Shown: positions 1-64,000, counted from the stretch's first letter. The stretch: DNA of 64,000 bases from Tissierellia bacterium (GCA_030535395.1 JAUNLK010000010.1:1-64000), one strand, 5' to 3'. Notes: generated from the sequence alone by a model not told the origin. Translations and numbers: made by a program.

Positions 1-115
1 AGCATCCACTTGTCAGTAACTAAATCTCATGTCCAGTTTTTGGGGTACACACCAGGCCGGGGGTGGGAAGTGAATTTCTTTGGGTATACATTTTTCCTAG
101 GAAGGAGTCGTAAGT

Positions 116-505
116 ATGAAGAAATGGCGTATGTATCTTTTTCGCGCCCTGGGCTTTTTCTTTCTGGGCCTGGGGATTGTCGGGGCGGCAGTGCCCCTGC
201 TGCCCTCCTTTATCTTCTTTCTCCTGGCGGCTCTGAGCTTTTCCAAGGCATCCCCCAAGCTGGGGGCCTGGTTCCGCTCCACCAAGTGGTACAGGGAAAA
301 TTTGGAGGACTATCTGTCGGGGAGGGGAATGACCAGGAAGGCCAAGATTCGGCTGATGATCACCCTGACTCTGATGATGTCCGTGGGCTTTGTCATCATG
401 GGCTCCAGGGGCATCTATGTGGGGGTCATCGTTCTCAGCATCGTCTGGCTCGGCCACATCCTCTACTTTCTCTTTGGCATCAAGACCCGCCCGGAGGAGG
501 CCTGA
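116..505 (+). CDS. DUF454 (YbaN-like) inner membrane protein
   Basis: A 129-residue membrane protein of the DUF454/YbaN family, function unknown. The N-terminal segment (about residues 8-45) is a strongly hydrophobic hairpin with the family-typical G-x-V-G-A-x-V-P-L-L-P motif, followed by F-x-x-L-A-A-x-x-F-x-K-x-S-P and a W-F pair; two more hydrophobic segments lie near residues 85-121. Length and motif order match complete family members. The ATG at 116 is preceded by an AAGGAG Shine-Dalgarno site. The gene stands alone: the next gene is on the opposite strand and a bidirectional terminator separates them. Family assignment is strong; no biochemical role can be inferred from context. Confidence 0.88.
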   Translation: MKKWRMYLFRALGFFFLGLGIVGAAVPLLPSFIFFLLAALSFSKASPKLGAWFRSTKWYRENLEDYLSGRGMTRKAKIRLMITLTLMMSVGFVIMGSRGIYVGVIVLSIVWLGHILYFLFGIKTRPEEA

Positions 506-516
506 GGCCTTCAAGG

Positions 517-553
517 CAAAACCCTCGAGATTTCTCTCGAGGGTCTTTTTTTG
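517..553. terminator. Bidirectional intrinsic terminator between DUF454 gene and stalk-domain gene
   Basis: Perfect 10-bp inverted repeat (521-530 with 535-544) around a TTTC loop, followed by a T-run on the + strand and preceded by an A-run that serves the convergent minus-strand gene. Confidence 0.9.
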
Positions 554-556
554 TTG

Positions 557-1495
557 CTATTGTTTTTTCAGGAGCTTTTCCATGAGGCCCCCCAGGAGAT
601 TGTCATTGAAGATGCTCAGGGGGTTTTCGCTCTCCTGGGAAAATTCCTCGTACTCTTGGCTGATTTCGTAGTTGCCATTTAGGGCCAGGGAGTCCAAAGC
701 CCTCCTCAGCTCGTCCCGATTGAAGCTGAGATAGAAGAACCGGGAGAGGGAGCTTGCGGCGGCTTGGGCATCGCTGTTTTCGTAGGCCCTGCGGTACTCG
801 TTGATGAGGCCGTAGCTGGAGCCGATGGTCCGGTGGTAGAGCTGGAAGAGGTCCTCGTAGCCCTTGGGGACCACCATGGCGTCCTTGCTATTGAGGAGGT
901 ACTCGATTTTCCGCTGGGCGCCGTCCAGCTCCTCCTCCATGGTGCCGTAGCCCTCGTTTTGAGCCGTGAGGATGGTGCGGAAGGCCCCGTCGTACTCCCG
1001 GAGATTGTGCTCCAGGAGGGTGAGGAAGAGGGCCTCCTCCGGGGGGAGTTTCCCATAGGGATCTGTCATGAGGAGGACGGTCCTACTGGGCTGGTCCCAC
1101 TGAATGTGGATGTTGAAGGCCTCGGAGATGGCCCTCAGGGGCACCATGGTCCGGTCCTGGTGCAAAATGGGGGCCACATCCAGGGGAATGGCTTTGCCAT
1201 CCACCGTCATGGTCTTTTCATTTACCGTGAGCTCCACCAAATTGGGGCCCAGAATGTAGACGGTCTTGCTCTTTTGGTCCCAGCGGACGGGGTGGTCCAA
1301 AGCCTGGGAGATGAAGCGAATGGGCACCAGGGTCCGGTCGTTTTTCAGTATGGGGGGCACATCGGTGGGGACTTTCTCTCCATTTAAAGTGATGGTGATG
1401 CTGGGCTCCTGAGCTTCAGGGGTGACCTTGGCCACTGCCCTTTGGGGGAGGAGACAGAGGAGCAGGAGAATGAGCAGGAGTTGTAGCTTTTTCAT
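557..1495 (-). CDS. Exported protein with copper-amine-oxidase-N-like stalk domain
   Basis: A 312-residue secreted protein. It opens with a signal peptide (KK, then a Leu-rich core ending near A-V-A, about residue 22). Residues about 30-145 form the copper amine oxidase N-terminal-like (stalk, PF07833-type) domain, recognisable by the repeated pattern I-x-V-N-G-K-x-x-x-x-D-V-x-P-I-L-x-x-D-R-T-x-V-P-x-R-x-I-S-x-A. The C-terminal 160 residues are predicted helical, rich in Glu/Tyr/Arg, and are not recognised. No catalytic amine oxidase domain is present, so this is a wall-facing or scaffolding protein, not an enzyme of that family. Start ATG has an AAGGAGGAATT Shine-Dalgarno. It follows the lipoprotein gene by 33 bases on the same strand and probably shares its transcript. 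Confidence 0.82.
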   Translation of the reverse strand: MKKLQLLLILLLLCLLPQRAVAKVTPEAQEPSITITLNGEKVPTDVPPILKNDRTLVPIRFISQALDHPVRWDQKSKTVYILGPNLVELTVNEKTMTVDGKAIPLDVAPILHQDRTMVPLRAISEAFNIHIQWDQPSRTVLLMTDPYGKLPPEEALFLTLLEHNLREYDGAFRTILTAQNEGYGTMEEELDGAQRKIEYLLNSKDAMVVPKGYEDLFQLYHRTIGSSYGLINEYRRAYENSDAQAAASSLSRFFYLSFNRDELRRALDSLALNGNYEISQEYEEFSQESENPLSIFNDNLLGGLMEKLLKKQ

Positions 1496-1528
1496 AATTC
1501 CTCCTTTTGGCCGTGGAAATCTCTCACT

Positions 1529-2152
1529 TTAGTCGTTCTCTTTGCCGTCACCGGCCTTGGCCTTTTTTTCATCTTCCTTGGCTTTTTTGGCCTTTTCCAG
1601 GTCCTCGGGGGCGTAGCGCTCCTGTACCGAGGTGAAGAAGGGGTCGTCGGTGCCGGTGATCTGGTAGATGCCGTGCTTCTTGTCCACGGGCTCGATGGTG
1701 CCGTCCTCGCCGTCGTGGTAGAAGATCATGTACTTGTTGTTGGCGGAGAGGCCCTCGGGGGCTTCGAATTCAATATTGGAGAGGGAGCCCTTGAAGTTTT
1801 GAACGATTCTCAGCTCCGTGCCTCCATTGGAGGAGGTGGCCAGTTCCACCAGGGAGATGTAGTCGGCATCGCGAATGAGGGCCCTTTGGATCTCCTCCTC
1901 CGTGCCGGTGACATAGATGCTCTCCTCTTCCTCGGGGGCCTTTTCCTCCTCGTTGCTCTCTTCCTTATTTTCCTCCTCGGGCTTCTCTTCGTCCTCGGGG
2001 GCCTCCCCTTGGGCCTTGTCCTTTTCCCCCTCGGTCTCCGTAGCGGCAGGGGCCTTGTTCCCTTCATTTTCCCCTGGGGCCGGGGTTTCCCCCTGGCCAC
2101 AGCCCACCAAGAGGAGGGCGGCGAGGGCCAGAGTCAGTGAGATTTTTTTCAT
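1529..2152 (-). CDS. Putative lipoprotein with Glu/Lys-rich linker, function unknown
   Basis: A 207-residue lipoprotein: signal peptide with lipobox L-V-G-C, making Cys18 the lipidation site. Residues about 20-78 are a low-complexity acidic linker (Glu/Pro/Ala/Lys), which would hold the folded part away from the membrane. Residues about 80-185 form a small globular domain with several beta-like segments that I do not recognise; the tail is again Lys/Glu-rich. The start lies one base after the stop of the aldo/keto reductase gene, with an AGGAAAGGA Shine-Dalgarno inside that gene's end, so the two are co-transcribed and probably translationally coupled. No function is assigned. Confidence 0.8.
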   Translation of the reverse strand: MKKISLTLALAALLLVGCGQGETPAPGENEGNKAPAATETEGEKDKAQGEAPEDEEKPEEENKEESNEEEKAPEEEESIYVTGTEEEIQRALIRDADYISLVELATSSNGGTELRIVQNFKGSLSNIEFEAPEGLSANNKYMIFYHDGEDGTIEPVDKKHGIYQITGTDDPFFTSVQERYAPEDLEKAKKAKEDEKKAKAGDGKEND

Positions 2153-2153
2153 T

Positions 2154-3302
2154 TTAGATCCTTTCCTGTGTCTGGGCCGTCAGGGCGGCGTGGGCATTTT
2201 TCAGCTGGTCTATAATGGGCAGATGTTGGGGGCAGACCCCCTCGCAGGCCCCGCAGGCGATGCACTGATCCTGACCGTGGCCCTCCTCCGAGAGTCTTTG
2301 ATAGCGAAGGCCATTGGCCTTTTCCTCGTAGACATAGAGATTGTTGTACTGGCTGAAGATTTCGGGGATCTCCACCCCCTGGGGACAGGGGAGGCAGTAC
2401 TTGCAATTGGTGCAGCCCACGCGAATCCTCTGGTCGTAGATCTCCTTGGCCTCTCGGAAGGTCTCTGCCAGTTCCCGGTGGTGGTCCCCCGCCTCCCAGT
2501 AGTCCGCGGCCCTGAGATTGTCCTCCACCTGGCTCATATTGCTCATGCCACTGAGGACCACGGAGACCTCGGGGCGGTTCCACAGCCAGGAGAGGGCCAG
2601 GGTGGCGGGGGAGTGCTGGGGATACTTCCCGAAGAGCTCCCGAATTTCCACGGGGGGATAGGCGAGTTTGCCCCCTTTCACCGGCTCCATAATCACCACG
2701 GAGATGCCCTTCTCGTGGGCGAGCTCCAGGCCCCTGAGACCCGCCTGGTGGTGGATGTCCATGTAGTTGAGCTGAATCTGGCAGAAGTCCCAGGGGTGGG
2801 CATTGAGGATCTCCTCAAAGACGTCGTAGTCGTCGTGGAAGGAAAAGCCCAGGTACTTGATCTTCCCCTCCTCCTTGGCCCGGGCCATATCGTCGAAGAC
2901 CCCCAGCTCTTGGATCTTCTTCCAGCGGTGGCGGTCCAGGGCGTGGAGGAGATAGAAGTCCACCCAGGAGGTCTTCAGCCGCTTAAGCTGTCTTTCCAAA
3001 AGCTGGTGGAAGTCCCCGGGCTTTTCTGCCAGCCACACGGGGCACTTGGTGGCCAGATACACATCCTCCCTGAGGCCCTCCTCCTGGAGGAATCGTCCGA
3101 CAAAATCCTCCGAGTTGCCCCCGTGATAGGGATAGGCGGTGTCGATGTAATTGACGCCCCCGGCGATGGCCGTTCGGAGGAGATCTCCGGCGGCCGCCTC
3201 ATCAATGACGGCATTGTCTCCTTGGACCACGGGCAGACGCATACAGCCAAAGCCCAATTGGGAGACGGAAATTTGATCTGGGGTAAAGAATCTGTTTTTC
3301 AT
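2154..3302 (-). CDS. Aldo/keto reductase with C-terminal 4Fe-4S ferredoxin-like domain
   Basis: A 382-residue protein combining an aldo/keto reductase TIM barrel with a C-terminal iron-sulfur extension. The AKR catalytic tetrad is visible: Asp and Tyr in N-Y-I-D-T-A-x-x-Y, Lys in L-A-T-K, and His in Y-L-L-H. The extension has two cysteine clusters, C-x2-C-x2-C-x3-C-P and C-x2-C-x2-C-x3-C-P, as expected for two 4Fe-4S centres. This two-domain type is common in anaerobic Bacillota and is usually annotated only as oxidoreductase; its substrate is unknown. It heads the three-gene minus-strand unit that continues into the lipoprotein and stalk-domain protein. A divergent extended -10 promoter lies just upstream. 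Confidence 0.93.
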   Translation of the reverse strand: MKNRFFTPDQISVSQLGFGCMRLPVVQGDNAVIDEAAAGDLLRTAIAGGVNYIDTAYPYHGGNSEDFVGRFLQEEGLREDVYLATKCPVWLAEKPGDFHQLLERQLKRLKTSWVDFYLLHALDRHRWKKIQELGVFDDMARAKEEGKIKYLGFSFHDDYDVFEEILNAHPWDFCQIQLNYMDIHHQAGLRGLELAHEKGISVVIMEPVKGGKLAYPPVEIRELFGKYPQHSPATLALSWLWNRPEVSVVLSGMSNMSQVEDNLRAADYWEAGDHHRELAETFREAKEIYDQRIRVGCTNCKYCLPCPQGVEIPEIFSQYNNLYVYEEKANGLRYQRLSEEGHGQDQCIACGACEGVCPQHLPIIDQLKNAHAALTAQTQERI

Positions 3303-3319
3303 GGGCCCTCCTTTCCTTC

Positions 3320-3328
3320 ATTATAGCA
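3320..3328 (-). promoter_or_regulatory. Extended -10 promoter of the aldo/keto reductase operon
   Basis: On the minus strand TGC-TATAAT is present, 18 bases before the reductase start; no good -35 match at 16-18 bases. It is back-to-back with the cca promoter about 50 bases away. Confidence 0.6.
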
Positions 3329-3376
3329 CTGGAAGGGCTTTCATGGGCCGGGGAAGAGAGAAGCCACCCCCCAACG

Positions 3377-3385
3377 TGGTATAAT
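3377..3385 (+). promoter_or_regulatory. Extended -10 promoter of cca
   Basis: TGG-TATAAT followed 22 bases later by the GTG start of cca. No convincing -35 box. Confidence 0.6.
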
Positions 3386-3407
3386 TTAAGGGAAAAGGGG
3401 GACGGCT

Positions 3408-4739
3408 GTGAAACTAAACGACGATCTACTGGAAATATTTTCGCGCTTTGAATCCGTGGGCTCCCGGGCCTATTTGGTGGGGGGCTGCGTCCGGGATGCC
3501 GTCATGGGGCGCCTCCCCCACGACTACGATCTCACCACCCCCCTCCTGCCCCAGGAGATAGAGGCACTGTTTTCCGACAAAAAATTATTCACCGTGGGGA
3601 AAAAATTTGGCACCATAGGGGTGGTCCTCTCCCAGGGGACCTACGAGATCACCACCTTTCGAGTGGACGGCAGCTATGAGGACCACCGGAGGCCCACGGA
3701 GGTGGCCTTCACCCCAAATCTCCGGGAGGACCTGGCCCGGCGGGACTTCACCATCAATGCCATGGCCTATCACCCAGAGGAGGGACTGGTGGACCCCTTC
3801 GGGGGCCGGAGGGACATTGAGCGGGCCGTCATCACCACGGTGGGAGATCCCCACCGGAGATTTTCCGAGGACGCCCTGAGGATCCTAAGGGCCCTGCGCT
3901 TTATGGGGCAGCTGAATTTTGAACTGGAGGAGCAGACTCGGCGGGCCATGGAGGAGGACCGGGCCGTCCTCCGGGGCCTCTCCCGGGAGCGGGTCCGGGA
4001 CGAGCTGGATCGCATCCTCCTCCAAGAGCGGCCCTCTCGGGTCCTCACGGAGATGGCAGAGCTCCACATTCTGGAGGAGGTCCTCCCCTCCCTGGTGGCC
4101 ACGGTGGACTTCGATCAGATGACCCCCTATCACGACAAGACCCTCTTCTGGCACATCGCCTGTGTGGTGGACCACGTGCCGGCCAAACTCCCCCTCCGCT
4201 ACGCGGCCCTCTTCCACGATGTGGCCAAGCCCCAGACCCTCTCCGTGGATCCCGAAACGGGCAGGGGCCACTTTTTTGGCCACGACACGGAGGGGGCAGC
4301 AGTGGCGGGGGAGGCCCTGAAACTCCTCCGCCACGCCAAGGACTTCACCCGGGAGGTGCAGCTCTACATTGAGGAGCACATGAAGGTGGCCCCGGTGATG
4401 ACCGACAAGGCCCTGCGGCGGCAGATTCGCCGGGTGGGGGAGGAGCACATCTTGGATCTCTACGCCCTTTTAAAGGCGGACATGGCCTGCACCAGAGAGG
4501 ACCGGGACATCTCCCTCTTGGAGGAGCGGGAGCGGCGGATTGTGGCCCTCATGAGAGAGGATGCCCACAGGCCCAAGAAGCTCGCTATTTCCGGCAGGGA
4601 CCTTCTGGACATGGGCTACCGCCAGGGTCCCGAGATGGGCAGGGTCCTGGCCAAGCTCCAGGACATTGCCACGGGAGAGCCCGAAAAAAACACCAGGGAG
4701 CATCTCACCGCCCTGGCCCTTCAGTGGAAGGGGCTCTAG
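3408..4739 (+). CDS. cca: CCA tRNA nucleotidyltransferase
   Basis: A 443-residue class II CCA-adding enzyme, which adds or repairs the 3' CCA of tRNAs. The nucleotidyltransferase head shows V-G-G-C-V-R-D followed by D39-x-D41, then the family blocks R-R-D-F-T-I-N-A-M-A and the E-D-x-L-R-I-L-R-A-x-R-F motif near residue 150. A C-terminal HD-type domain (A-L-F-H-D-V-A-K-P around residue 270) is present, as in many bacterial members. The start is a GTG at 3408 because homology begins immediately and no upstream in-frame ATG exists. It stands between the reductase operon (divergent) and glmM, which has its own promoter. Confidence 0.95.
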   Translation: MKLNDDLLEIFSRFESVGSRAYLVGGCVRDAVMGRLPHDYDLTTPLLPQEIEALFSDKKLFTVGKKFGTIGVVLSQGTYEITTFRVDGSYEDHRRPTEVAFTPNLREDLARRDFTINAMAYHPEEGLVDPFGGRRDIERAVITTVGDPHRRFSEDALRILRALRFMGQLNFELEEQTRRAMEEDRAVLRGLSRERVRDELDRILLQERPSRVLTEMAELHILEEVLPSLVATVDFDQMTPYHDKTLFWHIACVVDHVPAKLPLRYAALFHDVAKPQTLSVDPETGRGHFFGHDTEGAAVAGEALKLLRHAKDFTREVQLYIEEHMKVAPVMTDKALRRQIRRVGEEHILDLYALLKADMACTREDRDISLLEERERRIVALMREDAHRPKKLAISGRDLLDMGYRQGPEMGRVLAKLQDIATGEPEKNTREHLTALALQWKGL

Positions 4740-4744
4740 ATTTT

Positions 4745-4753
4745 TGGTATAAT
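4745..4753 (+). promoter_or_regulatory. Extended -10 promoter of glmM-degV
   Basis: TGG-TATAAT begins six bases after the cca stop. The leader of about 83 bases contains a GC-rich hairpin (4788-4811, GGGG/CCCC outer and CCCT/AGGG inner pairs) before the glmM Shine-Dalgarno GGACGTGAT. Confidence 0.6.
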
Positions 4754-4842
4754 ATATTCACCCAATTTTGACCTTTTAGCAGATTACGGGGCCCTCTTCA
4801 GGGGTCGCCCCTTCAAAAATAAATAAAAATGGACGTGATAAC

Positions 4843-6204
4843 ATGTCAACAGATCATACAAAAAGACAGAAGCTCTTCGGCACCGATGGCATTCGGGGCC
4901 TTGCCAATGAGGAGCTCACCCCGGAAGTGAGCTTTCGCACCGGCCAGGCCTGCGGGGTCTATATCAAGCAGTCGGACCGCCCCTTTGTCCTCATTGGAAG
5001 GGACACCCGGATCTCCGGGGAGATGATTGCATCGGGCCTCATCCACGGCCTCACCAGTGTGGGGGTGGATGTGGTGGATTTGGGGGTGCTGCCCACTCCG
5101 GCGGTGGCCTATTTGGTCCGGAAGTACGAGGCAGCGGCGGGGATTGTGGTCTCCGCCTCCCACAATCCCTATCCCTACAATGGCATTAAAATTTTTGACG
5201 CCACCGGCTACAAACTCCCCGACGAGGCGGAGGAGGTCCTGGAGGCCATGATTTTGGATCCGGAATTTAAGCCCCACCTGGCCCAGGGAAAAGCCGTGGG
5301 GAGAATCCGCCACGATTTTCCCGGAGTGGTGGACTATATGGACTATCTCAAGGGCTTTTCCACCGGCAGGCGAGAGCTCAAGGTGGTGGTGGACTGCGCC
5401 AATGGGGCCCTCTCTGAAATTGCAGGGGAGGTCCTCGAGGCCTTTGCCACGGAGGTCATTGTCACCTCAGCATCGCCCAATGGCTGCAATATCAACGACG
5501 GCTGCGGCTCCACCCACCCCGAGGTCATTCGGGCCCTGGTGAAGGAGCACGGGGCCCAGGTGGGCTTTTCCTTTGACGGCGATGCCGACCGCATTGTGGC
5601 CGTGGACGAACTGGGAGAGGTGGTGGATGGCGACCACATCCTCGCCATTACCGCCCACCACTTAAAGAGCCAGGGCCTCTTGGCCAAGGACACCATTGTG
5701 GGCACGGTAATGAGCAATATTGGCCTGGACGAATTTGCCCAAAAGCACGGCATGAAGCTGGTGAAGACCAAAGTGGGGGACCGCTATGTCCTGGAGGCCA
5801 TGCGTAGGGAGGGCTATGTCCTGGGGGGCGAGCAGTCGGGCCACATCATCTTCAGCCAGTACAATACCACCGGGGACGGCCTGGCCACGGGCCTCCACCT
5901 CCTGGAGGTCCTGGACCGCACGGGCATGTCCATGAGCGCCCTCAATCAAATGATGACCAGCTATCCCCAGGTTCTGGTCAATGCCAAGGTGGCCAATGGC
6001 AAAAAGCACGACTACAATCACCATGGGGGCATCCAGGAGGCCATCCGCAAAATGGAGGCCAAATTTGAGGGCACGGGTCGAGTTCTCATTCGCCCTTCGG
6101 GAACGGAGCCTTTGGTCCGGGTGATGCTGGAGGGGGAGAATGAGGAAGTGTTGCGCAGGGAAGCCGAGAAATTGGCCCAGTACATTGAGGAGGAACTAGC
6201 TTAA
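4843..6204 (+). CDS. glmM: Phosphoglucosamine mutase
   Basis: A 453-residue enzyme converting glucosamine-6-phosphate to glucosamine-1-phosphate for UDP-GlcNAc and hence peptidoglycan synthesis. Recognisable blocks are F-G-T-D-G-I-R-G at the N-terminus, the phosphoserine loop S-A-S-H-N-P with Ser106 as the predicted phosphorylated residue, the metal loop D-G-D-A-D-R, the sugar-binding G-E-Q-S-G-H-I, and the phosphate-binding R-P-S-G-T-E-P near the C-terminus. Length is normal. The adjacent degV start overlaps the stop codon by one base, so both are in one operon. No glmS ribozyme or other regulatory RNA was recognised in the leader. Confidence 0.97.
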   Translation: MSTDHTKRQKLFGTDGIRGLANEELTPEVSFRTGQACGVYIKQSDRPFVLIGRDTRISGEMIASGLIHGLTSVGVDVVDLGVLPTPAVAYLVRKYEAAAGIVVSASHNPYPYNGIKIFDATGYKLPDEAEEVLEAMILDPEFKPHLAQGKAVGRIRHDFPGVVDYMDYLKGFSTGRRELKVVVDCANGALSEIAGEVLEAFATEVIVTSASPNGCNINDGCGSTHPEVIRALVKEHGAQVGFSFDGDADRIVAVDELGEVVDGDHILAITAHHLKSQGLLAKDTIVGTVMSNIGLDEFAQKHGMKLVKTKVGDRYVLEAMRREGYVLGGEQSGHIIFSQYNTTGDGLATGLHLLEVLDRTGMSMSALNQMMTSYPQVLVNAKVANGKKHDYNHHGGIQEAIRKMEAKFEGTGRVLIRPSGTEPLVRVMLEGENEEVLRREAEKLAQYIEEELA

Positions 6205-7046
6205 TGGGGTACAAAATTATTTCCGACACCGGGGCCGATTTCACCCCGGAGATGCAGGAGGCCATGGGGCTCACCTACATTCCCTTTAAAATCGATTTGG
6301 ACCAGGAGGAGTATGTGGACAACTGGGACTTGAATCTCGAGACCCTCTACCAGCACATGACCGCCAGTCCCAATCCCGTGAGGACGGCCTGTCCCTCCCC
6401 TCTGGACTACGAAAAGAGCGTGGGGGAGGGGGAGGAAACGGTGTTCATTGTCACCATCACCAGCAAACTCTCCGGCTCCTACAATGCCGCCAAACTGGCC
6501 GCTGAAAAGCTCCTGGAGAAATTTCCCCAGCGAAAAATTTTCGTCATCGACTCCAAGACCGCCTCGGCCGGCCAGACCAATGTGGTCCTCAAGCTCTATG
6601 AACTGGTGAAGGGGGGCCTGGCCACGGAGGAAATCCTGGAGAAAATCCAAAACTACATCGAAGAGCAGAGCACCTACTTCATCCTCCACGATATGAGCAA
6701 TTTGGTGAAAAACGGCCGCATCCCCAAGACGGCGGGCTTCGCCCTCAAGGCCCTGAATATCAATCCCATTATGACGGAGAAGGACGGGGAGATTGAGCTC
6801 TTCCAGATCAACCGGGGCTTCAAGCGGGGCCTGGTGAAACTGGCCGGTCAAATTGTCAAGGAATTGGAGGGCCGCAGTGTGGAATTTCTCACCATCACCC
6901 ACGCCGGGGCCCAGGCCGACGCCGAGTTTTTGAAGAAGAAAGTGGTGGAGAAAATCGGGGACAAAATCCCCAAGATCAACATCATCCAAACCAAGGGCCT
7001 CTCCAGTTCCTACGCCAATGTGGGGGGGATTGTGGTTGGTCTGTAA
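6204..7046 (+). CDS. DegV family fatty-acid-binding protein
   Basis: A 280-residue DegV protein. The family start K-I-I-S-D-T-G-A-D-x-T and the T-I-T-S-K-L-S-G-S-Y-N block that binds the carboxylate head group of a fatty acid are both present, as is the D-S-K-x-A-S-A-G-Q motif. Family members such as FakB bind a fatty acid for the FakA kinase in exogenous fatty acid use; no fakA is in this window, so the specific role is an inference. The ATG shares its A with the glmM stop codon (TAATG), giving tight coupling to glmM. Confidence 0.92.
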   Translation: MGYKIISDTGADFTPEMQEAMGLTYIPFKIDLDQEEYVDNWDLNLETLYQHMTASPNPVRTACPSPLDYEKSVGEGEETVFIVTITSKLSGSYNAAKLAAEKLLEKFPQRKIFVIDSKTASAGQTNVVLKLYELVKGGLATEEILEKIQNYIEEQSTYFILHDMSNLVKNGRIPKTAGFALKALNINPIMTEKDGEIELFQINRGFKRGLVKLAGQIVKELEGRSVEFLTITHAGAQADAEFLKKKVVEKIGDKIPKINIIQTKGLSSSYANVGGIVVGL

Positions 7047-7050
7047 AATC

Positions 7051-7079
7051 TTGCACAAATTGGCGAATTCAGGTAAGAT
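7051..7079 (+). promoter_or_regulatory. Sigma-A-type promoter of tuf
   Basis: TTGCAC (7051-7056), 17-base spacer, TAAGAT (7074-7079), followed by a leader of about 30 bases and the Shine-Dalgarno AGGAGG before ATG 7117. No terminator is seen between degV and this promoter. Confidence 0.65.
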
Positions 7080-7116
7080 ACAAATAGTTTACATTCAATG
7101 ATTCAGGAGGAGACTC

Positions 7117-8310
<1,194 letters not shown>

Positions 8311-8320
8311 TTGATCTTAC

Positions 8321-8349
8321 AAAGAGAGCCCCTCAGGGGCTCTTTTTTG
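8321..8349 (+). terminator. tuf terminator
   Basis: GC-rich hairpin AGAGCCCC/GGGGCTCT with a TC-A loop followed by a T-run, 11 bases after the tuf stop. Confidence 0.92.
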
Positions 8350-8670
8350 TATGCGCAAATTATGGCCAGGGCCCTGGCCGATGGGGATTTCCGGGCCCTC
8401 ATCACCACCAAGAATTATCAGACCACAAGGACTCTGGATCACCCCGAGGGGATTGTCCTCACCAGCACGGTACTGGGGGCCGTGGAGGGAGAGGAGCTGG
8501 GGCAGCTCACCCTCTTAGGGGGCAAGAGCGGCTTCACCGAGGCCTCGGGCCAGTGTTGGGGGAGTCTGTGGCGCAAGGGCCAGGGGGAGTACATTGTGGT
8601 GGTCTTGGGCTGTCCCCCCCAGGGGAGGGAGCACATCGACACCACATTGGAGCTCATGGACTCCATTTAA
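8350..8670 (+). pseudogene. 3' remnant of a D-alanyl-D-alanine carboxypeptidase (peptidase S11)
   Basis: An open stretch of about 107 codons begins inside the tuf terminator and ends at TAA 8670. Its product resembles only the last third of S11 (DacA/DacF-type) penicillin-binding carboxypeptidases: the helix around Y-A-Q-I-M-A-R-A-L, then L-G-G-K-S-G-F-T-E-A-S-G-Q-C matching the K-T-G active-site block with Thr changed to Ser, then the Y-I-V-V-V-L-G-x-P strand and a final H-I-D-T-T-L-E-L-M-D helix. The catalytic S-x-x-K and S-x-N motifs, signal peptide and any Shine-Dalgarno are missing; the first in-frame ATG is at 8362. I read it as a truncated gene left after rearrangement next to tuf. A functional short protein is the less likely alternative. 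Confidence 0.62.
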
Positions 8671-8699
8671 AGGAATGGGAACAAATTTAGGGAGCTTTC

Positions 8700-8729
8700 T
8701 TGTGCACGGGGAAAATTTTTCGTTATAAT
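8700..8729 (+). promoter_or_regulatory. Promoter of the CBS/CorC-type gene
   Basis: TTGTGC (8700-8705), 18-base spacer, TATAAT (8724-8729), with the start codon 25 bases further on. Confidence 0.65.
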
Positions 8730-8754
8730 AAAGAATAACGAAATGGAGGTACCT

Positions 8755-10086
8755 ATGGACGTTCCCGGTGGGCAGCTTTGGCTGGACCTTGCCTTAATTC
8801 TGGTGTTGATTGTGCTCAATGGTTTTTTCTCTCTATCGGAAATGGGGATCTTGCGGGCCTCCTCCGGCAAGCTCAAGGAATTTGCCGAGGAGGGGGACCG
8901 GAGGGCCAAGCAGGCCCTCCGTCTCAGGGAAAACCAGGCCCACTTTCTCTCGGTGATGGAGGTGGGCTCCACCTTGACGGGCTTTTTGGCGGCGGGGGTC
9001 TCCGTTCGCACCCTGGTGAGGCCCCTGGGGATTTTTCTGACGGGAAAGCTCCCCTATCCCTATGAGTTTAGCTTTGCCATCATTGTCCTCCTCTTCAGCC
9101 TCTTGATCCTCCTCTTTGGGGAGCACATTCCCAAGAGGATGGCCCTTCAGCGGGCCCACGAGACGGCCCTCACTCTGGCGGGGCCGGTGACTTTCTTCTC
9201 CAAACTCTTCACCCCCGTGGTGTGGTTTCAGGCCAAGGCCACCAATCTCTTCCTCCTCCTCACGGGGAATTACTCCCGGGATGTGGAAAAGTCCATCTCC
9301 GAGGAGGAGATCCGCACCTATCTCAAGGTGGGCCAGGAGCACGGGGTCATCAATGCCACCGGGGAAGAGATGATGGTCAATATCATGGACTTTGACGACA
9401 AGCTGGCCTATGAGATCATGACCCCTCGGACCAATATCTTCATGCTGGACTACGACGACTTTGGCACCGAGTGGGTGGAGGAGCTCTTAAACAGCGGCTT
9501 CAGCCGGGCCCCGGTGTACCGGGACAGTTTGGACAATGTGGTGGGCACCGTCTACATCAAGGACATCTTTGTGGAGTACTTCAAAAACGACTTTAAATCC
9601 CTGGAGCTGGACAAGGTGATGAAGGAGCCCTACTTTGTCCCCGAGACCAAAAATGTGGACAAGCTCCTCACCGAGCTTCAAACCACCCGTAACTATGTGG
9701 CCATTCTCATTGACGAGTACGGGGGCTTCTCCGGCATGGTGACCATGGAGGACATTGTGGAGGAGATCGTGGGGGAAATCGAGGATGAGTTCGACGAGGA
9801 CGTGGAGCCCATCCGCCAGGTGGGGCCCTACCGCTATATTCTCGACGGCTATATGGAAATTGACGATGTCAACGACCAGCTGAATCTGGACCTCAACAGC
9901 GACAATCACGAGACCATTTCGGGGCTTTTCATTGAGCAGCTGGGCTTCATTCCCGAGGAGGAGGACAAGAAGCGCTACTCCGTCTCCTACAACGATCACA
10001 TCCTCCTCACGGAGCTGGGGGTGAAGGACAATCGCATCACCGGGGTGCAAGTGGACATTGTCCCCGAGGAAAGTGATGAAGAGTAG
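8755..10086 (+). CDS. CNNM/CorC-HlyC family membrane protein (DUF21-CBS-CorC_HlyC)
   Basis: A 443-residue protein with the full hemolysin-C/CorC architecture: an N-terminal DUF21 (CNNM) membrane domain with hydrophobic segments near residues 8-28, 60-85, 100-125 and 135-155; a tandem CBS pair (about 205-330, including M-T-P-R-T-N and the second-CBS V-A-I-L-I-D-E-Y-G-G-F-S-G-M-V-T-M-E-D-I-V-E-E-I block); and a C-terminal CorC_HlyC domain (about 345-430). Relatives are linked to Mg or Co efflux; hemolysis is a historical label. I chose ATG 8755 because GGAGGT sits at 8745-8750; an ATG at 8743 lies over that Shine-Dalgarno. Monocistronic. Confidence 0.92.
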   Translation: MDVPGGQLWLDLALILVLIVLNGFFSLSEMGILRASSGKLKEFAEEGDRRAKQALRLRENQAHFLSVMEVGSTLTGFLAAGVSVRTLVRPLGIFLTGKLPYPYEFSFAIIVLLFSLLILLFGEHIPKRMALQRAHETALTLAGPVTFFSKLFTPVVWFQAKATNLFLLLTGNYSRDVEKSISEEEIRTYLKVGQEHGVINATGEEMMVNIMDFDDKLAYEIMTPRTNIFMLDYDDFGTEWVEELLNSGFSRAPVYRDSLDNVVGTVYIKDIFVEYFKNDFKSLELDKVMKEPYFVPETKNVDKLLTELQTTRNYVAILIDEYGGFSGMVTMEDIVEEIVGEIEDEFDEDVEPIRQVGPYRYILDGYMEIDDVNDQLNLDLNSDNHETISGLFIEQLGFIPEEEDKKRYSVSYNDHILLTELGVKDNRITGVQVDIVPEESDEE

Positions 10087-10087
10087 C

Positions 10088-10116
10088 TTGACCTTTTCCC
10101 CATACTTTCGTACAAT
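10088..10116 (+). promoter_or_regulatory. Promoter of the serS leader
   Basis: TTGACC (10088-10093), 17-base spacer, TACAAT (10111-10116), immediately after the upstream stop codon and just ahead of the T-box leader. Confidence 0.7.
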
Positions 10117-10123
10117 AAAGAAA

Positions 10124-10318
10124 AGAAAATTCACAGACGTTGAAGAGGAATAGTACCCTGGAAAAGCCAATAGAGAGTCTGCGGTGGGTGAAAGCAGATG
10201 GTGGGAACAGGGGAATCCGCCTTGGAGTCAATTGGAATTGAGGGAGCAGTTTTCTGCTAACTTGGGTGGCAACGCGGGCCTGTCTCGTCCCATGGGATGA
10301 GATGGGCCGTTTTTTATT
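10124..10318 (+). promoter_or_regulatory. T-box leader (serine) of serS
   Basis: A tRNA-sensing T-box riboswitch. Stem I features include AGAGAG and GGTGGGTGAAAGC, and the codon TCC at 10216-10218 (after GGGAA) is the likely specifier, which is a serine codon and fits the downstream gene. The T-box sequence GGGTGGCAACGCGGG lies at about 10264-10278 and is followed by a terminator hairpin (GCC-GTCTCGTCCC with GGGATGAGATGGGC) and T-run ending near 10317. Uncharged tRNA-Ser should stabilise the antiterminator and turn on serS. The specifier assignment is by eye; the T-box itself is clear. Confidence 0.93.
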
Positions 10319-10330
10319 TGGGAGGAAAAA

Positions 10331-11620
10331 ATGATTGACATCAGACTCATAAGGGAAAATCCGGAACTGGTAAAGGAAAACATTCGGAAAAAATTTCAAG
10401 ATGAGAAGCTCCCCCTGGTGGACGAGGTTCTCGTTCTCGATGAAGAAAATCGTCGGGCCAAAACCCGTGGAGACGAGCTGAGAAGTGAGAAGAACAAAGT
10501 CTCCAAGGAAATCGGCGCCCTCATGGCCCAGGGCAAGAGGGAAGAGGGGGAGGCCGCCAAGGAGCGGGTGAAGGCCATCAACGATGAGATTGAGGCTTTG
10601 GAAGCCACCGAGGGGGAAAAGAGCGCCCGAATTCGGGAGATCATGCTCACCATTCCCCAAATCATGGACGACTCCGTGCCCATTGGCAAGGATGACAGCG
10701 AAAATGTGGAGCGGGAGCGCTTTGGCGAGCCCATTATTCCCGACTACGAGGTCCCCTATCACGTGGAGATCATGGAGCGCCTTTCCGGGGTGGACATGGA
10801 CAGCGCCCGGGACACCTCCGGCAATGGCTTCTACTATCTGGTGGGGGATGTGGCCCGTCTCCACTCCGCCATTTTGAGCTACGCCCGGGACTTTATGATC
10901 GACAAGGGCTATGTCTATCACATTCCCCCCTATATGATTCGCAGCAATGTGGTCACCGGGGTCATGAGCTTCGATGAAATGGAAAACATGATGTACAAGA
11001 TCGAGGGAGAGGACCTCTATCTCATTGGCACCAGTGAGCACTCCATGATCGGCAAATTCATCGACTCCATTACGGAAGAGGAGCGCCTCCCCTTGAAGCT
11101 CACCAGCTACAGCCCCTGTTTCCGGAAGGAAGTGGGCGCCCACGGCATCGAAGAGCGGGGCCTCTACCGGGTTCACCAATTTGAAAAGCAGGAGATGGTC
11201 ATCATCTGCCGTCCCGAGGAGTCCATGGGCTACTACGACGAGCTGTGGAAGAACACCGTGGAATTTTTCCGGAGTCTGGAAATTCCCGTCCGGACCCTGG
11301 AGTGCTGCAGTGGCGACCTGGCGGATCTCAAGGTGAAGAGTGTGGATGTGGAGGCCTTCAGCCCCCGTCAAAATAAATATTTTGAAGTGGGCAGCTGCTC
11401 CAATTTGGGGGATGCCCAGGCCCGTAGGCTCCAAATTCGGGTCCGCGGTGAGGACGGAAAACTCTATCTTCCCCACACCCTAAACAACACCGTTGTGGCA
11501 CCTCCCCGGATGCTCATCGCTTTCCTGGAGAACCACCTCCAAGAGGACGGCTCCGTCTACATTCCCGAGCCTCTGAGGATGTACATGGGCGGAAAAGCCA
11601 AAATTGAGGTGGCAAAATAA
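10331..11620 (+). CDS. serS: Seryl-tRNA synthetase
   Basis: A 429-residue class II synthetase charging tRNA-Ser. The N-terminal ~110 residues form the long antiparallel coiled coil that grips the tRNA long variable arm (Glu/Lys/Arg-rich heptads), followed by the catalytic core with T-S-E-H, the motif 2 region F-R-K-E-V-G-A-H-G-I-E-E-R-G-L-Y-R-V-H-Q-F, and a motif 3-like R-M-L-I-A-F-L-E-N at the end. Length is typical. The ATG at 10331 has GGGAGG nearby, inside the T-box terminator tail. Expression is controlled by the upstream serine T-box. Confidence 0.98.
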   Translation: MIDIRLIRENPELVKENIRKKFQDEKLPLVDEVLVLDEENRRAKTRGDELRSEKNKVSKEIGALMAQGKREEGEAAKERVKAINDEIEALEATEGEKSARIREIMLTIPQIMDDSVPIGKDDSENVERERFGEPIIPDYEVPYHVEIMERLSGVDMDSARDTSGNGFYYLVGDVARLHSAILSYARDFMIDKGYVYHIPPYMIRSNVVTGVMSFDEMENMMYKIEGEDLYLIGTSEHSMIGKFIDSITEEERLPLKLTSYSPCFRKEVGAHGIEERGLYRVHQFEKQEMVIICRPEESMGYYDELWKNTVEFFRSLEIPVRTLECCSGDLADLKVKSVDVEAFSPRQNKYFEVGSCSNLGDAQARRLQIRVRGEDGKLYLPHTLNNTVVAPPRMLIAFLENHLQEDGSVYIPEPLRMYMGGKAKIEVAK

Positions 11621-11622
11621 TT

Positions 11623-11651
11623 TGACGGGGGAAAATCCCCAGTGATACAAT
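11623..11651 (+). promoter_or_regulatory. Promoter of the Mn riboswitch/P-type ATPase unit
   Basis: TTGACG (11623-11628), 17-base spacer, TACAAT (11646-11651). It begins two bases after the serS stop and precedes the riboswitch. Confidence 0.75.
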
Positions 11652-11659
11652 GGTTCAGT

Positions 11660-11766
11660 ACAAAAGGGAGTAACAACAAAATTTCAGTCGTCAATACGGA
11701 TGCCCCGGCTGAAATGCCATTTTGGCTTGTGAGACTTTTGCCCTAGGGGCAAAAGTCTTTTTTTGT
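11660..11766 (+). promoter_or_regulatory. yybP-ykoY manganese riboswitch
   Basis: The leader carries the conserved yybP-ykoY core: GGGAGTA near the 5' end, GTCGTCAATACGGATGCCCC and CGGCTGAAATGCC in the middle, and GGCTTGTGAGACTT at the 3' end. It runs into a terminator hairpin (11733-11757, GACTTTTGCCC with GGGCAAAAGTC) and a T-run. Members of this family bind Mn(II) and normally relieve termination when Mn is high. The switch controls the following cation ATPase. Confidence 0.93.
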
Positions 11767-11778
11767 GAAGGAGGAATC

Positions 11779-14508
11779 ATGGCCGTACCGGAAAATAAGG
11801 ACTGGTATCAGAAATCCGTGGAAGCCGTGGTCCAGGAGCTGGAGACGGATACCGCTAAGGGCCTCAGCACCCAGGTGGCGGAGGAGCGTCTGTCTCAGTA
11901 TGGACCCAATGAGTTGGCCCACGATGAGAAAAAACCGTTTATCAAGAAAGTCATCGAGCAATTTATGGATCCCATGATCATCATCTTGCTCATTGCAGCC
12001 GCCATCTCCGGCTACGTTGGGGAGCGGCTGGACGCCATTATCATCCTGGCAATTGTGCTCATCAATGCCATTCTCTCCATTGTGCAGGAGGGGAAGGCGG
12101 AGGAGTCCATTGCCGCTTTGAAGAAGATGTCCTCGCCCACCGTCAAGGTCCTCCGAGACGGGAGGAAGAAGGAAATCGACAGTGTGGCCCTGGTCCCCGG
12201 GGACCTGGTGGTCTTGGAAACTGGGGACATTGTCCCGGCGGATTTGCGACTCATTGAGTCCAGCAATCTGAAAATCGACGAGTCCTCCCTCACTGGGGAG
12301 TCCGTGCCCGTGGAAAAGCGCTACGACGCCCAGTACGACCAAGCCGAAGGTATCGGGGACCGGAAAAACTACGGCTACTCCGCCACCATTGTTACTTATG
12401 GTCACGGCAAGGGCATTGTCACCGAGACGGGACAGGAGACGGAGATCGGAAAGATTGCCCAGTCCCTCAGCACCATGGATGAGGAGCAGACCCCCCTCCA
12501 GAAAAAACTGGCGGGCCTCTCCAAAGTCCTGGGGATCATTGTGGTGGTGGTCTGCGCCGTGGTCTTCTTTGTGGGCAAGCTCTACGGCAGAGAGACCCTC
12601 TCCATGTTCCTCACGGCCATTTCCCTGGCAGTGGCGGCCATTCCCGAGGGGCTGCCGGCCATTGTCACCATTGTCCTGTCCATGGGCATGCAGAATATGG
12701 CCAAGCGCAATGCCATTGTAAAGAAGCTCTTGGCGGTGGAAACCCTGGGGACCACCACGTTCATCTGCTCCGACAAAACCGGTACCCTCACCCAAAATGA
12801 GATGACCGTCACCGACATCTACCTCCCCGGGAGGGAACTGAAAGTCTCCGGAACGGGCTACAGTCCCCAGGGGAGTGTCACCCTGGATGGGGCCGATGTG
12901 GGCCCCGAGGATGTCCCCGGCCTGGAGGATCTCCTCCGCATTGCCACTCTGGTCAATGACGCGGAACTCTTGGAGGAAAATGGCAACTACTCCATTATCG
13001 GAGACCCCACCGAGGGGGCCCTGGTGACCATGGCCGCCAAAGAGGCCATTGATCAGGATGGAGCGCAAAAGCAGTATCCCCGCTTGGAGGAGATTCCCTT
13101 TGACAGCGACCGGAAGATGATGACCACCTTCCACGAGGGCATCCACGGGAAGATCACCTCCCTCACCAAGGGGGCACCCGATGTCATCATCTCCCACTGC
13201 TCCAAGGTCCTCATGGACGGGGAGGAAGTGGAATTCACCCCCGAGCTCAAGGAAAAGGTCCTGGCTCAAAACACCGCCTATGCCCAGCAGGCCCTCCGGG
13301 TCTTGGCCTTCAGCTACCGCAGTTTCGATGCCATGCCCCCAGAACTCACCACGGAAACCGTGGAGCGGGAGATGGTCTTTGTGGGCCTCACGGGGATGAT
13401 CGACCCCGCTCGCCCCGAGGTGAAGGATGCCATTGTCCAGTGTCGTCAGGCGGGGATTGTCCCCGTGATGATCACCGGGGACTATTTGGAGACGGCCAAG
13501 GCCATCGCCCTGGATCTGGGAATTCTCCAGGACGGGGAGGACGCCGTCATGGGCTCCTATCTCAACGACAAGAGCCCCGAGGAGATTCAAGAGATCGTCA
13601 AGCACACCCGAGTCTTTGCCCGGGTGAGCCCTGAAAACAAGGTGCAAATTGTCACCGCCCTCAAGGACAATGGGGAAATTGCCGCCATGACCGGGGACGG
13701 GGTCAACGACGCCCCGGCCCTGAAAAAGGCCGACATCGGCATTGCCATGGGAATCACCGGTACGGACGTTGCCAAAAACACGGCGGAAGTCATCCTCACC
13801 GACGACAACTTCGCCACCATTGTGGGGGCCGTGGAAGAGGGACGAATCATCTATGCCAATATCAAGAAATTCGTCACCTTCCTGTTGAGCTGTAATATTG
13901 GGGAAGTGCTCATTGTGCTGCTTTCCATTCTCCTCAATCTGCCCTCTCCCTTCCTGCCCATTCAACTCCTGTGGCTCAATCTCATCACCGACTCCTTCCC
14001 CGCCCTGGCTCTGGGCGTGGAAAAGGGGGAAGAGGAGACCATGATCGAGCCTCCCCGGGATCCCAAGGAACCCATTTTGGACCGGAAGGTCACCATCACC
14101 TTGATTATTCAGTCGGTCTTCATCACCGTGGCCACCCTGGGGGTCTACATCTACGCCCTGAGGACCCACGGGGACACCGGAGAGGGACTCATTTACTCCC
14201 GGACCATGGCCTTCACCACCCTGGTCCTCTCGGAGCTCTTCCGCTCCTTCTCCAGCCGGAGCTTGGACGACACCCTCTGGAAACTGGGCTTCTTCACCAA
14301 TAAGCGCCTCATCCAAGCGGTGCTCTTCAGCATGTTCCTGCTCTTGGTGGTCCTCTATGTGCCCTTCCTGGAAGAACTCTTCCACTTGGTGGATTTGGGC
14401 GTGCAGGACTGGCTCATCGTTTTGGTATCCTCCTTCATCCCCCTGGTGGTGGGAGAGATCCAAAAGGCCATTCGCTTCAAGCAGACCCACCCCACCCAAG
14501 CAAATTAA
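11779..14508 (+). CDS. P2-type cation-transporting ATPase, predicted Mn(II)/Ca(II) exporter
   Basis: A 909-residue P2 (SERCA/PMCA-like) ATPase. Visible are the N-terminal cation ATPase domain, actuator T-G-E-S, TM4 motif P-E-G-L-P, phosphorylation site D-K-T-G-T at Asp332, the K-G-A-P-D nucleotide motif, hinge G-D-G-V-N-D-A-P-A-L, and TM6 L-L-W-L-N-L-I-T-D-S-F-P with Asn, Thr and Asp ligands of the cation site. The C-terminal cation ATPase domain is complete. I chose ATG 11779 because it follows AAGGAGG; upstream codons lie inside the riboswitch terminator. The sequence alone would be called Ca-ATPase, but control by a Mn riboswitch, as for the lactococcal YoaB-type pump, argues for Mn export. 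Monocistronic. Confidence 0.95.
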   Translation: MAVPENKDWYQKSVEAVVQELETDTAKGLSTQVAEERLSQYGPNELAHDEKKPFIKKVIEQFMDPMIIILLIAAAISGYVGERLDAIIILAIVLINAILSIVQEGKAEESIAALKKMSSPTVKVLRDGRKKEIDSVALVPGDLVVLETGDIVPADLRLIESSNLKIDESSLTGESVPVEKRYDAQYDQAEGIGDRKNYGYSATIVTYGHGKGIVTETGQETEIGKIAQSLSTMDEEQTPLQKKLAGLSKVLGIIVVVVCAVVFFVGKLYGRETLSMFLTAISLAVAAIPEGLPAIVTIVLSMGMQNMAKRNAIVKKLLAVETLGTTTFICSDKTGTLTQNEMTVTDIYLPGRELKVSGTGYSPQGSVTLDGADVGPEDVPGLEDLLRIATLVNDAELLEENGNYSIIGDPTEGALVTMAAKEAIDQDGAQKQYPRLEEIPFDSDRKMMTTFHEGIHGKITSLTKGAPDVIISHCSKVLMDGEEVEFTPELKEKVLAQNTAYAQQALRVLAFSYRSFDAMPPELTTETVEREMVFVGLTGMIDPARPEVKDAIVQCRQAGIVPVMITGDYLETAKAIALDLGILQDGEDAVMGSYLNDKSPEEIQEIVKHTRVFARVSPENKVQIVTALKDNGEIAAMTGDGVNDAPALKKADIGIAMGITGTDVAKNTAEVILTDDNFATIVGAVEEGRIIYANIKKFVTFLLSCNIGEVLIVLLSILLNLPSPFLPIQLLWLNLITDSFPALALGVEKGEEETMIEPPRDPKEPILDRKVTITLIIQSVFITVATLGVYIYALRTHGDTGEGLIYSRTMAFTTLVLSELFRSFSSRSLDDTLWKLGFFTNKRLIQAVLFSMFLLLVVLYVPFLEELFHLVDLGVQDWLIVLVSSFIPLVVGEIQKAIRFKQTHPTQAN

Positions 14509-14525
14509 AAAATACTGTGAACGAC

Positions 14526-14573
14526 AAAGACCCCCAAAATCTGGCCCTGAAATCCAGCTTTTGGGGGTCTTTA
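14526..14573 (+). terminator. Terminator after the P2 ATPase gene
   Basis: Hairpin with arms AAAGACCCCCAAAA and TTTTGGGGGTCTTT and an inner CTGG/CCAG stem, ending in TTTA. Confidence 0.85.
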
Positions 14574-14678
14574 TGGTATTGGCAGTTTGTGCCGGGGAGG
14601 GGAAGCGCCAAATCCCCACCATTGTTCTTGCACAGAGATTGTAAATTTAAGAGAATAGAGGAAGAAAGGGAGGTTGCC

Positions 14679-15641
14679 ATGAAAGTTTTTAATGGTCACT
14701 CGGATATTTTTCTCAAAGTCCACGAGGATCGACTCCTGGGACGGGGGGACAGTCTGGAGGAGTTTCGGGAGGACTTTAAAGAGGGCGAGGTGGATGCTGC
14801 CGTCCTGGTCCTCTACACCGATGAGCATGCGGAGGATCCCCGGGACTACCTCCGGGAGATGGGAAAGACCGTGGCCCGCTCCCTCGGGGAGAATGCACAC
14901 TGGATCACCCATGTGAAAAGCCGGGAGGACCTTTCGGCGGAGGGACCCAAGATTTTGGTGGGCATGGAGGGCATGCGGGGCCTTTCCGGGGCCGAGGAGC
15001 TCTATCAGTGGAAGGAGGAGCTCCATTTGGCCCACGGGAGCCTCACCTGGAATGAGAAAAATATCTTCGCCGCAGGGGCCGCAGTCCCCGACCGGGAGGG
15101 GGGCCTCACCCCCGAGGGGCGCCGGGCCCTGGCCACTATGGAGGAGCTGGGGATTGTGGTGGATGTGAGCCACCTCAACGACCGGAGCACCGGCGAGGTC
15201 CTCCGCTCCGTCCACGGCCCCGTCATTGCCTCCCACTCCAATCCCCGGGCCCTCCGGGAGGTGGCGAGGAATCTCCCGGATGACCTTCTAAAGGCCGTGG
15301 CGGACACCGGCGGCGTGGTGGGCCTCAATTCCATTGGCAGCTTTTTGGGAGAGAGTGAAGGGGAGCGGAGCCTGGAGGGCTTTTTCCGCCATTTGGACTA
15401 CACCGTCAATCTTTTGGGGGTGGACCATGTGGGCCTGGGCTTCGACTTCACCGCCTTTTTGGAGGAGTACCGGGGCATCCTCCCCGGGGAGAAGGGCTTT
15501 CCCTCGGCTGTAGACCTCTACCGGGAGTCCCAGATTCCCCGGCTTTTGGAGGGAATGAGGGCCATGGGCTTTTACGAGGGGGAGATGGAGAAAATTGCCC
15601 ACGGGAATTTTTACCGCCTCTTCTCCTCGGTCCTCCGGTAG
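14679..15641 (+). CDS. Membrane dipeptidase (peptidase M19)
   Basis: A 320-residue zinc dipeptidase of the renal dipeptidase family. Metal-site residues are recognisable: H-x-D in the N-terminal N-G-H-S-D-I, Glu in V-G-M-E-G, His in D-V-S-H-L-N and His in A-S-H-S-N, then the late G-L-G-F-D-F block. The first motif has Asn where most members have Asp before G-H, outside the metal ligands. It may cut short dipeptides, including D-amino-acid ones, for amino-acid use. ATG 14679 is chosen for its GGGAGG Shine-Dalgarno; no signal peptide. Its 3' end overlaps the 3' end of the convergent helicase gene by 31 bases. Confidence 0.9.
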   Translation: MKVFNGHSDIFLKVHEDRLLGRGDSLEEFREDFKEGEVDAAVLVLYTDEHAEDPRDYLREMGKTVARSLGENAHWITHVKSREDLSAEGPKILVGMEGMRGLSGAEELYQWKEELHLAHGSLTWNEKNIFAAGAAVPDREGGLTPEGRRALATMEELGIVVDVSHLNDRSTGEVLRSVHGPVIASHSNPRALREVARNLPDDLLKAVADTGGVVGLNSIGSFLGESEGERSLEGFFRHLDYTVNLLGVDHVGLGFDFTAFLEEYRGILPGEKGFPSAVDLYRESQIPRLLEGMRAMGFYEGEMEKIAHGNFYRLFSSVLR

Positions 15642-17491
15642 ATTTTCTTCTGAAAGTAGTGGTCCTTGGTGGCGGTGAAATAGGGGCTGGGGGCCACGGG
15701 GCCGCCGTTAATGGCCCTGGGGGCGATGAAGATGAGCTCATTTTTCGCCCGAGTCATGGCCACATAGAAGAGCCGCCGCTCGTCCTCCTCCCTCATCTTC
15801 TCCTCCTGAGGGGAGAGATTCCCCCCGGAGGGGGAGGGGATGATGTCCCCGGTGACATCCACCAAGATCACCCGGTCAAACTCCAGGCCCTTGCTGCCGT
15901 GGAAGGTGGAGAGGATCACCGGGGCCCCGGGATCTCCCCCCTGGCGGAGGAGGTGCTCCAGGGCCTTTAAGCGGCCCAAAAAGAGCTCGGGATCTTTGGT
16001 GGACTTGGCAATGCGCTTGTAGTAGTAGAGGATCCTAAGGGTGGCCGTCTCAGAGGAGCCAAAGGTCTTGGCGTGGTTTTCGATATAGCGCCTGTAGTCC
16101 AGGTCCTCTTCAATGGTGGGGATGACCTTGGCAAAGGGGAGCTCCCTGAGATAGTGGAGGGTGTTTTGAATCCTCCGGAGATTTTTCTTTTGGTAGTCGG
16201 GGACGGGCCCCTTGGAGAGCTCCTCCAGCACCTGACCCGTGGCCGGGGAGGCCATGAGTTTTTCAATCTGCTCCCTGGAGACGAAGGTCTGAATCTTGTA
16301 GTAGATCTGCCGGAAGAGCTCCCGGTCGTAGGGGTTCTGGGCAAATTCATAGATGGCCCTTAAGTCCTTGAGGGCCCAGTGGTGGGTGAGGCTCAGTTTG
16401 GCATCCCGGAGGGTGAAGGGGATGTCCTTGGCCTCAAAGAGATCCACCAGGCCCAGGGCCGAAATGTGATTGCGATAGAGGATGGCCGTTTCCCTGCCGT
16501 CCTTTACCAATTCCTCCACCAGTCGGTACTGGCCCTCCAACTCCCGGGGCTGAATCCACTTAATGGGGAGGCTCTCTCTGCGGGTGGGAACCATCTTTTT
16601 CTGGAATCGATGCTCATTGGCCGAGATAAAGGCATTGCTAAGGCGTATAATGGTGGGTGTGGAGCGAAAGCTCCGGCTCAGAATGTACTTTTTCAGCTGG
16701 GGATACTGCTCCTCCAGGGCGAAGAGGAGGCTGGGATCGGCCCCCCGAAAGCGGTAGATGCTCTGGTCGTCGTCGGCCACCACCATGAGATTGTCTTTGG
16801 GATGGGCCACCCGGCGAATGATGTCCATCTGCACCAGGGAGGTGTCCTGGCCCTCATCCAGCTGAATGTAGTCGTAGGTGTTGGAGACGGCCCTCAGGAG
16901 TTTTTTTTCCTCTAGGAGGAGCTTCCGGGCCATGAGGAGCATGTCGTCGAAGTCCATATAGCGGTGTTTTTCCTTGTAGGCCTCATAGTCCCGGTAGATG
17001 GGCAGAAAGAGCCGGGTGGTGCACTCCCGCCCCTGGGCAAAGGACTCCGGGTCCAGGAGGCGGTTTTTCACCAGGCCCATTTCCCGGAGGAGGCCGTCCA
17101 GCTGCTCCTCCTGGGGCTGGCTCTTGTAGTGGTGGGCGTAGATCTCCTTTAAGATCCGGTACTTGCTCACTTTTCCCCCCTCAATGAGGCTGTAGGGGAT
17201 CCCCGTCATCCGCTGGTGATTTCTCACAATGGAGTAGCAAAAGCCGTGGATGGTGCCAAAGGAGGGGAGGCCCTCCCGGGGGTGCCGCTGCTCATAGCGG
17301 GCCCTCATGTCCACGGCGGCCGCCTTGGAAAAGGTGATATTGAGGATCCTCTTGGGATCCACTCCCTCCTCAATGAGGCTGTGATTGCGCTCCAAGAGGA
17401 GGGTGGTCTTGCCACTTCCCGGCACTGCCAGTACCAGGGCGGGGCCCTCTCTGTGGTCCCGGGCCCTCATTTGTTCTTCCGTTAATTTCAC
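15611..17491 (-). CDS. UvrD/PcrA-like superfamily 1 DNA helicase
   Basis: A 626-residue SF1A helicase. Motifs in order: Q-like L-T-x-E-Q near the start, Walker A V-P-G-S-G-K-T-T, motif II L-D-E-G-Q-D (usually DEAQD), motif III D-D-Q-S-I-Y-R-F-R-G-A, motif IV S-R-S-F-R-S-T, motif V S-T-F-H-G-S-K-G-L-E-F-D, and motif VI Y-V-A-M-T-R-A-K. It is shorter than PcrA/UvrD (about 720) and lacks their long C-terminal tail, so it is a UvrD paralogue, not the housekeeping enzyme. I place the start at GTG 17491 because GGAGGT lies five bases upstream; further upstream codons have no Shine-Dalgarno. Convergent with the dipeptidase gene. Confidence 0.9.
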   Translation of the reverse strand: MKLTEEQMRARDHREGPALVLAVPGSGKTTLLLERNHSLIEEGVDPKRILNITFSKAAAVDMRARYEQRHPREGLPSFGTIHGFCYSIVRNHQRMTGIPYSLIEGGKVSKYRILKEIYAHHYKSQPQEEQLDGLLREMGLVKNRLLDPESFAQGRECTTRLFLPIYRDYEAYKEKHRYMDFDDMLLMARKLLLEEKKLLRAVSNTYDYIQLDEGQDTSLVQMDIIRRVAHPKDNLMVVADDDQSIYRFRGADPSLLFALEEQYPQLKKYILSRSFRSTPTIIRLSNAFISANEHRFQKKMVPTRRESLPIKWIQPRELEGQYRLVEELVKDGRETAILYRNHISALGLVDLFEAKDIPFTLRDAKLSLTHHWALKDLRAIYEFAQNPYDRELFRQIYYKIQTFVSREQIEKLMASPATGQVLEELSKGPVPDYQKKNLRRIQNTLHYLRELPFAKVIPTIEEDLDYRRYIENHAKTFGSSETATLRILYYYKRIAKSTKDPELFLGRLKALEHLLRQGGDPGAPVILSTFHGSKGLEFDRVILVDVTGDIIPSPSGGNLSPQEEKMREEDERRLFYVAMTRAKNELIFIAPRAINGGPVAPSPYFTATKDHYFQKKIYRRTEEKRR

Positions 17492-17536
17492 ATTCCACCT
17501 CCACGGTGAGTATATCAAAAACAATTTGTAATGGTC

Positions 17537-17564
17537 TTGTCAAAGTCTCCAGAACCGTTATAAT
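17537..17564 (+). promoter_or_regulatory. Promoter of the PAP2/nitroreductase pair
   Basis: TTGTCA (17537-17542), 16-base spacer, TATAAT (17559-17564), followed by the PAP2 gene. Confidence 0.7.
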
Positions 17565-17591
17565 AAAATCAGAGCCCATAGGATGGTGAGC

Positions 17592-18140
17592 ATGCGTACA
17601 TTTTTTAAAAAGTTGGATGACACACTGATACATTGGATCAACGATCGCTGGAGCCATCCGGTTCTGGACCGTTTTTTCTACATATATACCAATGTCGCAT
17701 CCCCCTTTGTATTGGGCCTTGTGGCGGTGTTCCTGTTTTTCTTTGCCCGGCCCCTGTTGGGCAGGGAAGCCAGGGAAGCGGCGGTGAGTCTGATTTTGGC
17801 AACGGGAATCGCTCATCTCATCAAAAGGCTCTTTGGTCGGGCCCGGCCCTATTGGATTCGGGAGAATCTCAATACTTTCAATATTAAAATGAGGGACTAC
17901 TCCTTTCCTTCGGGGCACACCACCGCAGCATTCACACTGGCCACCACCTTTTCCCTGTACTTCCCCCCGCTGGCATGGATCCTCATGACCCTGGCCCTAC
18001 TGGTGGGGATCTCCAGGATCTATCTGGCCGTCCACTATCCTACGGATGTTTTGGCAGGAATCATTCTCGGCTTTGTGGTGAGCATCTTCGTTCACAAAGT
18101 GTTGTACCTTTGGCTGGGACAGTTTGCTTTTTTCGCATAG
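17592..18140 (+). CDS. PAP2-family membrane phosphatase
   Basis: A 182-residue integral membrane phosphatase of the PAP2 superfamily. All three catalytic signatures are present: K-x6-R-P (K-R-L-F-G-R-A-R-P), P-S-G-H and S-R-x5-H-x3-D (S-R-I-Y-L-A-V-H-Y-P-T-D), set among about five to six hydrophobic segments. Likely substrates are undecaprenyl pyrophosphate or phosphatidic acid/phosphatidylglycerophosphate; sequence does not decide. The ATG at 17592 is preferred over 17583 because GGTGAG lies just ahead of it, while the upstream one has no Shine-Dalgarno. Followed 12 bases later by the nitroreductase-like gene. Confidence 0.9.
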   Translation: MRTFFKKLDDTLIHWINDRWSHPVLDRFFYIYTNVASPFVLGLVAVFLFFFARPLLGREAREAAVSLILATGIAHLIKRLFGRARPYWIRENLNTFNIKMRDYSFPSGHTTAAFTLATTFSLYFPPLAWILMTLALLVGISRIYLAVHYPTDVLAGIILGFVVSIFVHKVLYLWLGQFAFFA

Positions 18141-18152
18141 GAGGCTATCAAT

Positions 18153-18956
18153 ATGGTAATGACAAAATTTTTGCAAAAACGGAAATCGGTGCGCATCTAC
18201 AAGGAGCAAGCTCTGGGTCAGGACGCCCTGGCCTTCATCCGTGACAAGGTCGGCGACATCGAAGGGGAAGAAAATACCGATGAACTCAATTTTCACCTCT
18301 TTGAAAACGGCAATCTCATTGCCAAGGGCCTGGATGGCCTGGCAGGGTACGCCGGCGTGATGATTGAAGCCCCCCACTACATTGCCGTGGAGCTGAGAAA
18401 CAACGACGAGCTGAGCACCATCCGCAAGGGCTACTATCTGGAGCGCCTCAACACCGAGCTGGTGGAAAAGGGCCTGGACACCTGCTATATCACCGTCTCC
18501 AAAGTGGACGACAACAAGCGCAAGGAGCTCTTCGGTGAGTTTGGCAACTACGTGGACAATATTCTGGCCGTGGGCCACGGTGCCGAGGACAAGGTCTTCT
18601 CCGAAACCTCCGCCAGCCCCAAAATGGCCGTGAAGGAATTCGTCTTCAACGAGTATCGGGACACCCCCGCCAGCATGGACCTTTTGGAACAGCGGGGCCT
18701 CTTCGAGGTCTTCTCCTCCGTGCGCTTCGCCCCCAGCTTTAAAAACGACCAGCCCTGGCGCTTCATTCTCAGAGACGACCACGTGGAACTGTACATGGTG
18801 CCGGGAAATGATCTGGAATCCAATCGCACCGACATCGGCGTCATGATGTGCTACTTCGAACTCCTCATGCACCTGGAGGGCTTCCGGGGCAAGTGGACTC
18901 TTGAGCCCAAGGCACCGGAGCAGGGTTGGAGTTTCATTGGCACCTTCCCCCTCTAA
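18153..18956 (+). CDS. Nitroreductase-fold protein (TM1586-type)
   Basis: A 267-residue protein of the putative TM nitroreductase family (two half-domains of the FMN-dependent nitroreductase fold). Recognisable are the N-terminal R-K-S-V-R-I-Y, the A-P-H-Y-I-A-V strand, the L-x-x-G-L-D-T-C-Y helix start, and the second half beginning near F-x-S-V-R-F-A-P-S-F-K-N-D-Q-P-W-R-F, the usual S-x-x-N-x-Q-P-W flavin-site block. The AGGAGG eight bases before ATG supports the start. It is likely a flavin reductase of unknown substrate, co-transcribed with the PAP2 gene. Confidence 0.87.
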   Translation: MVMTKFLQKRKSVRIYKEQALGQDALAFIRDKVGDIEGEENTDELNFHLFENGNLIAKGLDGLAGYAGVMIEAPHYIAVELRNNDELSTIRKGYYLERLNTELVEKGLDTCYITVSKVDDNKRKELFGEFGNYVDNILAVGHGAEDKVFSETSASPKMAVKEFVFNEYRDTPASMDLLEQRGLFEVFSSVRFAPSFKNDQPWRFILRDDHVELYMVPGNDLESNRTDIGVMMCYFELLMHLEGFRGKWTLEPKAPEQGWSFIGTFPL

Positions 18957-18968
18957 GATCCAGCTACA

Positions 18969-18995
18969 AAAATGCGCCCCTCGGGGCGTTTTTTC
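18969..18995 (+). terminator. Terminator after the nitroreductase gene
   Basis: Hairpin CGCCCC/GGGGCG followed by a six-T run. Confidence 0.9.
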
Positions 18996-18996
18996 A

Positions 18997-19025
18997 TTGC
19001 AGTTTTTCAAGGGAGAGGGTATAAT
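18997..19025 (+). promoter_or_regulatory. Promoter of the P1B metal ATPase
   Basis: TTGCAG (18997-19002), 17-base spacer, TATAAT (19020-19025). A direct repeat CATGAAT occurs downstream at 19031-19037 and 19045-19051, between promoter and start; it could bind a metal sensor, but this is only a suggestion. Confidence 0.65.
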
Positions 19026-19077
19026 TAAAGCATGAATACACACTCATGAATTACTATATTGATAGAAAGAGGACATC

Positions 19078-21117
19078 ATGGATCAAAGATATCATCTAAA
19101 TCATTTGAGTTGTCCCGTCTGTACGACCAAAATTCTGGATTCCATCGACGCTTGGGAGGATGTGTCGGTGGATCGATACGACATTGCGGATGGGCTTTTG
19201 ATCTTGAAGCAAAACAGCGAGGAGGACCTCACGGAGCGCCTTCAGGAGCTGGCCGACTCCATTGAGCCGGGGGTGGAGGTGAGCCGGGATGCCGTGGTGG
19301 CTCCGCCCAAGCTCCCCGTGACTCAGATCCTCGCCCTGGTGGGCCAGGGGCTCCTCTTGCCCCTCCTGGTCTTTTTGGGCCAGCGGGGGATCTTTGCCCA
19401 GGACCTGGTGACGGGCCTCAGCTTTCTCCTCATCCTCTGGGTGGGCCGGGAGGTCTTCATGGCCGCTGTCCGGGGCATCCCCCGGGGGGACATTTTCAAC
19501 GAGAATCTCCTCATGGGGGTGGCCTCTTTGGCCGCCGTGGGCATTGGGGAAGTCTATGAGGGCATGATGATCCTCATCTTCTATCAGGTGGGGGAAATCC
19601 TCCAGGACTACGCCGTGGATGTGAGCAGGGCCCGCATTGCCGGCCTCCTCTCCACGGGGCCCAAGCGTCCCGCCCACAAAATTCAGGGGGACGATGTCAT
19701 TGAACTGCCCCCGGAGGAACTGCAGGTGGGGGATCTCATCTTCGTCAAGGTGGGGGAGAGTGTTCCCGTGGACGGGGCCCTGGAGGGGAGCGGCATCTTC
19801 TCCCAGGCCCAGCTCACCGGGGAGTCCCGGCCCGTGGAACTCTCTGATGGGGGCCACGTGGCCTCGGGCTCCGTGGTCCTCTCCGCCCCCGTCCTCCTTC
19901 GGGTGACGGCGGTGGAGGATCAGTCGGAAATGGCCCGCATTGAAAAAATGATGGACGAGGCCAGGGGAAAGAAGGCCAAGGTGGAAACCTGGATTCAGTC
20001 CTTCGCCCGAATCTACACCCCCATTGTGGTCCTGGGCGGGGCCCTCACGGCCCTGGTGCCCCCCCTCTTTTTTGGCGGGGACTGGCACAGTTGGATCTAC
20101 CGGGGGGCGGCCTTCCTCATTATCTCCTGTCCCTGCGCCATGATTCTCTCCATTCCCCTGAGTTTGGTGACGGCCATGGGCCGGGCCTCCCAGGGCGGGG
20201 TCTATCTCAAGGGGGCCGACCGCCTGGAGGCCCTCTCCAAGGTGGACACCGTGGCCCTGGACAAGACGGGGACCATCACCCTGGGCAGGCCCCAGGTCAT
20301 CTCTGTGGATGGAGATGAGAGGATGGTGGCCCTGGCCAAGGGCCTGGAGGCCGGGAGCAATCACCCCCTGGCGGGGGCCATTCTCTCCCTGGAGGGCCCT
20401 GCCGCCAAGGTGACGGAGCTGGAGGAGATTCCCGGCAAGGGGATGTCCGGCAGGTATCAGGGGAAAAAAGTCATTCTGGGAACCCCCGACTGGATCCGGA
20501 GCCTCCATCCCCACTATGTGGATGAGGGCCAGGACACCGCCGTGGTGGTGGCCACCGAGGACGAGGTACTGGGGAGCATACACTTTGGCGATGAGCTCAA
20601 GCCCCACAGCCGGGAAGTCTTTGAAGCTTTGAAAAAATACCGGCCCATGATTCTCTCCGGGGACCGCCAGGGGGCAGTGGATGCCCTGGCGACCACTCTG
20701 GGGGCCAAGGGCATGGGGGGCATGAGGCCCCAGGAAAAACTCTCCCTGGTCCACGACCTGGAAACTTCCGGCCACCGGGTCCTCTTTGTGGGGGACGGCA
20801 TCAACGACGGTCCCGTCCTCTCCCGGGCCTCCATGAGTCTCGCCATGGGCCTGGAGGGCTCGGATCTGGCCATGGAGGCCGCCGATGGGGTCCTCCTGAG
20901 CCCCGATCTTCGGGGGATTCCCATGGTACTGGGCCTGGCCCGGAGGACCAAGGCCACCGTTTTGGGCCAGTTCACCTTCGCCCTGGGGGCCAAGCTCCTC
21001 ATCCTCCTTCTCACCTTTGTGGGCCTGGGGGACCTGTGGCTGGCGGTCTTCGCCGACGTGGGGGTGGCCCTCATCTGCGTTCTCATTTCCATGAGTTTGC
21101 TCCGCTATCAGAAGTGA
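19078..21117 (+). CDS. P1B-type heavy-metal ATPase, predicted Zn/Cd/Pb exporter
   Basis: A 679-residue P1B ATPase. The N-terminal metal-binding domain keeps C-x2-C (C12-P-V-C15). Core motifs: actuator L-T-G-E-S, TM6-equivalent metal site S-C-P-C-A-M, phosphorylation site D-K-T-G-T at Asp395, S-N-H-P-L (the HP signature of P1B pumps), and hinge G-D-G-I-N-D-G-P-V-L. The last membrane helix carries the Asp of A-D-V-G-V, as in ZntA/CadA, pointing to Zn/Cd/Pb rather than Cu. Variations from the usual are CPCAM for CPCAL and GDGINDGP for GDGINDAP; neither touches an invariant residue. Single gene with its own promoter; no adjacent metal regulator. Confidence 0.93.
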   Translation: MDQRYHLNHLSCPVCTTKILDSIDAWEDVSVDRYDIADGLLILKQNSEEDLTERLQELADSIEPGVEVSRDAVVAPPKLPVTQILALVGQGLLLPLLVFLGQRGIFAQDLVTGLSFLLILWVGREVFMAAVRGIPRGDIFNENLLMGVASLAAVGIGEVYEGMMILIFYQVGEILQDYAVDVSRARIAGLLSTGPKRPAHKIQGDDVIELPPEELQVGDLIFVKVGESVPVDGALEGSGIFSQAQLTGESRPVELSDGGHVASGSVVLSAPVLLRVTAVEDQSEMARIEKMMDEARGKKAKVETWIQSFARIYTPIVVLGGALTALVPPLFFGGDWHSWIYRGAAFLIISCPCAMILSIPLSLVTAMGRASQGGVYLKGADRLEALSKVDTVALDKTGTITLGRPQVISVDGDERMVALAKGLEAGSNHPLAGAILSLEGPAAKVTELEEIPGKGMSGRYQGKKVILGTPDWIRSLHPHYVDEGQDTAVVVATEDEVLGSIHFGDELKPHSREVFEALKKYRPMILSGDRQGAVDALATTLGAKGMGGMRPQEKLSLVHDLETSGHRVLFVGDGINDGPVLSRASMSLAMGLEGSDLAMEAADGVLLSPDLRGIPMVLGLARRTKATVLGQFTFALGAKLLILLLTFVGLGDLWLAVFADVGVALICVLISMSLLRYQK

Positions 21118-21135
21118 TTGCGGCCCTCCTCCTTG

Positions 21136-21144
21136 TGCTATAAT
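21136..21144 (+). promoter_or_regulatory. Extended -10 promoter of the TPR-map-MATE unit
   Basis: TGC-TATAAT, 22 bases before the TPR start codon; the best -35 match (TTGCGG) is only 15 bases away. Confidence 0.6.
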
Positions 21145-21165
21145 GGTCTGCGAAGGAGAAACGAG

Positions 21166-22071
21166 ATGACGCTACGCAATGAACGCAGCCAACGCAAAAA
21201 CAACTATCGCATCCTGGCCCAGCGCTTTGTCCTGGAGGAGCAGTGGGAAAAGGCGGTGATGGCCTACGAGAAGGCCCTGTCCTTTAGTTCCGGGGAGGAT
21301 GCCCTGGATCTCCTCTTCGACCTGGCCAATGTCTATTGGACCATGGGGCGCATGCGGGATGCCGTATTCTGTTATAAAAAAATTCTCAATAAAAAGCCGG
21401 TCCCCGGGGCGTACTATGCCCTGGGGGTCTTGGCGTTTTCCGATGAAGATTATAAAAAGGCCATAAAATTTTTGAGAAAGGCGGTCTACTACGATCCCGC
21501 CTATGAGGAGGCCTACTACTACTTGGCCCTGACCTACGACGCCCTGGGGCGGAAGAAGGTGGCCCTGGAGCTCTTCTTTCAGTGCATCCACCTCAATCCC
21601 TACAATGCCGTGGTCTACAGCGACATCGGCTCCCTCTATGAGGAGTGGGGCCAGTACCAAAGGGCCCGGCGCTATGTGAAGCGGGCCCTCTCCCTGGATG
21701 AGGGCCTCTATCTCAGCTGGTACAATTTGGGGGTCATAGAGCAGAAGAGCGGCCATCTGGCCAGGGCCGAGGGGGCCTATGCCCGGGCCCGGGCCCTCAT
21801 GCCCAACTACCCCCCGGTGTATTTAAATCTCTCCAGCATCTATCTGCCCCTGGGCCTCTACGAGAAATCGGCCTTCATCCTCTCCCAGGGGATTCGCCTG
21901 GGGGCCAAGAGTGTCAATCTCTACTACAATCGAGCCTGTAGCTATATGCGCATGGGCTTTCGCCAAGAGGCCATTGGGGATCTCTCCCAGGCCATTGTTT
22001 TGGAGCCCGAGGCCAGAGAGTGGGCCAGCAGGGACAGTGATCTAAAGAGCATAGTAAAGGAGGTTCCATGA
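21166..22071 (+). CDS. Tetratricopeptide repeat protein
   Basis: A 301-residue protein made almost entirely of about seven to eight TPR units with the usual W/L/G-Y-A-F-A-P spacing; clear repeats include Y-Y-A-L-G-V-L-A-F and Y-Y-Y-L-A-L-T-Y-D-A-L-G and Y-S-D-I-G-S-L-Y-E-E-W-G. No signal peptide or membrane segment, so it is probably a cytoplasmic scaffold; partners unknown. The ATG at 21166 is chosen because AAGGAG lies seven bases ahead. Its TGA stop overlaps the map ATG (ATGA), so map translation is likely coupled to it. Confidence 0.9.
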   Translation: MTLRNERSQRKNNYRILAQRFVLEEQWEKAVMAYEKALSFSSGEDALDLLFDLANVYWTMGRMRDAVFCYKKILNKKPVPGAYYALGVLAFSDEDYKKAIKFLRKAVYYDPAYEEAYYYLALTYDALGRKKVALELFFQCIHLNPYNAVVYSDIGSLYEEWGQYQRARRYVKRALSLDEGLYLSWYNLGVIEQKSGHLARAEGAYARARALMPNYPPVYLNLSSIYLPLGLYEKSAFILSQGIRLGAKSVNLYYNRACSYMRMGFRQEAIGDLSQAIVLEPEAREWASRDSDLKSIVKEVP

Positions 22072-22820
22072 TCATTATCAAAACACCCCAAGAAATACAA
22101 AAAATGCAGGTGGCCGCCGACCTCCTTGTGGAGGTACATAGGGCCCTCAGGGAAAAAATTCGCCCGGGAGTGACCACCCTGGAGCTGGATCAATTTGTGG
22201 ATGAATTCATCATCTCCCGGGGGGGCTATCCCGAGCAGAAGGGCTATGAGGGCTTTCCCTATGCCATCTGTGCCTCCGTGGACGATGAGATCTGCCACGG
22301 CTTTCCCCGGAAGGAGGCCCTTCAGGAGGGTCAGATCCTCACCGTGGACATGGTGGTCAATGTGGACGGCTATCTGGCCGACAGCGCCTGGTCCTATGCC
22401 GTGGGGGAGATTTCCCCAGAGGCTCAAAGGCTCATGGAGGTCACCAAGGAGTGCCTCTACCTTGGCATTGAACAGGCCCAGGTGGGCAATCGCCTGGGGG
22501 ACATTGGCCATGCCATTCAGTCCCACGCGGAGAAAAATGGCATGAGCGTGGTCCGGGACTTTGTGGGCCACGGCATCGGCAGGAAGATGCACGAGGCGCC
22601 CCAGGTCCTCCACTATGGCAAGCCCGGCAGGGGCCTGAGGCTCCAGGAGGGCATGGTCTTCACCATTGAGCCCATGATCAATCTGGGCAACTGGCAGATG
22701 AAGCTGGACAGCAATGGCTGGACCGCCCGGACGGTGGATGGCTCCCTGAGCTGTCAGTACGAGCACACCCTGGCCGTTACCAAGGATGGCCCCATCATCC
22801 TCACCGAGCAGGATCGATAA
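22068..22820 (+). CDS. map: Methionine aminopeptidase, type I
   Basis: A 250-residue type I methionine aminopeptidase removing the initiator Met from nascent proteins. The five metal ligands are recognisable in order: Asp in L-T-V-D-M-V and Asp in Y-L-A-D-S-A-W, His in V-G-H-G-I-G-R-x-M-H-E, Glu in F-T-I-E-P-M-I, and Glu in Y-E-H-T-L-A-V. No N-terminal SEC-C zinc domain. Start overlaps the TPR stop by four bases and is followed one base later by the MATE gene, so the three genes are one operon. This map is away from the ribosomal-protein/secY cluster where it often lies. Confidence 0.96.
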   Translation: MIIIKTPQEIQKMQVAADLLVEVHRALREKIRPGVTTLELDQFVDEFIISRGGYPEQKGYEGFPYAICASVDDEICHGFPRKEALQEGQILTVDMVVNVDGYLADSAWSYAVGEISPEAQRLMEVTKECLYLGIEQAQVGNRLGDIGHAIQSHAEKNGMSVVRDFVGHGIGRKMHEAPQVLHYGKPGRGLRLQEGMVFTIEPMINLGNWQMKLDSNGWTARTVDGSLSCQYEHTLAVTKDGPIILTEQDR

Positions 22821-22821
22821 T

Positions 22822-24207
22822 ATGGATGCGCAGAAGCGTCTTTTAGAGGGCCCCATTGCCGGAGCCCTTTTTCACCTGGCCCTTCCCCTCATGGGGATTG
22901 CCTTCATTGAAATGACCTATGGGCTGGTGGACACCCTCTGGTTGGGCCGCCTGTCCACGGAGGCCGTCTCCGCCGTGGGGGCCGTCCACCTCTTTATTTG
23001 GCTGGCCTTCTCCATGGTCCTCATCTCCAAGACGGGGCTCATAGTGGCCGTCTCCCAGGCCCTGGGGGCCCAGAGGCGGGAGGAGGCTCAGAGGAGCATG
23101 GCCGCTGCCTATCAGGTGGCTCTCTTTTTTGCCACAATCATGTTTATCGCTTTTGTTTTTTTCAGCGATGAACTCTTGAGCTTTTATGGTCTCTCTCCCG
23201 AGGTCCACAAGGGGGCGTCCTCCTATATGAGAACCATCGGTGTGGGGATGTTTTTCCAATTTTTTCTCCCCGTTTCCTCAGGAGTCTTTGTGGCCCAGGG
23301 GGACTCCCGGACTTCCTTTCGAATCTCGGGGATGGGGATGGTCCTCAATATGATCTTGGACCCCTTTTTCATCTTTGGCTGGGGGCCCTTTCCCCGCCTG
23401 GAAGTTCAGGGGGCGGCCATGGCCACCATGCTCACCATGGGTCTGGAGGCATTCCTCTATTTCTGGACCCTCTACCGCCACAATTCCCTCTTTCGCACCA
23501 CAAATTTCCTTCACATCTCCTGGAGCCACATTGGGGACATCTTCCGCTTGGGGATTCCCGCCTGCCTCCAGTCCATGGTTCACGCCGTGGTGGGGATCAT
23601 CCTCAATCGCTATATTGCAAGCTTCAGCTCCCTCTACATTGCCGTCTACTCCGTGGGGGCACAGATTGAGTCGGTCTCCTGGATGAGCGCCGAGGGCTTC
23701 GCCTCTGCAGTGAGCACCTTCACCGGGCAGAATTACGGGGCCAAGGGCTATGAGCGGATTCCGGCGGGCTTCAAGGTGGCCATGAAAATCATGAGCGGCA
23801 TCACCATCACCGCCGCCCTGGTCTTTTTCTTCAAGGGGGAGTCCCTCTACAAGCTCTTTGTGGGATCGGATATGGAGACGGTGGTCCGCGGGGGGATGTA
23901 TCTCAAAATCATCAGCCTCAGCCAGTTCTTCATGGCCCTGGAGACCATCACCAGCGGCATCCTCAACGGCCTGGGCCTCACCAAATACCCCTCGGGAGTG
24001 GCGGCGGTCTTCAATGTCCTTCGCATTCCCATCGCCCGAGGACTCATGGTGCCCCTGGGGATCACTGGGATCTGGTGGGCCATCAGCCTCTCCAGCATCT
24101 TCAAGGGACTGGGCATCTTCCTGGCCTATAAAATTCTCAAGGGGAAGACCGACGGTTTTCGGGTAAATATGGACAAGTACGTACAGCGATCACAAAAATT
24201 AGCATAA
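22822..24207 (+). CDS. MATE family efflux transporter
   Basis: A 461-residue protein with about twelve hydrophobic segments and the duplicated MatE architecture: early P-L-M-G-I-A-F-I-E-x-x-Y-G-L-V-D-T-L-W-L-G block in the first half and P-A-C-L-Q-S-M-V-H-A-V-V-G in the second. MATE proteins export drugs or metabolites in exchange for Na+ or H+; the substrate cannot be told. The ATG at 22822 is one base after the map stop; upstream in-frame codons lie inside map. Part of the TPR-map-MATE operon. Confidence 0.93.
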   Translation: MDAQKRLLEGPIAGALFHLALPLMGIAFIEMTYGLVDTLWLGRLSTEAVSAVGAVHLFIWLAFSMVLISKTGLIVAVSQALGAQRREEAQRSMAAAYQVALFFATIMFIAFVFFSDELLSFYGLSPEVHKGASSYMRTIGVGMFFQFFLPVSSGVFVAQGDSRTSFRISGMGMVLNMILDPFFIFGWGPFPRLEVQGAAMATMLTMGLEAFLYFWTLYRHNSLFRTTNFLHISWSHIGDIFRLGIPACLQSMVHAVVGIILNRYIASFSSLYIAVYSVGAQIESVSWMSAEGFASAVSTFTGQNYGAKGYERIPAGFKVAMKIMSGITITAALVFFFKGESLYKLFVGSDMETVVRGGMYLKIISLSQFFMALETITSGILNGLGLTKYPSGVAAVFNVLRIPIARGLMVPLGITGIWWAISLSSIFKGLGIFLAYKILKGKTDGFRVNMDKYVQRSQKLA

Positions 24208-24220
24208 ATAGGAGGAAGCA

Positions 24221-24823
24221 ATGAATCAATTGGAACAACCAAAAGTGGGAGAGGAAGTCGTCGTCATCGAAACGGATCTGGGCAAGATCAAACTCCGCCT
24301 CTTCCCCGAAGCGGCCCCCAAGGCCGTGGAAAATTTCAAAACCCACGTGGCTGAGGGCTACTACAATGGCATCCTCTTCCACCGGGTCATCCCCGATTTT
24401 ATGATTCAAACTGGGGACCCCACCGCCACTGGCAGGGGCGGAGAGAGCATCTGGAAGAAGTCCTTCGAGGACGAATTCCACCCCGAGTACCGAAACATCG
24501 TCGGGGCCCTCTCCATGGCCAATGCCGGCCCCAATACCAATGGCAGCCAATTCTTCATCGTACAGGGCTCCCCCGTGGCCCCTCAAATCCTCACAGAGAT
24601 GGAGGGCCTGGGCGCTGAAGGGGGCTATCCCCAGGAAGTGGTGGAGGCCTACCGCACACTGGGCGGCGCCTTCTGGCTGGACGGCAAACACACCGTCTTC
24701 GGCCAAGTCTACGAGGGCCAAGGAGTAGTGGATGCCATCGCCGGTGTGGACCGAGATTCCATGGACCGCCCCAAGGAAGATCTGGCCATGAACAAAGTCT
24801 ATCTGGAAGTAGTGGCAGGCTGA
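24221..24823 (+). CDS. Cyclophilin-type peptidyl-prolyl isomerase
   Basis: A 200-residue cytoplasmic cyclophilin (no signal peptide). The active-site blocks F-H-R-V-I-P-D-F-M-I-Q-x-G-D-P, M-A-N-A-G-P-N-T-N-G-S-Q-F-F-I and H-T-V-F-G-Q-V-Y-E-G are intact. Compared with compact bacterial PpiB it has an N-terminal extension and a longer loop (about residues 118-148, around Q-I-L-T-E-M-E-G-L-G-A-E-G-G-Y-P). AGGAGG precedes the ATG. It lies 13 bases after the MATE gene and may be read from the same transcript. Confidence 0.94.
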   Translation: MNQLEQPKVGEEVVVIETDLGKIKLRLFPEAAPKAVENFKTHVAEGYYNGILFHRVIPDFMIQTGDPTATGRGGESIWKKSFEDEFHPEYRNIVGALSMANAGPNTNGSQFFIVQGSPVAPQILTEMEGLGAEGGYPQEVVEAYRTLGGAFWLDGKHTVFGQVYEGQGVVDAIAGVDRDSMDRPKEDLAMNKVYLEVVAG

Positions 24824-24842
24824 GTCCTAACAGGACACGAGC

Positions 24843-24872
24843 AAAAGAGCAGGGAAAGCTGCTCTTTTTTTG
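24843..24872 (+). terminator. Cyclophilin gene terminator
   Basis: AAAAGAGCAG/CTGCTCTTTT hairpin with a seven-T run. Confidence 0.9.
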
Positions 24873-24898
24873 TTGGAGGAAGCTCCTATGGAAACAAT

Positions 24899-24932
24899 CA
24901 AAAAAGCCGTGAGCAATGCTCACGGCTTTTTG
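24899..24932. terminator. Bidirectional terminator, mainly for the minus-strand M16 gene
   Basis: AAAAAGCCGTGAGC/GCTCACGGCTTTTT inverted repeat with A- and T-runs on either side, nine bases from the M16C gene stop. Confidence 0.85.
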
Positions 24933-24940
24933 TGTGTTTG

Positions 24941-27817
24941 TTATTTTCTCAGGGGGATATAGTCTTTAAATTCTTCCGATGCCTTGAGGGCCTCATCGTT
25001 GCCCATGGCGGCGTGGACGTCTTCTGTCATGACTTTTCTCACAATGTCGGCTTTGTCCTTGATGTCCTCCAGGGTGGTGGCCAGGGCCTGGGCCTTGGTC
25101 TGTTCCACGTCTTCGCTGGTGAGGCCTGCGAGGTAGCGCTTGAAGCCCAGGCTTCCGTAGCCTTGGGGGGAGCTGTGGGGGTCGAAGACATTCATGGTGC
25201 CGATGATATAGTTGGTGAGTTCTTGGGGGCTGAGGTTCAGCTCTTCCAAGTACTGGGGAATGGAGCGGTAGACTTCCAGAGTCTCCTTGACTCGGGGGTC
25301 TCGATAGGAGTAGGCCACCAGATTCCCATTGCGGGTGGCCTGGATGCCGGAGCCGTAGGCCCCGCCCTTGGCCCGGATTTCGTTGTGGAGATAGCCCATG
25401 CTCACCAAATTGGCCAGGACCGGCCAAGTGCCGTCGTAGGATGCCCCCAGGGCCTTGAAATTGTAGCCCTGGGCCACATAGTTCACCTGGGAAGAGGAGG
25501 TGAAGGCCTCGTTTTTCCTTTGAGGGGCGAAGTTTTGGACCAGGGCCTTCACGGGTGCTTCAGGCAGGGCGGAGAGGAAGTTCTTCACCGTGGGGAGGAT
25601 CTCCTCCCGGCCTTCCTCCTCGCCGGTGATTCCCAGGGTGAGGGTATTTTTCAGGAAGACTTTTTGGCTCAGGGCCTCAAAGGCTGGGCCTGAGACTTCC
25701 CCCTCTAAAAGCTCCGAGAGTTTGTGATAGAGCTCCAGGCCTCCCGTGGCCTCGGAGAGGGCGCTGGCCCCGTCGAAATAGCTCTTGGTCTTGAGGATCA
25801 TGGCGCTGTGGCCCCCCTGGAGGATGGAATTTTCCATATCGGCCTTGGCCGCCACCAGAAGCTCCCGGATTTTTCTTTCGTCATCGTAGCGGCTGTGGAG
25901 GAGAATTTCCTCCAGCAGGGCCACCCCTTGGGGGAGTTTTTCCCTCAGGGCCGAGAGATTCACCAGGGCCACGGGGTAGTAGCTGCCGTCCTTTTTGGAG
26001 ATGACATCCACATCCACTTGGATGCCCCCCGTGTGAAGGGAGAGCTCTTGATCCAGTTCTTCCAAACTGTATTTTTCCGTGGGGATTTTCCCCAATAGTT
26101 CCGTCAGAAGGGCGAAGCGGCTGAGCTCCTCTCCGCTCAAGTGACTCAGGTCAAAGGCCAGGTGGCCGTAGACGATGCCATTGGTGGGTTGGGGGAGGAA
26201 GATTCCCTCCATCTCGTCGGTCAGCTCCGTCAGGGGCAAGGTGGGGATGGGGGTGATGCTGGGGGGAATGTCCTCCAGGGAGAGGCGAGGAATGGTGGCC
26301 TGGGCCTCGAAGCTGTCGGGGGCATTTTGAAACTCCCTCAGGGCCTCCGAGGTACGGATGATCTCCTCCTTCTCCTCGGGGCTCAGGGACTTTTCCTTGG
26401 CCTTGAGCTTCTCCGAGAGCTCCCGGGCCTGTCGCTCCAAGAGCTGAGTATCGGGGGAGAGGAGGCCGGAGATGGGGGCCGTGCCCTCCAAAAACCACTC
26501 CCGGATGTACTTCTTCAGGCCCTCCATGGTCATCTCAGAGCGGAGGCGCTCCAAGAGGGCATCTAAATTCAGCTGTTCCAGGGGATCTCCTCCGTAGAGC
26601 CAAGTGCTCAGGGTGTTGATATAGGCGATGAGGGCCCGGTGGGCGCCGCCCCCCTGGCGCAGGGCAAATTCAAATTTACTGAGGGTGGCCTCCAGATCCC
26701 GCTGGTCCATGCCCTCCTCCGCCACTTCCCGGAGGCTGTCCATAATGAGGGAGGTGAATTTGGGGAAGTCCTCCTTTTTGCTGTGATAGCTGACGATGAT
26801 GAGGTCCAGACTGTCCCCGGCAGTGTGCTCGGTGTACACATCTTCCGCCAGGCCTGCCTCTAAAATCTTTTTCTTAATGGGGGCATTTTCCCCTCCCACC
26901 AAGAGCTCGTCGATGAAGCTTCTCACCAAGTGCTCGTAGGGGGTGGGGTGGGTCTTCACCGTCCAGCCCAGGGTGAAATAGTCCAGCCCCTCCCGGTACT
27001 CCTGGGGGGCAATGGCATAGGAGGCGGTGAACTCATGGGGCTCAGTTCTCAGGGGAGCGTGGACCACCTCACTGTGGGGCTCCGTCCTCTCAAATTGGGA
27101 GAGATACTCCCGGTCCAAAAAGTCCAGTCGCTCCTCAAAGTCCATGTCCCCCGCCAGGATGATGTAGGCATTGGAGGGGTGATAGTATCTCCGGTGGAAG
27201 TCTAAAAAGTCCTCGTAGCTGAGATCGGGGATGTACTTGGGATTGCCGCCGCTGTCGTGGCTGTAGGTCCCCGTGGGGAAAAATTCCTCCCGAATGAGAT
27301 CCGAGACCTGATTGGAGGGATCGGAGTAGACCCCCCGCATCTCGTTGTAGACCACGCCGTTGATGGCAAGGCCCTCCTCTGTCCAGTCGTAGTGCCAGCC
27401 CTCTTGGAGGAAGATCTCCTTCACTTCCTCCATTCTGGGGTGGAAGACACTGTCCAGATACAGGTCCATGAGCTGACGGAAGTCCTTGTCGTTGCGACTG
27501 CTAATGGGGTAGAGGGTCTTGTCGGGATAGGTCATGGCGTTTAAGAAGGTCTGAAGGGAGGAGGCCACCATGTCCATAAAGGGCTCCTTGGTCCGGTACT
27601 TCCGGGAGCCCGAGAGGGTGGAGTGCTCCACAATGTGGGCCACCCCCGTGCTGTCCTCCGGCGGGGTTCTGAAACCAATGGCAAAGGTCTTATTTTTATC
27701 GTTATTTTTTAAGAGCAGCACTTCCGCCCCCGTGGCCCTGTGGATCAGGTGGAGGGCCTGGGACTGGAGGGAGGAGATATAGGCCTCCCCCTTTAGGCTG
27801 TAGGCATTTAATTTCAA
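24941..27817 (-). CDS. M16C metallopeptidase (PreP/falcilysin-like)
   Basis: A 958-residue peptidase of the insulinase superfamily, M16C subgroup. The inverted zinc motif H61-x-x-E-H65 (H-I-V-E-H) lies in the N-terminal catalytic domain; an M16C-associated middle domain spans about residues 450-700 and an inactive second M16 half follows. Such enzymes enclose and cut peptides of up to about 70 residues. The start is a TTG at 27817 with GGAG seven bases upstream; no ATG fits better, and no signal peptide is present, so it is cytoplasmic and probably recycles peptides, in keeping with an amino-acid-based metabolism. Monocistronic. Confidence 0.93.
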   Translation of the reverse strand: MKLNAYSLKGEAYISSLQSQALHLIHRATGAEVLLLKNNDKNKTFAIGFRTPPEDSTGVAHIVEHSTLSGSRKYRTKEPFMDMVASSLQTFLNAMTYPDKTLYPISSRNDKDFRQLMDLYLDSVFHPRMEEVKEIFLQEGWHYDWTEEGLAINGVVYNEMRGVYSDPSNQVSDLIREEFFPTGTYSHDSGGNPKYIPDLSYEDFLDFHRRYYHPSNAYIILAGDMDFEERLDFLDREYLSQFERTEPHSEVVHAPLRTEPHEFTASYAIAPQEYREGLDYFTLGWTVKTHPTPYEHLVRSFIDELLVGGENAPIKKKILEAGLAEDVYTEHTAGDSLDLIIVSYHSKKEDFPKFTSLIMDSLREVAEEGMDQRDLEATLSKFEFALRQGGGAHRALIAYINTLSTWLYGGDPLEQLNLDALLERLRSEMTMEGLKKYIREWFLEGTAPISGLLSPDTQLLERQARELSEKLKAKEKSLSPEEKEEIIRTSEALREFQNAPDSFEAQATIPRLSLEDIPPSITPIPTLPLTELTDEMEGIFLPQPTNGIVYGHLAFDLSHLSGEELSRFALLTELLGKIPTEKYSLEELDQELSLHTGGIQVDVDVISKKDGSYYPVALVNLSALREKLPQGVALLEEILLHSRYDDERKIRELLVAAKADMENSILQGGHSAMILKTKSYFDGASALSEATGGLELYHKLSELLEGEVSGPAFEALSQKVFLKNTLTLGITGEEEGREEILPTVKNFLSALPEAPVKALVQNFAPQRKNEAFTSSSQVNYVAQGYNFKALGASYDGTWPVLANLVSMGYLHNEIRAKGGAYGSGIQATRNGNLVAYSYRDPRVKETLEVYRSIPQYLEELNLSPQELTNYIIGTMNVFDPHSSPQGYGSLGFKRYLAGLTSEDVEQTKAQALATTLEDIKDKADIVRKVMTEDVHAAMGNDEALKASEEFKDYIPLRK

Positions 27818-27929
27818 AGTATCACTCCATTCTTCCTAAAATTGTACCCGAAAGGCCCTATATTCACTCAAAGACGGCACTTTAGGAGTGCATTCAATAT
27901 ATCATGTAATGGAGAAAAAACTATACCTA

Positions 27930-27938
27930 TGCTATAAT
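27930..27938 (+). promoter_or_regulatory. Extended -10 promoter of the SAF oxidoreductase
   Basis: TGC-TATAAT, 21 bases ahead of ATG 27960; no clear -35 box. Confidence 0.6.
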
Positions 27939-27959
27939 TTTGGAGAACGGGGGAATAGA

Positions 27960-29258
27960 ATGAGTTTGCGTGATGAATTGAGAGAAAATGGAGATATTTC
28001 CGTTGCCATTATAGGGGCGGGAATCATGGGCATGGGACTCATGGAACAGCTGACCCGACTGGAAGGCTATCGTCCAGTTCTCTTGGCCGCTCGCCACCGG
28101 GAAAAACTTGAAAAGAACTATGCCTCTGTGGTTGGAAACAGCTATCTGTTTACCAATGGGAAGGACGAAGCCCGGGATGCCATGGTCAAGGGGCTGCCCG
28201 TACTCACCACCAATAATGAACTTGCCTGGACTTTGAACCAGGTGGATGTGGTGGTGGACTGTACCGGGGACACCCGGGAGGGGGCCAGGATCAACGAGGA
28301 GTCCATACTGGCGAAAAAGGACGTGGTGAGCCTCAATGTGGAGGTGGATGTCCTCCTGGGGCCCTACTTCCGGAGGTTGGCCCACGAGTACGGGGTCACC
28401 TACACCGGCAGCGCCGGGGATGAGCCCGGGGCCATTGTGGAGCTCTACGAGTTTGCCACCATGCTGGGGCTGCCCGTCATTGCAGCGGGGAAGGGGAAGA
28501 ACAATCCCATGGACCGCACGGCCACCCCAGAGGCCCTGGCGCCGGAGGCCAAAAAGCGGGGGCTCTCCCCCCGGATGCTCACCTCCTTTGTGGATGCCAC
28601 CAATACCATGATTGAGCTCAATGCCGTGGCCAATGCCACGGGCCTGGTGCCCAATTTCAACGGGCCCAAGGGGATCATCTCCAGCCGGGAGACCCTCACG
28701 GAGGATTTGAGGCTCAAGGAGGAGGGGGGGCCCCTGGAAAAGAAGGGGGTCTTGGACTTTGTCCACGGCATTGCCCCTGGGGTCTTTGTCCTGGTGGAGA
28801 GCCCCAGCGAGAATGTCACCCGGGAGCTCAACTATCTCTCCATGGGTGATGGCCCCTACTATGCCCTCTACCGGCCCTATCACCTGACCAATTTGGAGAC
28901 CCCCCTGAGCATCGCCAAGGCCCACCTTCGAGGGGAGGAGACCATCGCCCCCTTTAAGGGCTATGTGGCCCACACCGTGGCGGTGGCCAAGCGGGACATC
29001 AAAGAGGGGGAGGTCCTGGAGGGCATTGGCAGTGGAGACTTCTACGGGGAACTGGTCACCGTCTCCACCATGGAGGAACACGGCTACGCCCCCATTGGCC
29101 TCATCACCGGGGGCCAGCGGGCGAGCCGAGATATAAAAAAGGGGCAGTGGATCACCACCGAGGACATACAGTGGCTGGATGAGCGGCTCTTTAAGCTCTT
29201 CCGCAGATCCTACCCCCAGATCTTTCACAATTGTCACATGCTAACATCCATGCTATAA
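27960..29258 (+). CDS. Homoserine-dehydrogenase-like NAD(P)-binding protein with C-terminal SAF domain
   Basis: A 432-residue protein. Residues about 14-160 form a Rossmann fold (V-A-I-I-G-A-G-I-M-G-M-G, then V-D-V-V-V-D-C-T-G-D) resembling homoserine dehydrogenase; the central part binds substrate (G-K-G-K-N-N-P block), and the last ~85 residues form a SAF domain (A-V-A-K-R-D-I-K-E-G-E-V-L). This two-domain family is found in carbohydrate or sugar-acid gene clusters, but its reaction here is unknown; it is not a threonine-pathway homoserine dehydrogenase with an ACT domain. ATG 27960 is chosen for the GGGGG Shine-Dalgarno-like run. It is followed by an Rrf2 regulator whose promoter lies inside this gene's 3' end. 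Confidence 0.8.
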   Translation: MSLRDELRENGDISVAIIGAGIMGMGLMEQLTRLEGYRPVLLAARHREKLEKNYASVVGNSYLFTNGKDEARDAMVKGLPVLTTNNELAWTLNQVDVVVDCTGDTREGARINEESILAKKDVVSLNVEVDVLLGPYFRRLAHEYGVTYTGSAGDEPGAIVELYEFATMLGLPVIAAGKGKNNPMDRTATPEALAPEAKKRGLSPRMLTSFVDATNTMIELNAVANATGLVPNFNGPKGIISSRETLTEDLRLKEEGGPLEKKGVLDFVHGIAPGVFVLVESPSENVTRELNYLSMGDGPYYALYRPYHLTNLETPLSIAKAHLRGEETIAPFKGYVAHTVAVAKRDIKEGEVLEGIGSGDFYGELVTVSTMEEHGYAPIGLITGGQRASRDIKKGQWITTEDIQWLDERLFKLFRRSYPQIFHNCHMLTSML

Positions 29259-29259
29259 T
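29231..29259 (+). promoter_or_regulatory. Promoter of the Rrf2 regulator gene
   Basis: TTGTCA (29231-29236), 17-base spacer ending in TGC, TATAAT (29254-29259), inside the end of the preceding gene. Initiation about seven bases downstream would leave only about five bases before ATG 29271, cutting off most of the GGAGG Shine-Dalgarno. Confidence 0.6.
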
Positions 29260-29270
29260 TTGGAGGAAAT

Positions 29271-29681
29271 ATGAGACTCACTCAAGAAGTTGACTACGCT
29301 TTTCGCATCGTCTCCTATTTGGCGAGATTCGAAGGCGAGGTTATTGGGGCTCCCACCATTGCCAGACACATGGTGGTGCCAGAGCGTTTTGCCCTGCGAA
29401 TTTTGAGGAAACTCAATTTGGCGGGAATCACCAAGTCCAAACGTGGGGTGGATGGGGGCTATATACTAAAAGTCCCAAAGGAAGAAATCAATCTCTACGA
29501 CATCATCTTGGCGGTCAATGGCCCCATTGTCATCAATCGCTGTCTGGCCGGGGAGGACTCCTTCTGCAATCGAATGGAGAAGGGGGAGTACAATAGCTGT
29601 CCCTTCCACCGGCGCTTGGCAAAGATTCAAAGCAATATCATCTCTGATTTCAAGAATGCTAAAATAACTGAATTTATCTGA
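29271..29681 (+). CDS. Rrf2 family transcriptional regulator
   Basis: A 136-residue Rrf2 protein. The N-terminal winged helix starts M-R-L-T-Q-E-V-D-Y-A-F-R and contains the wing K-R-G-V-D-G-G-Y; three cysteines, Cys91, Cys99 and Cys110 (C-x7-C-x10-C), sit where IscR/NsrR-type members hold a 2Fe-2S or 4Fe-4S cluster. So it probably senses redox, nitric oxide or Fe-S status. Spacing differs from IscR (C-x5-C-x5-C), so the signal cannot be named. GGAGG precedes ATG. It may regulate the upstream SAF oxidoreductase or itself. Confidence 0.92.
   Translation: MRLTQEVDYAFRIVSYLARFEGEVIGAPTIARHMVVPERFALRILRKLNLAGITKSKRGVDGGYILKVPKEEINLYDIILAVNGPIVINRCLAGEDSFCNRMEKGEYNSCPFHRRLAKIQSNIISDFKNAKITEFI
29657..29665 (+). 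promoter_or_regulatory. Extended -10 promoter of the ileS leader
   Basis: TGC-TAAAAT within the 3' end of the Rrf2 gene, about 18 bases before the recognisable T-box leader. Confidence 0.5.
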
Positions 29682-29682
29682 T

Positions 29683-29893
29683 AAGAATGGCCGAAGAGGC
29701 TGAGTCCCTCCGTACAGAGAGGCATGTGGCTGAGAAATGCTCGGATACTCATCTTCGCATCAACCATTCGTGGAACTACTCACGTGGTCGCTTGCCTGCG
29801 TTACGGGCTCGAGAGACTGCGCTCTGCGCAGTAATTAGGGTGGTACCGCGGTAACAATCGTCCCTTTCGCTTCGGCGAGGGGACTTTTTTTGT
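29683..29893 (+). promoter_or_regulatory. T-box leader (isoleucine) of ileS
   Basis: A canonical T-box riboswitch: AGAGAGGC and GTGGCTGAGAAATGC in stem I, a likely ATC specifier at 29759-29761 (another ATC at 29751-29753 cannot be excluded), and the T-box AATTAGGGTGGTACCGCGG at about 29832-29850. A terminator follows (GTCCCTTTCGC with GCGAGGGGAC and a seven-T run, about 29859-29893). Uncharged tRNA-Ile should allow read-through into ileS. Confidence 0.95.
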
Positions 29894-29919
29894 AGGCAAA
29901 TTTATTTTAAGGAGGGAAT

Positions 29920-32900
29920 ATGTCTGTATTTCAAGAGCTGTCCAATGAACATGTGGACCAAAGGGAACAGAATCTGCTGGATTATTGGAGAGAGATCGAT
30001 CTGTTAAAGCGCTCGGTAGAGGTGCGGGAGGGGAGCGAACCCTACATATTCTATGAGGGTCCCCCGACGGCCAATGGCAAACCTGGGATTCACCACGTCA
30101 TGGCCCGCTCCCTGAAGGATATGACCTGCCGCTACAAGACCATGAGGGGCTACAAGGTCAACCGAAAGGCGGGCTGGGACACCCATGGCCTCCCCGTGGA
30201 GCTGGAAGTGGAAAAGAAGCTGGGGCTTCACAGCAAAAAGGAAATCGAGGACTACGGCATCGAGGCCTTCAACAATAAGTGCAAGGAGTCGGTCTTCGAG
30301 TACGAGAGCCTCTGGCGGAAGATGACCGAGCGGATGGCCTTCTTGGTGGACATGGACGATCCCTATATCACCATGGAGAACAAGTACATCGAGTCGGTCT
30401 GGTACATCCTCAACAAGATGTACACCGAGGGCTATATCTACGAGGGCAATAAAATCCTCCCCTACTGCCCCCGCTGCGGGACGGGCCTGGCCTCCCACGA
30501 AGTGGCCCAGGGCTATGAGCTGGACAAGACCCCAACCATGGTCATGAAATTCAAGGCCCTGGACGAGGACGCCTACTATCTGGCCTGGACCACCACCCCC
30601 TGGACGGTGCCCAGCAATGTGGCCCTTGCCATGCACCCCGAGGTGAACTACGCCAAGGTGAAATACGCCGATGGCAATGTCTACTATCTGGCCCAGGAGC
30701 TTCTGGATGCCGTACTGGATCAGGAGTATGAGGTGCTGGAAGTGAAAAAGGGCGCCGAATTTGAGGGCAGAAAATACCAGCAAATTCTCCCCTATGTCCA
30801 GGTGGACAAGGAGGCCTTCTTCATCGTCCTGGGGGACCACGTCACCACCGAGGACGGCACCGGCATCGTCCACACCGCCCCCGCCTTCGGGGAAGAGGAC
30901 TATGAGATGGGCCGCAAGTACGACCTGCCCCTGGTAAAGCCCGTGGATGAGTCCGGGAATTTCACCGAGACCCCCTGGAAGGGGATCTTTGTCCACGACA
31001 GCAATGATGCCATCATCGCTCAGATGAAGGAGGACGGCACCGTCTTCAAGAAGGAGACCATCGAGCACAATTATCCCCACTGCTGGCGCTGTCACACCCC
31101 CCTCATCTACTACGCCCACCCCAGCTGGTATGTCTCCGTTACCAAGTACAAGGATGCCCTGGTGAAGAACAATCAGGGGGTCAATTGGTTCCCCGAATTT
31201 GTGGGAGAAAAGCGCTTTGGCAACTGGCTGGAAAACATCCAGGACTGGGCCCTGTCCCGCTCCCGCTACTGGGGCACCCCCATCCCCCTGTGGCGCTGTG
31301 GCGACTGCGGCAAGGTCCGCTCCATTGGCTCCATCGCCCAATTGGTGGAGGAGGCCCAGGAGGACATCACCGATGAAATTGAGCTCCACCGCCCCTATGT
31401 GGACGATGTCCACCTCACCTGTGAGTGCGGCGGCACCATGACTCGGGAGAAGGACGTCATCGACGTTTGGTTTGACTCTGGGGCCATGCCCTTTGCCCAG
31501 TGGCACTATCCCTTTGAGCACAAGGACGACTTCGACCAGCTCTTCCCGGCCAATTTCATCAACGAGGGGATCGACCAGACCCGGGGCTGGTTCTACTCCC
31601 TCATCTCCATCTCCACTTTCATGACGGGCAAGAGCCCCTACAAGAATGTCCTGGTCAATGACCTCATTTTGGACAAAAACGGCAAGAAAATGAGTAAGTC
31701 CAAGGGCAACACCGTAAATCCCCAGGAGCTCTTCTCCGTCTATGGGGTGGATGCCGTCCGCTGGTACCTCCTCTACACCTCCCCCCCGTGGATGCCCACC
31801 AAATTTGACGAGGACGGCCTCAAGGACGTCAATGCCAAGTTCTTCCGCTCCCTGAGAAATATCTTCAATATGTTCACCATGTACGCCAATATCAATGGGG
31901 TGGACCCCAGGGAGGAAATGCCCGTGGAATACGAGGAAGTGGACCGGTGGATCCTGAGCCGCTTCAACAGCCTGGTGGAGGCCACCCGGAAGGATCTGGA
32001 CATCTTCGAAGTGACCAAAGTGGTCCGGAGAATCACCGACTTTGTGGTGGAGGACTGGTCCAACTGGTATGTCCGGAGAAATCGCCGGCGCTTCTGGTCC
32101 AGCGAGGACTCGGCCAATCGCAATGCCGTCTTCTCCGTGACCTATGAGCTCCTCCTGGGCGTGGCCAAGCTCATTGCCCCCATGGCCCCCTTTATCTCCG
32201 AGGAATTCTACCGCGCCCTCACGGGGAAGGAGTCCGTCCACCTGGCGGACTATCCCGAAGTGGATGAAAGCCTCATCGACTTGGCCCTGGAAGAGCGGAT
32301 GGAACTGGTGCGGACTCTGGTCAATCTGGGCCGCAGCGCCCGGGAGGCAGCCAAGATCAAGGTGCGCCAGCCCCTCAGCGAGATCCTAGTGGACGGCGAC
32401 CTCAAGGAGGTCATCGGCGATATGGACGACCTCATTCAAGAGGAGCTCAATATCAAAAACATCAAGTACCAGGAGGATCTCTCCGAGTTTATGAACTACT
32501 CCCTGAAGCCCAATTTCGCGGAAGTGGGTCAGCTCTTCGGCTCCAAAATTCGGGATTTCACCAAGCACCTCAAGTCCGTGGACCCCAAGGAGTTCTACAA
32601 CCAGCTCCAGGAGGGGGGCCTCAGTTTGGTACTGGAGGGGGAAGACACCGAGATCAAACCCGAGTACGTCCTGGTGGACATTGAGGCCAAGGAGGGCTTC
32701 AATGTGGCCATGAGCAACAATGTCTTTGTCATTCTGGACACCACCATCACCCCCGAACTCAAAGACGAGGGCTATCTCCGGGAACTCATCTCCAAAGTTC
32801 AGCAGCTCCGGAAGACCACCGGCCTGGAGGTCATGGACCACATCCACCTCACCTTGGATGCCCCCGAGGAAATTGTGGCGGCCATTGCCCCCCACAGGGC

Positions 32901-33015
32901 GCGGGTGCAGTCCGAGACCCTGGCCGACACCTTTGAAATGGCCCCCGGCGGGGAACACGAGGTCACCCTCAACGATGTGACCGCCCATGTGGGCCTCCAA
33001 AAGGTGGAGGATTAG
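29920..33015 (+). CDS. ileS: Isoleucyl-tRNA synthetase, type 2 (IleRS2)
   Basis: A 1031-residue class I synthetase. Its signature region reads P-P-T-A-N-G-K-P-G56-I-H-H59, i.e. GXHH in place of HXGH, and K-M-S-K-S lies near residue 590. The P-P-T-A-N-G-x-P block, length and long C-terminal part without the IleRS1 zinc finger identify the eukaryote-like IleRS2 branch. The editing domain (CP1; T-T-P-W-T-V-P and D-G-T-G-I-V-H-T-A-P) is intact. IleRS2 enzymes are poorly inhibited by mupirocin, and the GXHH form is known to be extremely insensitive. Shine-Dalgarno GGAGG precedes ATG 29920. Controlled by the upstream T-box; the histidine phosphatase gene overlaps its stop. Confidence 0.98.
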   Translation: MSVFQELSNEHVDQREQNLLDYWREIDLLKRSVEVREGSEPYIFYEGPPTANGKPGIHHVMARSLKDMTCRYKTMRGYKVNRKAGWDTHGLPVELEVEKKLGLHSKKEIEDYGIEAFNNKCKESVFEYESLWRKMTERMAFLVDMDDPYITMENKYIESVWYILNKMYTEGYIYEGNKILPYCPRCGTGLASHEVAQGYELDKTPTMVMKFKALDEDAYYLAWTTTPWTVPSNVALAMHPEVNYAKVKYADGNVYYLAQELLDAVLDQEYEVLEVKKGAEFEGRKYQQILPYVQVDKEAFFIVLGDHVTTEDGTGIVHTAPAFGEEDYEMGRKYDLPLVKPVDESGNFTETPWKGIFVHDSNDAIIAQMKEDGTVFKKETIEHNYPHCWRCHTPLIYYAHPSWYVSVTKYKDALVKNNQGVNWFPEFVGEKRFGNWLENIQDWALSRSRYWGTPIPLWRCGDCGKVRSIGSIAQLVEEAQEDITDEIELHRPYVDDVHLTCECGGTMTREKDVIDVWFDSGAMPFAQWHYPFEHKDDFDQLFPANFINEGIDQTRGWFYSLISISTFMTGKSPYKNVLVNDLILDKNGKKMSKSKGNTVNPQELFSVYGVDAVRWYLLYTSPPWMPTKFDEDGLKDVNAKFFRSLRNIFNMFTMYANINGVDPREEMPVEYEEVDRWILSRFNSLVEATRKDLDIFEVTKVVRRITDFVVEDWSNWYVRRNRRRFWSSEDSANRNAVFSVTYELLLGVAKLIAPMAPFISEEFYRALTGKESVHLADYPEVDESLIDLALEERMELVRTLVNLGRSAREAAKIKVRQPLSEILVDGDLKEVIGDMDDLIQEELNIKNIKYQEDLSEFMNYSLKPNFAEVGQLFGSKIRDFTKHLKSVDPKEFYNQLQEGGLSLVLEGEDTEIKPEYVLVDIEAKEGFNVAMSNNVFVILDTTITPELKDEGYLRELISKVQQLRKTTGLEVMDHIHLTLDAPEEIVAAIAPHRARVQSETLADTFEMAPGGEHEVTLNDVTAHVGLQKVED

Positions 33016-33623
33016 TGGAGATCTATCTCCTGCGCCACGCCCAGACGGCGTGGAATTTGGAAAGCCGCCTCCAGGGCTGGTCCGACAGCCCCCTCACGGA
33101 GGAGGGGAGGAGGAAGGCGGAGGAAATGGCCCGGAGGCTGAAGGATCTCAAATTCGACTGGGCCTACTCCTCGGACCTGGGGAGGGCCCGGGCCTCCCTG
33201 GCCCCCTTTCTGGTGGGGCGAGAGCTGCCCGTCTCCTACACCTCCGATTTGAGAGAGCTCTCCCTGGGCCCCTGGGAGGGCCGCCTCTATGAGGAAGTGT
33301 GCCAGAGGGAACCGGAGAAATTCCGCATCTACTTCAATGATCCCGCCGCCCACAGGGTGGAGGGGGCCGAGACCTACGGCGACCTGCAGCTGCGAATCCG
33401 CCGCTTTCTAGGGCAACTCAAGGAGAGTTCCCACCAGCGGGTCCTCATTATGGCCCACGGGGTCAGTGTTCAGGGCATCCTCAATGAGATCCAGGGGAAG
33501 GAACTGGCCTCCTTTTGGGAGGAACCCCTGGTGGAGGGGATGGAGATCACCCTCCTGGAGTATGAAAATGGGGTTTTTTCCCTGAAAAAGAGGGCCCAGC
33601 CCCTGAAAGGGCCGTCTTATTAG
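33015..33623 (+). CDS. Histidine phosphatase family protein (phosphoglycerate mutase-like)
   Basis: A 202-residue histidine phosphatase. The catalytic L-R7-H8-A-Q-T motif begins at residue 6, the proton-donor Glu is in L-S-L-G-x-W-E-G, and the second His is in M-A-H-G-V-S. Such single-domain proteins include alpha-ribazole phosphatase and broad acid phosphatases; there is no cobamide gene nearby, so the substrate is open. Start is a GTG sharing the last base of the ileS stop (TAGTG), with GGTGGAGG upstream, so it is co-translated with ileS. Confidence 0.9.
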   Translation: MEIYLLRHAQTAWNLESRLQGWSDSPLTEEGRRKAEEMARRLKDLKFDWAYSSDLGRARASLAPFLVGRELPVSYTSDLRELSLGPWEGRLYEEVCQREPEKFRIYFNDPAAHRVEGAETYGDLQLRIRRFLGQLKESSHQRVLIMAHGVSVQGILNEIQGKELASFWEEPLVEGMEITLLEYENGVFSLKKRAQPLKGPSY

Positions 33624-33665
33624 GCAAAATGGGATAAACTAAAGGTGGTAGAAAGGAGGTCCTCC

Positions 33666-34658
33666 ATGGATCTGAAATTGAAGAAATTGCGCCTGGCCAA
33701 TACGCCGACCCCCATTGAACAGATACAGCTCATGGAAGCGGAACTCCCTGTGGAACTCTATGTGAAGAGGGACGATCTCACGGGAGTGGCCCTCAGCGGC
33801 AATAAAATTCGCAAACTGGAGTACATCTTCCACCAGTGCCTGGAGGAGGGCATCACCGATGTCATCACCTGCGGGGCCCTTCAGTCCAATCACTGCAGGG
33901 CCACGGCCTTTGCAGCGGCCAAATTGGGCATCAAGGCCCACCTCCTCCTGGCGGGGCCCCAGGGTCAGGAAGTGGACGGCAATCACTTCCTGGACCTCAT
34001 GGCGGGAGCGGAGATCCGCCAGGTGGACGGCAAGACCTACGACCAAAAGCGGGATGAGGTGATGGCCAACTGGGCAGAGGAGCTCACCGCCAAGGGCAAA
34101 GTGTGCCGGGTGATTCCCGAGGGGGCATCGGAGGCCCTGGGGAGCTTCGGCTATTTGGACTGCTACGACGAGATCGCCCGGTATGAGGCGGAGCGCAATC
34201 TTCCCTTCGACCGCATTGTGGTTACAGTGGGGAGTGTGGGCACCCACGCCGGCCTCCTCTACGGGAAAAAACTCCGGAAGGGCCAGGAGGAGATCACCGG
34301 GATCAGTGTCTCCCGCAGCCGGGACTACTATCTCCCCAGGGCACGGGAAATTTTCCGGGGAATGAACGAACTCGCGGGCCTGGACCTTGCCATAGAGGAT
34401 GCCGAGGTCCACATTTTGGAGGGCTACGAGGGGAGAGGCTATGGCCTGAGCCGCCCGGAGGAACTGGCCTTCATCCGGGACTTCACCTCCCAGACGGGGA
34501 TCATCCTGGACCCCGTCTACACCGGCAAGGCCCTCTACGGCCTCATCACTGAAGCCCTGGAGGGACGCTTCGTTCCAGGGGAGCGGATCCTCTTTGTTCA
34601 CACGGGAGGGGCCTTCGGCTGGACCCGAAGGGCCATGGCAGAGCTCCTCAGGGGCTGA
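33666..34658 (+). CDS. PLP-dependent D-cysteine desulfhydrase/ACC deaminase-like enzyme
   Basis: A 330-residue fold-type II PLP enzyme. The lysine that binds PLP is Lys47 in S-G-N-K-I-R-K-L-E, followed by the family block G-A-L-Q-S-N-H-C-R-A-T-A and the phosphate-binding T-V-G-S-V-G-T-H-A-G-L. The group includes D-cysteine desulfhydrase (D-cysteine to pyruvate, H2S and ammonia) and ACC deaminase; this sequence looks closer to the former. ATG 33666 is chosen for the AAGGAGGT five bases ahead. It lies 42 bases after the phosphatase gene and ends at a strong terminator. Confidence 0.88.
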   Translation: MDLKLKKLRLANTPTPIEQIQLMEAELPVELYVKRDDLTGVALSGNKIRKLEYIFHQCLEEGITDVITCGALQSNHCRATAFAAAKLGIKAHLLLAGPQGQEVDGNHFLDLMAGAEIRQVDGKTYDQKRDEVMANWAEELTAKGKVCRVIPEGASEALGSFGYLDCYDEIARYEAERNLPFDRIVVTVGSVGTHAGLLYGKKLRKGQEEITGISVSRSRDYYLPRAREIFRGMNELAGLDLAIEDAEVHILEGYEGRGYGLSRPEELAFIRDFTSQTGIILDPVYTGKALYGLITEALEGRFVPGERILFVHTGGAFGWTRRAMAELLRG

Positions 34659-34661
34659 GGA

Positions 34662-34699
34662 AATAGAACCCACAATATTGTGGGTTCTATTTTTTTATT
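34662..34699 (+). terminator. Terminator after the desulfhydrase gene
   Basis: Perfect 15-bp inverted repeat AATAGAACCCACAAT/ATTGTGGGTTCTATT with a following T-run. Confidence 0.92.
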
Positions 34700-34752
34700 T
34701 TTGCATGGCGTATGTAAAATACAACATATTTCAATTGGGAGGGGAAATGTTA

Positions 34753-34781
34753 TTGTTTTCCTGGGATGATTGGTTCATAAT
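34753..34781 (+). promoter_or_regulatory. Candidate promoter of gdh
   Basis: TTGTTT (34753-34758), 17-base spacer, CATAAT (34776-34781), 40 bases ahead of the gdh start. Confidence 0.5.
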
Positions 34782-34821
34782 GGACTTGTATCTAAGTAAT
34801 ACGTTTCCATAGGAGGTTCAC

Positions 34822-36090
34822 ATGACGGAAAAAAACAATCCTTTCGTATCGGCCCAAGCAAAAGTAAAGCACGCTGTTGAGCAATTGGGTCTTTCTGAAG
34901 ATTACTACACCATTTTGAGCGAACCCATGCGGGTGATTGAAGTAAACATCCCCGTTCGCATGGACGATGGTACCTTGAGAATTTTCAAGGGCTGGCGGAG
35001 CCAACACAATGATGCCATTGGTCCCTTCAAAGGTGGCGTACGTTTTCACCAGGATGTAAATTACGACGAAGTTCGGGCTCTCTCCCTCTGGATGACCTTC
35101 AAATGCGGCATCATGGACATCCCCTACGGCGGAGGTAAGGGCGGCATCATCGTAAATCCCGCTGAACTCTCCAGTCGCGAGTTGGAACAAGTTTCCCGCG
35201 GATACGTCAGAGGTCTGTATAAATACTTAGGGGAAAAATTCGACGTCCCCGCTCCCGACGTTGGCACCAACGGTCAAGTCATGACCTGGTTCCTGGACGA
35301 GTATCTGAAACTCACCGGTTCCAACGACATGGGTACCTTCACCGGTAAGGACACCCGCTGGGGCGGCTCCGAGGGTCGGAACGAAGCCACCGGTTTCGGT
35401 ATCTACACCATCGGTCGCGCTGCCGCTGAAAAGCTGGGCATCAATATTAAAGACGCCACCGTTGCCGTACAAGGCTTCGGTAACGCCGGTCGCTTCACCG
35501 TGAAAAACTACACCAAGAACGGTGTTAAGGTAGTGGCCGTTGCTGAGTGGGAGCCCAAGAACGGCACCTACGCCATCTACAACGAAAATGGTCTCGACTT
35601 TGACGAGATGGTAGCCTACATGGACGAGCACAAAAATCTCCTGGGCTTCCCCGGCTCCAAGGCCCTCACCATGGACGAATTCTGGGCACTGAATGTGGAC
35701 ATCCTGGTTCCCGCTGCTCTGGAAAACTCCATCACCGGCGAAGTAGCTGAAAAGCTCAACTGCAAGCTGGTCAGTGAAGCTGCCAACGGACCCACCACTC
35801 CCGAAGGGGACAAAGTCCTGGCTGAAAGAGGCATCATCCTCACCCCCGATATTCTCACCAATGCCGGTGGCGTAACCGTATCCTACTTCGAGTGGGTACA
35901 AAACCGCTATGGCTACTACTGGACCGAGAAGGAAGCCGAAGAGCGTCAAGAGCAGGCCATGATGAAGGCCTTCAACGACATCTGGAACTTGGCCGAAGAG
36001 TACAAAGTGACCATCCGCGAAGCTGCCTACATGAACTCCGTAAAGAAAGTTTGCGATGTCATGGATCTCCGGGGCTGGATGCAAAAATAA
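34822..36090 (+). CDS. gdhA: NAD(P)-dependent glutamate dehydrogenase
   Basis: A 422-residue Glu/Leu/Phe/Val dehydrogenase family enzyme interconverting glutamate and 2-oxoglutarate plus ammonia. The substrate block with Lys94 and P-Y-G-G-G-K106-G-G is intact, as are D-V-G-T-N in the catalytic region and the Rossmann G-F-G-N-A-G. It is nearest in form to the catabolic RocG/GudB type. Codon use is strongly selected (GGT, GTA, CGT, GAA, CAA), unlike the genes on either side and like tuf and rplM, so this is predicted to be one of the most abundant proteins. AGGAGG precedes ATG. Own promoter and terminator. Confidence 0.96.
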   Translation: MTEKNNPFVSAQAKVKHAVEQLGLSEDYYTILSEPMRVIEVNIPVRMDDGTLRIFKGWRSQHNDAIGPFKGGVRFHQDVNYDEVRALSLWMTFKCGIMDIPYGGGKGGIIVNPAELSSRELEQVSRGYVRGLYKYLGEKFDVPAPDVGTNGQVMTWFLDEYLKLTGSNDMGTFTGKDTRWGGSEGRNEATGFGIYTIGRAAAEKLGINIKDATVAVQGFGNAGRFTVKNYTKNGVKVVAVAEWEPKNGTYAIYNENGLDFDEMVAYMDEHKNLLGFPGSKALTMDEFWALNVDILVPAALENSITGEVAEKLNCKLVSEAANGPTTPEGDKVLAERGIILTPDILTNAGGVTVSYFEWVQNRYGYYWTEKEAEERQEQAMMKAFNDIWNLAEEYKVTIREAAYMNSVKKVCDVMDLRGWMQK

Positions 36091-36130
36091 GCCTCTCCCA
36101 AATTCTTCAAAATTCCCCTCTGGGGAACCA

Positions 36131-36167
36131 CAAAAAAGCTATGAGTTCTGCTCATAGCTTTTTTTGC
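36131..36167 (+). terminator. gdh terminator
   Basis: AAAAAAGCTATGAG/CTCATAGCTTTTTT inverted repeat around a TTCTG loop. Confidence 0.92.
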
Positions 36168-36288
36168 GTGTTGTGGAAGCTTGGATCTGCCCTTAACTTG
36201 GACTTTACAGGGGATTCACCTGCGTTTTTAGATCCTCTGTTATCCTTGCTGGGAAGCTTATAGCAGCGACTCATAGAAAGGGAAGACC

Positions 36289-39200
36289 ATGAAATCATTT
36301 GGAAGACGACTTCTGGCACTGATGCTGGCCCTCATTATGGTGGCCTCCCTGGTGCCGGAATTTGCAATTGCCGCCGGGGAGGGCGCGAGCCCCGGCCCCA
36401 TTGTCCTCTACGGAGCCTATGGCGGAGGGGGCAATAGCAGAAGCACCTATACAAACGACTACATCGTGCTGAAAAATATCGGCAAGAAGACCGTGAATCT
36501 CACGGGCTGGAAGGTAGAGCGGTATTCCGCTAGTGGGAATTTGCAAGAAACTGTCACTTTAAGCGGTAGTTTTTCCCCGGAGGCCTACTATGTTATGCGA
36601 GGGGGAACAAACGGAGGGGGAACTCTCGATTTGCCCCGAAAGGATTTGGACTCTAATATCAACATGAGTGCAACTTCCTTCAGCCTGAAATTGCTCAATC
36701 CCCAGGGGCAAGAAGTGGATGTATTGGGAACGGGAAAATCTAAAATTTTCCTGGGTACTGCCATGAAGGCCCTCTCCAATACCACTGCCGCCAAGCGGGT
36801 GCAATACACAGGGGACAATGCCAAGGACTGGGAGAAAATTGATGCAAATGAGGGCCATCTGGCCTATCTGACCGAGGGCACCACTCCGGGAGTTGGCCCC
36901 GGTACGGAGCCCGAAAATCCCGGCACTGGGGAGACGCCCACACCTGTCCCTGGAGTAAAGACCATCTCCATTGCCGATGCTCGGGATGCCGCCCAAGGCA
37001 CTGAAGTCACCGTGGAGGGGGTAGTGACCTATCAACACACCGATGGCAATGTCTTCATTCAGGATAAAACGGGAGGCATTGGGGTCTATCCTGTGGCATC
37101 CACCTCTCAGCTCTACGGTCGCAAGGTCCGGGTGACGGGAAAACGGGGGGAGTACAGCGGTCAGGCGCAAATCAGCCAGACCAAGGTGGAGGACCTGGGC
37201 GCCGCTACCCTGCCCGAACCCGAGCTGATCACTCTGGCACAGCTCAAGGACGATGCCAGTGTCAATGGTCAGCGGGTGTTGATCAAGGGTCTCACCCTGG
37301 GAAAAATTGACCCGTACAACACCTCCATCACCCAGGATGGGATCACTCTGAGTATTTTCAGACTCCCCAAGGGAGACTACAAGGAAACCGATGTGGTGAA
37401 TGTCATTGGTGTGGCGGGAACTCACAACAGCAAAGCCCAACTCCGGGTTCAGGCAGCCGGAGACGTCACCATCGTTGACCCGGGTGAGGGTCCCGCTCCC
37501 GTGGATCCCCTGCCCAAAGTGACGGAGGACCCCCTCACCGATGAAAAAATTGGGGAACTGAAGAAAAAATATCCCGATCTCCTCACCATCAGTGATGTCC
37601 ACGAGATCTATGAAAATTACACATTGACCCAAGACAAAGAGACTTTGCGGGAGAATGTCACCATTGTGGGGGTGGCCACCTATGCCTATGCTGGGGGCTC
37701 CTCCCTCATTATCGAGGACGTGGTGGACGGTGAGGTTCTGGGCTATCAGATCTATGGCCCTACGGAGACCGTGGTCCCCGGGGACATTGTGGTGGCTAAA
37801 GGAAATTTGATTTACTTCTATGGCCTCCCGGAAATGAGCGGGGTCACCTCCATGGAGATTGCAGGCCAAGGGAAGCCCGTGGCGGCTCAAGAGCTCACCT
37901 TCAAACAAATCAATGCCCACGCCAGCCACCTGGTCAATGAGTATGTCACGGTAAAGGACGTCACCCTCCCCACTTACAATGGCGACGGCACCATCACTTT
38001 CACCGATGACACGGGGAGCCTTCCCTCCTATCGCAGTCCCCAGTATCCCCTGGGCAGCCAGGCGAGGGATGTGGTGGACATTCGTGGAGCCATTGCCCCC
38101 CACAAGGGAAATCCCCAAATTCGCATGAACGACTCCGGGGACTATCTGGTGAAAGACGACAAGTTGGCCCCCTATATTGTGGTGGGGACTCTCATGGAGG
38201 CCCGGGGGGGCCTGGACTATCCCCTCTATGTGGATGTATTGGACAATGTGGGTGCCACTGAAGTGATCCTTCACTACGAGGGCAAGGATGTAGCCATGAA
38301 ACGGGATGAGATCACCGGCAAGTGGAAGGCCACCATTCCCGGGGCCGATCTTCTGGGGAAGGGGAGCCTGAGTCTCAGCTTTACCGCTGTGGATGCCCAG
38401 GGCAATACCTCCAATAAGATCTATAATGCACCCTTTGTCTACGGTAAGTCCGAGCCCGTGGGCGAGAAGATCACCCTCAATATTGACAATCGCCCTCAAA
38501 TTGTAAATCCCAGCCCCAAAAACTTGGCGGCAACGGGAGCAGAAAAGCGGCCCGTCATCTCCGCTGAGGTGAAGAATGTCAGCGACAATGCCAAGGTCAC
38601 CATCTCCCTCAATGGGGGCAAGGCCCAGCCCATGACCCTGGAAAATGGAACTGCCTCTTACCGCCCAGAAAGTCCCCTAGAGGACGGACTGGTGGAAGTA
38701 CTGGTAAAAGTTCAGGACGGGGATGCCACCAATGAGCTCTCCTGGAAGTTCTATGTGGGTGAGCGGACGGTCCAGCACTACCGGGGACAGATCCACTCCC
38801 ACAGCAACTACTCCGACGGTGCGGGGACCCCTGAGGATGCGGTGGAATACGCCTCAATGGCCGATGCCATTGACTTCTTTGCCCTCACCGACCACTCCAA
38901 CTACTTTGATAAGGCTGGGAATTTAGGAGAGATCAACGATGAAACCAAAGGCCTGAAAGATCCGGCGGATTCCAGTCTCTCCAAGTGGCAGAAGTACAAG
39001 AAAATTGTGGAGTCCTATACCACCGAGGGTTTCCTGGCCATGTACGGCTATGAAATGACCTGGACCAAGTCCGGGGCCAACTACGGCCACATGAATACCT
39101 TCAATACCAAGGGCTTTGTCTCCAGAAACAACGAATTCTACAACAACAAGACCGACTCCAAGGGGCTTCTGGCCTACTATAATATGCTCAAAACTTTGGG

Positions 39201-41421
39201 CACGGACACCTTCTCCCAGTTCAATCACCCGGGAACGACCTTCGGCACCTTCGATGACTTCGCCCACTACGATCCTGCAGTGAACGAGAATGTCAAACTC
39301 CTGGAACTGGGCAATGGGGAGGGGCCCATCCACGGCAATGGCTACTTCCCCAGCTACCGGGAGTACACCAAGGCCCTGGACATGGGCTGGAAATTGGCTC
39401 CCTCCATCAATCAGGACAATCACAAGGGCAAGTGGGGAGATGCCAATGACGGCAGAACCGTGGTCATCGCCTCCTCCCTCACCAAATCCGACATCATCAG
39501 CGCCATTCGCAATCTCAATGTGTACGCCTCGGAGGACAAGGACATCACCGTGGACTACGCCATCAATGGAGAGATGATGGGTGCCATGGTGGAGGCCAAA
39601 AGTGGCGATCAGCTTCAAGTGAATATCGACATTGCTGAAGTGGGAGATGAATCCATCGGCACCATTGAGGTGGTGACTGCCGGCGGAAAAGTGCTCCACA
39701 GCCAGGTGGCCAATGGGGCAACGGAGAGCCTCTCCTTTGAACTTGAAAACACCCATCCCTACTACTTTGTGGAAATCACCCAGCCCGACGGCGACCACAT
39801 TTTCACCGCCCCCATTTGGACGGAGGATGTGGTAGTAAAGGGCATCACCTCCTTTACTCCCAAAGACGGTAATGGGGCCACTGTGGGTGTGGAAAAAGAA
39901 TTCAGCTTTGAGTTTGCAGCTGAGGATGAGACCATTGAAAGCACCACTGTCACCGATGGCAAAACTCAAATCGGCACGGCGAAGCCTGGGGCCACCTCCA
40001 TTACCGTAGTGCCTCGGGTTTCAGGGGAGCGGGAGTACACCCTCACCATCACCACGGATAAAGGCAGCTACACTAGGACTGCAAAGGTGGTGGTGTATCC
40101 TGAAAATCTCAAGCCCAGCACCATTGCCGATGCCTGGAAAGCAGCGGAGAGGACCATCTTCCAAATCGAGGGGACCCTCACCTCCAATGGCTCTGATTTC
40201 AATAAAAATACGGCCTTCTTCGATGCTGCCTACATTCAGGATGGTACCGGCGGCATCAATATCTTCCCCTTCAGCGGCAACTACCAGGTGGGAGACCGGG
40301 TCCGGATCAAGGGCATGCGGAGCTCCTATCAGGGCGAGGGCCAGATCAATGTGTACAGCGTGGAGAAATTGGAAGGCACCGGTACGGTGGAGGCCAAGGT
40401 CCTCAAGACTGGAGAAGTTGCCAAGGACACCGGTCTTCTGGTGAAGACTCAAGGCACTGTGACCCAGGTCAATGAAGACGTGAGCCAGATTGTCATTGAC
40501 GACGGCTCCGGCCCCATTCGCATCTTCATCGATGGCTATATCGGCAGGGGCGGCGAGAGGGACAAGACCATGCCGGAAATTAAGGTGGGAGATCTGGTAT
40601 CCGCCGTGGGTCTCTCCTCTGTGGATCCCAACGGGAACCGGATTCGCATTCGAGACCGCAATGATGTGACGGTGGAGCAGAAGGACCAGGGGTCTGAAGG
40701 GGAAAAGCCCCATCCTGAAACTCCCGAAACTCCCGAGAAACCGGAAACTCCCGTGACCCCCGAGAGACCCCAGGGACCCAGCTGGATGCCCTCCCAGCCC
40801 ATCCTCCCCAGCCAGCCGGAGGCCAAGCCCGAAGTCCAGGAGGGAGAGGGGAAGGAGGAACCGGAAATTCAGCCGGTGAAAGACTTCATCGACGTCTCAC
40901 CCGAGGACTGGTATGCCGAGGCCGTGGAGAAAATTGTGGCCACGGGCATTATGAAGGGCATCTCTGAAGACAGCTTTGGCCCCAAATTGGAGACCTCCCG
41001 GGCCATGATGATCACCATGCTCTACCGCATGGCCGGGGAACCCCAGGTGGCCCCAGACGGCAGCTTCCAAGATGTGGAGGCGGGCAGCTGGTACCACGAT
41101 GCCGTGGTCTGGGCCGCCCAGGAGGGCATCACCCAGGGCCTCTCCGAGGGAGAATTTGGCACCCATATCAGCATCAGCCGGGAGGACTTTGTCACCATGG
41201 TCCACCGCTATCTCCTAAAGGAGGGCCTCATTGAAGAGGGCGCTTCCTCCGCCCCCGTGGATGGCGTCTCCCCCTGGGCCCAGGAGTCCATGGCCTGGGC
41301 CGTGGCTGCCGGCATCATTCAAGGCAGGGAAAATGGCGACCTGGCACCACAGGCCACCACCAATCGCGCTGAAGTGGCCACCATTGTCCTCAGAGTCATG
41401 GAGGAGTACTCCCTGGACTAG
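36289..41421 (+). CDS. S-layer-anchored multidomain surface protein with PHP-type phosphoesterase domain
   Basis: A 1710-residue exported protein. A signal peptide ends near A-I-A-A (about residue 28). A lamin-tail-like domain follows (about 33-190), then several OB-fold repeats of the V-x-V-E-G-V-V-T-Y type (about 222-400 and 440-620), Ig-like beta modules (about 640-825), and a CehA/McbA-like PHP hydrolase domain: R-G-Q-I-H836-S-H838-S-x-Y-S-D-G and L-T-D868-H869 are metal-ligand motifs, with further His in the F-N-H-P-G and N-Q-D-N-H-K blocks up to about 1080. Two more OB-like repeats (about 1275-1465), a Pro/Glu-rich linker and three SLH domains (about 1531-1710) complete it. It probably cleaves phosphoesters, perhaps nucleotides or nucleic acid, outside the cell while bound to wall polysaccharide. 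Substrate is inference. Confidence 0.88.
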   Translation: MKSFGRRLLALMLALIMVASLVPEFAIAAGEGASPGPIVLYGAYGGGGNSRSTYTNDYIVLKNIGKKTVNLTGWKVERYSASGNLQETVTLSGSFSPEAYYVMRGGTNGGGTLDLPRKDLDSNINMSATSFSLKLLNPQGQEVDVLGTGKSKIFLGTAMKALSNTTAAKRVQYTGDNAKDWEKIDANEGHLAYLTEGTTPGVGPGTEPENPGTGETPTPVPGVKTISIADARDAAQGTEVTVEGVVTYQHTDGNVFIQDKTGGIGVYPVASTSQLYGRKVRVTGKRGEYSGQAQISQTKVEDLGAATLPEPELITLAQLKDDASVNGQRVLIKGLTLGKIDPYNTSITQDGITLSIFRLPKGDYKETDVVNVIGVAGTHNSKAQLRVQAAGDVTIVDPGEGPAPVDPLPKVTEDPLTDEKIGELKKKYPDLLTISDVHEIYENYTLTQDKETLRENVTIVGVATYAYAGGSSLIIEDVVDGEVLGYQIYGPTETVVPGDIVVAKGNLIYFYGLPEMSGVTSMEIAGQGKPVAAQELTFKQINAHASHLVNEYVTVKDVTLPTYNGDGTITFTDDTGSLPSYRSPQYPLGSQARDVVDIRGAIAPHKGNPQIRMNDSGDYLVKDDKLAPYIVVGTLMEARGGLDYPLYVDVLDNVGATEVILHYEGKDVAMKRDEITGKWKATIPGADLLGKGSLSLSFTAVDAQGNTSNKIYNAPFVYGKSEPVGEKITLNIDNRPQIVNPSPKNLAATGAEKRPVISAEVKNVSDNAKVTISLNGGKAQPMTLENGTASYRPESPLEDGLVEVLVKVQDGDATNELSWKFYVGERTVQHYRGQIHSHSNYSDGAGTPEDAVEYASMADAIDFFALTDHSNYFDKAGNLGEINDETKGLKDPADSSLSKWQKYKKIVESYTTEGFLAMYGYEMTWTKSGANYGHMNTFNTKGFVSRNNEFYNNKTDSKGLLAYYNMLKTLGTDTFSQFNHPGTTFGTFDDFAHYDPAVNENVKLLELGNGEGPIHGNGYFPSYREYTKALDMGWKLAPSINQDNHKGKWGDANDGRTVVIASSLTKSDIISAIRNLNVYASEDKDITVDYAINGEMMGAMVEAKSGDQLQVNIDIAEVGDESIGTIEVVTAGGKVLHSQVANGATESLSFELENTHPYYFVEITQPDGDHIFTAPIWTEDVVVKGITSFTPKDGNGATVGVEKEFSFEFAAEDETIESTTVTDGKTQIGTAKPGATSITVVPRVSGEREYTLTITTDKGSYTRTAKVVVYPENLKPSTIADAWKAAERTIFQIEGTLTSNGSDFNKNTAFFDAAYIQDGTGGINIFPFSGNYQVGDRVRIKGMRSSYQGEGQINVYSVEKLEGTGTVEAKVLKTGEVAKDTGLLVKTQGTVTQVNEDVSQIVIDDGSGPIRIFIDGYIGRGGERDKTMPEIKVGDLVSAVGLSSVDPNGNRIRIRDRNDVTVEQKDQGSEGEKPHPETPETPEKPETPVTPERPQGPSWMPSQPILPSQPEAKPEVQEGEGKEEPEIQPVKDFIDVSPEDWYAEAVEKIVATGIMKGISEDSFGPKLETSRAMMITMLYRMAGEPQVAPDGSFQDVEAGSWYHDAVVWAAQEGITQGLSEGEFGTHISISREDFVTMVHRYLLKEGLIEEGASSAPVDGVSPWAQESMAWAVAAGIIQGRENGDLAPQATTNRAEVATIVLRVMEEYSLD

Positions 41422-41433
41422 TGGATCCAAAGA

Positions 41434-41466
41434 AAAAAACACCGATGATTCATCGGTGTTTTTTCA
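41434..41466. terminator. Bidirectional terminator between the SLH protein and HEPN-nuclease genes
   Basis: AAAAAACACCGATGA/TCATCGGTGTTTTTT inverted repeat, usable on both strands by the convergent genes. Confidence 0.92.
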
Positions 41467-41481
41467 TTTCTCATTTTCTCT

Positions 41482-42408
41482 TCATCTTCTCTTTTTGTCG
41501 TGGATCTTCTGGAGCTCGTCCTGGCCGTGGAGGAGATTTTCCAAATTGCTTCGGTCCAGGAGGAAGATGTCCCGCTGCTGGAGTTCCCGCTTGGCCTTCT
41601 TGGTGAGCCAGGCGCTGTCCATGAGGAGGACCTTGTGGTGATAGACGCCCTTGGGAAAGACCTCCAAAATTTCATTGAGGTCTCCCTCCTCCACTTCCTC
41701 GGGGGCGGTGATGGCCTTGATCTCCACGGCATAGCGCCGGCCCCTTTTCTCCACCAGAAAGTCGTAGGGGAGGGCGGGATTGGTCTTGTCGTTGTCCAAG
41801 ATTTTGTAGCCCACACTCTGGAAGGCCTTGAGGGCCAGATCCTCGTGGGTGAGTTCCTCATTGAGCATTCTGAGGGCCTGGAGGAGCTTCTCGGGGATCA
41901 CCTTCATAATGCCATTGCAGCTGTAGGAGCCCCCGGCCCCCGAGGGATTGGTGGCATCGAAGGCCATGATCTTGTCCTCCACTACGGTGAAGATGCCGTG
42001 GGCAATGGCATTGCGCATGTGCCGGAGGAGGGCGGCGGACTTGGTTTCCTTCTCCCCAGTGACTACGATGATCTTCTGGCAGTTGGTACAGATGGACTCC
42101 ATGTAAAAGTGGACCACATCATCGTCTATGTACTCCGGAAAGAGGACGTCCTCCGAGGAGAGGCCCATCACCGAGCAGAAGAGCTCAAAGGTGAAGTCCT
42201 CATAGAGGGGATTGTCGATTAAAGGATTGGAACTGGATTGATAGGAATTGATATTGGGGACATACCAGAGGAGGTACTCCACGGCCTTGGTGAGCTCGCT
42301 GCTCATGGCCAGGGGCTTCTCCTCGTGGCGGAGGCTGTAGGGCACTTCCCGGTGCTCCTGGCAGGTGTAGGAGAAGTCGGGGAAATTGGGCATAAAATTA
42401 TTTCTCAT
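41482..42408 (-). CDS. HEPN-like domain fused to a PD-(D/E)XK (Mrr-like) nuclease domain
   Basis: A 308-residue protein with two apparent nuclease parts. Residues about 60-185 resemble a HEPN domain: the helical segment L-L-R-H-M-R132-N-A-I-A-H137 carries the R-x4-H ribonuclease motif, followed by F-T-V-V-E-D-K-I-M-A-F-D as in HEPN proteins of the pEK499-p136 type. Residues about 185-295 resemble a restriction endonuclease-like fold: F-Q-S-V-G-Y, then D216 in Y-D-F-L-V-E-K, and E229-I-K231 in Y-A-V-E-I-K, the PD-(D/E)XK pattern of Mrr-type nucleases. No transmembrane segment. The ATG lies two bases after the stop of the GntR gene, so they are coupled. Antiviral or stress function is inference; domain calls are from motifs read by eye. 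Confidence 0.72.
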   Translation of the reverse strand: MRNNFMPNFPDFSYTCQEHREVPYSLRHEEKPLAMSSELTKAVEYLLWYVPNINSYQSSSNPLIDNPLYEDFTFELFCSVMGLSSEDVLFPEYIDDDVVHFYMESICTNCQKIIVVTGEKETKSAALLRHMRNAIAHGIFTVVEDKIMAFDATNPSGAGGSYSCNGIMKVIPEKLLQALRMLNEELTHEDLALKAFQSVGYKILDNDKTNPALPYDFLVEKRGRRYAVEIKAITAPEEVEEGDLNEILEVFPKGVYHHKVLLMDSAWLTKKAKRELQQRDIFLLDRSNLENLLHGQDELQKIHDKKRR

Positions 42409-42410
42409 GG

Positions 42411-43064
42411 CTACAACTTCTTGGCCAGGCGATAGAGAATCAGGGCGTAGACATTGGCCAGATGATCGGACATGGTGCTGACGGCTCGGTAGAGATCTCC
42501 TTGGATGAAGTACTCGTAAATTCTTATGTGCTCGCTAATGGCAAATCCGTAGGGGTGATCGAAGTCACTGTAGATATTGTAGCGATAAAAGAGATCGTAG
42601 ACATTGTCCAAGCCATTGATGAGATAGGGATTATTGGACATCAGCGCAAATCGTAGATGAAACTCTCGGTTCAATCTCAAATATTCCAAGAGATCATAGG
42701 GTTCTTTTGCCAACTTTTTTTGTTTGTTGATATTCTCTTCCAAGGCGGGGACATCCTTCCTGGAGCCCAGGAGGACGGCTTCCCGAATGGAGAGACTCTC
42801 GTAAATTTCTCGCATTTGGTAGATGTTTTTGTAATCGTCGATGGACATTTCCGCCACCCTGTGGCTCCCATGGGAGTGGACGAGAAAGTGCTGATGGGTG
42901 AGAAATCTCATCACATCGCGAATGGGGGTCCTGGAAATGGAGTAGTGCTTAGAGAGGCCAATTTCTGTCAGGGTGGACCCTGGAGGCAACTCCAGGGAGA
43001 TAATTCTGTTTTTCACATCATCATAGATGGCCATGGTGGATGTGCTGCTTATGATTCCTGTCAT
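42411..43064 (-). CDS. GntR family regulator with FCD (FadR C-terminal) domain
   Basis: A 217-residue GntR-type regulator. The winged helix begins A-I-Y-D-D-V-K-N-R-I-I-S-L-E-L-P-P-G-S-T-L-T-E and includes S-I-S-R-T-P-I-R-D (helix 2/3); the C-terminal ~140 residues are an all-helical FCD effector domain (Y-Q-M-R-E-I-Y-E-S-L-S-I-R-E-A through N-R-E-F-H-L-R-F). FCD domains usually bind small organic acids or acyl compounds, often with a metal. I place the start at ATG 43064, with AGGAAGGG ahead of it; an ATG at 43088 lacks a Shine-Dalgarno. It is the first gene of a two-gene unit with the HEPN-nuclease. Confidence 0.88.
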   Translation of the reverse strand: MTGIISSTSTMAIYDDVKNRIISLELPPGSTLTEIGLSKHYSISRTPIRDVMRFLTHQHFLVHSHGSHRVAEMSIDDYKNIYQMREIYESLSIREAVLLGSRKDVPALEENINKQKKLAKEPYDLLEYLRLNREFHLRFALMSNNPYLINGLDNVYDLFYRYNIYSDFDHPYGFAISEHIRIYEYFIQGDLYRAVSTMSDHLANVYALILYRLAKKL

Positions 43065-43139
43065 AGGTCCCTTCCTTTGCGCGCTCATGTTTAGAATAAG
43101 TATAGTACAAATATAAACAATTTTATAGCGATACTTGAA

Positions 43140-43255
43140 AGGACGGGGGCGAGGCCCGGGAATCTTCCCCGGAAACGCTCGGGGCGGGGAATCCAAGGTG
43201 GGGGATTTTTGCCCCGGAAAATCCCCCGAAAGTGGGGAATTGGGGGGATTTTTAT
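43140..43255. other. G-run-rich intergenic tract upstream of the rplM promoter
   Basis: The 300 bases between the GntR start and rplM hold no gene. About 115 of them carry at least six runs of four or more G on the + strand and a perfect 10-bp hairpin (43200-43209 with 43218-43227, GGGGGATTTT/AAAATCCCCC), followed by another GGGGGGATTTTT at about 43242-43253. It might act as a weak terminator, a structured operator or a G-quadruplex-forming stretch; none is demonstrated. Confidence 0.5.
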
Positions 43256-43266
43256 TGTTAAATCAA

Positions 43267-43295
43267 TTGACAAGTGCCCATGGATGCTGTAAAAT
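43267..43295 (+). promoter_or_regulatory. Promoter of rplM-rpsI
   Basis: Perfect TTGACA (43267-43272), 17-base spacer, TAAAAT (43290-43295). About 63 bases of leader precede rplM. Confidence 0.85.
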
Positions 43296-43364
43296 ACTCT
43301 GCAGTGTTTAAAAGCCCCGGAAACTTTTTGTACACCATCACGTCACAAGTAGTGGGAGGTCAAG

Positions 43365-43793
43365 ATGAAAACTACTATGGCAAAAGCCAATGAAATTGAT
43401 AGAAAATGGTATGTCATCGACGCCGAAGACATGGTTTTGGGTCGCATGGCTACCGAAATTGCCATGATCCTTCGTGGTAAGCGCAAGCCCATTTACACCC
43501 CAAATGTGGACACCGGCGACTATGTCATCGTTATTAATGCAGATAAAGTTAAGCTCACCGGCAACAAATGGGATCAAAAAATTCATGCGTACCACACGGG
43601 ATACCCCGGTGGCCGTCGTGAAATCGGCTACCGTGACCTTCGGGAGAAGCATCCGGAGCGCATCGTAGAGTACGCCGTCAAGGGAATGCTGCCCAAGAAT
43701 CGTCTGGGTCGCGCAATGTTCCGCAAACTGAAGGTCTATGCTGGCAGCGAGCATCCCCATGCCGCTCAGCAGCCCGAAGTTTATGAGTTTTAA
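43365..43793 (+). CDS. rplM: Ribosomal protein uL13
   Basis: A 142-residue large-subunit protein L13. Family blocks are all present: [19 protein letters not shown], the [11 protein letters not shown] strand, H-x-G-Y-P-G-G-R, and [13 protein letters not shown] near the C-terminus. GGGAGGTCAAG precedes ATG 43365. Codon use is of the selected type seen in tuf. It forms the usual rplM-rpsI pair, here driven by its own strong promoter and away from other ribosomal-protein genes. Confidence 0.98.
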
Positions 43794-43810
43794 TGGGAAA
43801 GGGTGATTCA

Positions 43811-44203
43811 ATGGCTCAACAACAATATCGTGGAACCGGTAGAAGAAAAACGTCGGTAGCCCAGGTTCGCCTGCTCCCCGGCTCCGGTACCTTTACAATC
43901 AACGGTCGTCCCATCGAAGAGTACTTTGGCTATGAGACCCTGCGTGCAGTGGCTCTCTCCCCCCTGGTACTCACTGAAAATCAAGGGGCCTTTGACGTTA
44001 TGGTTCGCGTCAAGGGCGGTGGCTTCACTGGCCAAGCCGGTGCCATCCGTCACGGGGTTGCCCGTGCCCTCCTGCTGGCCGATCCCGAACTCCGTCCCGT
44101 TCTCAAACGCGCCGGTTTCCTCACTCGGGACTCCCGCATGAAGGAACGTAAAAAATACGGTCTCAAGAAAGCTCGGAAGGCACCCCAATTCTCCAAGCGT
44201 TAA
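43811..44203 (+). CDS. rpsI: Ribosomal protein uS9
   Basis: A 130-residue small-subunit protein S9: [12 protein letters not shown] near the N-terminus, [14 protein letters not shown] in the middle, and the basic tail ending K-A-P-Q-F-S-K-R that reaches the ribosomal P site. The ATG at 43811 is chosen because homology starts there and AAAGGGTGA lies upstream; an in-frame earlier codon overlaps the rplM stop. Followed by a terminator. Confidence 0.98.
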
Positions 44204-44213
44204 GATCACAGAG

Positions 44214-44247
44214 AAAACCTCCCATCCCTTGGATGTGGGGTTTTTTT
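44214..44247 (+). terminator. rpsI terminator
   Basis: AAACCTCCCATCC/GGATGTGGGGTTT hairpin with one wobble and a seven-T run. Confidence 0.88.
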
Positions 44248-44291
44248 GTGCCCAAAATCAAAGGGCTGAGGGGCCTTTTGGAAAAAGCGGC

Positions 44292-44320
44292 AAAAAAAGA
44301 GTGAGCCATTGGCTCACTCC
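44292..44320 (-). terminator. Terminator of the ABC exporter operon
   Basis: GAGTGAGCC/GGCTCACTC hairpin with an A-run on the + strand, reading as a T-run after the minus-strand permease gene. Confidence 0.88.
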
Positions 44321-44361
44321 GTGGAGTTTTGGAAGAGGGCCCTCCCCTGGGGCCTGAAGTT

Positions 44362-45945
44362 TTAGTAGTGATAGAGCTTGAGGTCCCTCACCAGAAGGAA
44401 GAGGACGCCCAGGGCGCCGTAGACCAACAGGACCATGGCCAACATGAAAATCACCATCTGATACTGCATCAGGGCACCCCCCACAAAGATGAGGAAGAAG
44501 GTGAAGATCAAAGAGCCCAGGGAGGAGATGAGGGTCTGCTTGGAGTTTTTTGCAAGCTTCTGGGGGTCGTCCCAGTCGTAATTGGCAAATCGCAGATCCA
44601 CCGCAAGGCTCAGGGCATTGATGAAGATGAGATAGCCCACAGAGCCCAAGAGGGAGAGGATCACCGTGGCCCCCTGGGGCTTCAGGGTGACAAAGATCAC
44701 CACCTCGGTGAAGAGGAGGAAGGGGAGCACCTGGACAATGGCCGCCGTCAGTTTCCCCCAGATGACCCTCAGAGAGGAGAGGGGCAGGGTGTAGCTCACA
44801 TAGGCCGCCTTCCCCTCCAGGCTGAACTGGAGGGTGGAGAGATTGAGGACTGAGGCCAGGAAGAAGATGGTCAGGAAGATGAGTCCATCCCTGGGGACGA
44901 AGTCAAAGAATTCCAAATAGGCATTGATGAGCTCCTGGGTCATGGGGAGGATGGCAATGGCAGCCACGGCTAGAACCATGAAGACGCTGAAGAAAGTGTT
45001 CATCACCACGGCGGGGACCGACCAGTAGAGGCGGATCTCCTTGAGGACCTGAGCCACAAAGGGGTGGCGGGGGCGGAAGTCCTTTTGAGCCACGGCCTTG
45101 TTTTGGCTGCGCTCTTCAAAGCGGTAGGAGAGGCTGAAGTAGTTGCTCTTCATGACCCAGTAGAAGGCCAAGAGGATCAGCGCGGTAAAGAGGACTGCCC
45201 CCAAGAGGTAGAGGAAATTCCCCGTGAGGAGATTTTGGAAAATGGGGAGCCCGTCGGCGAGACCGGAAAAACGCTGGTAGAATGCGGCAATTTCTCTAAA
45301 TTCCGTGAAGATTTGATAGTAGTAGAGCCCGCCCCCCAGGACAAAGATCAGCAGATAGAGGAGGGATTTTCCCCAGATGGGAAGGGCCACAGGGGGGAGG
45401 ACCTTGGCCGCAGCGATTCTCAGCAGATAGCCCAAGTGGGAAAAGCCCAAATAGAAGATCATAAAGGTGAGGTAGTAGAGGAAGAAATAGCCCACGGACA
45501 GATGGGCCGCCATCATGAGGACAATGGGCGCAATGGTCATGGCCGAGATCAGGGGAAAGTCAAAGGCCATGCCCCCCAGAAATTTGGAAGCCAGATGTTC
45601 CTTTATGGAAATGGGCAGGGGCCAGAGGGTGTTTCTGTCCTGATCATTGTAGTAGACCGTGCGAAGGCTGAAGAAGCCAAAGAGGATGAAGATGATGAAG
45701 TTGATGATGGCGGAGAAGTCCAAGAGTTTCAGAATTCTTGCTCCGGTGAAGTAGACATCAAAGGCCTCATCTCCCATGAGGGACAGATTCCCGGCGATGA
45801 TAAAAAGGGGAATGAAGCCCCCAATAAAGGCGTAGGCAATGAAGCTGAAGATGTACATGACCACGGCCAGAACCGTATTCTTCTGCCTGAGCCTCCCCAA
45901 ATTGCGGCGAAATTCCAGTTTTGAAAGGAGGATAATTTTAGACAT
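44362..45945 (-). CDS. ABC-2-type exporter permease
   Basis: A 527-residue integral membrane protein with about twelve hydrophobic segments, arranged as a large ABC exporter permease. No single enzymatic motif is expected. The N-terminal cytosolic segment (F-R-R-N-L-G-R-L-R-Q-K-N-T) and the membrane pattern resemble the putative ABC exporter families found beside an ATPase gene in Bacillota. Its start overlaps the end of the ATPase gene by eight bases, so the two make one transporter. The substrate is unknown. Confidence 0.85.
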   Translation of the reverse strand: MSKIILLSKLEFRRNLGRLRQKNTVLAVVMYIFSFIAYAFIGGFIPLFIIAGNLSLMGDEAFDVYFTGARILKLLDFSAIINFIIFILFGFFSLRTVYYNDQDRNTLWPLPISIKEHLASKFLGGMAFDFPLISAMTIAPIVLMMAAHLSVGYFFLYYLTFMIFYLGFSHLGYLLRIAAAKVLPPVALPIWGKSLLYLLIFVLGGGLYYYQIFTEFREIAAFYQRFSGLADGLPIFQNLLTGNFLYLLGAVLFTALILLAFYWVMKSNYFSLSYRFEERSQNKAVAQKDFRPRHPFVAQVLKEIRLYWSVPAVVMNTFFSVFMVLAVAAIAILPMTQELINAYLEFFDFVPRDGLIFLTIFFLASVLNLSTLQFSLEGKAAYVSYTLPLSSLRVIWGKLTAAIVQVLPFLLFTEVVIFVTLKPQGATVILSLLGSVGYLIFINALSLAVDLRFANYDWDDPQKLAKNSKQTLISSLGSLIFTFFLIFVGGALMQYQMVIFMLAMVLLVYGALGVLFLLVRDLKLYHY

Positions 45946-46654
45946 GCTCCTGCATCCTCTCCATAAAGAGATCCTCCAGGGTACCGGATTTTAAGAGCTC
46001 CTTGGCATCTCCAAAGAGGAGGAGGCGGCCGTCCCTGATGATGGCCAGCTTATTGCAGAGTTTCTCCGCCACTTCCAGGACGTGGGTGGAAAAGAGAATG
46101 GTGGTGCCCTCATTTTGGGCCATCTCAATGAAGCGCTCCCGGACAAAGCGGGTGGCCATGGGGTCCAGGCCCACAAAGGGCTCGTCCAGGACGAAGAGGC
46201 CGGGGCTGTGGATCATGGCCCCAATGAGGGCCAGCTTCTGCTGCATGCCGTGGGAGTAGCCCTTAATGGCCTCCCCCAGGCGGTCCCGAATGCCAAAGGC
46301 CTGGGCCAGGGTCTCAATCTTCTCCTTCCGAACTTCGTAGGGGAGTTCGAAAATATCGGCGATGAAATTCAAATACTCAATGCCTCGCATCCACTCGTAG
46401 AGCTCGGGATTGTCGGGGACATAGGCCAGCTCCCGCTTGGCCTCCACGGGATTTTGGGTGATGTCGTGGCCATTGATGGTGATGCTTCCCTCCTCAAAGG
46501 GAATGAGGCCCAGGGCGGACTTAATGGTGGTGGTCTTCCCGGCCCCATTGGAACCAATGAAGCCGCAGATGTCCCCCTTCTCCAGGGAAAAGGAGATGTC
46601 GTGGAGGACCTGCTTTCGATCGTAATATTTAGATAAATGCTGGATATTTAGCAT
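45938..46654 (-). CDS. ABC transporter ATP-binding protein
   Basis: A 238-residue ABC ATPase. Walker A G-S-N-G-A-G-K-T-T, Q-loop region, signature Y-S-H-G-M-Q-Q-K (usually LSGGQ; this is a common variant in ABC-2 exporters), Walker B L-F-V-L-D-E-P-F-V-G-L-D and the H-loop F-S-T-H are all present. It pairs with the downstream permease gene. The first ATG has AAAGGAG upstream. In the promoter region a TTGAAC / GATAGT pair with 16-base spacing encloses an inverted repeat of C5/G5 (46708-46721), which might be an operator. Confidence 0.94.
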   Translation of the reverse strand: MLNIQHLSKYYDRKQVLHDISFSLEKGDICGFIGSNGAGKTTTIKSALGLIPFEEGSITINGHDITQNPVEAKRELAYVPDNPELYEWMRGIEYLNFIADIFELPYEVRKEKIETLAQAFGIRDRLGEAIKGYSHGMQQKLALIGAMIHSPGLFVLDEPFVGLDPMATRFVRERFIEMAQNEGTTILFSTHVLEVAEKLCNKLAIIRDGRLLLFGDAKELLKSGTLEDLFMERMQEHV

Positions 46655-46771
46655 ATTCGCTCCTTTATTTCAAGATTTCAAAGGTTACTTTCTCTAAAAC
46701 TATCACACCCCCTCGGGGGAGTTCAAGAAAAATCCATGTAAAGCCCCTCGTGGAAGATCATCAACCATCCA

Positions 46772-46780
46772 TGCTATAAT
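46772..46780 (+). promoter_or_regulatory. Extended -10 promoter of tdk-psuK-psuG
   Basis: TGC-TATAAT, 20 bases before the tdk start, with AAGGAGG between them; no clear -35 box. Confidence 0.62.
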
Positions 46781-46800
46781 ATGACTCCAAGGAGGCCTAA

Positions 46801-47376
46801 ATGCATCAATACAAGGGGCGATTACTCGTCCACACGGGAAGTATGTTTTCAGGAAAAACCAGCAGTTTAGAGCGGGAGATCAAGCGCTTTCGAATCGCAG
46901 GCTATGCCACGGAAGTCTTCAAACCCAATACCGATACTCGCTTTCGTAAAAATGCCATCACCAGTCACGACGACACCCACACCGCCGCAGTGGTGGTGGA
47001 CCACATTGGTGAAATTCTCCAGCGGGTGGAGGAGTATCAGCCGTCGGTGATTGCCATTGACGAGGTTCAATTTCTCGGCGGGGAAGTGGCGGAGATCATT
47101 GAAGCTTTGGAGTCCCTTTTGAAGGAGGGAAAGACCGTGGTGGTGGCGGGTCTGGACATGGACTTTGAGGGCAGGCCCTTCGATCTGGTAAAGGAGCTCA
47201 TGGTTCGGGCCGACTATGTGGACAAGCACCACGCGGTCTGTGCACGCTGTGGCAGTGATGGGTGGATCTCCCACCGGATCACCAAGGAGGCGGCTCGGGT
47301 GGTCATTGGTGCCTCGGAGACCTATGAACCCCTGTGCCGCAACTGTTATATTGAGGTGCAAGAGGGTGAAAACTAG
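46801..47376 (+). CDS. tdk: Thymidine kinase
   Basis: A 191-residue type II thymidine kinase salvaging thymidine to dTMP. The P-loop G13-S-M-F-S-G-K-T, the catalytic Glu88 in I-D-E-V-Q-F, the lasso-loop Y-E-P-L-C-R block and a four-cysteine zinc site (Cys147, Cys150, Cys179, Cys182) are all seen. AAGGAGG precedes the ATG. It is the first gene of an overlapping three-gene operon with psuK and psuG, which suggests a shared nucleoside-salvage role. Confidence 0.97.
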   Translation: MHQYKGRLLVHTGSMFSGKTSSLEREIKRFRIAGYATEVFKPNTDTRFRKNAITSHDDTHTAAVVVDHIGEILQRVEEYQPSVIAIDEVQFLGGEVAEIIEALESLLKEGKTVVVAGLDMDFEGRPFDLVKELMVRADYVDKHHAVCARCGSDGWISHRITKEAARVVIGASETYEPLCRNCYIEVQEGEN

Positions 47377-48310
47377 AGATTACGCCGTGGTGATGGGGGG
47401 CGCCAATGTGGACATTGTGGGCAGGCCCCTGGAAAAGCTGGAGCGCTACGACTCCAATATTGGCACCGTCCACATGGTGGCCGGGGGCGTGGGGCGAAAT
47501 ATTGCAGAGAATTTGGCCCGCCGGGGAATCTTCACCGAGATCATCTGCGCCATGGCAGACGACAGCTACGGAAAATTCTTAAAGGGCCACAGTATAGAGC
47601 ATCTCTCCTTTGCCCACGCCCATGAGGTGGCGGGAGGGCGAACGGGGGTCTATCTGGTCCTCCTGGATCACGACGGGGAAATGGACACGGCCATCAACGA
47701 CATGGCCGCCATGGACGCCCTCACCCCAGAAGTTTTGGAAACTCGCCGGGAGGTCCTGGCGGGGGCCAAGATTTGGGTCATGGACACCAATCTCCCCCGG
47801 GAGAGCATTGAGTGGATTTTGGCGGCGGCCAGAGAACTGAACAAGCCCATCATTGTGGACGGCGTCAGCGCCCCCAAGGTGGTGAAGCTCAAGGGACTCC
47901 TCCAGGGCATCCACAGCCTCAAGTGCAATCAGTACGAGGCCCAGGCCCTCACGGGGATCCACCCCGGCAGCTTGGAGGAGATCATCGCCTGTGGCCAGGC
48001 CCTCAGAAGGGAGGGCGTGGGAAATGTGGTCCTCACCCTGGGGGCCCGGGGGGCCTACGCCTTTACGGAGGAGGGCCGCTACCACGTCTACGGCGCCCCC
48101 CTGGAAGTCACCAATGCCACCGGCGCGGGGGATGCCTTTGTGGCCGCCCTGGCCCTGGGGGCCTACAGGAATTTGAATTTTTTAGACACAGTCATGGATG
48201 CCACGGCCTACAGCCGCCTCACCCTACAGGCGGAGGAGTCCGTGGTGGAGGAATTGGAGCCCGAGGAGCTCATTGGGGAGCGAAAGGAGATCAAGTATGA
48301 AACAATTTGA
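47366..48310 (+). CDS. psuK: Pseudouridine kinase (PfkB family)
   Basis: A 314-residue PfkB-type sugar kinase. Motifs are G-G-A-N-V-D at the N-terminus, the A-G-G-V-G-R-N-I-A-E-N-L substrate loop and the C-terminal D-T/N-A-T-G-A-G-D-A-F-V signature with the catalytic Asp. Placement immediately before psuG identifies it as pseudouridine kinase, making pseudouridine 5'-phosphate. The start is GTG 47366, inside the tdk 3' end (11-base overlap) and preceded by GAGG nine bases upstream. Its 3' end in turn overlaps psuG by 14 bases. Confidence 0.93.
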   Translation: MKTRDYAVVMGGANVDIVGRPLEKLERYDSNIGTVHMVAGGVGRNIAENLARRGIFTEIICAMADDSYGKFLKGHSIEHLSFAHAHEVAGGRTGVYLVLLDHDGEMDTAINDMAAMDALTPEVLETRREVLAGAKIWVMDTNLPRESIEWILAAARELNKPIIVDGVSAPKVVKLKGLLQGIHSLKCNQYEAQALTGIHPGSLEEIIACGQALRREGVGNVVLTLGARGAYAFTEEGRYHVYGAPLEVTNATGAGDAFVAALALGAYRNLNFLDTVMDATAYSRLTLQAEESVVEELEPEELIGERKEIKYETI

Positions 48311-49229
48311 GGGACTGAAAAAGTACGTGGACATCAAAGACGAGGTGCGGGAGGCCTTGGAGCGGGGCAAGCCCGTGGTGGCCCTGGAGTCCACCATTAT
48401 CTCCCATGGCATGCCCTATCCCCAAAATTTGGAGACGGCCAAAAAGTGCGAGGAGATCCTCCGCCAGGAGGGGGTAGTGCCCGCCACCACCGCCATCATC
48501 GGTGGCAGAATCAAAGTGGGCCTCACGGAGGAGGAGCTGGAATTTATGGCTACCTCCGATAAAATCATCAAGGCCAGCCGCAGGGACTACGCCCACATTG
48601 TGGCCCGGGGCCTCCACGGCGCCACCACCGTGGCCACCTCCATTATCACCGCGGGCCTGGCGGGGATTCCCATACTGGTCACCGGGGGCATTGGCGGGGT
48701 CCACCGGGGGGCCCAGGAGACCATGGACATCTCCCGAGACCTCCAGGAACTGGCGGGCACCGACATCGCCGTGGTCTGCGCCGGCTCCAAGTCCATTCTG
48801 GACATTGGCCTCACTCTGGAGTACCTGGAGACCTACGGGGTCCCCGTGGTGGGCTACACCACCAGCGAAATGCCCGCCTTCTACACCCCCAAGAGCGGCC
48901 ACAAGGTGGACTATCAGTACGACGACACCGACCTTCTGGCCCAAATGATGAAGACCAAGTGGGACCTCAATCTACAGGGGGGCGTCCTGGTCACCGTGCC
49001 CATTCCCGAGGCCGATGCCATGGACGGCGAGGTCATTGAAAAGGCCATCCAAGAGGCCCTGAAGGAGGCCGAGGCCCAGGGTATCCACGGCAAGGAGACC
49101 ACGCCCTTCCTCCTCTCCAAGGTGGTGGAAGTCACCGGTGGCGACAGCTTAAAGGCCAATATCTCCCTGGTCCTCAACAACACCCGGGTGGGGGCCCGCC
49201 TGGCCAAGTCCTACGCCGAGCTGCAGTAG
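48297..49229 (+). CDS. psuG: Pseudouridine-5'-phosphate glycosidase
   Basis: A 310-residue enzyme splitting pseudouridine 5'-phosphate into uracil and ribose 5-phosphate. The family blocks A-L-E-S-T-I-I-S-H-G-M-P-Y-P, V-P-A-T-x-A-I-I-G-G, T-V-A-T-S-I-I-T-A-G-L-A-G-I, F-V/T-G-G-I-G-G-V-H-R-G and the V-V-C-A-G-S-K-S-I-L-D region with the catalytic lysine are all present. The ATG at 48297 follows AAAGGAG. With psuK it allows breakdown of pseudouridine from RNA turnover. Confidence 0.97.
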   Translation: MKQFEGLKKYVDIKDEVREALERGKPVVALESTIISHGMPYPQNLETAKKCEEILRQEGVVPATTAIIGGRIKVGLTEEELEFMATSDKIIKASRRDYAHIVARGLHGATTVATSIITAGLAGIPILVTGGIGGVHRGAQETMDISRDLQELAGTDIAVVCAGSKSILDIGLTLEYLETYGVPVVGYTTSEMPAFYTPKSGHKVDYQYDDTDLLAQMMKTKWDLNLQGGVLVTVPIPEADAMDGEVIEKAIQEALKEAEAQGIHGKETTPFLLSKVVEVTGGDSLKANISLVLNNTRVGARLAKSYAELQ

Positions 49230-49245
49230 CATTACAGCCCAAGTA

Positions 49246-49276
49246 CAGGGCCCTCCCAGTGGAGGGCCTTTTTTTG
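49246..49276 (+). terminator. psuG terminator
   Basis: GGCCCTCC/GGAGGGCC hairpin with CAGT loop and a seven-T run. Confidence 0.92.
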
Positions 49277-49299
49277 TGGGAATTTTTGGAGGGAAGGGT

Positions 49300-49333
49300 G
49301 CAAAAAAACCAGGGAGCCAAGGCCCACTGGTTT
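49300..49333 (-). terminator. Probable rodA terminator
   Basis: On the minus strand ACCAG...CTGGT closes an imperfect hairpin followed by a seven-T run, about 25 bases after the rodA stop. Confidence 0.65.
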
Positions 49334-49357
49334 GGATGGATGTTTTGAAAAGCGCCC

Positions 49358-50584
49358 CTATTTTCTCCTCTGGAAGCGCTTCTGCCGTTCCTCTTCAATT
49401 TTTTTGTCCCAGTACTCCAGGACGCTGTGCCAGTGCTTTTCCAGCCAGTCCTCCAGGGGATAGACCTCCCGCTCCTTGCGCCGGTTCATGCGGTGGTAGC
49501 GGACACTGAGGGCCAGGCCAATCATGGCAAAGTTCACCAATTGGAAGGAGCCCCCATAGGAGATAAAGGGAAGGGGGATCCCCGTTACAGGCATGAGGCC
49601 CAAAGTCATGCCGATATTCTCCCAAATGTGAATGAGAAAGACCGCCAGTATCCCCATGGACATATAGCGCCCCGATTTGTCGGAGGAGATCTCCCCCATG
49701 TGATAGAGGCGGTAGAAGAGGCCCAAATAGAGGATCAGAAGGAAGAATCCCCCCACAAAGCCCAGTTCCTCCACCAATACCGGGAAGATGAAGTCGGTCT
49801 CCTTGGTGGGGATGAAATTGAACTGGGTCTGAGGGCCCTTGTAGAGGCCCCGGCCGAAAAATTTTCCGCTGCCAATGGCAATGCGGCCCTCGTAGGCCTG
49901 ATAGCCGGAGCCTGAGATATTCTCCTCGGGGTGGAGGAAGTCGAAGATCCGGTCCTTCTGATAATTGTCCAAGCGGAGATAGAGGACCGGCAGGGAGACC
50001 AGCCCCGCCCCCATGGCGGCAAAGATGTACTTCCAGTCGATCTCGGCAAAGTAGAGCATAATGGCGATGAAAAAGAGAAAGACCATGGCCGTGCCGAAGT
50101 CCGGCTGGAGGAGGATGAGGCCCACGGGAAAACCGGCAAAGAGGAGGGTCTTGCCCAGGACCAGGGGCTTGTTGATTCGCTCCTCATGGGCCTCCAACCA
50201 GGCCGCCAGGGCAATGATGAGCCACACCTTTACAATCTCCGAGGGCTGGAAAGTGATGGGCCCCAGGGAGAGCCAGGACCGGGCCCCCCAGGTGCTCTCC
50301 CCGTGGCCGAAGACGAGGGTGGCCAGGAGAAAGAGGATGCTCAGGCCATAGAGGAGGAGGTAGTTTCGCTTCCAAAGGCGATAGTCCACCACCATGAGGA
50401 CCACCATGGTCACCAGGCCCAGGGCCGAGGCCACCCCCTGGCGGAGGAGGAAGGAACTCCCGCCCCCGGGCTGGGTGCGAACGGCGGAGGAGAGGACCAA
50501 AAGGCCCAGAAGGGTGAGGGCCAGGACAATGGCCAGGAGACTGAAGTCGATGTATTTTTTTCGGAAGAGGGGCAGACTCTTCAT
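49358..50584 (-). CDS. rodA: SEDS peptidoglycan glycosyltransferase RodA
   Basis: A 408-residue SEDS-family membrane protein with about ten hydrophobic helices, polymerising lipid II for cell-wall elongation. Signatures are R-S-W-L-S-L-G-P-I-T-F-Q-P-S-E, the L-Q-P-D-F-G-T-A motif with the essential Asp, and late G-L-M-P-V-T-G-I-P-L-P-F-I-S-Y-G-G-S. The start is not certain: ATG 50584 is used here; in-frame TTG/GTG codons lie up to 50617, and an AAGGTGAG upstream could favour a TTG near 50602. RodA rather than FtsW is chosen from the overall sequence; the distinction is moderate. A TATAAT for it lies at 50669-50674. Confidence 0.9.
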   Translation of the reverse strand: MKSLPLFRKKYIDFSLLAIVLALTLLGLLVLSSAVRTQPGGGSSFLLRQGVASALGLVTMVVLMVVDYRLWKRNYLLLYGLSILFLLATLVFGHGESTWGARSWLSLGPITFQPSEIVKVWLIIALAAWLEAHEERINKPLVLGKTLLFAGFPVGLILLQPDFGTAMVFLFFIAIMLYFAEIDWKYIFAAMGAGLVSLPVLYLRLDNYQKDRIFDFLHPEENISGSGYQAYEGRIAIGSGKFFGRGLYKGPQTQFNFIPTKETDFIFPVLVEELGFVGGFFLLILYLGLFYRLYHMGEISSDKSGRYMSMGILAVFLIHIWENIGMTLGLMPVTGIPLPFISYGGSFQLVNFAMIGLALSVRYHRMNRRKEREVYPLEDWLEKHWHSVLEYWDKKIEEERQKRFQRRK

Positions 50585-50668
50585 TTTCTTTATCAATGGC
50601 AAAAAGCTCACCTTCAAATCTTGAGATCATTTGAGAACGGCTACTGTAGTGGAATCTTTCCTCTGAAT

Positions 50669-50674
50669 ATTATA
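50669..50674 (-). promoter_or_regulatory. -10 element of rodA
   Basis: TATAAT on the minus strand (GGTATAATATTC context); the -35 region is weak. Confidence 0.45.
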
Positions 50675-50723
50675 CCTGAAAGGGGAAAGAAGTGGACTTG
50701 AAAGGAGCTGAGGAGCCAGGGCA

Positions 50724-50748
50724 CAAAAAAAGGAAGGTCTCCCTTCCC
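50724..50748 (-). terminator. Terminator of the XRE-ImmA-PolY-YolD operon
   Basis: On the minus strand GGAAGG-GAGA-CCTTCC followed by a seven-T run, directly after the last gene's stop. Confidence 0.9.
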
Positions 50749-50749
50749 T

Positions 50750-51052
50750 TTAATCTCCAGGGGCCGGTGCCAACTTTCGTCGGTGGCCCAGATACTGATA
50801 GCGGAGGAGGCCTCTATTTTCCTCACAGGGCTGCACCTTGAAGAAAAAATAGTGATCGGCCCCGTCCCTGGCATTGGGGGCATTGAGCTTGAAATAATTT
50901 TTCTCCGTGGTGACCATCATGTGGAGGATGTCCTCGGTGAGAAAGGTGAGGGGGGTGCTCACATTGGCACAGGCGTAGAAGTCCTCCTCAAATTGCTCGT
51001 AGTTGCCACTGAAGTAGTCGAATTGGACGCTGCTGCTCTTGAGTCTATTCAC
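50750..51052 (-). CDS. Small conserved-looking protein of unknown function, last gene of the PolY/YolD operon
   Basis: A 100-residue protein that I do not recognise. It starts at a GTG inside the 3' end of the YolD-like gene (eight-base overlap) and ends just before a terminator, so it belongs to the same transcript. The sequence is acidic and aromatic-rich in the first half (F-D-Y-F-S-G-N-Y-E-Q-F-E-E-D-F-Y), has a helical T-E-D-I-L-H-M-M segment and a strand-like Y-F-F-F-K-V, and ends in a basic/Pro tail. No membrane segment or signal peptide. The genetic coupling suggests a role with YolD or the polymerase; that is an inference only. Confidence 0.75.
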   Translation of the reverse strand: MNRLKSSSVQFDYFSGNYEQFEEDFYACANVSTPLTFLTEDILHMMVTTEKNYFKLNAPNARDGADHYFFFKVQPCEENRGLLRYQYLGHRRKLAPAPGD

Positions 51053-51401
51053 TTTCCACCCCCTCTGGAAGGGTCAGCCGGAGGATCTCCCCGTGGGCAA
51101 AATTGGGGAGGCCGTCGGCAGTTTTGAAATACAATTTTTCCTGGGTGAGCTGGTGGACGGTGCCCAGAAAGGGGGCCCTCCTCCTACTTGTGTAGAGGAG
51201 GACTCTCTGCCGGTTCAAAAGGAGCTGGCTCAAATAGAGGAGCTTCTCCTCCAGAGAGAGGCCTCCGGAGAAGTCCAGGCTGTCCCCCGCCTGGGCCAGG
51301 GCCGTGGCGTGTTCCGAAATAAAAAATCCCATCCACTTGGCCATCCCCCGGTCCACATAGGCCCTGGCCGAGGGATAGGGCAGATAGCTGCGGTCAATCA
51401 T
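51045..51401 (-). CDS. YolD-like family protein
   Basis: A 118-residue YolD-like protein. The family signature is visible as Y-V-D-R-G-M-A-K-W-M-G-F-F-I-S-E-H (usual D-R-G-M-x-K-W-x-x-x-x-L-P-E-H) near residues 15-31. The remaining part forms a likely small beta fold (R-V-L-L-Y-T, G-T-V-H-Q-L, L-Y-F-K-T). YolD-like proteins sit beside UvrX/UmuC-type Y-family polymerases in Bacillota and have been thought to serve as accessory factors in place of UmuD. The ATG overlaps the polymerase stop (ATGA). Confidence 0.88.
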   Translation of the reverse strand: MIDRSYLPYPSARAYVDRGMAKWMGFFISEHATALAQAGDSLDFSGGLSLEEKLLYLSQLLLNRQRVLLYTSRRRAPFLGTVHQLTQEKLYFKTADGLPNFAHGEILRLTLPEGVESE

Positions 51402-52795
51402 ACAATTCCATCCAATCCTCCACAGTGGCCCCCAATGAGCTTGCTCCGCTCCCTGACCCTGGAGCCCTCCATGAGGGAGCTGGCCCGCTGAACGGCCAGG
51501 TATCCGAAGCGGTCCCGAATCTCATCAATGGCCCGCTCCAATTGCTCTGTCTTTTCCATTTGTTCAATATCGTCAAAGAAGCTGTAAATGGCCTGGCCCT
51601 CATCCACCAGCTCCCCATAGCGGACGCCAATGCGGCGCACGGCCCCCCGGCGGTATTTTTTTCGGAAGAGGCTGAGAACGTGGCCGGTGAGCTCCCGGGT
51701 GCTCTGGGTGGGCCGCACCTTCATGCTGGTATTGATGGACTTCAGGGCCTCCCGGTGGCTGAAGCCCACATGGAGGGAGACCACCGTGGCCTTTTTGTGA
51801 ATGCGGCGGAGGCGAATGGCCACCTGCTCCGCCATTTCCGAGAGGACAATTTCCATCTCTTGAATTTTGACATAGTCCCTCGGCAGCACCTGGGAGTTGC
51901 CAATGCCCCTAGACTGGGGCCGGTAGGGCCGGGCCAAATTGCTCTCATCCACCCCGTGGGCGTGGAACCAGAGCTGGAGGCCCATGATGCCAAACTCCCT
52001 TTGGAGCCGCTCGGGATTGGCACAGGCCAGCTCCCTTATGGAGTGAATGCCCAGTTTTTCCAGCCTCTTGGCCACGCGCTGGCCAATGCCCCAAAAGTCC
52101 GTGAGCTTGGGAATGGCCCACAGCTTGCTCTCCACATCCTCATAGGACCAGAGGGCCCGCATATTCTTGTTCTTCTTGGCCTCATTGTCCAGGGCGAGTT
52201 TCGCCAGGAGGGGATTGGCATCGCTCATGCCCACAGTGGAGAAGATCCCCGTGGCCCGCCAAATCTCCTGCTGAATTTTGGCCGAGAGGAGGTCCAGCTT
52301 TTCCCGGCGGTCCATGGTTTTGTCGGGGATGAAGTAGTTGAGGGAGGTGGTGAGGTCCAAAAAACCCTCGTCAATGGAGTAGGGGTGGATCTCCCTCTCT
52401 GAGGCGAAGTTTTCAAAGATCTTCTGTATCTTTAAGTTTTCCTCAATGTAGAGGGCCATTCGAGGGGGCACAATGAGGGTTCTCTTCGCCCACTTTTCAA
52501 TGTGGGCCACATACTCTTGGCTGACCCTCTGGCCATTGGGGCGAAACTTCCGGCTGTGGATATCGAAGGGGAGATCCCCGCTTCTGCTCACATTCTCCTT
52601 TCCAAAGACCTCCTTGAAGGTGGGGGAGCTGGCCAGAATGAGGCCCCCGGCATTGTCCGCCCGGCTCATGACGCAGAGGGAGGTCTTCAGGGGGTGGAGG
52701 CCCCTCTGGACGCACTCCACACTGGCATAGAAGGACTTCATGTCGACGAAGGCGATGTCCGAGTGGGGCTCCCTGCTATAGTCGATGATGGCCAT
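51398..52795 (-). CDS. Y-family translesion DNA polymerase (UmuC/UvrX-like)
   Basis: A 465-residue Y-family polymerase. The first metal Asp lies in I-A-F-V-D-M-K-S-F-Y-A-S-V-E, the second pair in Y-S-I-D-E-G-F-L-D near residue 140, then V-G-M-S-D-A-N-P-L-L-A-K-L-A-L, and the helix-hairpin-helix W-G-I-G-Q-R-V-A-K-R-L. The little-finger domain follows. It is of the UvrX/UmuC type of Gram-positive mobile and damage-response loci, not DinB. The start at ATG 52795 is fixed by an in-frame stop just upstream; GGAGG lies rather far, 13 bases away. It is the third gene of a five-gene operon. Confidence 0.94.
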   Translation of the reverse strand: MAIIDYSREPHSDIAFVDMKSFYASVECVQRGLHPLKTSLCVMSRADNAGGLILASSPTFKEVFGKENVSRSGDLPFDIHSRKFRPNGQRVSQEYVAHIEKWAKRTLIVPPRMALYIEENLKIQKIFENFASEREIHPYSIDEGFLDLTTSLNYFIPDKTMDRREKLDLLSAKIQQEIWRATGIFSTVGMSDANPLLAKLALDNEAKKNKNMRALWSYEDVESKLWAIPKLTDFWGIGQRVAKRLEKLGIHSIRELACANPERLQREFGIMGLQLWFHAHGVDESNLARPYRPQSRGIGNSQVLPRDYVKIQEMEIVLSEMAEQVAIRLRRIHKKATVVSLHVGFSHREALKSINTSMKVRPTQSTRELTGHVLSLFRKKYRRGAVRRIGVRYGELVDEGQAIYSFFDDIEQMEKTEQLERAIDEIRDRFGYLAVQRASSLMEGSRVRERSKLIGGHCGGLDGIV

Positions 52796-52825
52796 GGCCC
52801 ATCACATCCCTCCCACTTCCGGCCC

Positions 52826-53383
52826 TCACGGGGCCTCCTTCCAGAGCTCCTCCTCGGGGCGATAGTCCTTGAGAAAATCGGCGTGGGGCCGCCAGAGCTT
52901 GGAGGCGTCCAAATCCAGTAGCTTCATTTTTACCATCTCTGCAATTTTCAAATGGAGGAGATTGACATCCACCCCCAAATTTGCCGCCAACTCCCCATCA
53001 CTGAGGGGGGAGTCTGCGGCCCTTAAAATCTCCTCGTCGGGGATGAGGAGGTGGGCGGCGAAAATATTGGCCTCCATCTCATAGCGATTGGTGGGCTGAA
53101 GGCTCCGGATCTCGTGAAAGGTGGCCCCCTCCATGGACTCCCTTCGGTGGAGCTGATCGTGGCCCAACTCGTGGGCCAGGACCGTCTTTCTCAGCCTCCC
53201 CACATTGTTGGGAAGGAAGATGAAGCGATTTCTGAGAATGACCCGGTACATCCCCAAAAGGGACTCCGTGGCATCCATGTACTTGAGGTGAATATTCAGC
53301 TGGGCAATGAGCTCATCGGGATCCCTGGAGCGATACTTCTTCACCAGGCCATTGACCTTGTCGTAAATCCATTGATTGCTCAT
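52826..53383 (-). CDS. ImmA/IrrE family zinc metallopeptidase
   Basis: A 185-residue protein with a zinc peptidase motif H71-E-L-G-H75 and the later N-x-x-A-A-x-L-L-I-P block typical of ImmA/IrrE (COG2856). The C-terminal part (S-D-G-E-L-A-A-N-L-G-V-D) forms a small helical domain. Family members cut an XRE-type repressor (ImmR of ICEBs1; DdrO of Deinococcus) to induce genes after DNA damage. An XRE repressor gene lies immediately upstream and a Y-family polymerase immediately downstream, so repressor cleavage here is the natural reading. Confidence 0.93.
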   Translation of the reverse strand: MSNQWIYDKVNGLVKKYRSRDPDELIAQLNIHLKYMDATESLLGMYRVILRNRFIFLPNNVGRLRKTVLAHELGHDQLHRRESMEGATFHEIRSLQPTNRYEMEANIFAAHLLIPDEEILRAADSPLSDGELAANLGVDVNLLHLKIAEMVKMKLLDLDASKLWRPHADFLKDYRPEEELWKEAP

Positions 53384-53391
53384 GACGGAAC

Positions 53392-53790
53392 CTATTTCTT
53401 GCGATTTCCGTACTTTTTATTTTCAATTTTCGACTGCCAATAGGCCTCCTGTATGGCTTGAAAGAGGGCGTCCTTGTCCTCCTCGGGGAGTTCCCCCCCG
53501 GCAAAGAGCCCCGTCATGGAGTCCAGCAGGTCCCGAGCGTCCCGGGCCCCTCCCTGGGAAAACTGCCGGGCCGAGTCCATAATGAAGTACTCCTCCTGGG
53601 TGAGGAGATAGTTGACATTGACCTGGAAGACCTCGGCCATTTTCTCATAGACCTCCATTTTTCGGGGGCGCAGATCCTTGGACTCATAATTGCTCACCGT
53701 CTTGGAAGAGGTGCCAATGAGCTGGGCCAGCTCCCTTTGGGTGAGCCCCTTTTTCTCTCGCAGTGCCTTTATTTTCTCTCCAAAACCCAC
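53392..53790 (-). CDS. XRE-family transcriptional regulator, probable repressor of the operon
   Basis: A 132-residue protein with an N-terminal helix-turn-helix of the Xre/Cro type (residues about 5-60: L-T-Q-R-E-L-A-Q-L-I-G-T-S-S-K-T-V-S-N-Y-E). The C-terminal part (about 65-132) contains L-F-A-G-G-E-L-P-E-E-D-K-D-A-L-F-Q-A-I-Q-E-A-Y-W, seen in regulators paired with ImmA/IrrE peptidases. The start is a GTG with AAGGAGGT seven bases ahead. Its stop is eight bases from the ImmA/IrrE start. It is probably the repressor that binds the two palindromes upstream. Confidence 0.92.
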   Translation of the reverse strand: MGFGEKIKALREKKGLTQRELAQLIGTSSKTVSNYESKDLRPRKMEVYEKMAEVFQVNVNYLLTQEEYFIMDSARQFSQGGARDARDLLDSMTGLFAGGELPEEDKDALFQAIQEAYWQSKIENKKYGNRKK

Positions 53791-53812
53791 AGCGGACCTC
53801 CTTACAATAGTA

Positions 53813-53827
53813 GAAATTCAATTTCCA
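53813..53827. promoter_or_regulatory. Proximal operator-like palindrome of the XRE operon
   Basis: On the minus strand TGGAAATTGAATTTC: a GAAATT-S-AATTTC palindrome with one central base, just upstream of the Shine-Dalgarno and start of the XRE gene. Confidence 0.7.
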
Positions 53828-53903
53828 CCTCCCCCGGGAGTTTTCCAGGAGAGGGGAAATTAAATGGGAAGATTTTTCCAAAACTAGAAACTAAGTTACC
53901 ACT

Positions 53904-53932
53904 AATATAAATTGAATTTCCATCTAAGTCAA
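53904..53932 (-). promoter_or_regulatory. Promoter of the XRE operon with distal operator in its spacer
   Basis: Minus strand: TTGACT (53932-53927), 17-base spacer, TATATT (53909-53904). The spacer contains TGGAAATTCAATTT, matching the proximal palindrome in 14 of 15 positions. The centres of the two palindromes are 95 bases apart, about nine helical turns. Confidence 0.78.
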
Positions 53933-54065
53933 GGGCTTTTTATGGGAACATTGGGCCTTTTGCCCCGGGACCCTCCTACTGGGCCGCCCATGGGATTGAA
54001 AGCGCCAACTTTTCCCCCAGAGGCCCCGGGGCCCTCTCCCCTTGGCTCCCTCGGGCCATCTACGG

Positions 54066-54071
54066 TACAAT
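54066..54071 (+). promoter_or_regulatory. -10 element of queG-nth
   Basis: TACAAT on the + strand, 56 bases before queG; the -35 region is not clear. Between the XRE start (53790) and queG (54128) the rest of the interval holds only the XRE operon control region and GC-rich sequence with no gene. Confidence 0.4.
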
Positions 54072-54127
54072 AGTGAGAGAGATTCAGCAGCATGGGACGG
54101 AGATGGGCGCAGGCCGAGGGGGGAATT

Positions 54128-55036
54128 ATGGAAGTTTTGTGGCAAGACTTGAGGGGCATTCACGATCTCAAAATTGTGTCCCCCCAAAAGCTGGACATCC
54201 TCCCCATTCTCCGCCACCGCTACGAGACGGCGGCCACCTTTGAGCCCGAGGCCGGTCCCGAGCGGGTGGACCCGGGGGTGGTCCTTCCCGGCTGCCAGTC
54301 GGTATTGGTGGCCTTCTATCAGCTCCCCAGGCCCCAGTGGCAGGAGATGCCAGAGGGGGCGGGGCGACTGGCCTCGGTGTCCTGGGGGGAGGACTATCAC
54401 ACCATCCTCAGAGATTCCCTCCGCATGCTCCAAGAGCGACTTGAGGCCCAGGACCCCACGGGGGAATTTTTCCTTCAGGTGGACACCGGGCCCCTCTACG
54501 AGCGGGGCTTTGCCCAAAAAACGGGGGCGGGCCACCTGGGAAAGAGCGGCAATTTCATCCACCACCGACTGGGCAGTTATGTGGCCCTGGGCATCCTCTG
54601 CACCACCCTGGAGCTGCCTCTGGATGAGGAGGAGGGACACTACAGCTGCGGGGACTGCAGCCGCTGCATCCAGGCCTGCCCCGGCGGCTGCCTCCACGAA
54701 GACGGCACCATGATCCCCACCAGTTGCCGGAGCTTTCTCAGTCAGAAAAAGGGCATGCTCACGGCAAAGGAGCAGGAGATTCTCGGAGATGCCCTCTATG
54801 GCTGCGACATCTGCCAGTGGGTCTGCCCCAAAAATCAGGGGGTGGAGGAGAAAAATGCGGAGGAGGACCTCCTCCACTGGGTCCGGAGTCAGGATCTGGA
54901 GGGCCTCAGCAATAAAAAATTTCGGGAAATCTACGGCCACAGGTCGGGGGCCTGGCGGGGGGCCGCCCTTTGGCGGCGAAATCTGGGCTATATGGAGGAG
55001 GCCTCAGGGCCAGGGAAGATCAATGAGAAATGCTAA
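54128..55036 (+). CDS. queG: Epoxyqueuosine reductase
   Basis: A 302-residue cobalamin- and Fe-S-dependent reductase making queuosine in tRNA from epoxyqueuosine. The family block G-A-G-H-L-G-K-S-G-N-F-I-H-H-R-L-G-S-Y, the cluster C-G-D-C-S-R-C-I-Q-A-C-P and the second C-D-I-C-Q-W-V-C-P-K-N are intact. It is shorter than QueG of E. coli (about 379), lacking the C-terminal HEAT-like extension, as in some other Bacillota. ATG 54128 follows GAGGGGGG; an upstream in-frame codon at 54092 has none. nth follows 19 bases later. Confidence 0.93.
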   Translation: MEVLWQDLRGIHDLKIVSPQKLDILPILRHRYETAATFEPEAGPERVDPGVVLPGCQSVLVAFYQLPRPQWQEMPEGAGRLASVSWGEDYHTILRDSLRMLQERLEAQDPTGEFFLQVDTGPLYERGFAQKTGAGHLGKSGNFIHHRLGSYVALGILCTTLELPLDEEEGHYSCGDCSRCIQACPGGCLHEDGTMIPTSCRSFLSQKKGMLTAKEQEILGDALYGCDICQWVCPKNQGVEEKNAEEDLLHWVRSQDLEGLSNKKFREIYGHRSGAWRGAALWRRNLGYMEEASGPGKINEKC

Positions 55037-55055
55037 TAATAGGAAAGGAGTTGCC

Positions 55056-55736
55056 ATGAAAGGGGAGAAGCGGGCCATGACCAGGGAGGAGGCCCAGTGG
55101 GTGTACGAGGTATTGGAGGAGACTTTTCCCGATGCCCGGGCGGAGCTGGACTTCAACACCCCCTATCAGCTGTTGATTGCCACCATACTCTCGGCCCAGT
55201 GCACCGATGTTCGGGTGAATCAAATTACAGAGGTCCTCTTTGAAAAATACCCCGACCCCTATGCCATGGCGGAGGCCAGCCAGGAAGAGATTGAAGAGAT
55301 CATCCGCAGCTGCGGCTTCTTCCGGAACAAGGCCAAGAATGTCCTGGGGGCCAGCAGGGTCATTGTGGAGGAATATGGCGGAGAGATTCCCCAGACGGTA
55401 AAGGAACTCATGACCCTCCCCGGAGTGGGGAAGAAGACGGCCAATGTGGTGGCCAGCAATGTCCTGGGGATCGATGCCATTGCCGTGGACACCCATGTGT
55501 ACCGCACGGCCAATCGCCTGGGACTGGCCGACTCTGCCTCCATTCAAAAGACCGAGGAGGAGCTCATGGCCATCTGGCCCCGGGCCTACTGGAGCAAGGG
55601 CCACCATCTCCTGATCTTTTTGGGGCGGAGGATCTGCCACTCCCAAAATCCCGACTGCCAGCACTGCCCCCTGGCTGAGGGCTGCCACTTCAATTTGGGT
55701 CTGGTGCCCGATCGCAAGGCCTCCCAGGCCAAATAG
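55056..55736 (+). CDS. nth: Endonuclease III
   Basis: A 226-residue DNA glycosylase/AP lyase removing oxidised pyrimidines. Helix-hairpin-helix L-P-G-V-G-K-K127-T-A-N-V-V with the catalytic Lys127, catalytic Asp145 in V-D-T-H-V-Y-R, and the 4Fe-4S site Cys194-x6-Cys201-x2-Cys204-x5-Cys210 are all intact. AAAGGAG precedes ATG 55056. It lies in one unit with queG and immediately upstream of rpoB, a place usually occupied by rplJ-rplL. Confidence 0.97.
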   Translation: MKGEKRAMTREEAQWVYEVLEETFPDARAELDFNTPYQLLIATILSAQCTDVRVNQITEVLFEKYPDPYAMAEASQEEIEEIIRSCGFFRNKAKNVLGASRVIVEEYGGEIPQTVKELMTLPGVGKKTANVVASNVLGIDAIAVDTHVYRTANRLGLADSASIQKTEEELMAIWPRAYWSKGHHLLIFLGRRICHSQNPDCQHCPLAEGCHFNLGLVPDRKASQAK

Positions 55737-55773
55737 AGGGAAAAAATCATCAAAAAAAACGCCAAAGAGGCCC

Positions 55774-55802
55774 TTGCGCCTTCCATTGGACTATGATATA
55801 GT
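55774..55802 (+). promoter_or_regulatory. Candidate promoter of rpoB-rpoC
   Basis: TTGCGC (55774-55779), 17-base spacer, TATAGT (55797-55802), about 140 bases before rpoB. Other weak -10-like elements follow nearby. Confidence 0.45.
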
Positions 55803-55853
55803 AACAAATTGCATAATAATCTAGTTTTGCTACTGGGAAGATACAAAGTGGTC

Positions 55854-55918
55854 AAAGTACTGTTGAACGTGTTGGGAAGCGATCATAGGGTTGAAAACGT
55901 TCAAAGGTACTTTTTTTT
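55854..55918 (+). terminator. Attenuator-like terminator hairpin in the rpoB leader
   Basis: Two stacked perfect arms, AAAGTAC (55854-55860) with GTACTTT (55907-55913) and TTGAACGT (55863-55870) with ACGTTCAA (55897-55904), separated by a two-base internal loop, ending in eight T. A local hairpin TTGAA-AACG-TTCAA (55891-55904) is mutually exclusive with the long stem. It lies only about 27 bases before the rpoB start. Confidence 0.72.
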
Positions 55919-55944
55919 CTATTTGAAAGGGTGAAGTGTAATTC

Positions 55945-58900
55945 ATGGCACATCCTGTCCAATATGGTAAACGAACACGTATGAGCTACTCGCGCATTGA
56001 GGATGTTTTGGAAATTCCAAATCTCTTGGCCGTCCAAAACGAATCATTTCAATGGCTCATTGAAGAAGGGCTGTGGGAGGTACTCCAAGATATCTCACCC
56101 ATTGAGGATTTTCAGGGCAATTTAATCTTAGAATTCGTGGACTACTACGTGGCCGACGAAGCCAAATACAGCATTCAAGAGGCCAAGGAACGGGACACCA
56201 ACTACTCCAAGCCCTTGAAGATGAAAGTTCGCCTCATCAACAAGGAAAATGGGGGCATCAAGGAGCAGGAGGTCTTTGCGGGGGACCTGCCCATGATGAC
56301 GGACACGGGCACCTTCATCATCAATGGGGCCGAGCGGGTGGTGGTCTCCCAATTGGTCCGCAGCCCCGGCGCGTACTTTAAAGAGGAGACCGACAAGGCG
56401 GGGAAGGAACTCTACTCCGCCACCCTCATTCCCAATCGGGGGGCCTGGTTGGAATTTGAAACCGACGCCCAGGGTGTGGTCAATGTGCGCATCGACCGGA
56501 CCCGGAAGATCCCCATTACCGTCCTCCTTCGGGCCATTGGCATCGAGAGCAATATGGAGATCACCGAGCTCATGGGGGAAACGGAAGAGCTCTTGAAGGT
56601 CTATGAGAAGGACGCCACCGGCAATCGGGAGGAGGCCCTCATTGAAATTTACAAGAAGCTCCGTCCCGGAGAGCCCCCCGCCATTGAATCGGCCACCTCT
56701 CTGTTCAACAATATGTTCTTTGACCACCGTCGCTACGACATGGCCAAAGTGGGCCGCTACAAATTCAACAAGAAACTGGCCCTGAGAGAGCGAATCCAAA
56801 ACCAAGTTTTGGCAGAGGATGTGGTGGACGAAGAGACCGGTGAAATTCTGGGCCACGCCGGAGACCGCCTCAGCCGGGAGGATGCCATTCGCATTGAAGG
56901 GGCCGGCATCAATCGGGTGGCCATCAGCGTCGTGGGCGTCAAGGAGCTGGACAAGGAAGAGACCGTGGTGGTCCTGGGGAACAACTTCGTGGACACCGAC
57001 GCCTCCGTATTGGAGGAGCTGGACATCGACTTCAAGGCCCTGGGCTTCAGGGAAAAGATCTACCTGCCCAAGCTCCAAGAGCTCATGGATGAGTTTGAAG
57101 GGGAAGAGCTGGAGGAGCAAATGAAGCTCCACTACAAGGAACTCTCTCCCAAGCACATCCTGGTGGACGACATTTTGGCCGCAGTGAACTACGAGTTCAA
57201 TCTCTTCTATCATATAGGCCGCACCGACGACATCGACCACCTGGGCAATCGCCGAATTCGCTCCGTGGGGGAACTCTTGCAGAATCAGTTCCGCATTGGC
57301 CTGACCCGGATGGAGCGGGTGATTCGGGAGCGGATGGCCGTTCAAGACCCCGATGCCTCCACCCCTCAGTCCCTCATCAATATTCGCCCCGTAACGGCGG
57401 CCATTAAGGAGTTCTTTGGTTCCTCTCAATTGTCTCAATTTATGGACCAAAACAACCCCCTGAGTGAGCTGACCCACAAGCGACGCCTCTCGGCTTTGGG
57501 ACCCGGGGGCCTGTCCAGAGACCGGGCGGGGATGGAAGTTCGGGACGTGCACAACTCCCACTACGGGAGAATGTGTCCCATCGAGACTCCGGAGGGTCCC
57601 AATATTGGTCTGATCACCTCTCTGACCACCTATGCTCGGATCAACGAGTACGGCTTTATTGAGGCCCCCTACCGGAAGGTGATTCCCGGAGAGGGGATTG
57701 TCACCGACGAAATCGAGTACATTACAGCGGACATTGAGTATGAAAATATCATCGCTCAGTCCAACGAAGAATTGGATGAAAACAACCGCTTCGTCCAGGA
57801 GCGGGTCATTGCCCGGGGCCACGAAGGGGTGGTGGATATTTTCCGCAGGGAAGATGTCACCTACATGGACGTTTCCCCCAAGCAAATTGTGGCCGTGGGT
57901 ACCAGTATGATTCCCTTCCTGGAAAACGACGACGCCAACCGGGCCCTCATGGGATCCAATATGCAGCGTCAAGCGGTGCCTCTGCTGAAGACCGAGGCCC
58001 CCATTATTGCCACGGGGATCGAATACAAGGCCGCCAAGGACTCCGGCGTGGTGGAAATTGCGCAAAAAGACGGGAAAATCGTCAAAGTTTCCAGCAATAG
58101 CATCACCCTCCGTCCCCACGATGGCAGTGACGACGAGGTCCACGAGCTGCTGAAGTTCAAGGGGGCCAACCAGGGCACCACCATCAACCAAAGACCCATT
58201 GTCGTCAAGGATCAGGAGGTCACCAAGGGGGAAGTCATCGCCGATGGTCCCTCCACCGACATGGGGGAAATGGCCCTGGGGAAAAACATCCTCATTGCCT
58301 TTATGAACTGGGAGGGCTACAACTACGAGGACGCCATTCTCCTCTCAGAGGAATTGGTCATTGACGACTCCCTCACCTCCCTCCACATTGAGGAATACGA
58401 ATCCGAGGCCCGGGACACCAAACTGGGACCCGAGGAGATCACCCGGGACATTCCCAATGTCTCCGACGATATGCTCAGCGATCTGGACGATCGGGGCATC
58501 ATCCGAGTGGGGGCCGAGGTGAAGCCCGGCGATATTCTGGTGGGCAAGGTGACCCCCAAGGGAGAGACGGAGCTCTCCGCCGAGGAGCGCCTCCTGAGGG
58601 CCATCTTCGGTGAGAAGGCCAGGGAAGTTCGAGACACCTCCCTCCGCCTCCCCCACGGGGAAGCGGGCATTGTGGTGGATGTGAAGACCTTCAGCCGGGC
58701 CAACAACGATGAACTCCAGCCCGGTGTCAACGAAATGGTGCGGGTGTTCATTGCCACCAAGCGGAAGATCCAAGTGGGGGACAAGATGTGTGGTCGCCAC
58801 GGGAACAAGGGGGTCATATCCCGGGTCCTGCCCAAGGAGGACATGCCCTATATGCCCGACGGCACCCCCATCCAAATTGTCCTGAACCCCCTGGGGGTTC

Positions 58901-59658
58901 CCTCCCGGATGAATCTGGGTCAGGTCCTGGAAGTTCACCTGGGACTGGCCGCCAAGGCCCTGGGCTGGCATGTGGCCACTCCAGTATTTGACGGGGCCAA
59001 TGAGCAGGACATCATTGACACTTTGAGAAAAGCCCAGTACTCCGACGACGGTAAGGTTCAGCTGAGAGACGGCAGAACCGGCGAGGAATTCAACAATCCC
59101 GTCACCGTGGGCTATATGTATATGCTGAAGCTCCACCACTTGGTGGATGAGAAGATCCACGCCCGGAGCACGGGCCCCTACTCCCTGGTGACCCAGCAGC
59201 CCCTGGGCGGGAAGGCCCAGTTCGGCGGCCAGCGCTTCGGAGAGATGGAAGTGTGGGCCCTGGAGGCCTATGGGGCCAGCCACACCCTCCAGGAGATGCT
59301 CACTGTAAAGAGTGACGACATTGTGGGTCGGGTGAAGACCTACGAGGCCATTGTCAAAGGGGAGAACATCCCTCAGCCCGGCATTCCCGAGTCCTTCAAG
59401 GTGCTCATTAAGGAACTGGAGGCACTGGCTCTGGAAATCCAGGTATTGGATGCCGATGATCAGCCGGTGGACCTCAATGTGGACGAGGACGACTTGGACC
59501 ACATTGACTCCATGGGAGGCCGCATTGACGGGGAGGATGCCGGAGAGCTCATCACCGGGGAGAAGACCACCCCATCGGCTCTGGGCATCACCCGCATTGG
59601 CTCCGACCAAGTCCCCGTGGGCTATGTGGACAGCGACTTTGACAGTGACGAAGAATAA
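55945..59658 (+). CDS. rpoB: RNA polymerase beta subunit
   Basis: A 1237-residue beta subunit. The rifampicin region reads [28 protein letters not shown], i.e. the susceptible residues at the Asp516, His526 and Ser531 equivalents. The active-site lysines ([12 protein letters not shown]) and the C-terminal clamp are complete, with an acidic D/E-rich tail as in many Bacillota. AAAGGGTGA precedes ATG 55945. It has a structured leader and is followed 20 bases later by rpoC. Confidence 0.99.
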
Positions 59659-59678
59659 TTGCGGAAAGGAGCAAATCA

Positions 59679-62600
59679 TTGGGTGAACACGAAATTTTTC
59701 ATTCGATAAAAATTGGACTGGCTTCCCCGGAAAAGATTCGTGAATGGTCCTTCGGTGAGGTGAAAAAACCGGAGACCATCAACTACCGAACCTTAAAACC
59801 GGAAAAGGAAGGTCTTTTCTGCGAAAAAATCTTCGGACCCACCAAGGACTGGGAGTGTTCCTGCGGGAAGTACAAGCGGGTGCGCTACAAGGGTGTGGTC
59901 TGCGAAAAATGTGGCGTTGAAGTCACCAAATCCAAGGTCCGGAGGGACCGCATGGGCCACATTGAGCTGGCGGCCCCCGTCTCCCACATCTGGTACTTTA
60001 AGGGGATCCCCTCCCGCATGGGTCTGGCCCTGGACATGAGTCCCAGGGCCCTGGAGAAGGTCCTCTACTTTGCATCCTACATTGTGACCTATGTGGAGCC
60101 CGGACAGACCAATCTCTACGAAAAGCAGCTCCTCACCGACGCCGAGTACCGGGAGTACAAGGCCGAGTATGGGGACAAATTCGAAGCGGCCATGGGGGCC
60201 GAGGCCATTCGGGACATTCTCCGGAAAATTGACCTGGACGCCGAGAGTGAAGACTTAAAGGAGCAGCTGGAGGATGCCACTGGCCAAAAGCGGGTGCGGA
60301 TCTCCCGCCGCCTGGAGGTCATCGAGGCCTTCCGCCAGTCCGGCAACAAGCCCGGGTGGATGGTCCTGGACGCCGTGCCGGTGATTCCCCCGGATCTCAG
60401 ACCCATGGTCCAATTGGACGGGGGGCGCTTCGCCACCAGTGACCTCAACGACCTCTACCGGAGGGTCATCAACCGGAACAACCGTCTGAGAAAGCTCCTG
60501 GACATCAACGCTCCTGAAATCATCGTCCGCAATGAAAAGCGGATGCTCCAGGAGTCGGTGGACGCCCTCATCGACAATGGTCGCCGGGGCCGTCCCGTCA
60601 CGGGGCCGGGGAACCGTCCCCTGAAATCCCTCTCCGAGATGCTCAAGGGGAAACAGGGTCGCTTCCGTCAAAACCTCCTGGGAAAACGGGTGGACTACTC
60701 CGGCCGTTCCGTAATTGTGGTGGGCCCAGAGCTGAAGTTCTATCAGTGTGGTCTGCCCAAGAATATGGCACTGGAGCTCTTTAAGCCCTTCGTCATGAAG
60801 GAACTGGTGGCCCGGGAACTGGCCCACAATATCAAGAGCGCCAAGCGCATGGTGGAGCGGGTGAGCCCCGAAGTTTGGGATGTACTGGAAGAGGTCATCA
60901 AGGACCACCCCGTCCTCCTCAACCGGGCCCCCACCCTTCACCGTCTGGGGATCCAGGCCTTTGAGCCGGTGCTGGTAGAGGGAAAGGCCATTAAGCTCCA
61001 CCCCCTCTCCTGTACCGCCTACAATGCCGACTTCGACGGAGACCAAATGGCCGTCCACTTGCCCCTCTCCACTGAGGCCCAAGCGGAGGCCCGCCTCCTC
61101 ATGCTCTCCACCAACAACATCCTGGCCCTCAAGGACGGCAAGCCCATTGCCACCCCCTCCCAGGACATGGTGCTGGGGAGCTACTACCTCACCATGGACC
61201 GGAAGGAACCCATGAAGGGGGACGGCATGATGTTCCGAGACATCGAGGAGATGATGCACGCCTACTACACCGGCCACCTCCACCTCCACAGCAAGGTCAA
61301 GGTGCGCCGCTTTGCCGACGAAAACGACACCCGGGGCAAAATGGTGAGCTCCTCTGTGGGCCGCTTCCTCATGAATGAGTACATTCCCCAGGATCTGGGC
61401 TTTGTGGACCGGGATGTGGACCCCTACAGTCTGGAAATCGACCGCATCATCGACAAAAAGCTCCTGGGCAAAATCATCGAGCGGGTCTACCACCTCCACG
61501 ACAATTTGGAGACCGCCCAGTTCTTGGACGGCATCAAGGCCATGGGCTATCACTACTCCACAGTGGGGGCCATCTCCATCTCCATGGGGGACGTGGCCGT
61601 GCCCGAAACTAAGCCCGAGCTTCTCAGAGAAGCCGAGGACGAGGTGGACAAGTACGAGAAGGCCTTCCGTCGGGGACTCATCTCCGATGACGAGCGCTAT
61701 GAGCGGGTCATCGACATTTGGAACCAGGCCACCGATCGCCTGACCAATGAGGTCATGGCGGACTTTGGCTATCTCAACAGCATCTTCATCATGGCCGACT
61801 CCGGGGCCCGGGGTTCCAAGAACCAAATCCGTCAGCTGGCGGGGATGCGGGGCCTCATGGCCTCCCCCTCCGGGCGGACCATCGAGGTGCCCATTACCTC
61901 CAACTTCCGGGAGGGCCTCACGGTACTGGAATTCTTCATGTCCACCCACGGTTCCCGGAAGGGTCTGGCAGATACGGCCCTTCGTACCGCCGACTCCGGA
62001 TACCTCACCCGCCGTCTGGTCGACGTGTCCCAGCAGGTCATTGTCACTGAAGAGGACTGCGGCACCGAGGACTATCTGGTGGCCCACAGCTTCAAGGACG
62101 GCCGAGAAGTCATCGAGGACTTGAAGGACCGCATCGACGGCCGCACCGCCTTTGAGGACATCGTCCACCCCGAGACGGGGGAGATCATCGTCCACCAAGA
62201 CGAGATCATCTCCGTCCACAAGGCCGAGGAAATTGTGGCCAGCGGCATCGAAGAAGTGAAAATTCGCTCCGTCATGGGCTGTAAGAGTGAGCACGGGGTC
62301 TGCGCCAAGTGCTATGGCCAAAACCTGGCCACGGGCCGTCCCGTGGGCATTGGAGAGGCAGTGGGGGTCATTGCCGCTCAATCCATTGGGGAGCCCGGCA
62401 CCCAGCTGACCATGCGGACCTTCCACACCGGTGGGGTGGCGGCGGCCGCCGACATCACCCAAGGTCTGCCCCGGGTAGAGGAGCTCTTCGAGGTGCGAAA
62501 ACCCAAGGGCCTCGCCGTCATTGCCGAAATCGACGGCACCGTGGAAATTAAGGAAAATGGGAAGAAGCGAGAAGTCGTGGTCACAGGAGACGACGGCAAT

Positions 62601-63233
62601 AGTGAATCCTACAATATCGTCTACGGCGCCCGGATCAAGGTGAAAGAGGGGGACCGAGTGGAGAAGGGCGACGAGCTCACCCAAGGTTCCGTCTATCCCC
62701 AAGACCTCCTGAGGGTCAAGGGAGAACTTGGCGTACAGGAGTACATTGTCAAGGAAGTTCAGCGGGTCTACCGCCTCCAAGGGGTAGAAATCAACGACAA
62801 GCACATCGAAGTCATCGTCCGTCAAATGATGGGCCGGGTGCGCATCGAGGACAGTGGCGATACACAACTCCTCCCCGGCTCCATGGTGAGCAAGGTGGAA
62901 TTCGAGCGGGTCAACGAGAAGATGGAGGCGGAGGGAAAACTCCCCGCCACGGGAGAGGCCACCCTACTGGGGATCACCAAGGCCTCCCTGGCCACGGACT
63001 CCTTCCTCTCGGCGGCCTCCTTCCAGGAGACCACCCGGGTCCTCACCGATGCGGCCATCAAGGGAAAGCAGGACTACCTCAAGGGCCTAAAGGAAAATAT
63101 CATCATCGGACAACTCATCCCGGCAGGGACCGGAGTCCGCACCAACTCGGAAGTCTATCTCAAAAAGAAAGACCTCCGTTCCCCGGAATACTTCACCCGT
63201 CCAGAGGAGGAGGAAACGGTGGAGGGACTCTAG
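59679..63233 (+). CDS. rpoC: RNA polymerase beta' subunit
   Basis: A 1184-residue beta' subunit. Zinc-ribbon cysteines lie in W-E-C-S-C-G-K and V-C-E-K-C-G, the catalytic N-A-D-F-D-G-D-Q-M is intact, and the second Cys cluster ([11 protein letters not shown]) is present before the trigger loop and C-terminal part. The start is a TTG at 59679 with AAAGGAG eight bases upstream; no ATG is near. Ends at a strong terminator, so rps/fus genes of the str operon do not follow. Confidence 0.99.
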
Positions 63234-63249
63234 TGCCCATCCAGAGGCA

Positions 63250-63275
63250 AAGCTCGGCTCAGGCCGAGCTTTTTT
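63250..63275 (+). terminator. rpoC terminator
   Basis: AAGCTCGGC/GCCGAGCTT hairpin with a TCAG loop and T-run. Confidence 0.92.
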
Positions 63276-63314
63276 GCTGGAAAAAATTGAAAGAAATGGA
63301 TTTTCACAGGGGTG

Positions 63315-63343
63315 TTGACAATAAATTAATTTGCCACTAAAAT
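63315..63343 (+). promoter_or_regulatory. Promoter of bioY
   Basis: TTGACA (63315-63320), 17-base spacer, TAAAAT (63338-63343). Confidence 0.78.
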
Positions 63344-63344
63344 G

Positions 63345-63375
63345 TTAGTTAACAGTAATACATATTGTCAACTGA
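63345..63375 (+). promoter_or_regulatory. Candidate BirA operator at bioY
   Basis: Inverted half-sites TTAGTTAACAG (63345-63355) and TTGTCAACTGA (63365-63375) cover the expected transcription start; the TATTGTCAAC part is also an exact inverted copy of GTTGACAATA (63314-63323) in the -35 region. GTTAAC-type half-sites resemble the Gram-positive BirA box. Confidence 0.5.
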
Positions 63376-63390
63376 CCCGAGGGGGAATCT

Positions 63391-63939
63391 ATGAATACCA
63401 AATCACTGACGGCCATGGCGCTATTTTTGGCCCTCATCATCATCTCTGGACTCTTTGCCATTCCGCTGCCCGCCATAGGGCTGCCCATTGTGCTGCAAAA
63501 TATGTTCTGCATGCTCTCCGGCGGCCTCCTGGGAGGCAAGCGGGGCCTTGTGGTGGTCCTGGTCTTTTTGCTCCTGGCCTTTTTAGGCTTTCCGGTCCTG
63601 GCCGGGGGCCGGGGGGGCGCTGCCATCTTTGCAGGGCCCAGTGGGAGCTTTCTGGCGGGCTACGCCCTCTCCGCTCTGCTCTGTGGCCTCGCCCTGGAGC
63701 GGGTGGGGGACGGGGGCTATCTCAAGACCTTCGTCATCTACTTTCTCCTGGGGGTGCTGGTCATTGATGCCATGGGCCTCATCTCCATGGCCACGGTGGG
63801 GGGCCTGGGCCTTACAGGGGCTTTGAAGGCCGTGGTGGTCTTCCTCCCAGGGGACACCTTAAAGGGCGTCCTCGCCGCAGTGCTCACGGTAAAACTCAAA
63901 AGAAACAGGGGCTGGACCCAGTGGGCCCAGACCCAGTGA
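63391..63939 (+). CDS. bioY: Biotin transporter BioY
   Basis: A 182-residue S-component for biotin uptake of the ECF class. Six hydrophobic helices and the family motifs V-L-Q-N-M-F-C-M-L-S-G-G-L-L-G-G-K-R-G and G-R-G-G-A-A-I-F-A-G-P-S-G-S-F-L-x-G-Y are visible; the C-terminal block F-L-P-G-D-T-L-K also fits. GAGGGGG precedes the ATG. No EcfA/T genes follow, so it would use shared energising subunits. Together with the operator-like repeats this indicates a biotin-dependent cell. Confidence 0.97.
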   Translation: MNTKSLTAMALFLALIIISGLFAIPLPAIGLPIVLQNMFCMLSGGLLGGKRGLVVVLVFLLLAFLGFPVLAGGRGGAAIFAGPSGSFLAGYALSALLCGLALERVGDGGYLKTFVIYFLLGVLVIDAMGLISMATVGGLGLTGALKAVVVFLPGDTLKGVLAAVLTVKLKRNRGWTQWAQTQ

Positions 63940-64000
63940 GGCCCCTTGGGCAAACCAAGCTGGATCCAAAACATTCATCCGAAAAAATTTCCTGGAAAAT

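Follow-up and report, generated by a model that had tools for sequence, protein, structure and literature searches.

An XRE-ImmA pair as the probable local switch of a Y-family polymerase operon in a Peptoniphilaceae genome

Results

Organization of the operon and its promoter

The window, that is, the whole stretch of 64,000 nucleotides that was analyzed (Tissierellia bacterium, GCA_030535395.1 JAUNLK010000010.1:1-64000), belongs to a Peptoniphilaceae genome, and ORF calling in it revealed five minus-strand ORFs that form one tight operon. The first gene (53392..53790, GTG start) encodes an XRE-family repressor of 132 aa (HTH_3, 1.1e-11; PADLOC capH, 1e-14), and the second (52826..53383) an ImmA/IrrE-family zinc metalloprotease of 185 aa (Peptidase_M78, PF06114, 6e-15; PADLOC capP, 1.6e-11). 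These are followed by the genes of a UmuC/UvrX-type Y-family DNA polymerase of 465 aa (51398..52795; IMS and IMS_C, about 1e-19), of a YolD-like small protein of 118 aa (51045..51401), which carries the N-terminal motif of its family and whose gene shares 4 bases with the polymerase gene, and of a DUF5960 protein of 100 aa (50750..51052, GTG start; Pfam DUF5960, 7.5e-32). The intergenic spacings, from the first gene to the fifth, are 8, 30, -4 and -8 bases; coordinates and gaps are exactly those given in a first-pass annotation made from the sequence alone. The single promoter proposed there corresponds to one good sigma-A promoter, TTGACT-17-TATATT (53904..53932, minus strand), which precedes the XRE gene. 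The proposed terminator is likely an intrinsic one, with a 10-bp stem, a GAGA loop and a T run after the last gene (50725..50751, minus strand), and is plausible in form but weak, as shuffled sequence folds just as favorably (z-score 0.04). The fifth protein, described as an unknown small protein, is indeed small but belongs to the Pfam family mentioned above.

Three AT-rich operator-like sites were found around the promoter, all on the minus strand. O1 (TGGAAATTCAATTTATA, 53906..53922) lies within the -35/-10 spacer, O2 (TGGTAACTTAGTTTCTA, 53885..53901) just downstream of the -10 element, and O3 (TGGAAATTGAATTTCTA, 53811..53827) is a palindrome upstream of the ribosome-binding site that matches the consensus exactly and occurs once in the genome. 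In the whole-genome motif search, sites with 0-1 mismatches were found at this promoter only, and the genome-wide total of matches with up to 3 mismatches was lower than that of the reversed control pattern; a wider XRE regulon was therefore rejected. Since no equally good copy of the operator-like sites exists elsewhere in the genome, the switch looks local and autoregulated.

The promoter regions of 12 loci were compared. A clear sigma-A promoter with a spacer of 17 or 18 bases was observed in 11 of them; in L308 the script chose a poor -35/-10 pair. The half-site TAGAARTT is present in the promoter spacer at most of the 12 loci, its inverted form begins 11 bases past the -10 element at nine (ten if TATAAT is taken as the -10 element of L308), and several have a third operator-like site close to the ribosome-binding site. 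Three loci of one sub-group carry TAGGACTT as the half-site in place of TAGAARTT, and the repressors of this sub-group have the recognition helix SRYE (seen in L037 and L207) versus SNYE elsewhere. None of 2000 shuffled promoters attained the observed operator scores, a comparison that is not independent, as the motif was derived from these very promoters. The promoter geometry is thus conserved among these loci.

Features of the encoded proteins

The XRE repressor consists of HTH_3 and a C-terminal helical domain with a conserved GLFAGG loop; it contains no S24 domain, and the gene of an M78 protease follows instead. In the predicted model a long helix extends to residue 96, followed by the GLFAGG loop and a final helix from residue 103, with a confidence around the loop and the last helix of 58-69 to 80. 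Superposition on full-length DdrO gave a TM score of 0.43 and an rmsd of 9.8: the HTH part fits well, and the C-terminal domain, predicted as two long helices, superposes poorly. Among the best PDB sequence matches of the repressor is the DNA-binding domain of ImmR, and in PADLOC the repressor matches CapH best and the protease CapP. The protease has the zinc motif HELGH and a downstream EMEAN, in agreement with the conserved HEXXH and EXEAN, and H71, E72, H75, E102 and E104 are invariant in an alignment of 11 sequences. Peptidase_M78 is its sole Pfam domain, and a GAF-like domain was not found on the 185-aa protein. The nearest characterized relatives of the pair are ImmR, DdrO/IrrE and CapH/CapP, all of which are damage-responsive (PMC8072749, PMC10233336, PMC10904395).

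The polymerase contains the catalytic motifs DMKSFYASVE and SIDEGF. The YolD-like protein of the window has no Pfam match of its own, and 3 of the 22 members of its family match YolD (PF08863) weakly (best E 0.007); the N-terminal motif of the family, R-YL..AR..D..M.KW..FF.SEH, is invariant. YolD proteins have been proposed as UmuD counterparts (PMC6511836), and the YolD-like protein is a putative UmuD analogue. The DUF5960 protein was modelled as an alpha/beta fold (pLDDT 77) that, at this model quality, matched no PDB structure below E 0.6, and a literature search found no work on DUF5960. Because a plasmid-borne version of the unit has no DUF5960 gene (see below), and because no PDB relative was found at this model quality, DUF5960 is probably accessory to the unit.

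LexA in the genome and at the operon

The first-pass annotation had called the system LexA-less, which is true of the operon but not of the organism. A canonical LexA is present in the genome (TIGR00498, 185 bits; cut-off 111); its gene and a LysM gene are divergent, and several LexA-box-like sites lie in the region that separates them. Upstream of the operon the best match to a LexA box has 4 mismatches in 14 positions, and none is located at the promoter, so that LexA control of the operon was rejected. In the sister pair L051 and L053 the -35 element is adjoined by a site that resembles a LexA box, with 1 and 2 mismatches, respectively, and some members may be doubly controlled, by LexA and by XRE/ImmA.

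Conservation and mobility of the unit

Relatives were sought in 61 genomes by protein search and in a scan that covered 84,980 species genomes. The close relatives of the polymerase are mostly from Streptococcus, with some from Peptoniphilaceae, Aerococcaceae and Peptostreptococcus and one from an actinomycete. The order XRE-ImmA-polymerase-YolD-DUF5960, whose conservation the first-pass annotation had proposed to look for, was found in the window and also in nine further genomes or contigs, namely Parvimonas micra, Peptoniphilus duerdenii, a Bacillota MAG, five more Peptoniphilaceae genomes, and an IMG/VR (viral-collection) contig on which NikA/MobC-like and relaxase genes follow. As the five-gene order recurs in relatives, the operon is more than a chance arrangement. 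The first four genes are also present in Neofamilia, where the DUF5960 gene was not detected, and on a plasmid of Campylobacter sp. RM16192, which belongs to another phylum.

None of six genes that flank the unit in the window (tdk, psuG, rodA, queG, nth and rpoB) was found near any of 12 related polymerase loci, and a common chromosomal site was rejected on this ground. With relatives on a plasmid and beside a relaxase gene and no flanks in common, the unit moves as a block and behaves as mobile cargo; its earlier description as chromosomal applies to this genome but not to those relatives.

Exchange of the controller

The slot in front of this polymerase was compared at 89 loci. It is occupied by an HTH-S24 gene in 72 (S24 being assigned by sequence motif, with Pfam confirmation in two examples), by XRE+ImmA in 12 and by neither in 5; one of these five loci is cut by the contig end and retains what looks like an S24 tail. 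Facklamia has an empty slot and carries a perfect LexA box, CGAACAAACGTTCG, 42 bases before the polymerase start, while the actinomycete Propionimicrobium has a LexA box with 2 mismatches. In the maximum-likelihood tree all XRE+ImmA members fall within one clade (support 100/99), inside which Peptostreptococcus porci, with HTH-S24, and Propionimicrobium are nested. An exclusive clade of all XRE+ImmA members was weakly rejected (p-AU 0.031), and the tree requires at least two changes of controller on well-supported branches.

The polymerase-YolD-DUF5960 part is the umuC cassette that is widespread in streptococci, and XRE+ImmA fills the slot that is taken there by a self-cleaving, HdiR-like HTH+S24 repressor. 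These findings suggest an exchangeable control unit for the mutation machine. HdiR of Lactococcus and Streptococcus responds to DNA damage via RecA, in S. uberis it controls a mutagenic cassette only, and both the HdiR-type S24 repressors and LexA respond to RecA filaments (PMC8565304). The best argument for a damage-responsive XRE+ImmA is this exchangeability with damage-responsive controllers: by analogy with the other controllers of the same genes, the pair probably responds to damage as well.

XRE-ImmA pairs beside other polymerases

A profile search with the repressor gave matches in 89 of 130 Peptoniphilaceae genomes and in 24 of 300 genomes across the phylum. Among the 60 best-scoring Peptoniphilaceae loci that were fetched, 54 contain an XRE-ImmA pair. 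A Y-family polymerase lies at most 1 kb from the pair at 34 of these 54, in 14 of 20 genera, a share that is biased upwards, as polymerase-linked repressors served as seeds of the profile and the top-scoring loci were taken, and the genera are not independent. Six of the 34 polymerases are of the UmuC type and lie downstream; the other 28 are PolIV-like (a class backed by NCBIfam in one example), and 27 of them are divergent. Outside the family, the pair adjoins a Y-family polymerase at 7 of 20 loci of the wider phylum. The pair is not polymerase-specific, since 20 of the 54 family loci have no polymerase; by our own estimate, chance adjacency should stay far below one per cent, as about two of some 1,800 genes encode such polymerases. 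We consider it somewhat more probable than the contrary that XRE/ImmA is a widespread LexA-independent control cassette for Bacillota Y-family polymerases, paired with at least two lineages (UmuC-type and PolIV-type), swappable with HTH-S24 or LexA, and sometimes carried on mobile elements.

Discussion

We propose, with a probability of roughly 75%, that the locus is a local, autoregulated damage switch for a translesion-synthesis mutasome, in which the repressor is removed by ImmA cleavage. During normal growth the XRE protein would occupy up to three sites at its own promoter and keep all five genes silent. DNA damage, with single-stranded DNA, RecA or released zinc as the possible signal, would then lead ImmA to cut the repressor; PprI and CapP are activated by ssDNA (PMC10904395), and ImmA of ICEBs1 is activated through RecA (PMC10233336). 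IrrE cleaves DdrO between Leu106 and Arg107, within the loop that precedes its last helix (PMC8072749), and a cut is predicted, with the modelled structure as a guide, in the GLFAGG loop between the last two helices of the repressor. The promoter would open, the Y-family polymerase, its YolD partner and DUF5960 would be made, and new repressor from the same mRNA would restore silence. DNA binding, cleavage, the cleavage site, the damage signal and mutagenesis are what we infer here. The self-contained SOS-like switch of the first-pass annotation is thus retained as a repressor/protease switch, which is well supported by conserved gene order, controller exchange and private operator-like sites, but not as that of a LexA-less organism.

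The same cleavage switch could serve another signal, such as zinc or redox stress or a signal from a mobile element, with the polymerase as part of a general stress response. Deinococcus IrrE is reportedly activated by zinc released in oxidative stress (PMC8072749), ImmR/ImmA of ICEBs1 also responds to a cell-cell signal (PMC10233336), and related units are located on mobile elements; HdiR-type S24 repressors and LexA, which control the same cassette elsewhere, nevertheless share RecA filaments as their trigger (PMC8565304), which points to damage as the common input and makes a non-damage signal unlikely. It is highly improbable that XRE+ImmA is a toxin-antitoxin or element-immunity module that came to lie before the polymerase cassette by chance. 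A putative toxin-antitoxin system made up of a metalloprotease and an HTH-Xre protein has been described (PMC10538038), and XRE-ImmA pairs without a polymerase exist, but the spacing here is tight, with a single promoter, the order is kept in many genomes while the flanks change, the block is found on a plasmid of another phylum, and the pair is repeatedly linked to a second polymerase lineage. An operon of the ordinary LexA regulon, merely fine-tuned by XRE/ImmA, would agree with the presence of LexA and of LexA-box-like sites at its own promoter, and with the LexA-like box adjoining the promoter in two relatives; given the poor best box upstream of the operon and none at its promoter, we regard it as scarcely credible.

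Stress-induced mutagenesis is usually explained via RecA and LexA or its S24 relatives. Here the same mutagenic cassette seems to be under a repressor-protease pair that is unrelated to these. If the proposed local damage switch is real, mutagenesis would be uncoupled from the SOS regulon in a genome that also has LexA, and the exchange of controllers would constitute a natural swap experiment, with one output and three kinds of sensor. LexA-independent control of mutagenesis is thereby made testable, many XRE-ImmA pairs from anaerobic Bacillota gain a concrete function to test, and DUF5960 is placed in a repair context.

Both modules of the locus have known counterparts. The Streptococcus uberis cassette of Varhimo et al. 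(2007) reportedly consists of hdiR-umuC and two small genes. It is cited as an SOS-mutagenesis cassette in passages of PMC8565304 and PMC3901139. The streptococcal hdiR-umuC cassette shares with the locus the genes for the polymerase (59-66% identity), the YolD-like protein and DUF5960, as well as their order behind a repressor gene, whereas it has one self-cleaving HTH-S24 repressor in place of the two-protein XRE+ImmA. In the relevant passages of Aravind et al. (2013; PMC3765255), zincin-like peptidases were already noticed to be linked with translesion polymerase genes; those passages mention neither an XRE repressor switch nor an operator nor a UmuC-YolD-DUF5960 cassette. Among the papers searched, none was found to describe the repressor switch, its operators or its exchange with HdiR/LexA. 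In ICEBs1 and related elements ImmR is likewise a short XRE repressor, followed by ImmA, an M78 protease that lacks a GAF domain, but the pair controls excision of an element and not a polymerase operon. DdrO/IrrE of Deinococcus also combines an XRE repressor and an M78 protease for DNA-damage genes (PMC8072749); IrrE, however, has a GAF-like domain that is absent here, and the target there is a regulon, whereas it is local here. The mutagenesis cassette of Deinococcus is controlled by LexA, not by DdrO (PMC8072749). CapH/CapP of CBASS exerts the same repressor-protease control of an operon, with immunity and not a mutagenic polymerase as the output. The UvrX/YqjW-YolD mutasomes of Bacillus share the Y-family polymerase and its YolD partner (PMC6511836), but are LexA-controlled, and no XRE/ImmA pair has been described with them. 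Compared with these systems, the local switch at this locus, which is real, conserved and probably functional, combines two known modules and is not categorically new.

In the sister loci L051 and L053, the -35 box of the promoter of the XRE-led operon is adjoined by a LexA-box-like site (approximately 4920-4950, locus coordinates), with one mismatch in L051 and two in L053. This adjacency suggests that the operon may be under double control in this pair. In the genome of the window organism, the LysM (YneA-like) gene is divergent from lexA, and its 3' end, together with approximately 100 following bases, is apparently present in at least three tandem copies (L045:1598-2300, G000:C10), adjoining lexA.

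XRE-ImmA pairs without a nearby polymerase were also observed in Peptoniphilaceae genomes (L210, L214, L215, L219 and L222). Since the gene next to the pair looks similar in several of these loci, the pair may control other genes as well.

An XRE-ImmA-polymerase-YolD block (L279:4995-7766), flanked by HipA-type genes and zeta-toxin pieces, is carried by the Gram-negative plasmid p16192 of Campylobacter sp. RM16192. Its polymerase shows about 71% identity, and this copy points to transfer across phyla.

In L204, L202 and L205, loci from other genomes of the family, the PolIV-like polymerase gene and the XRE gene diverge, and the interval between them holds repeated TACGCAnnTnATTTC-type sites (three of them in L204), in a layout that resembles the three operator-like sites of the window operon.
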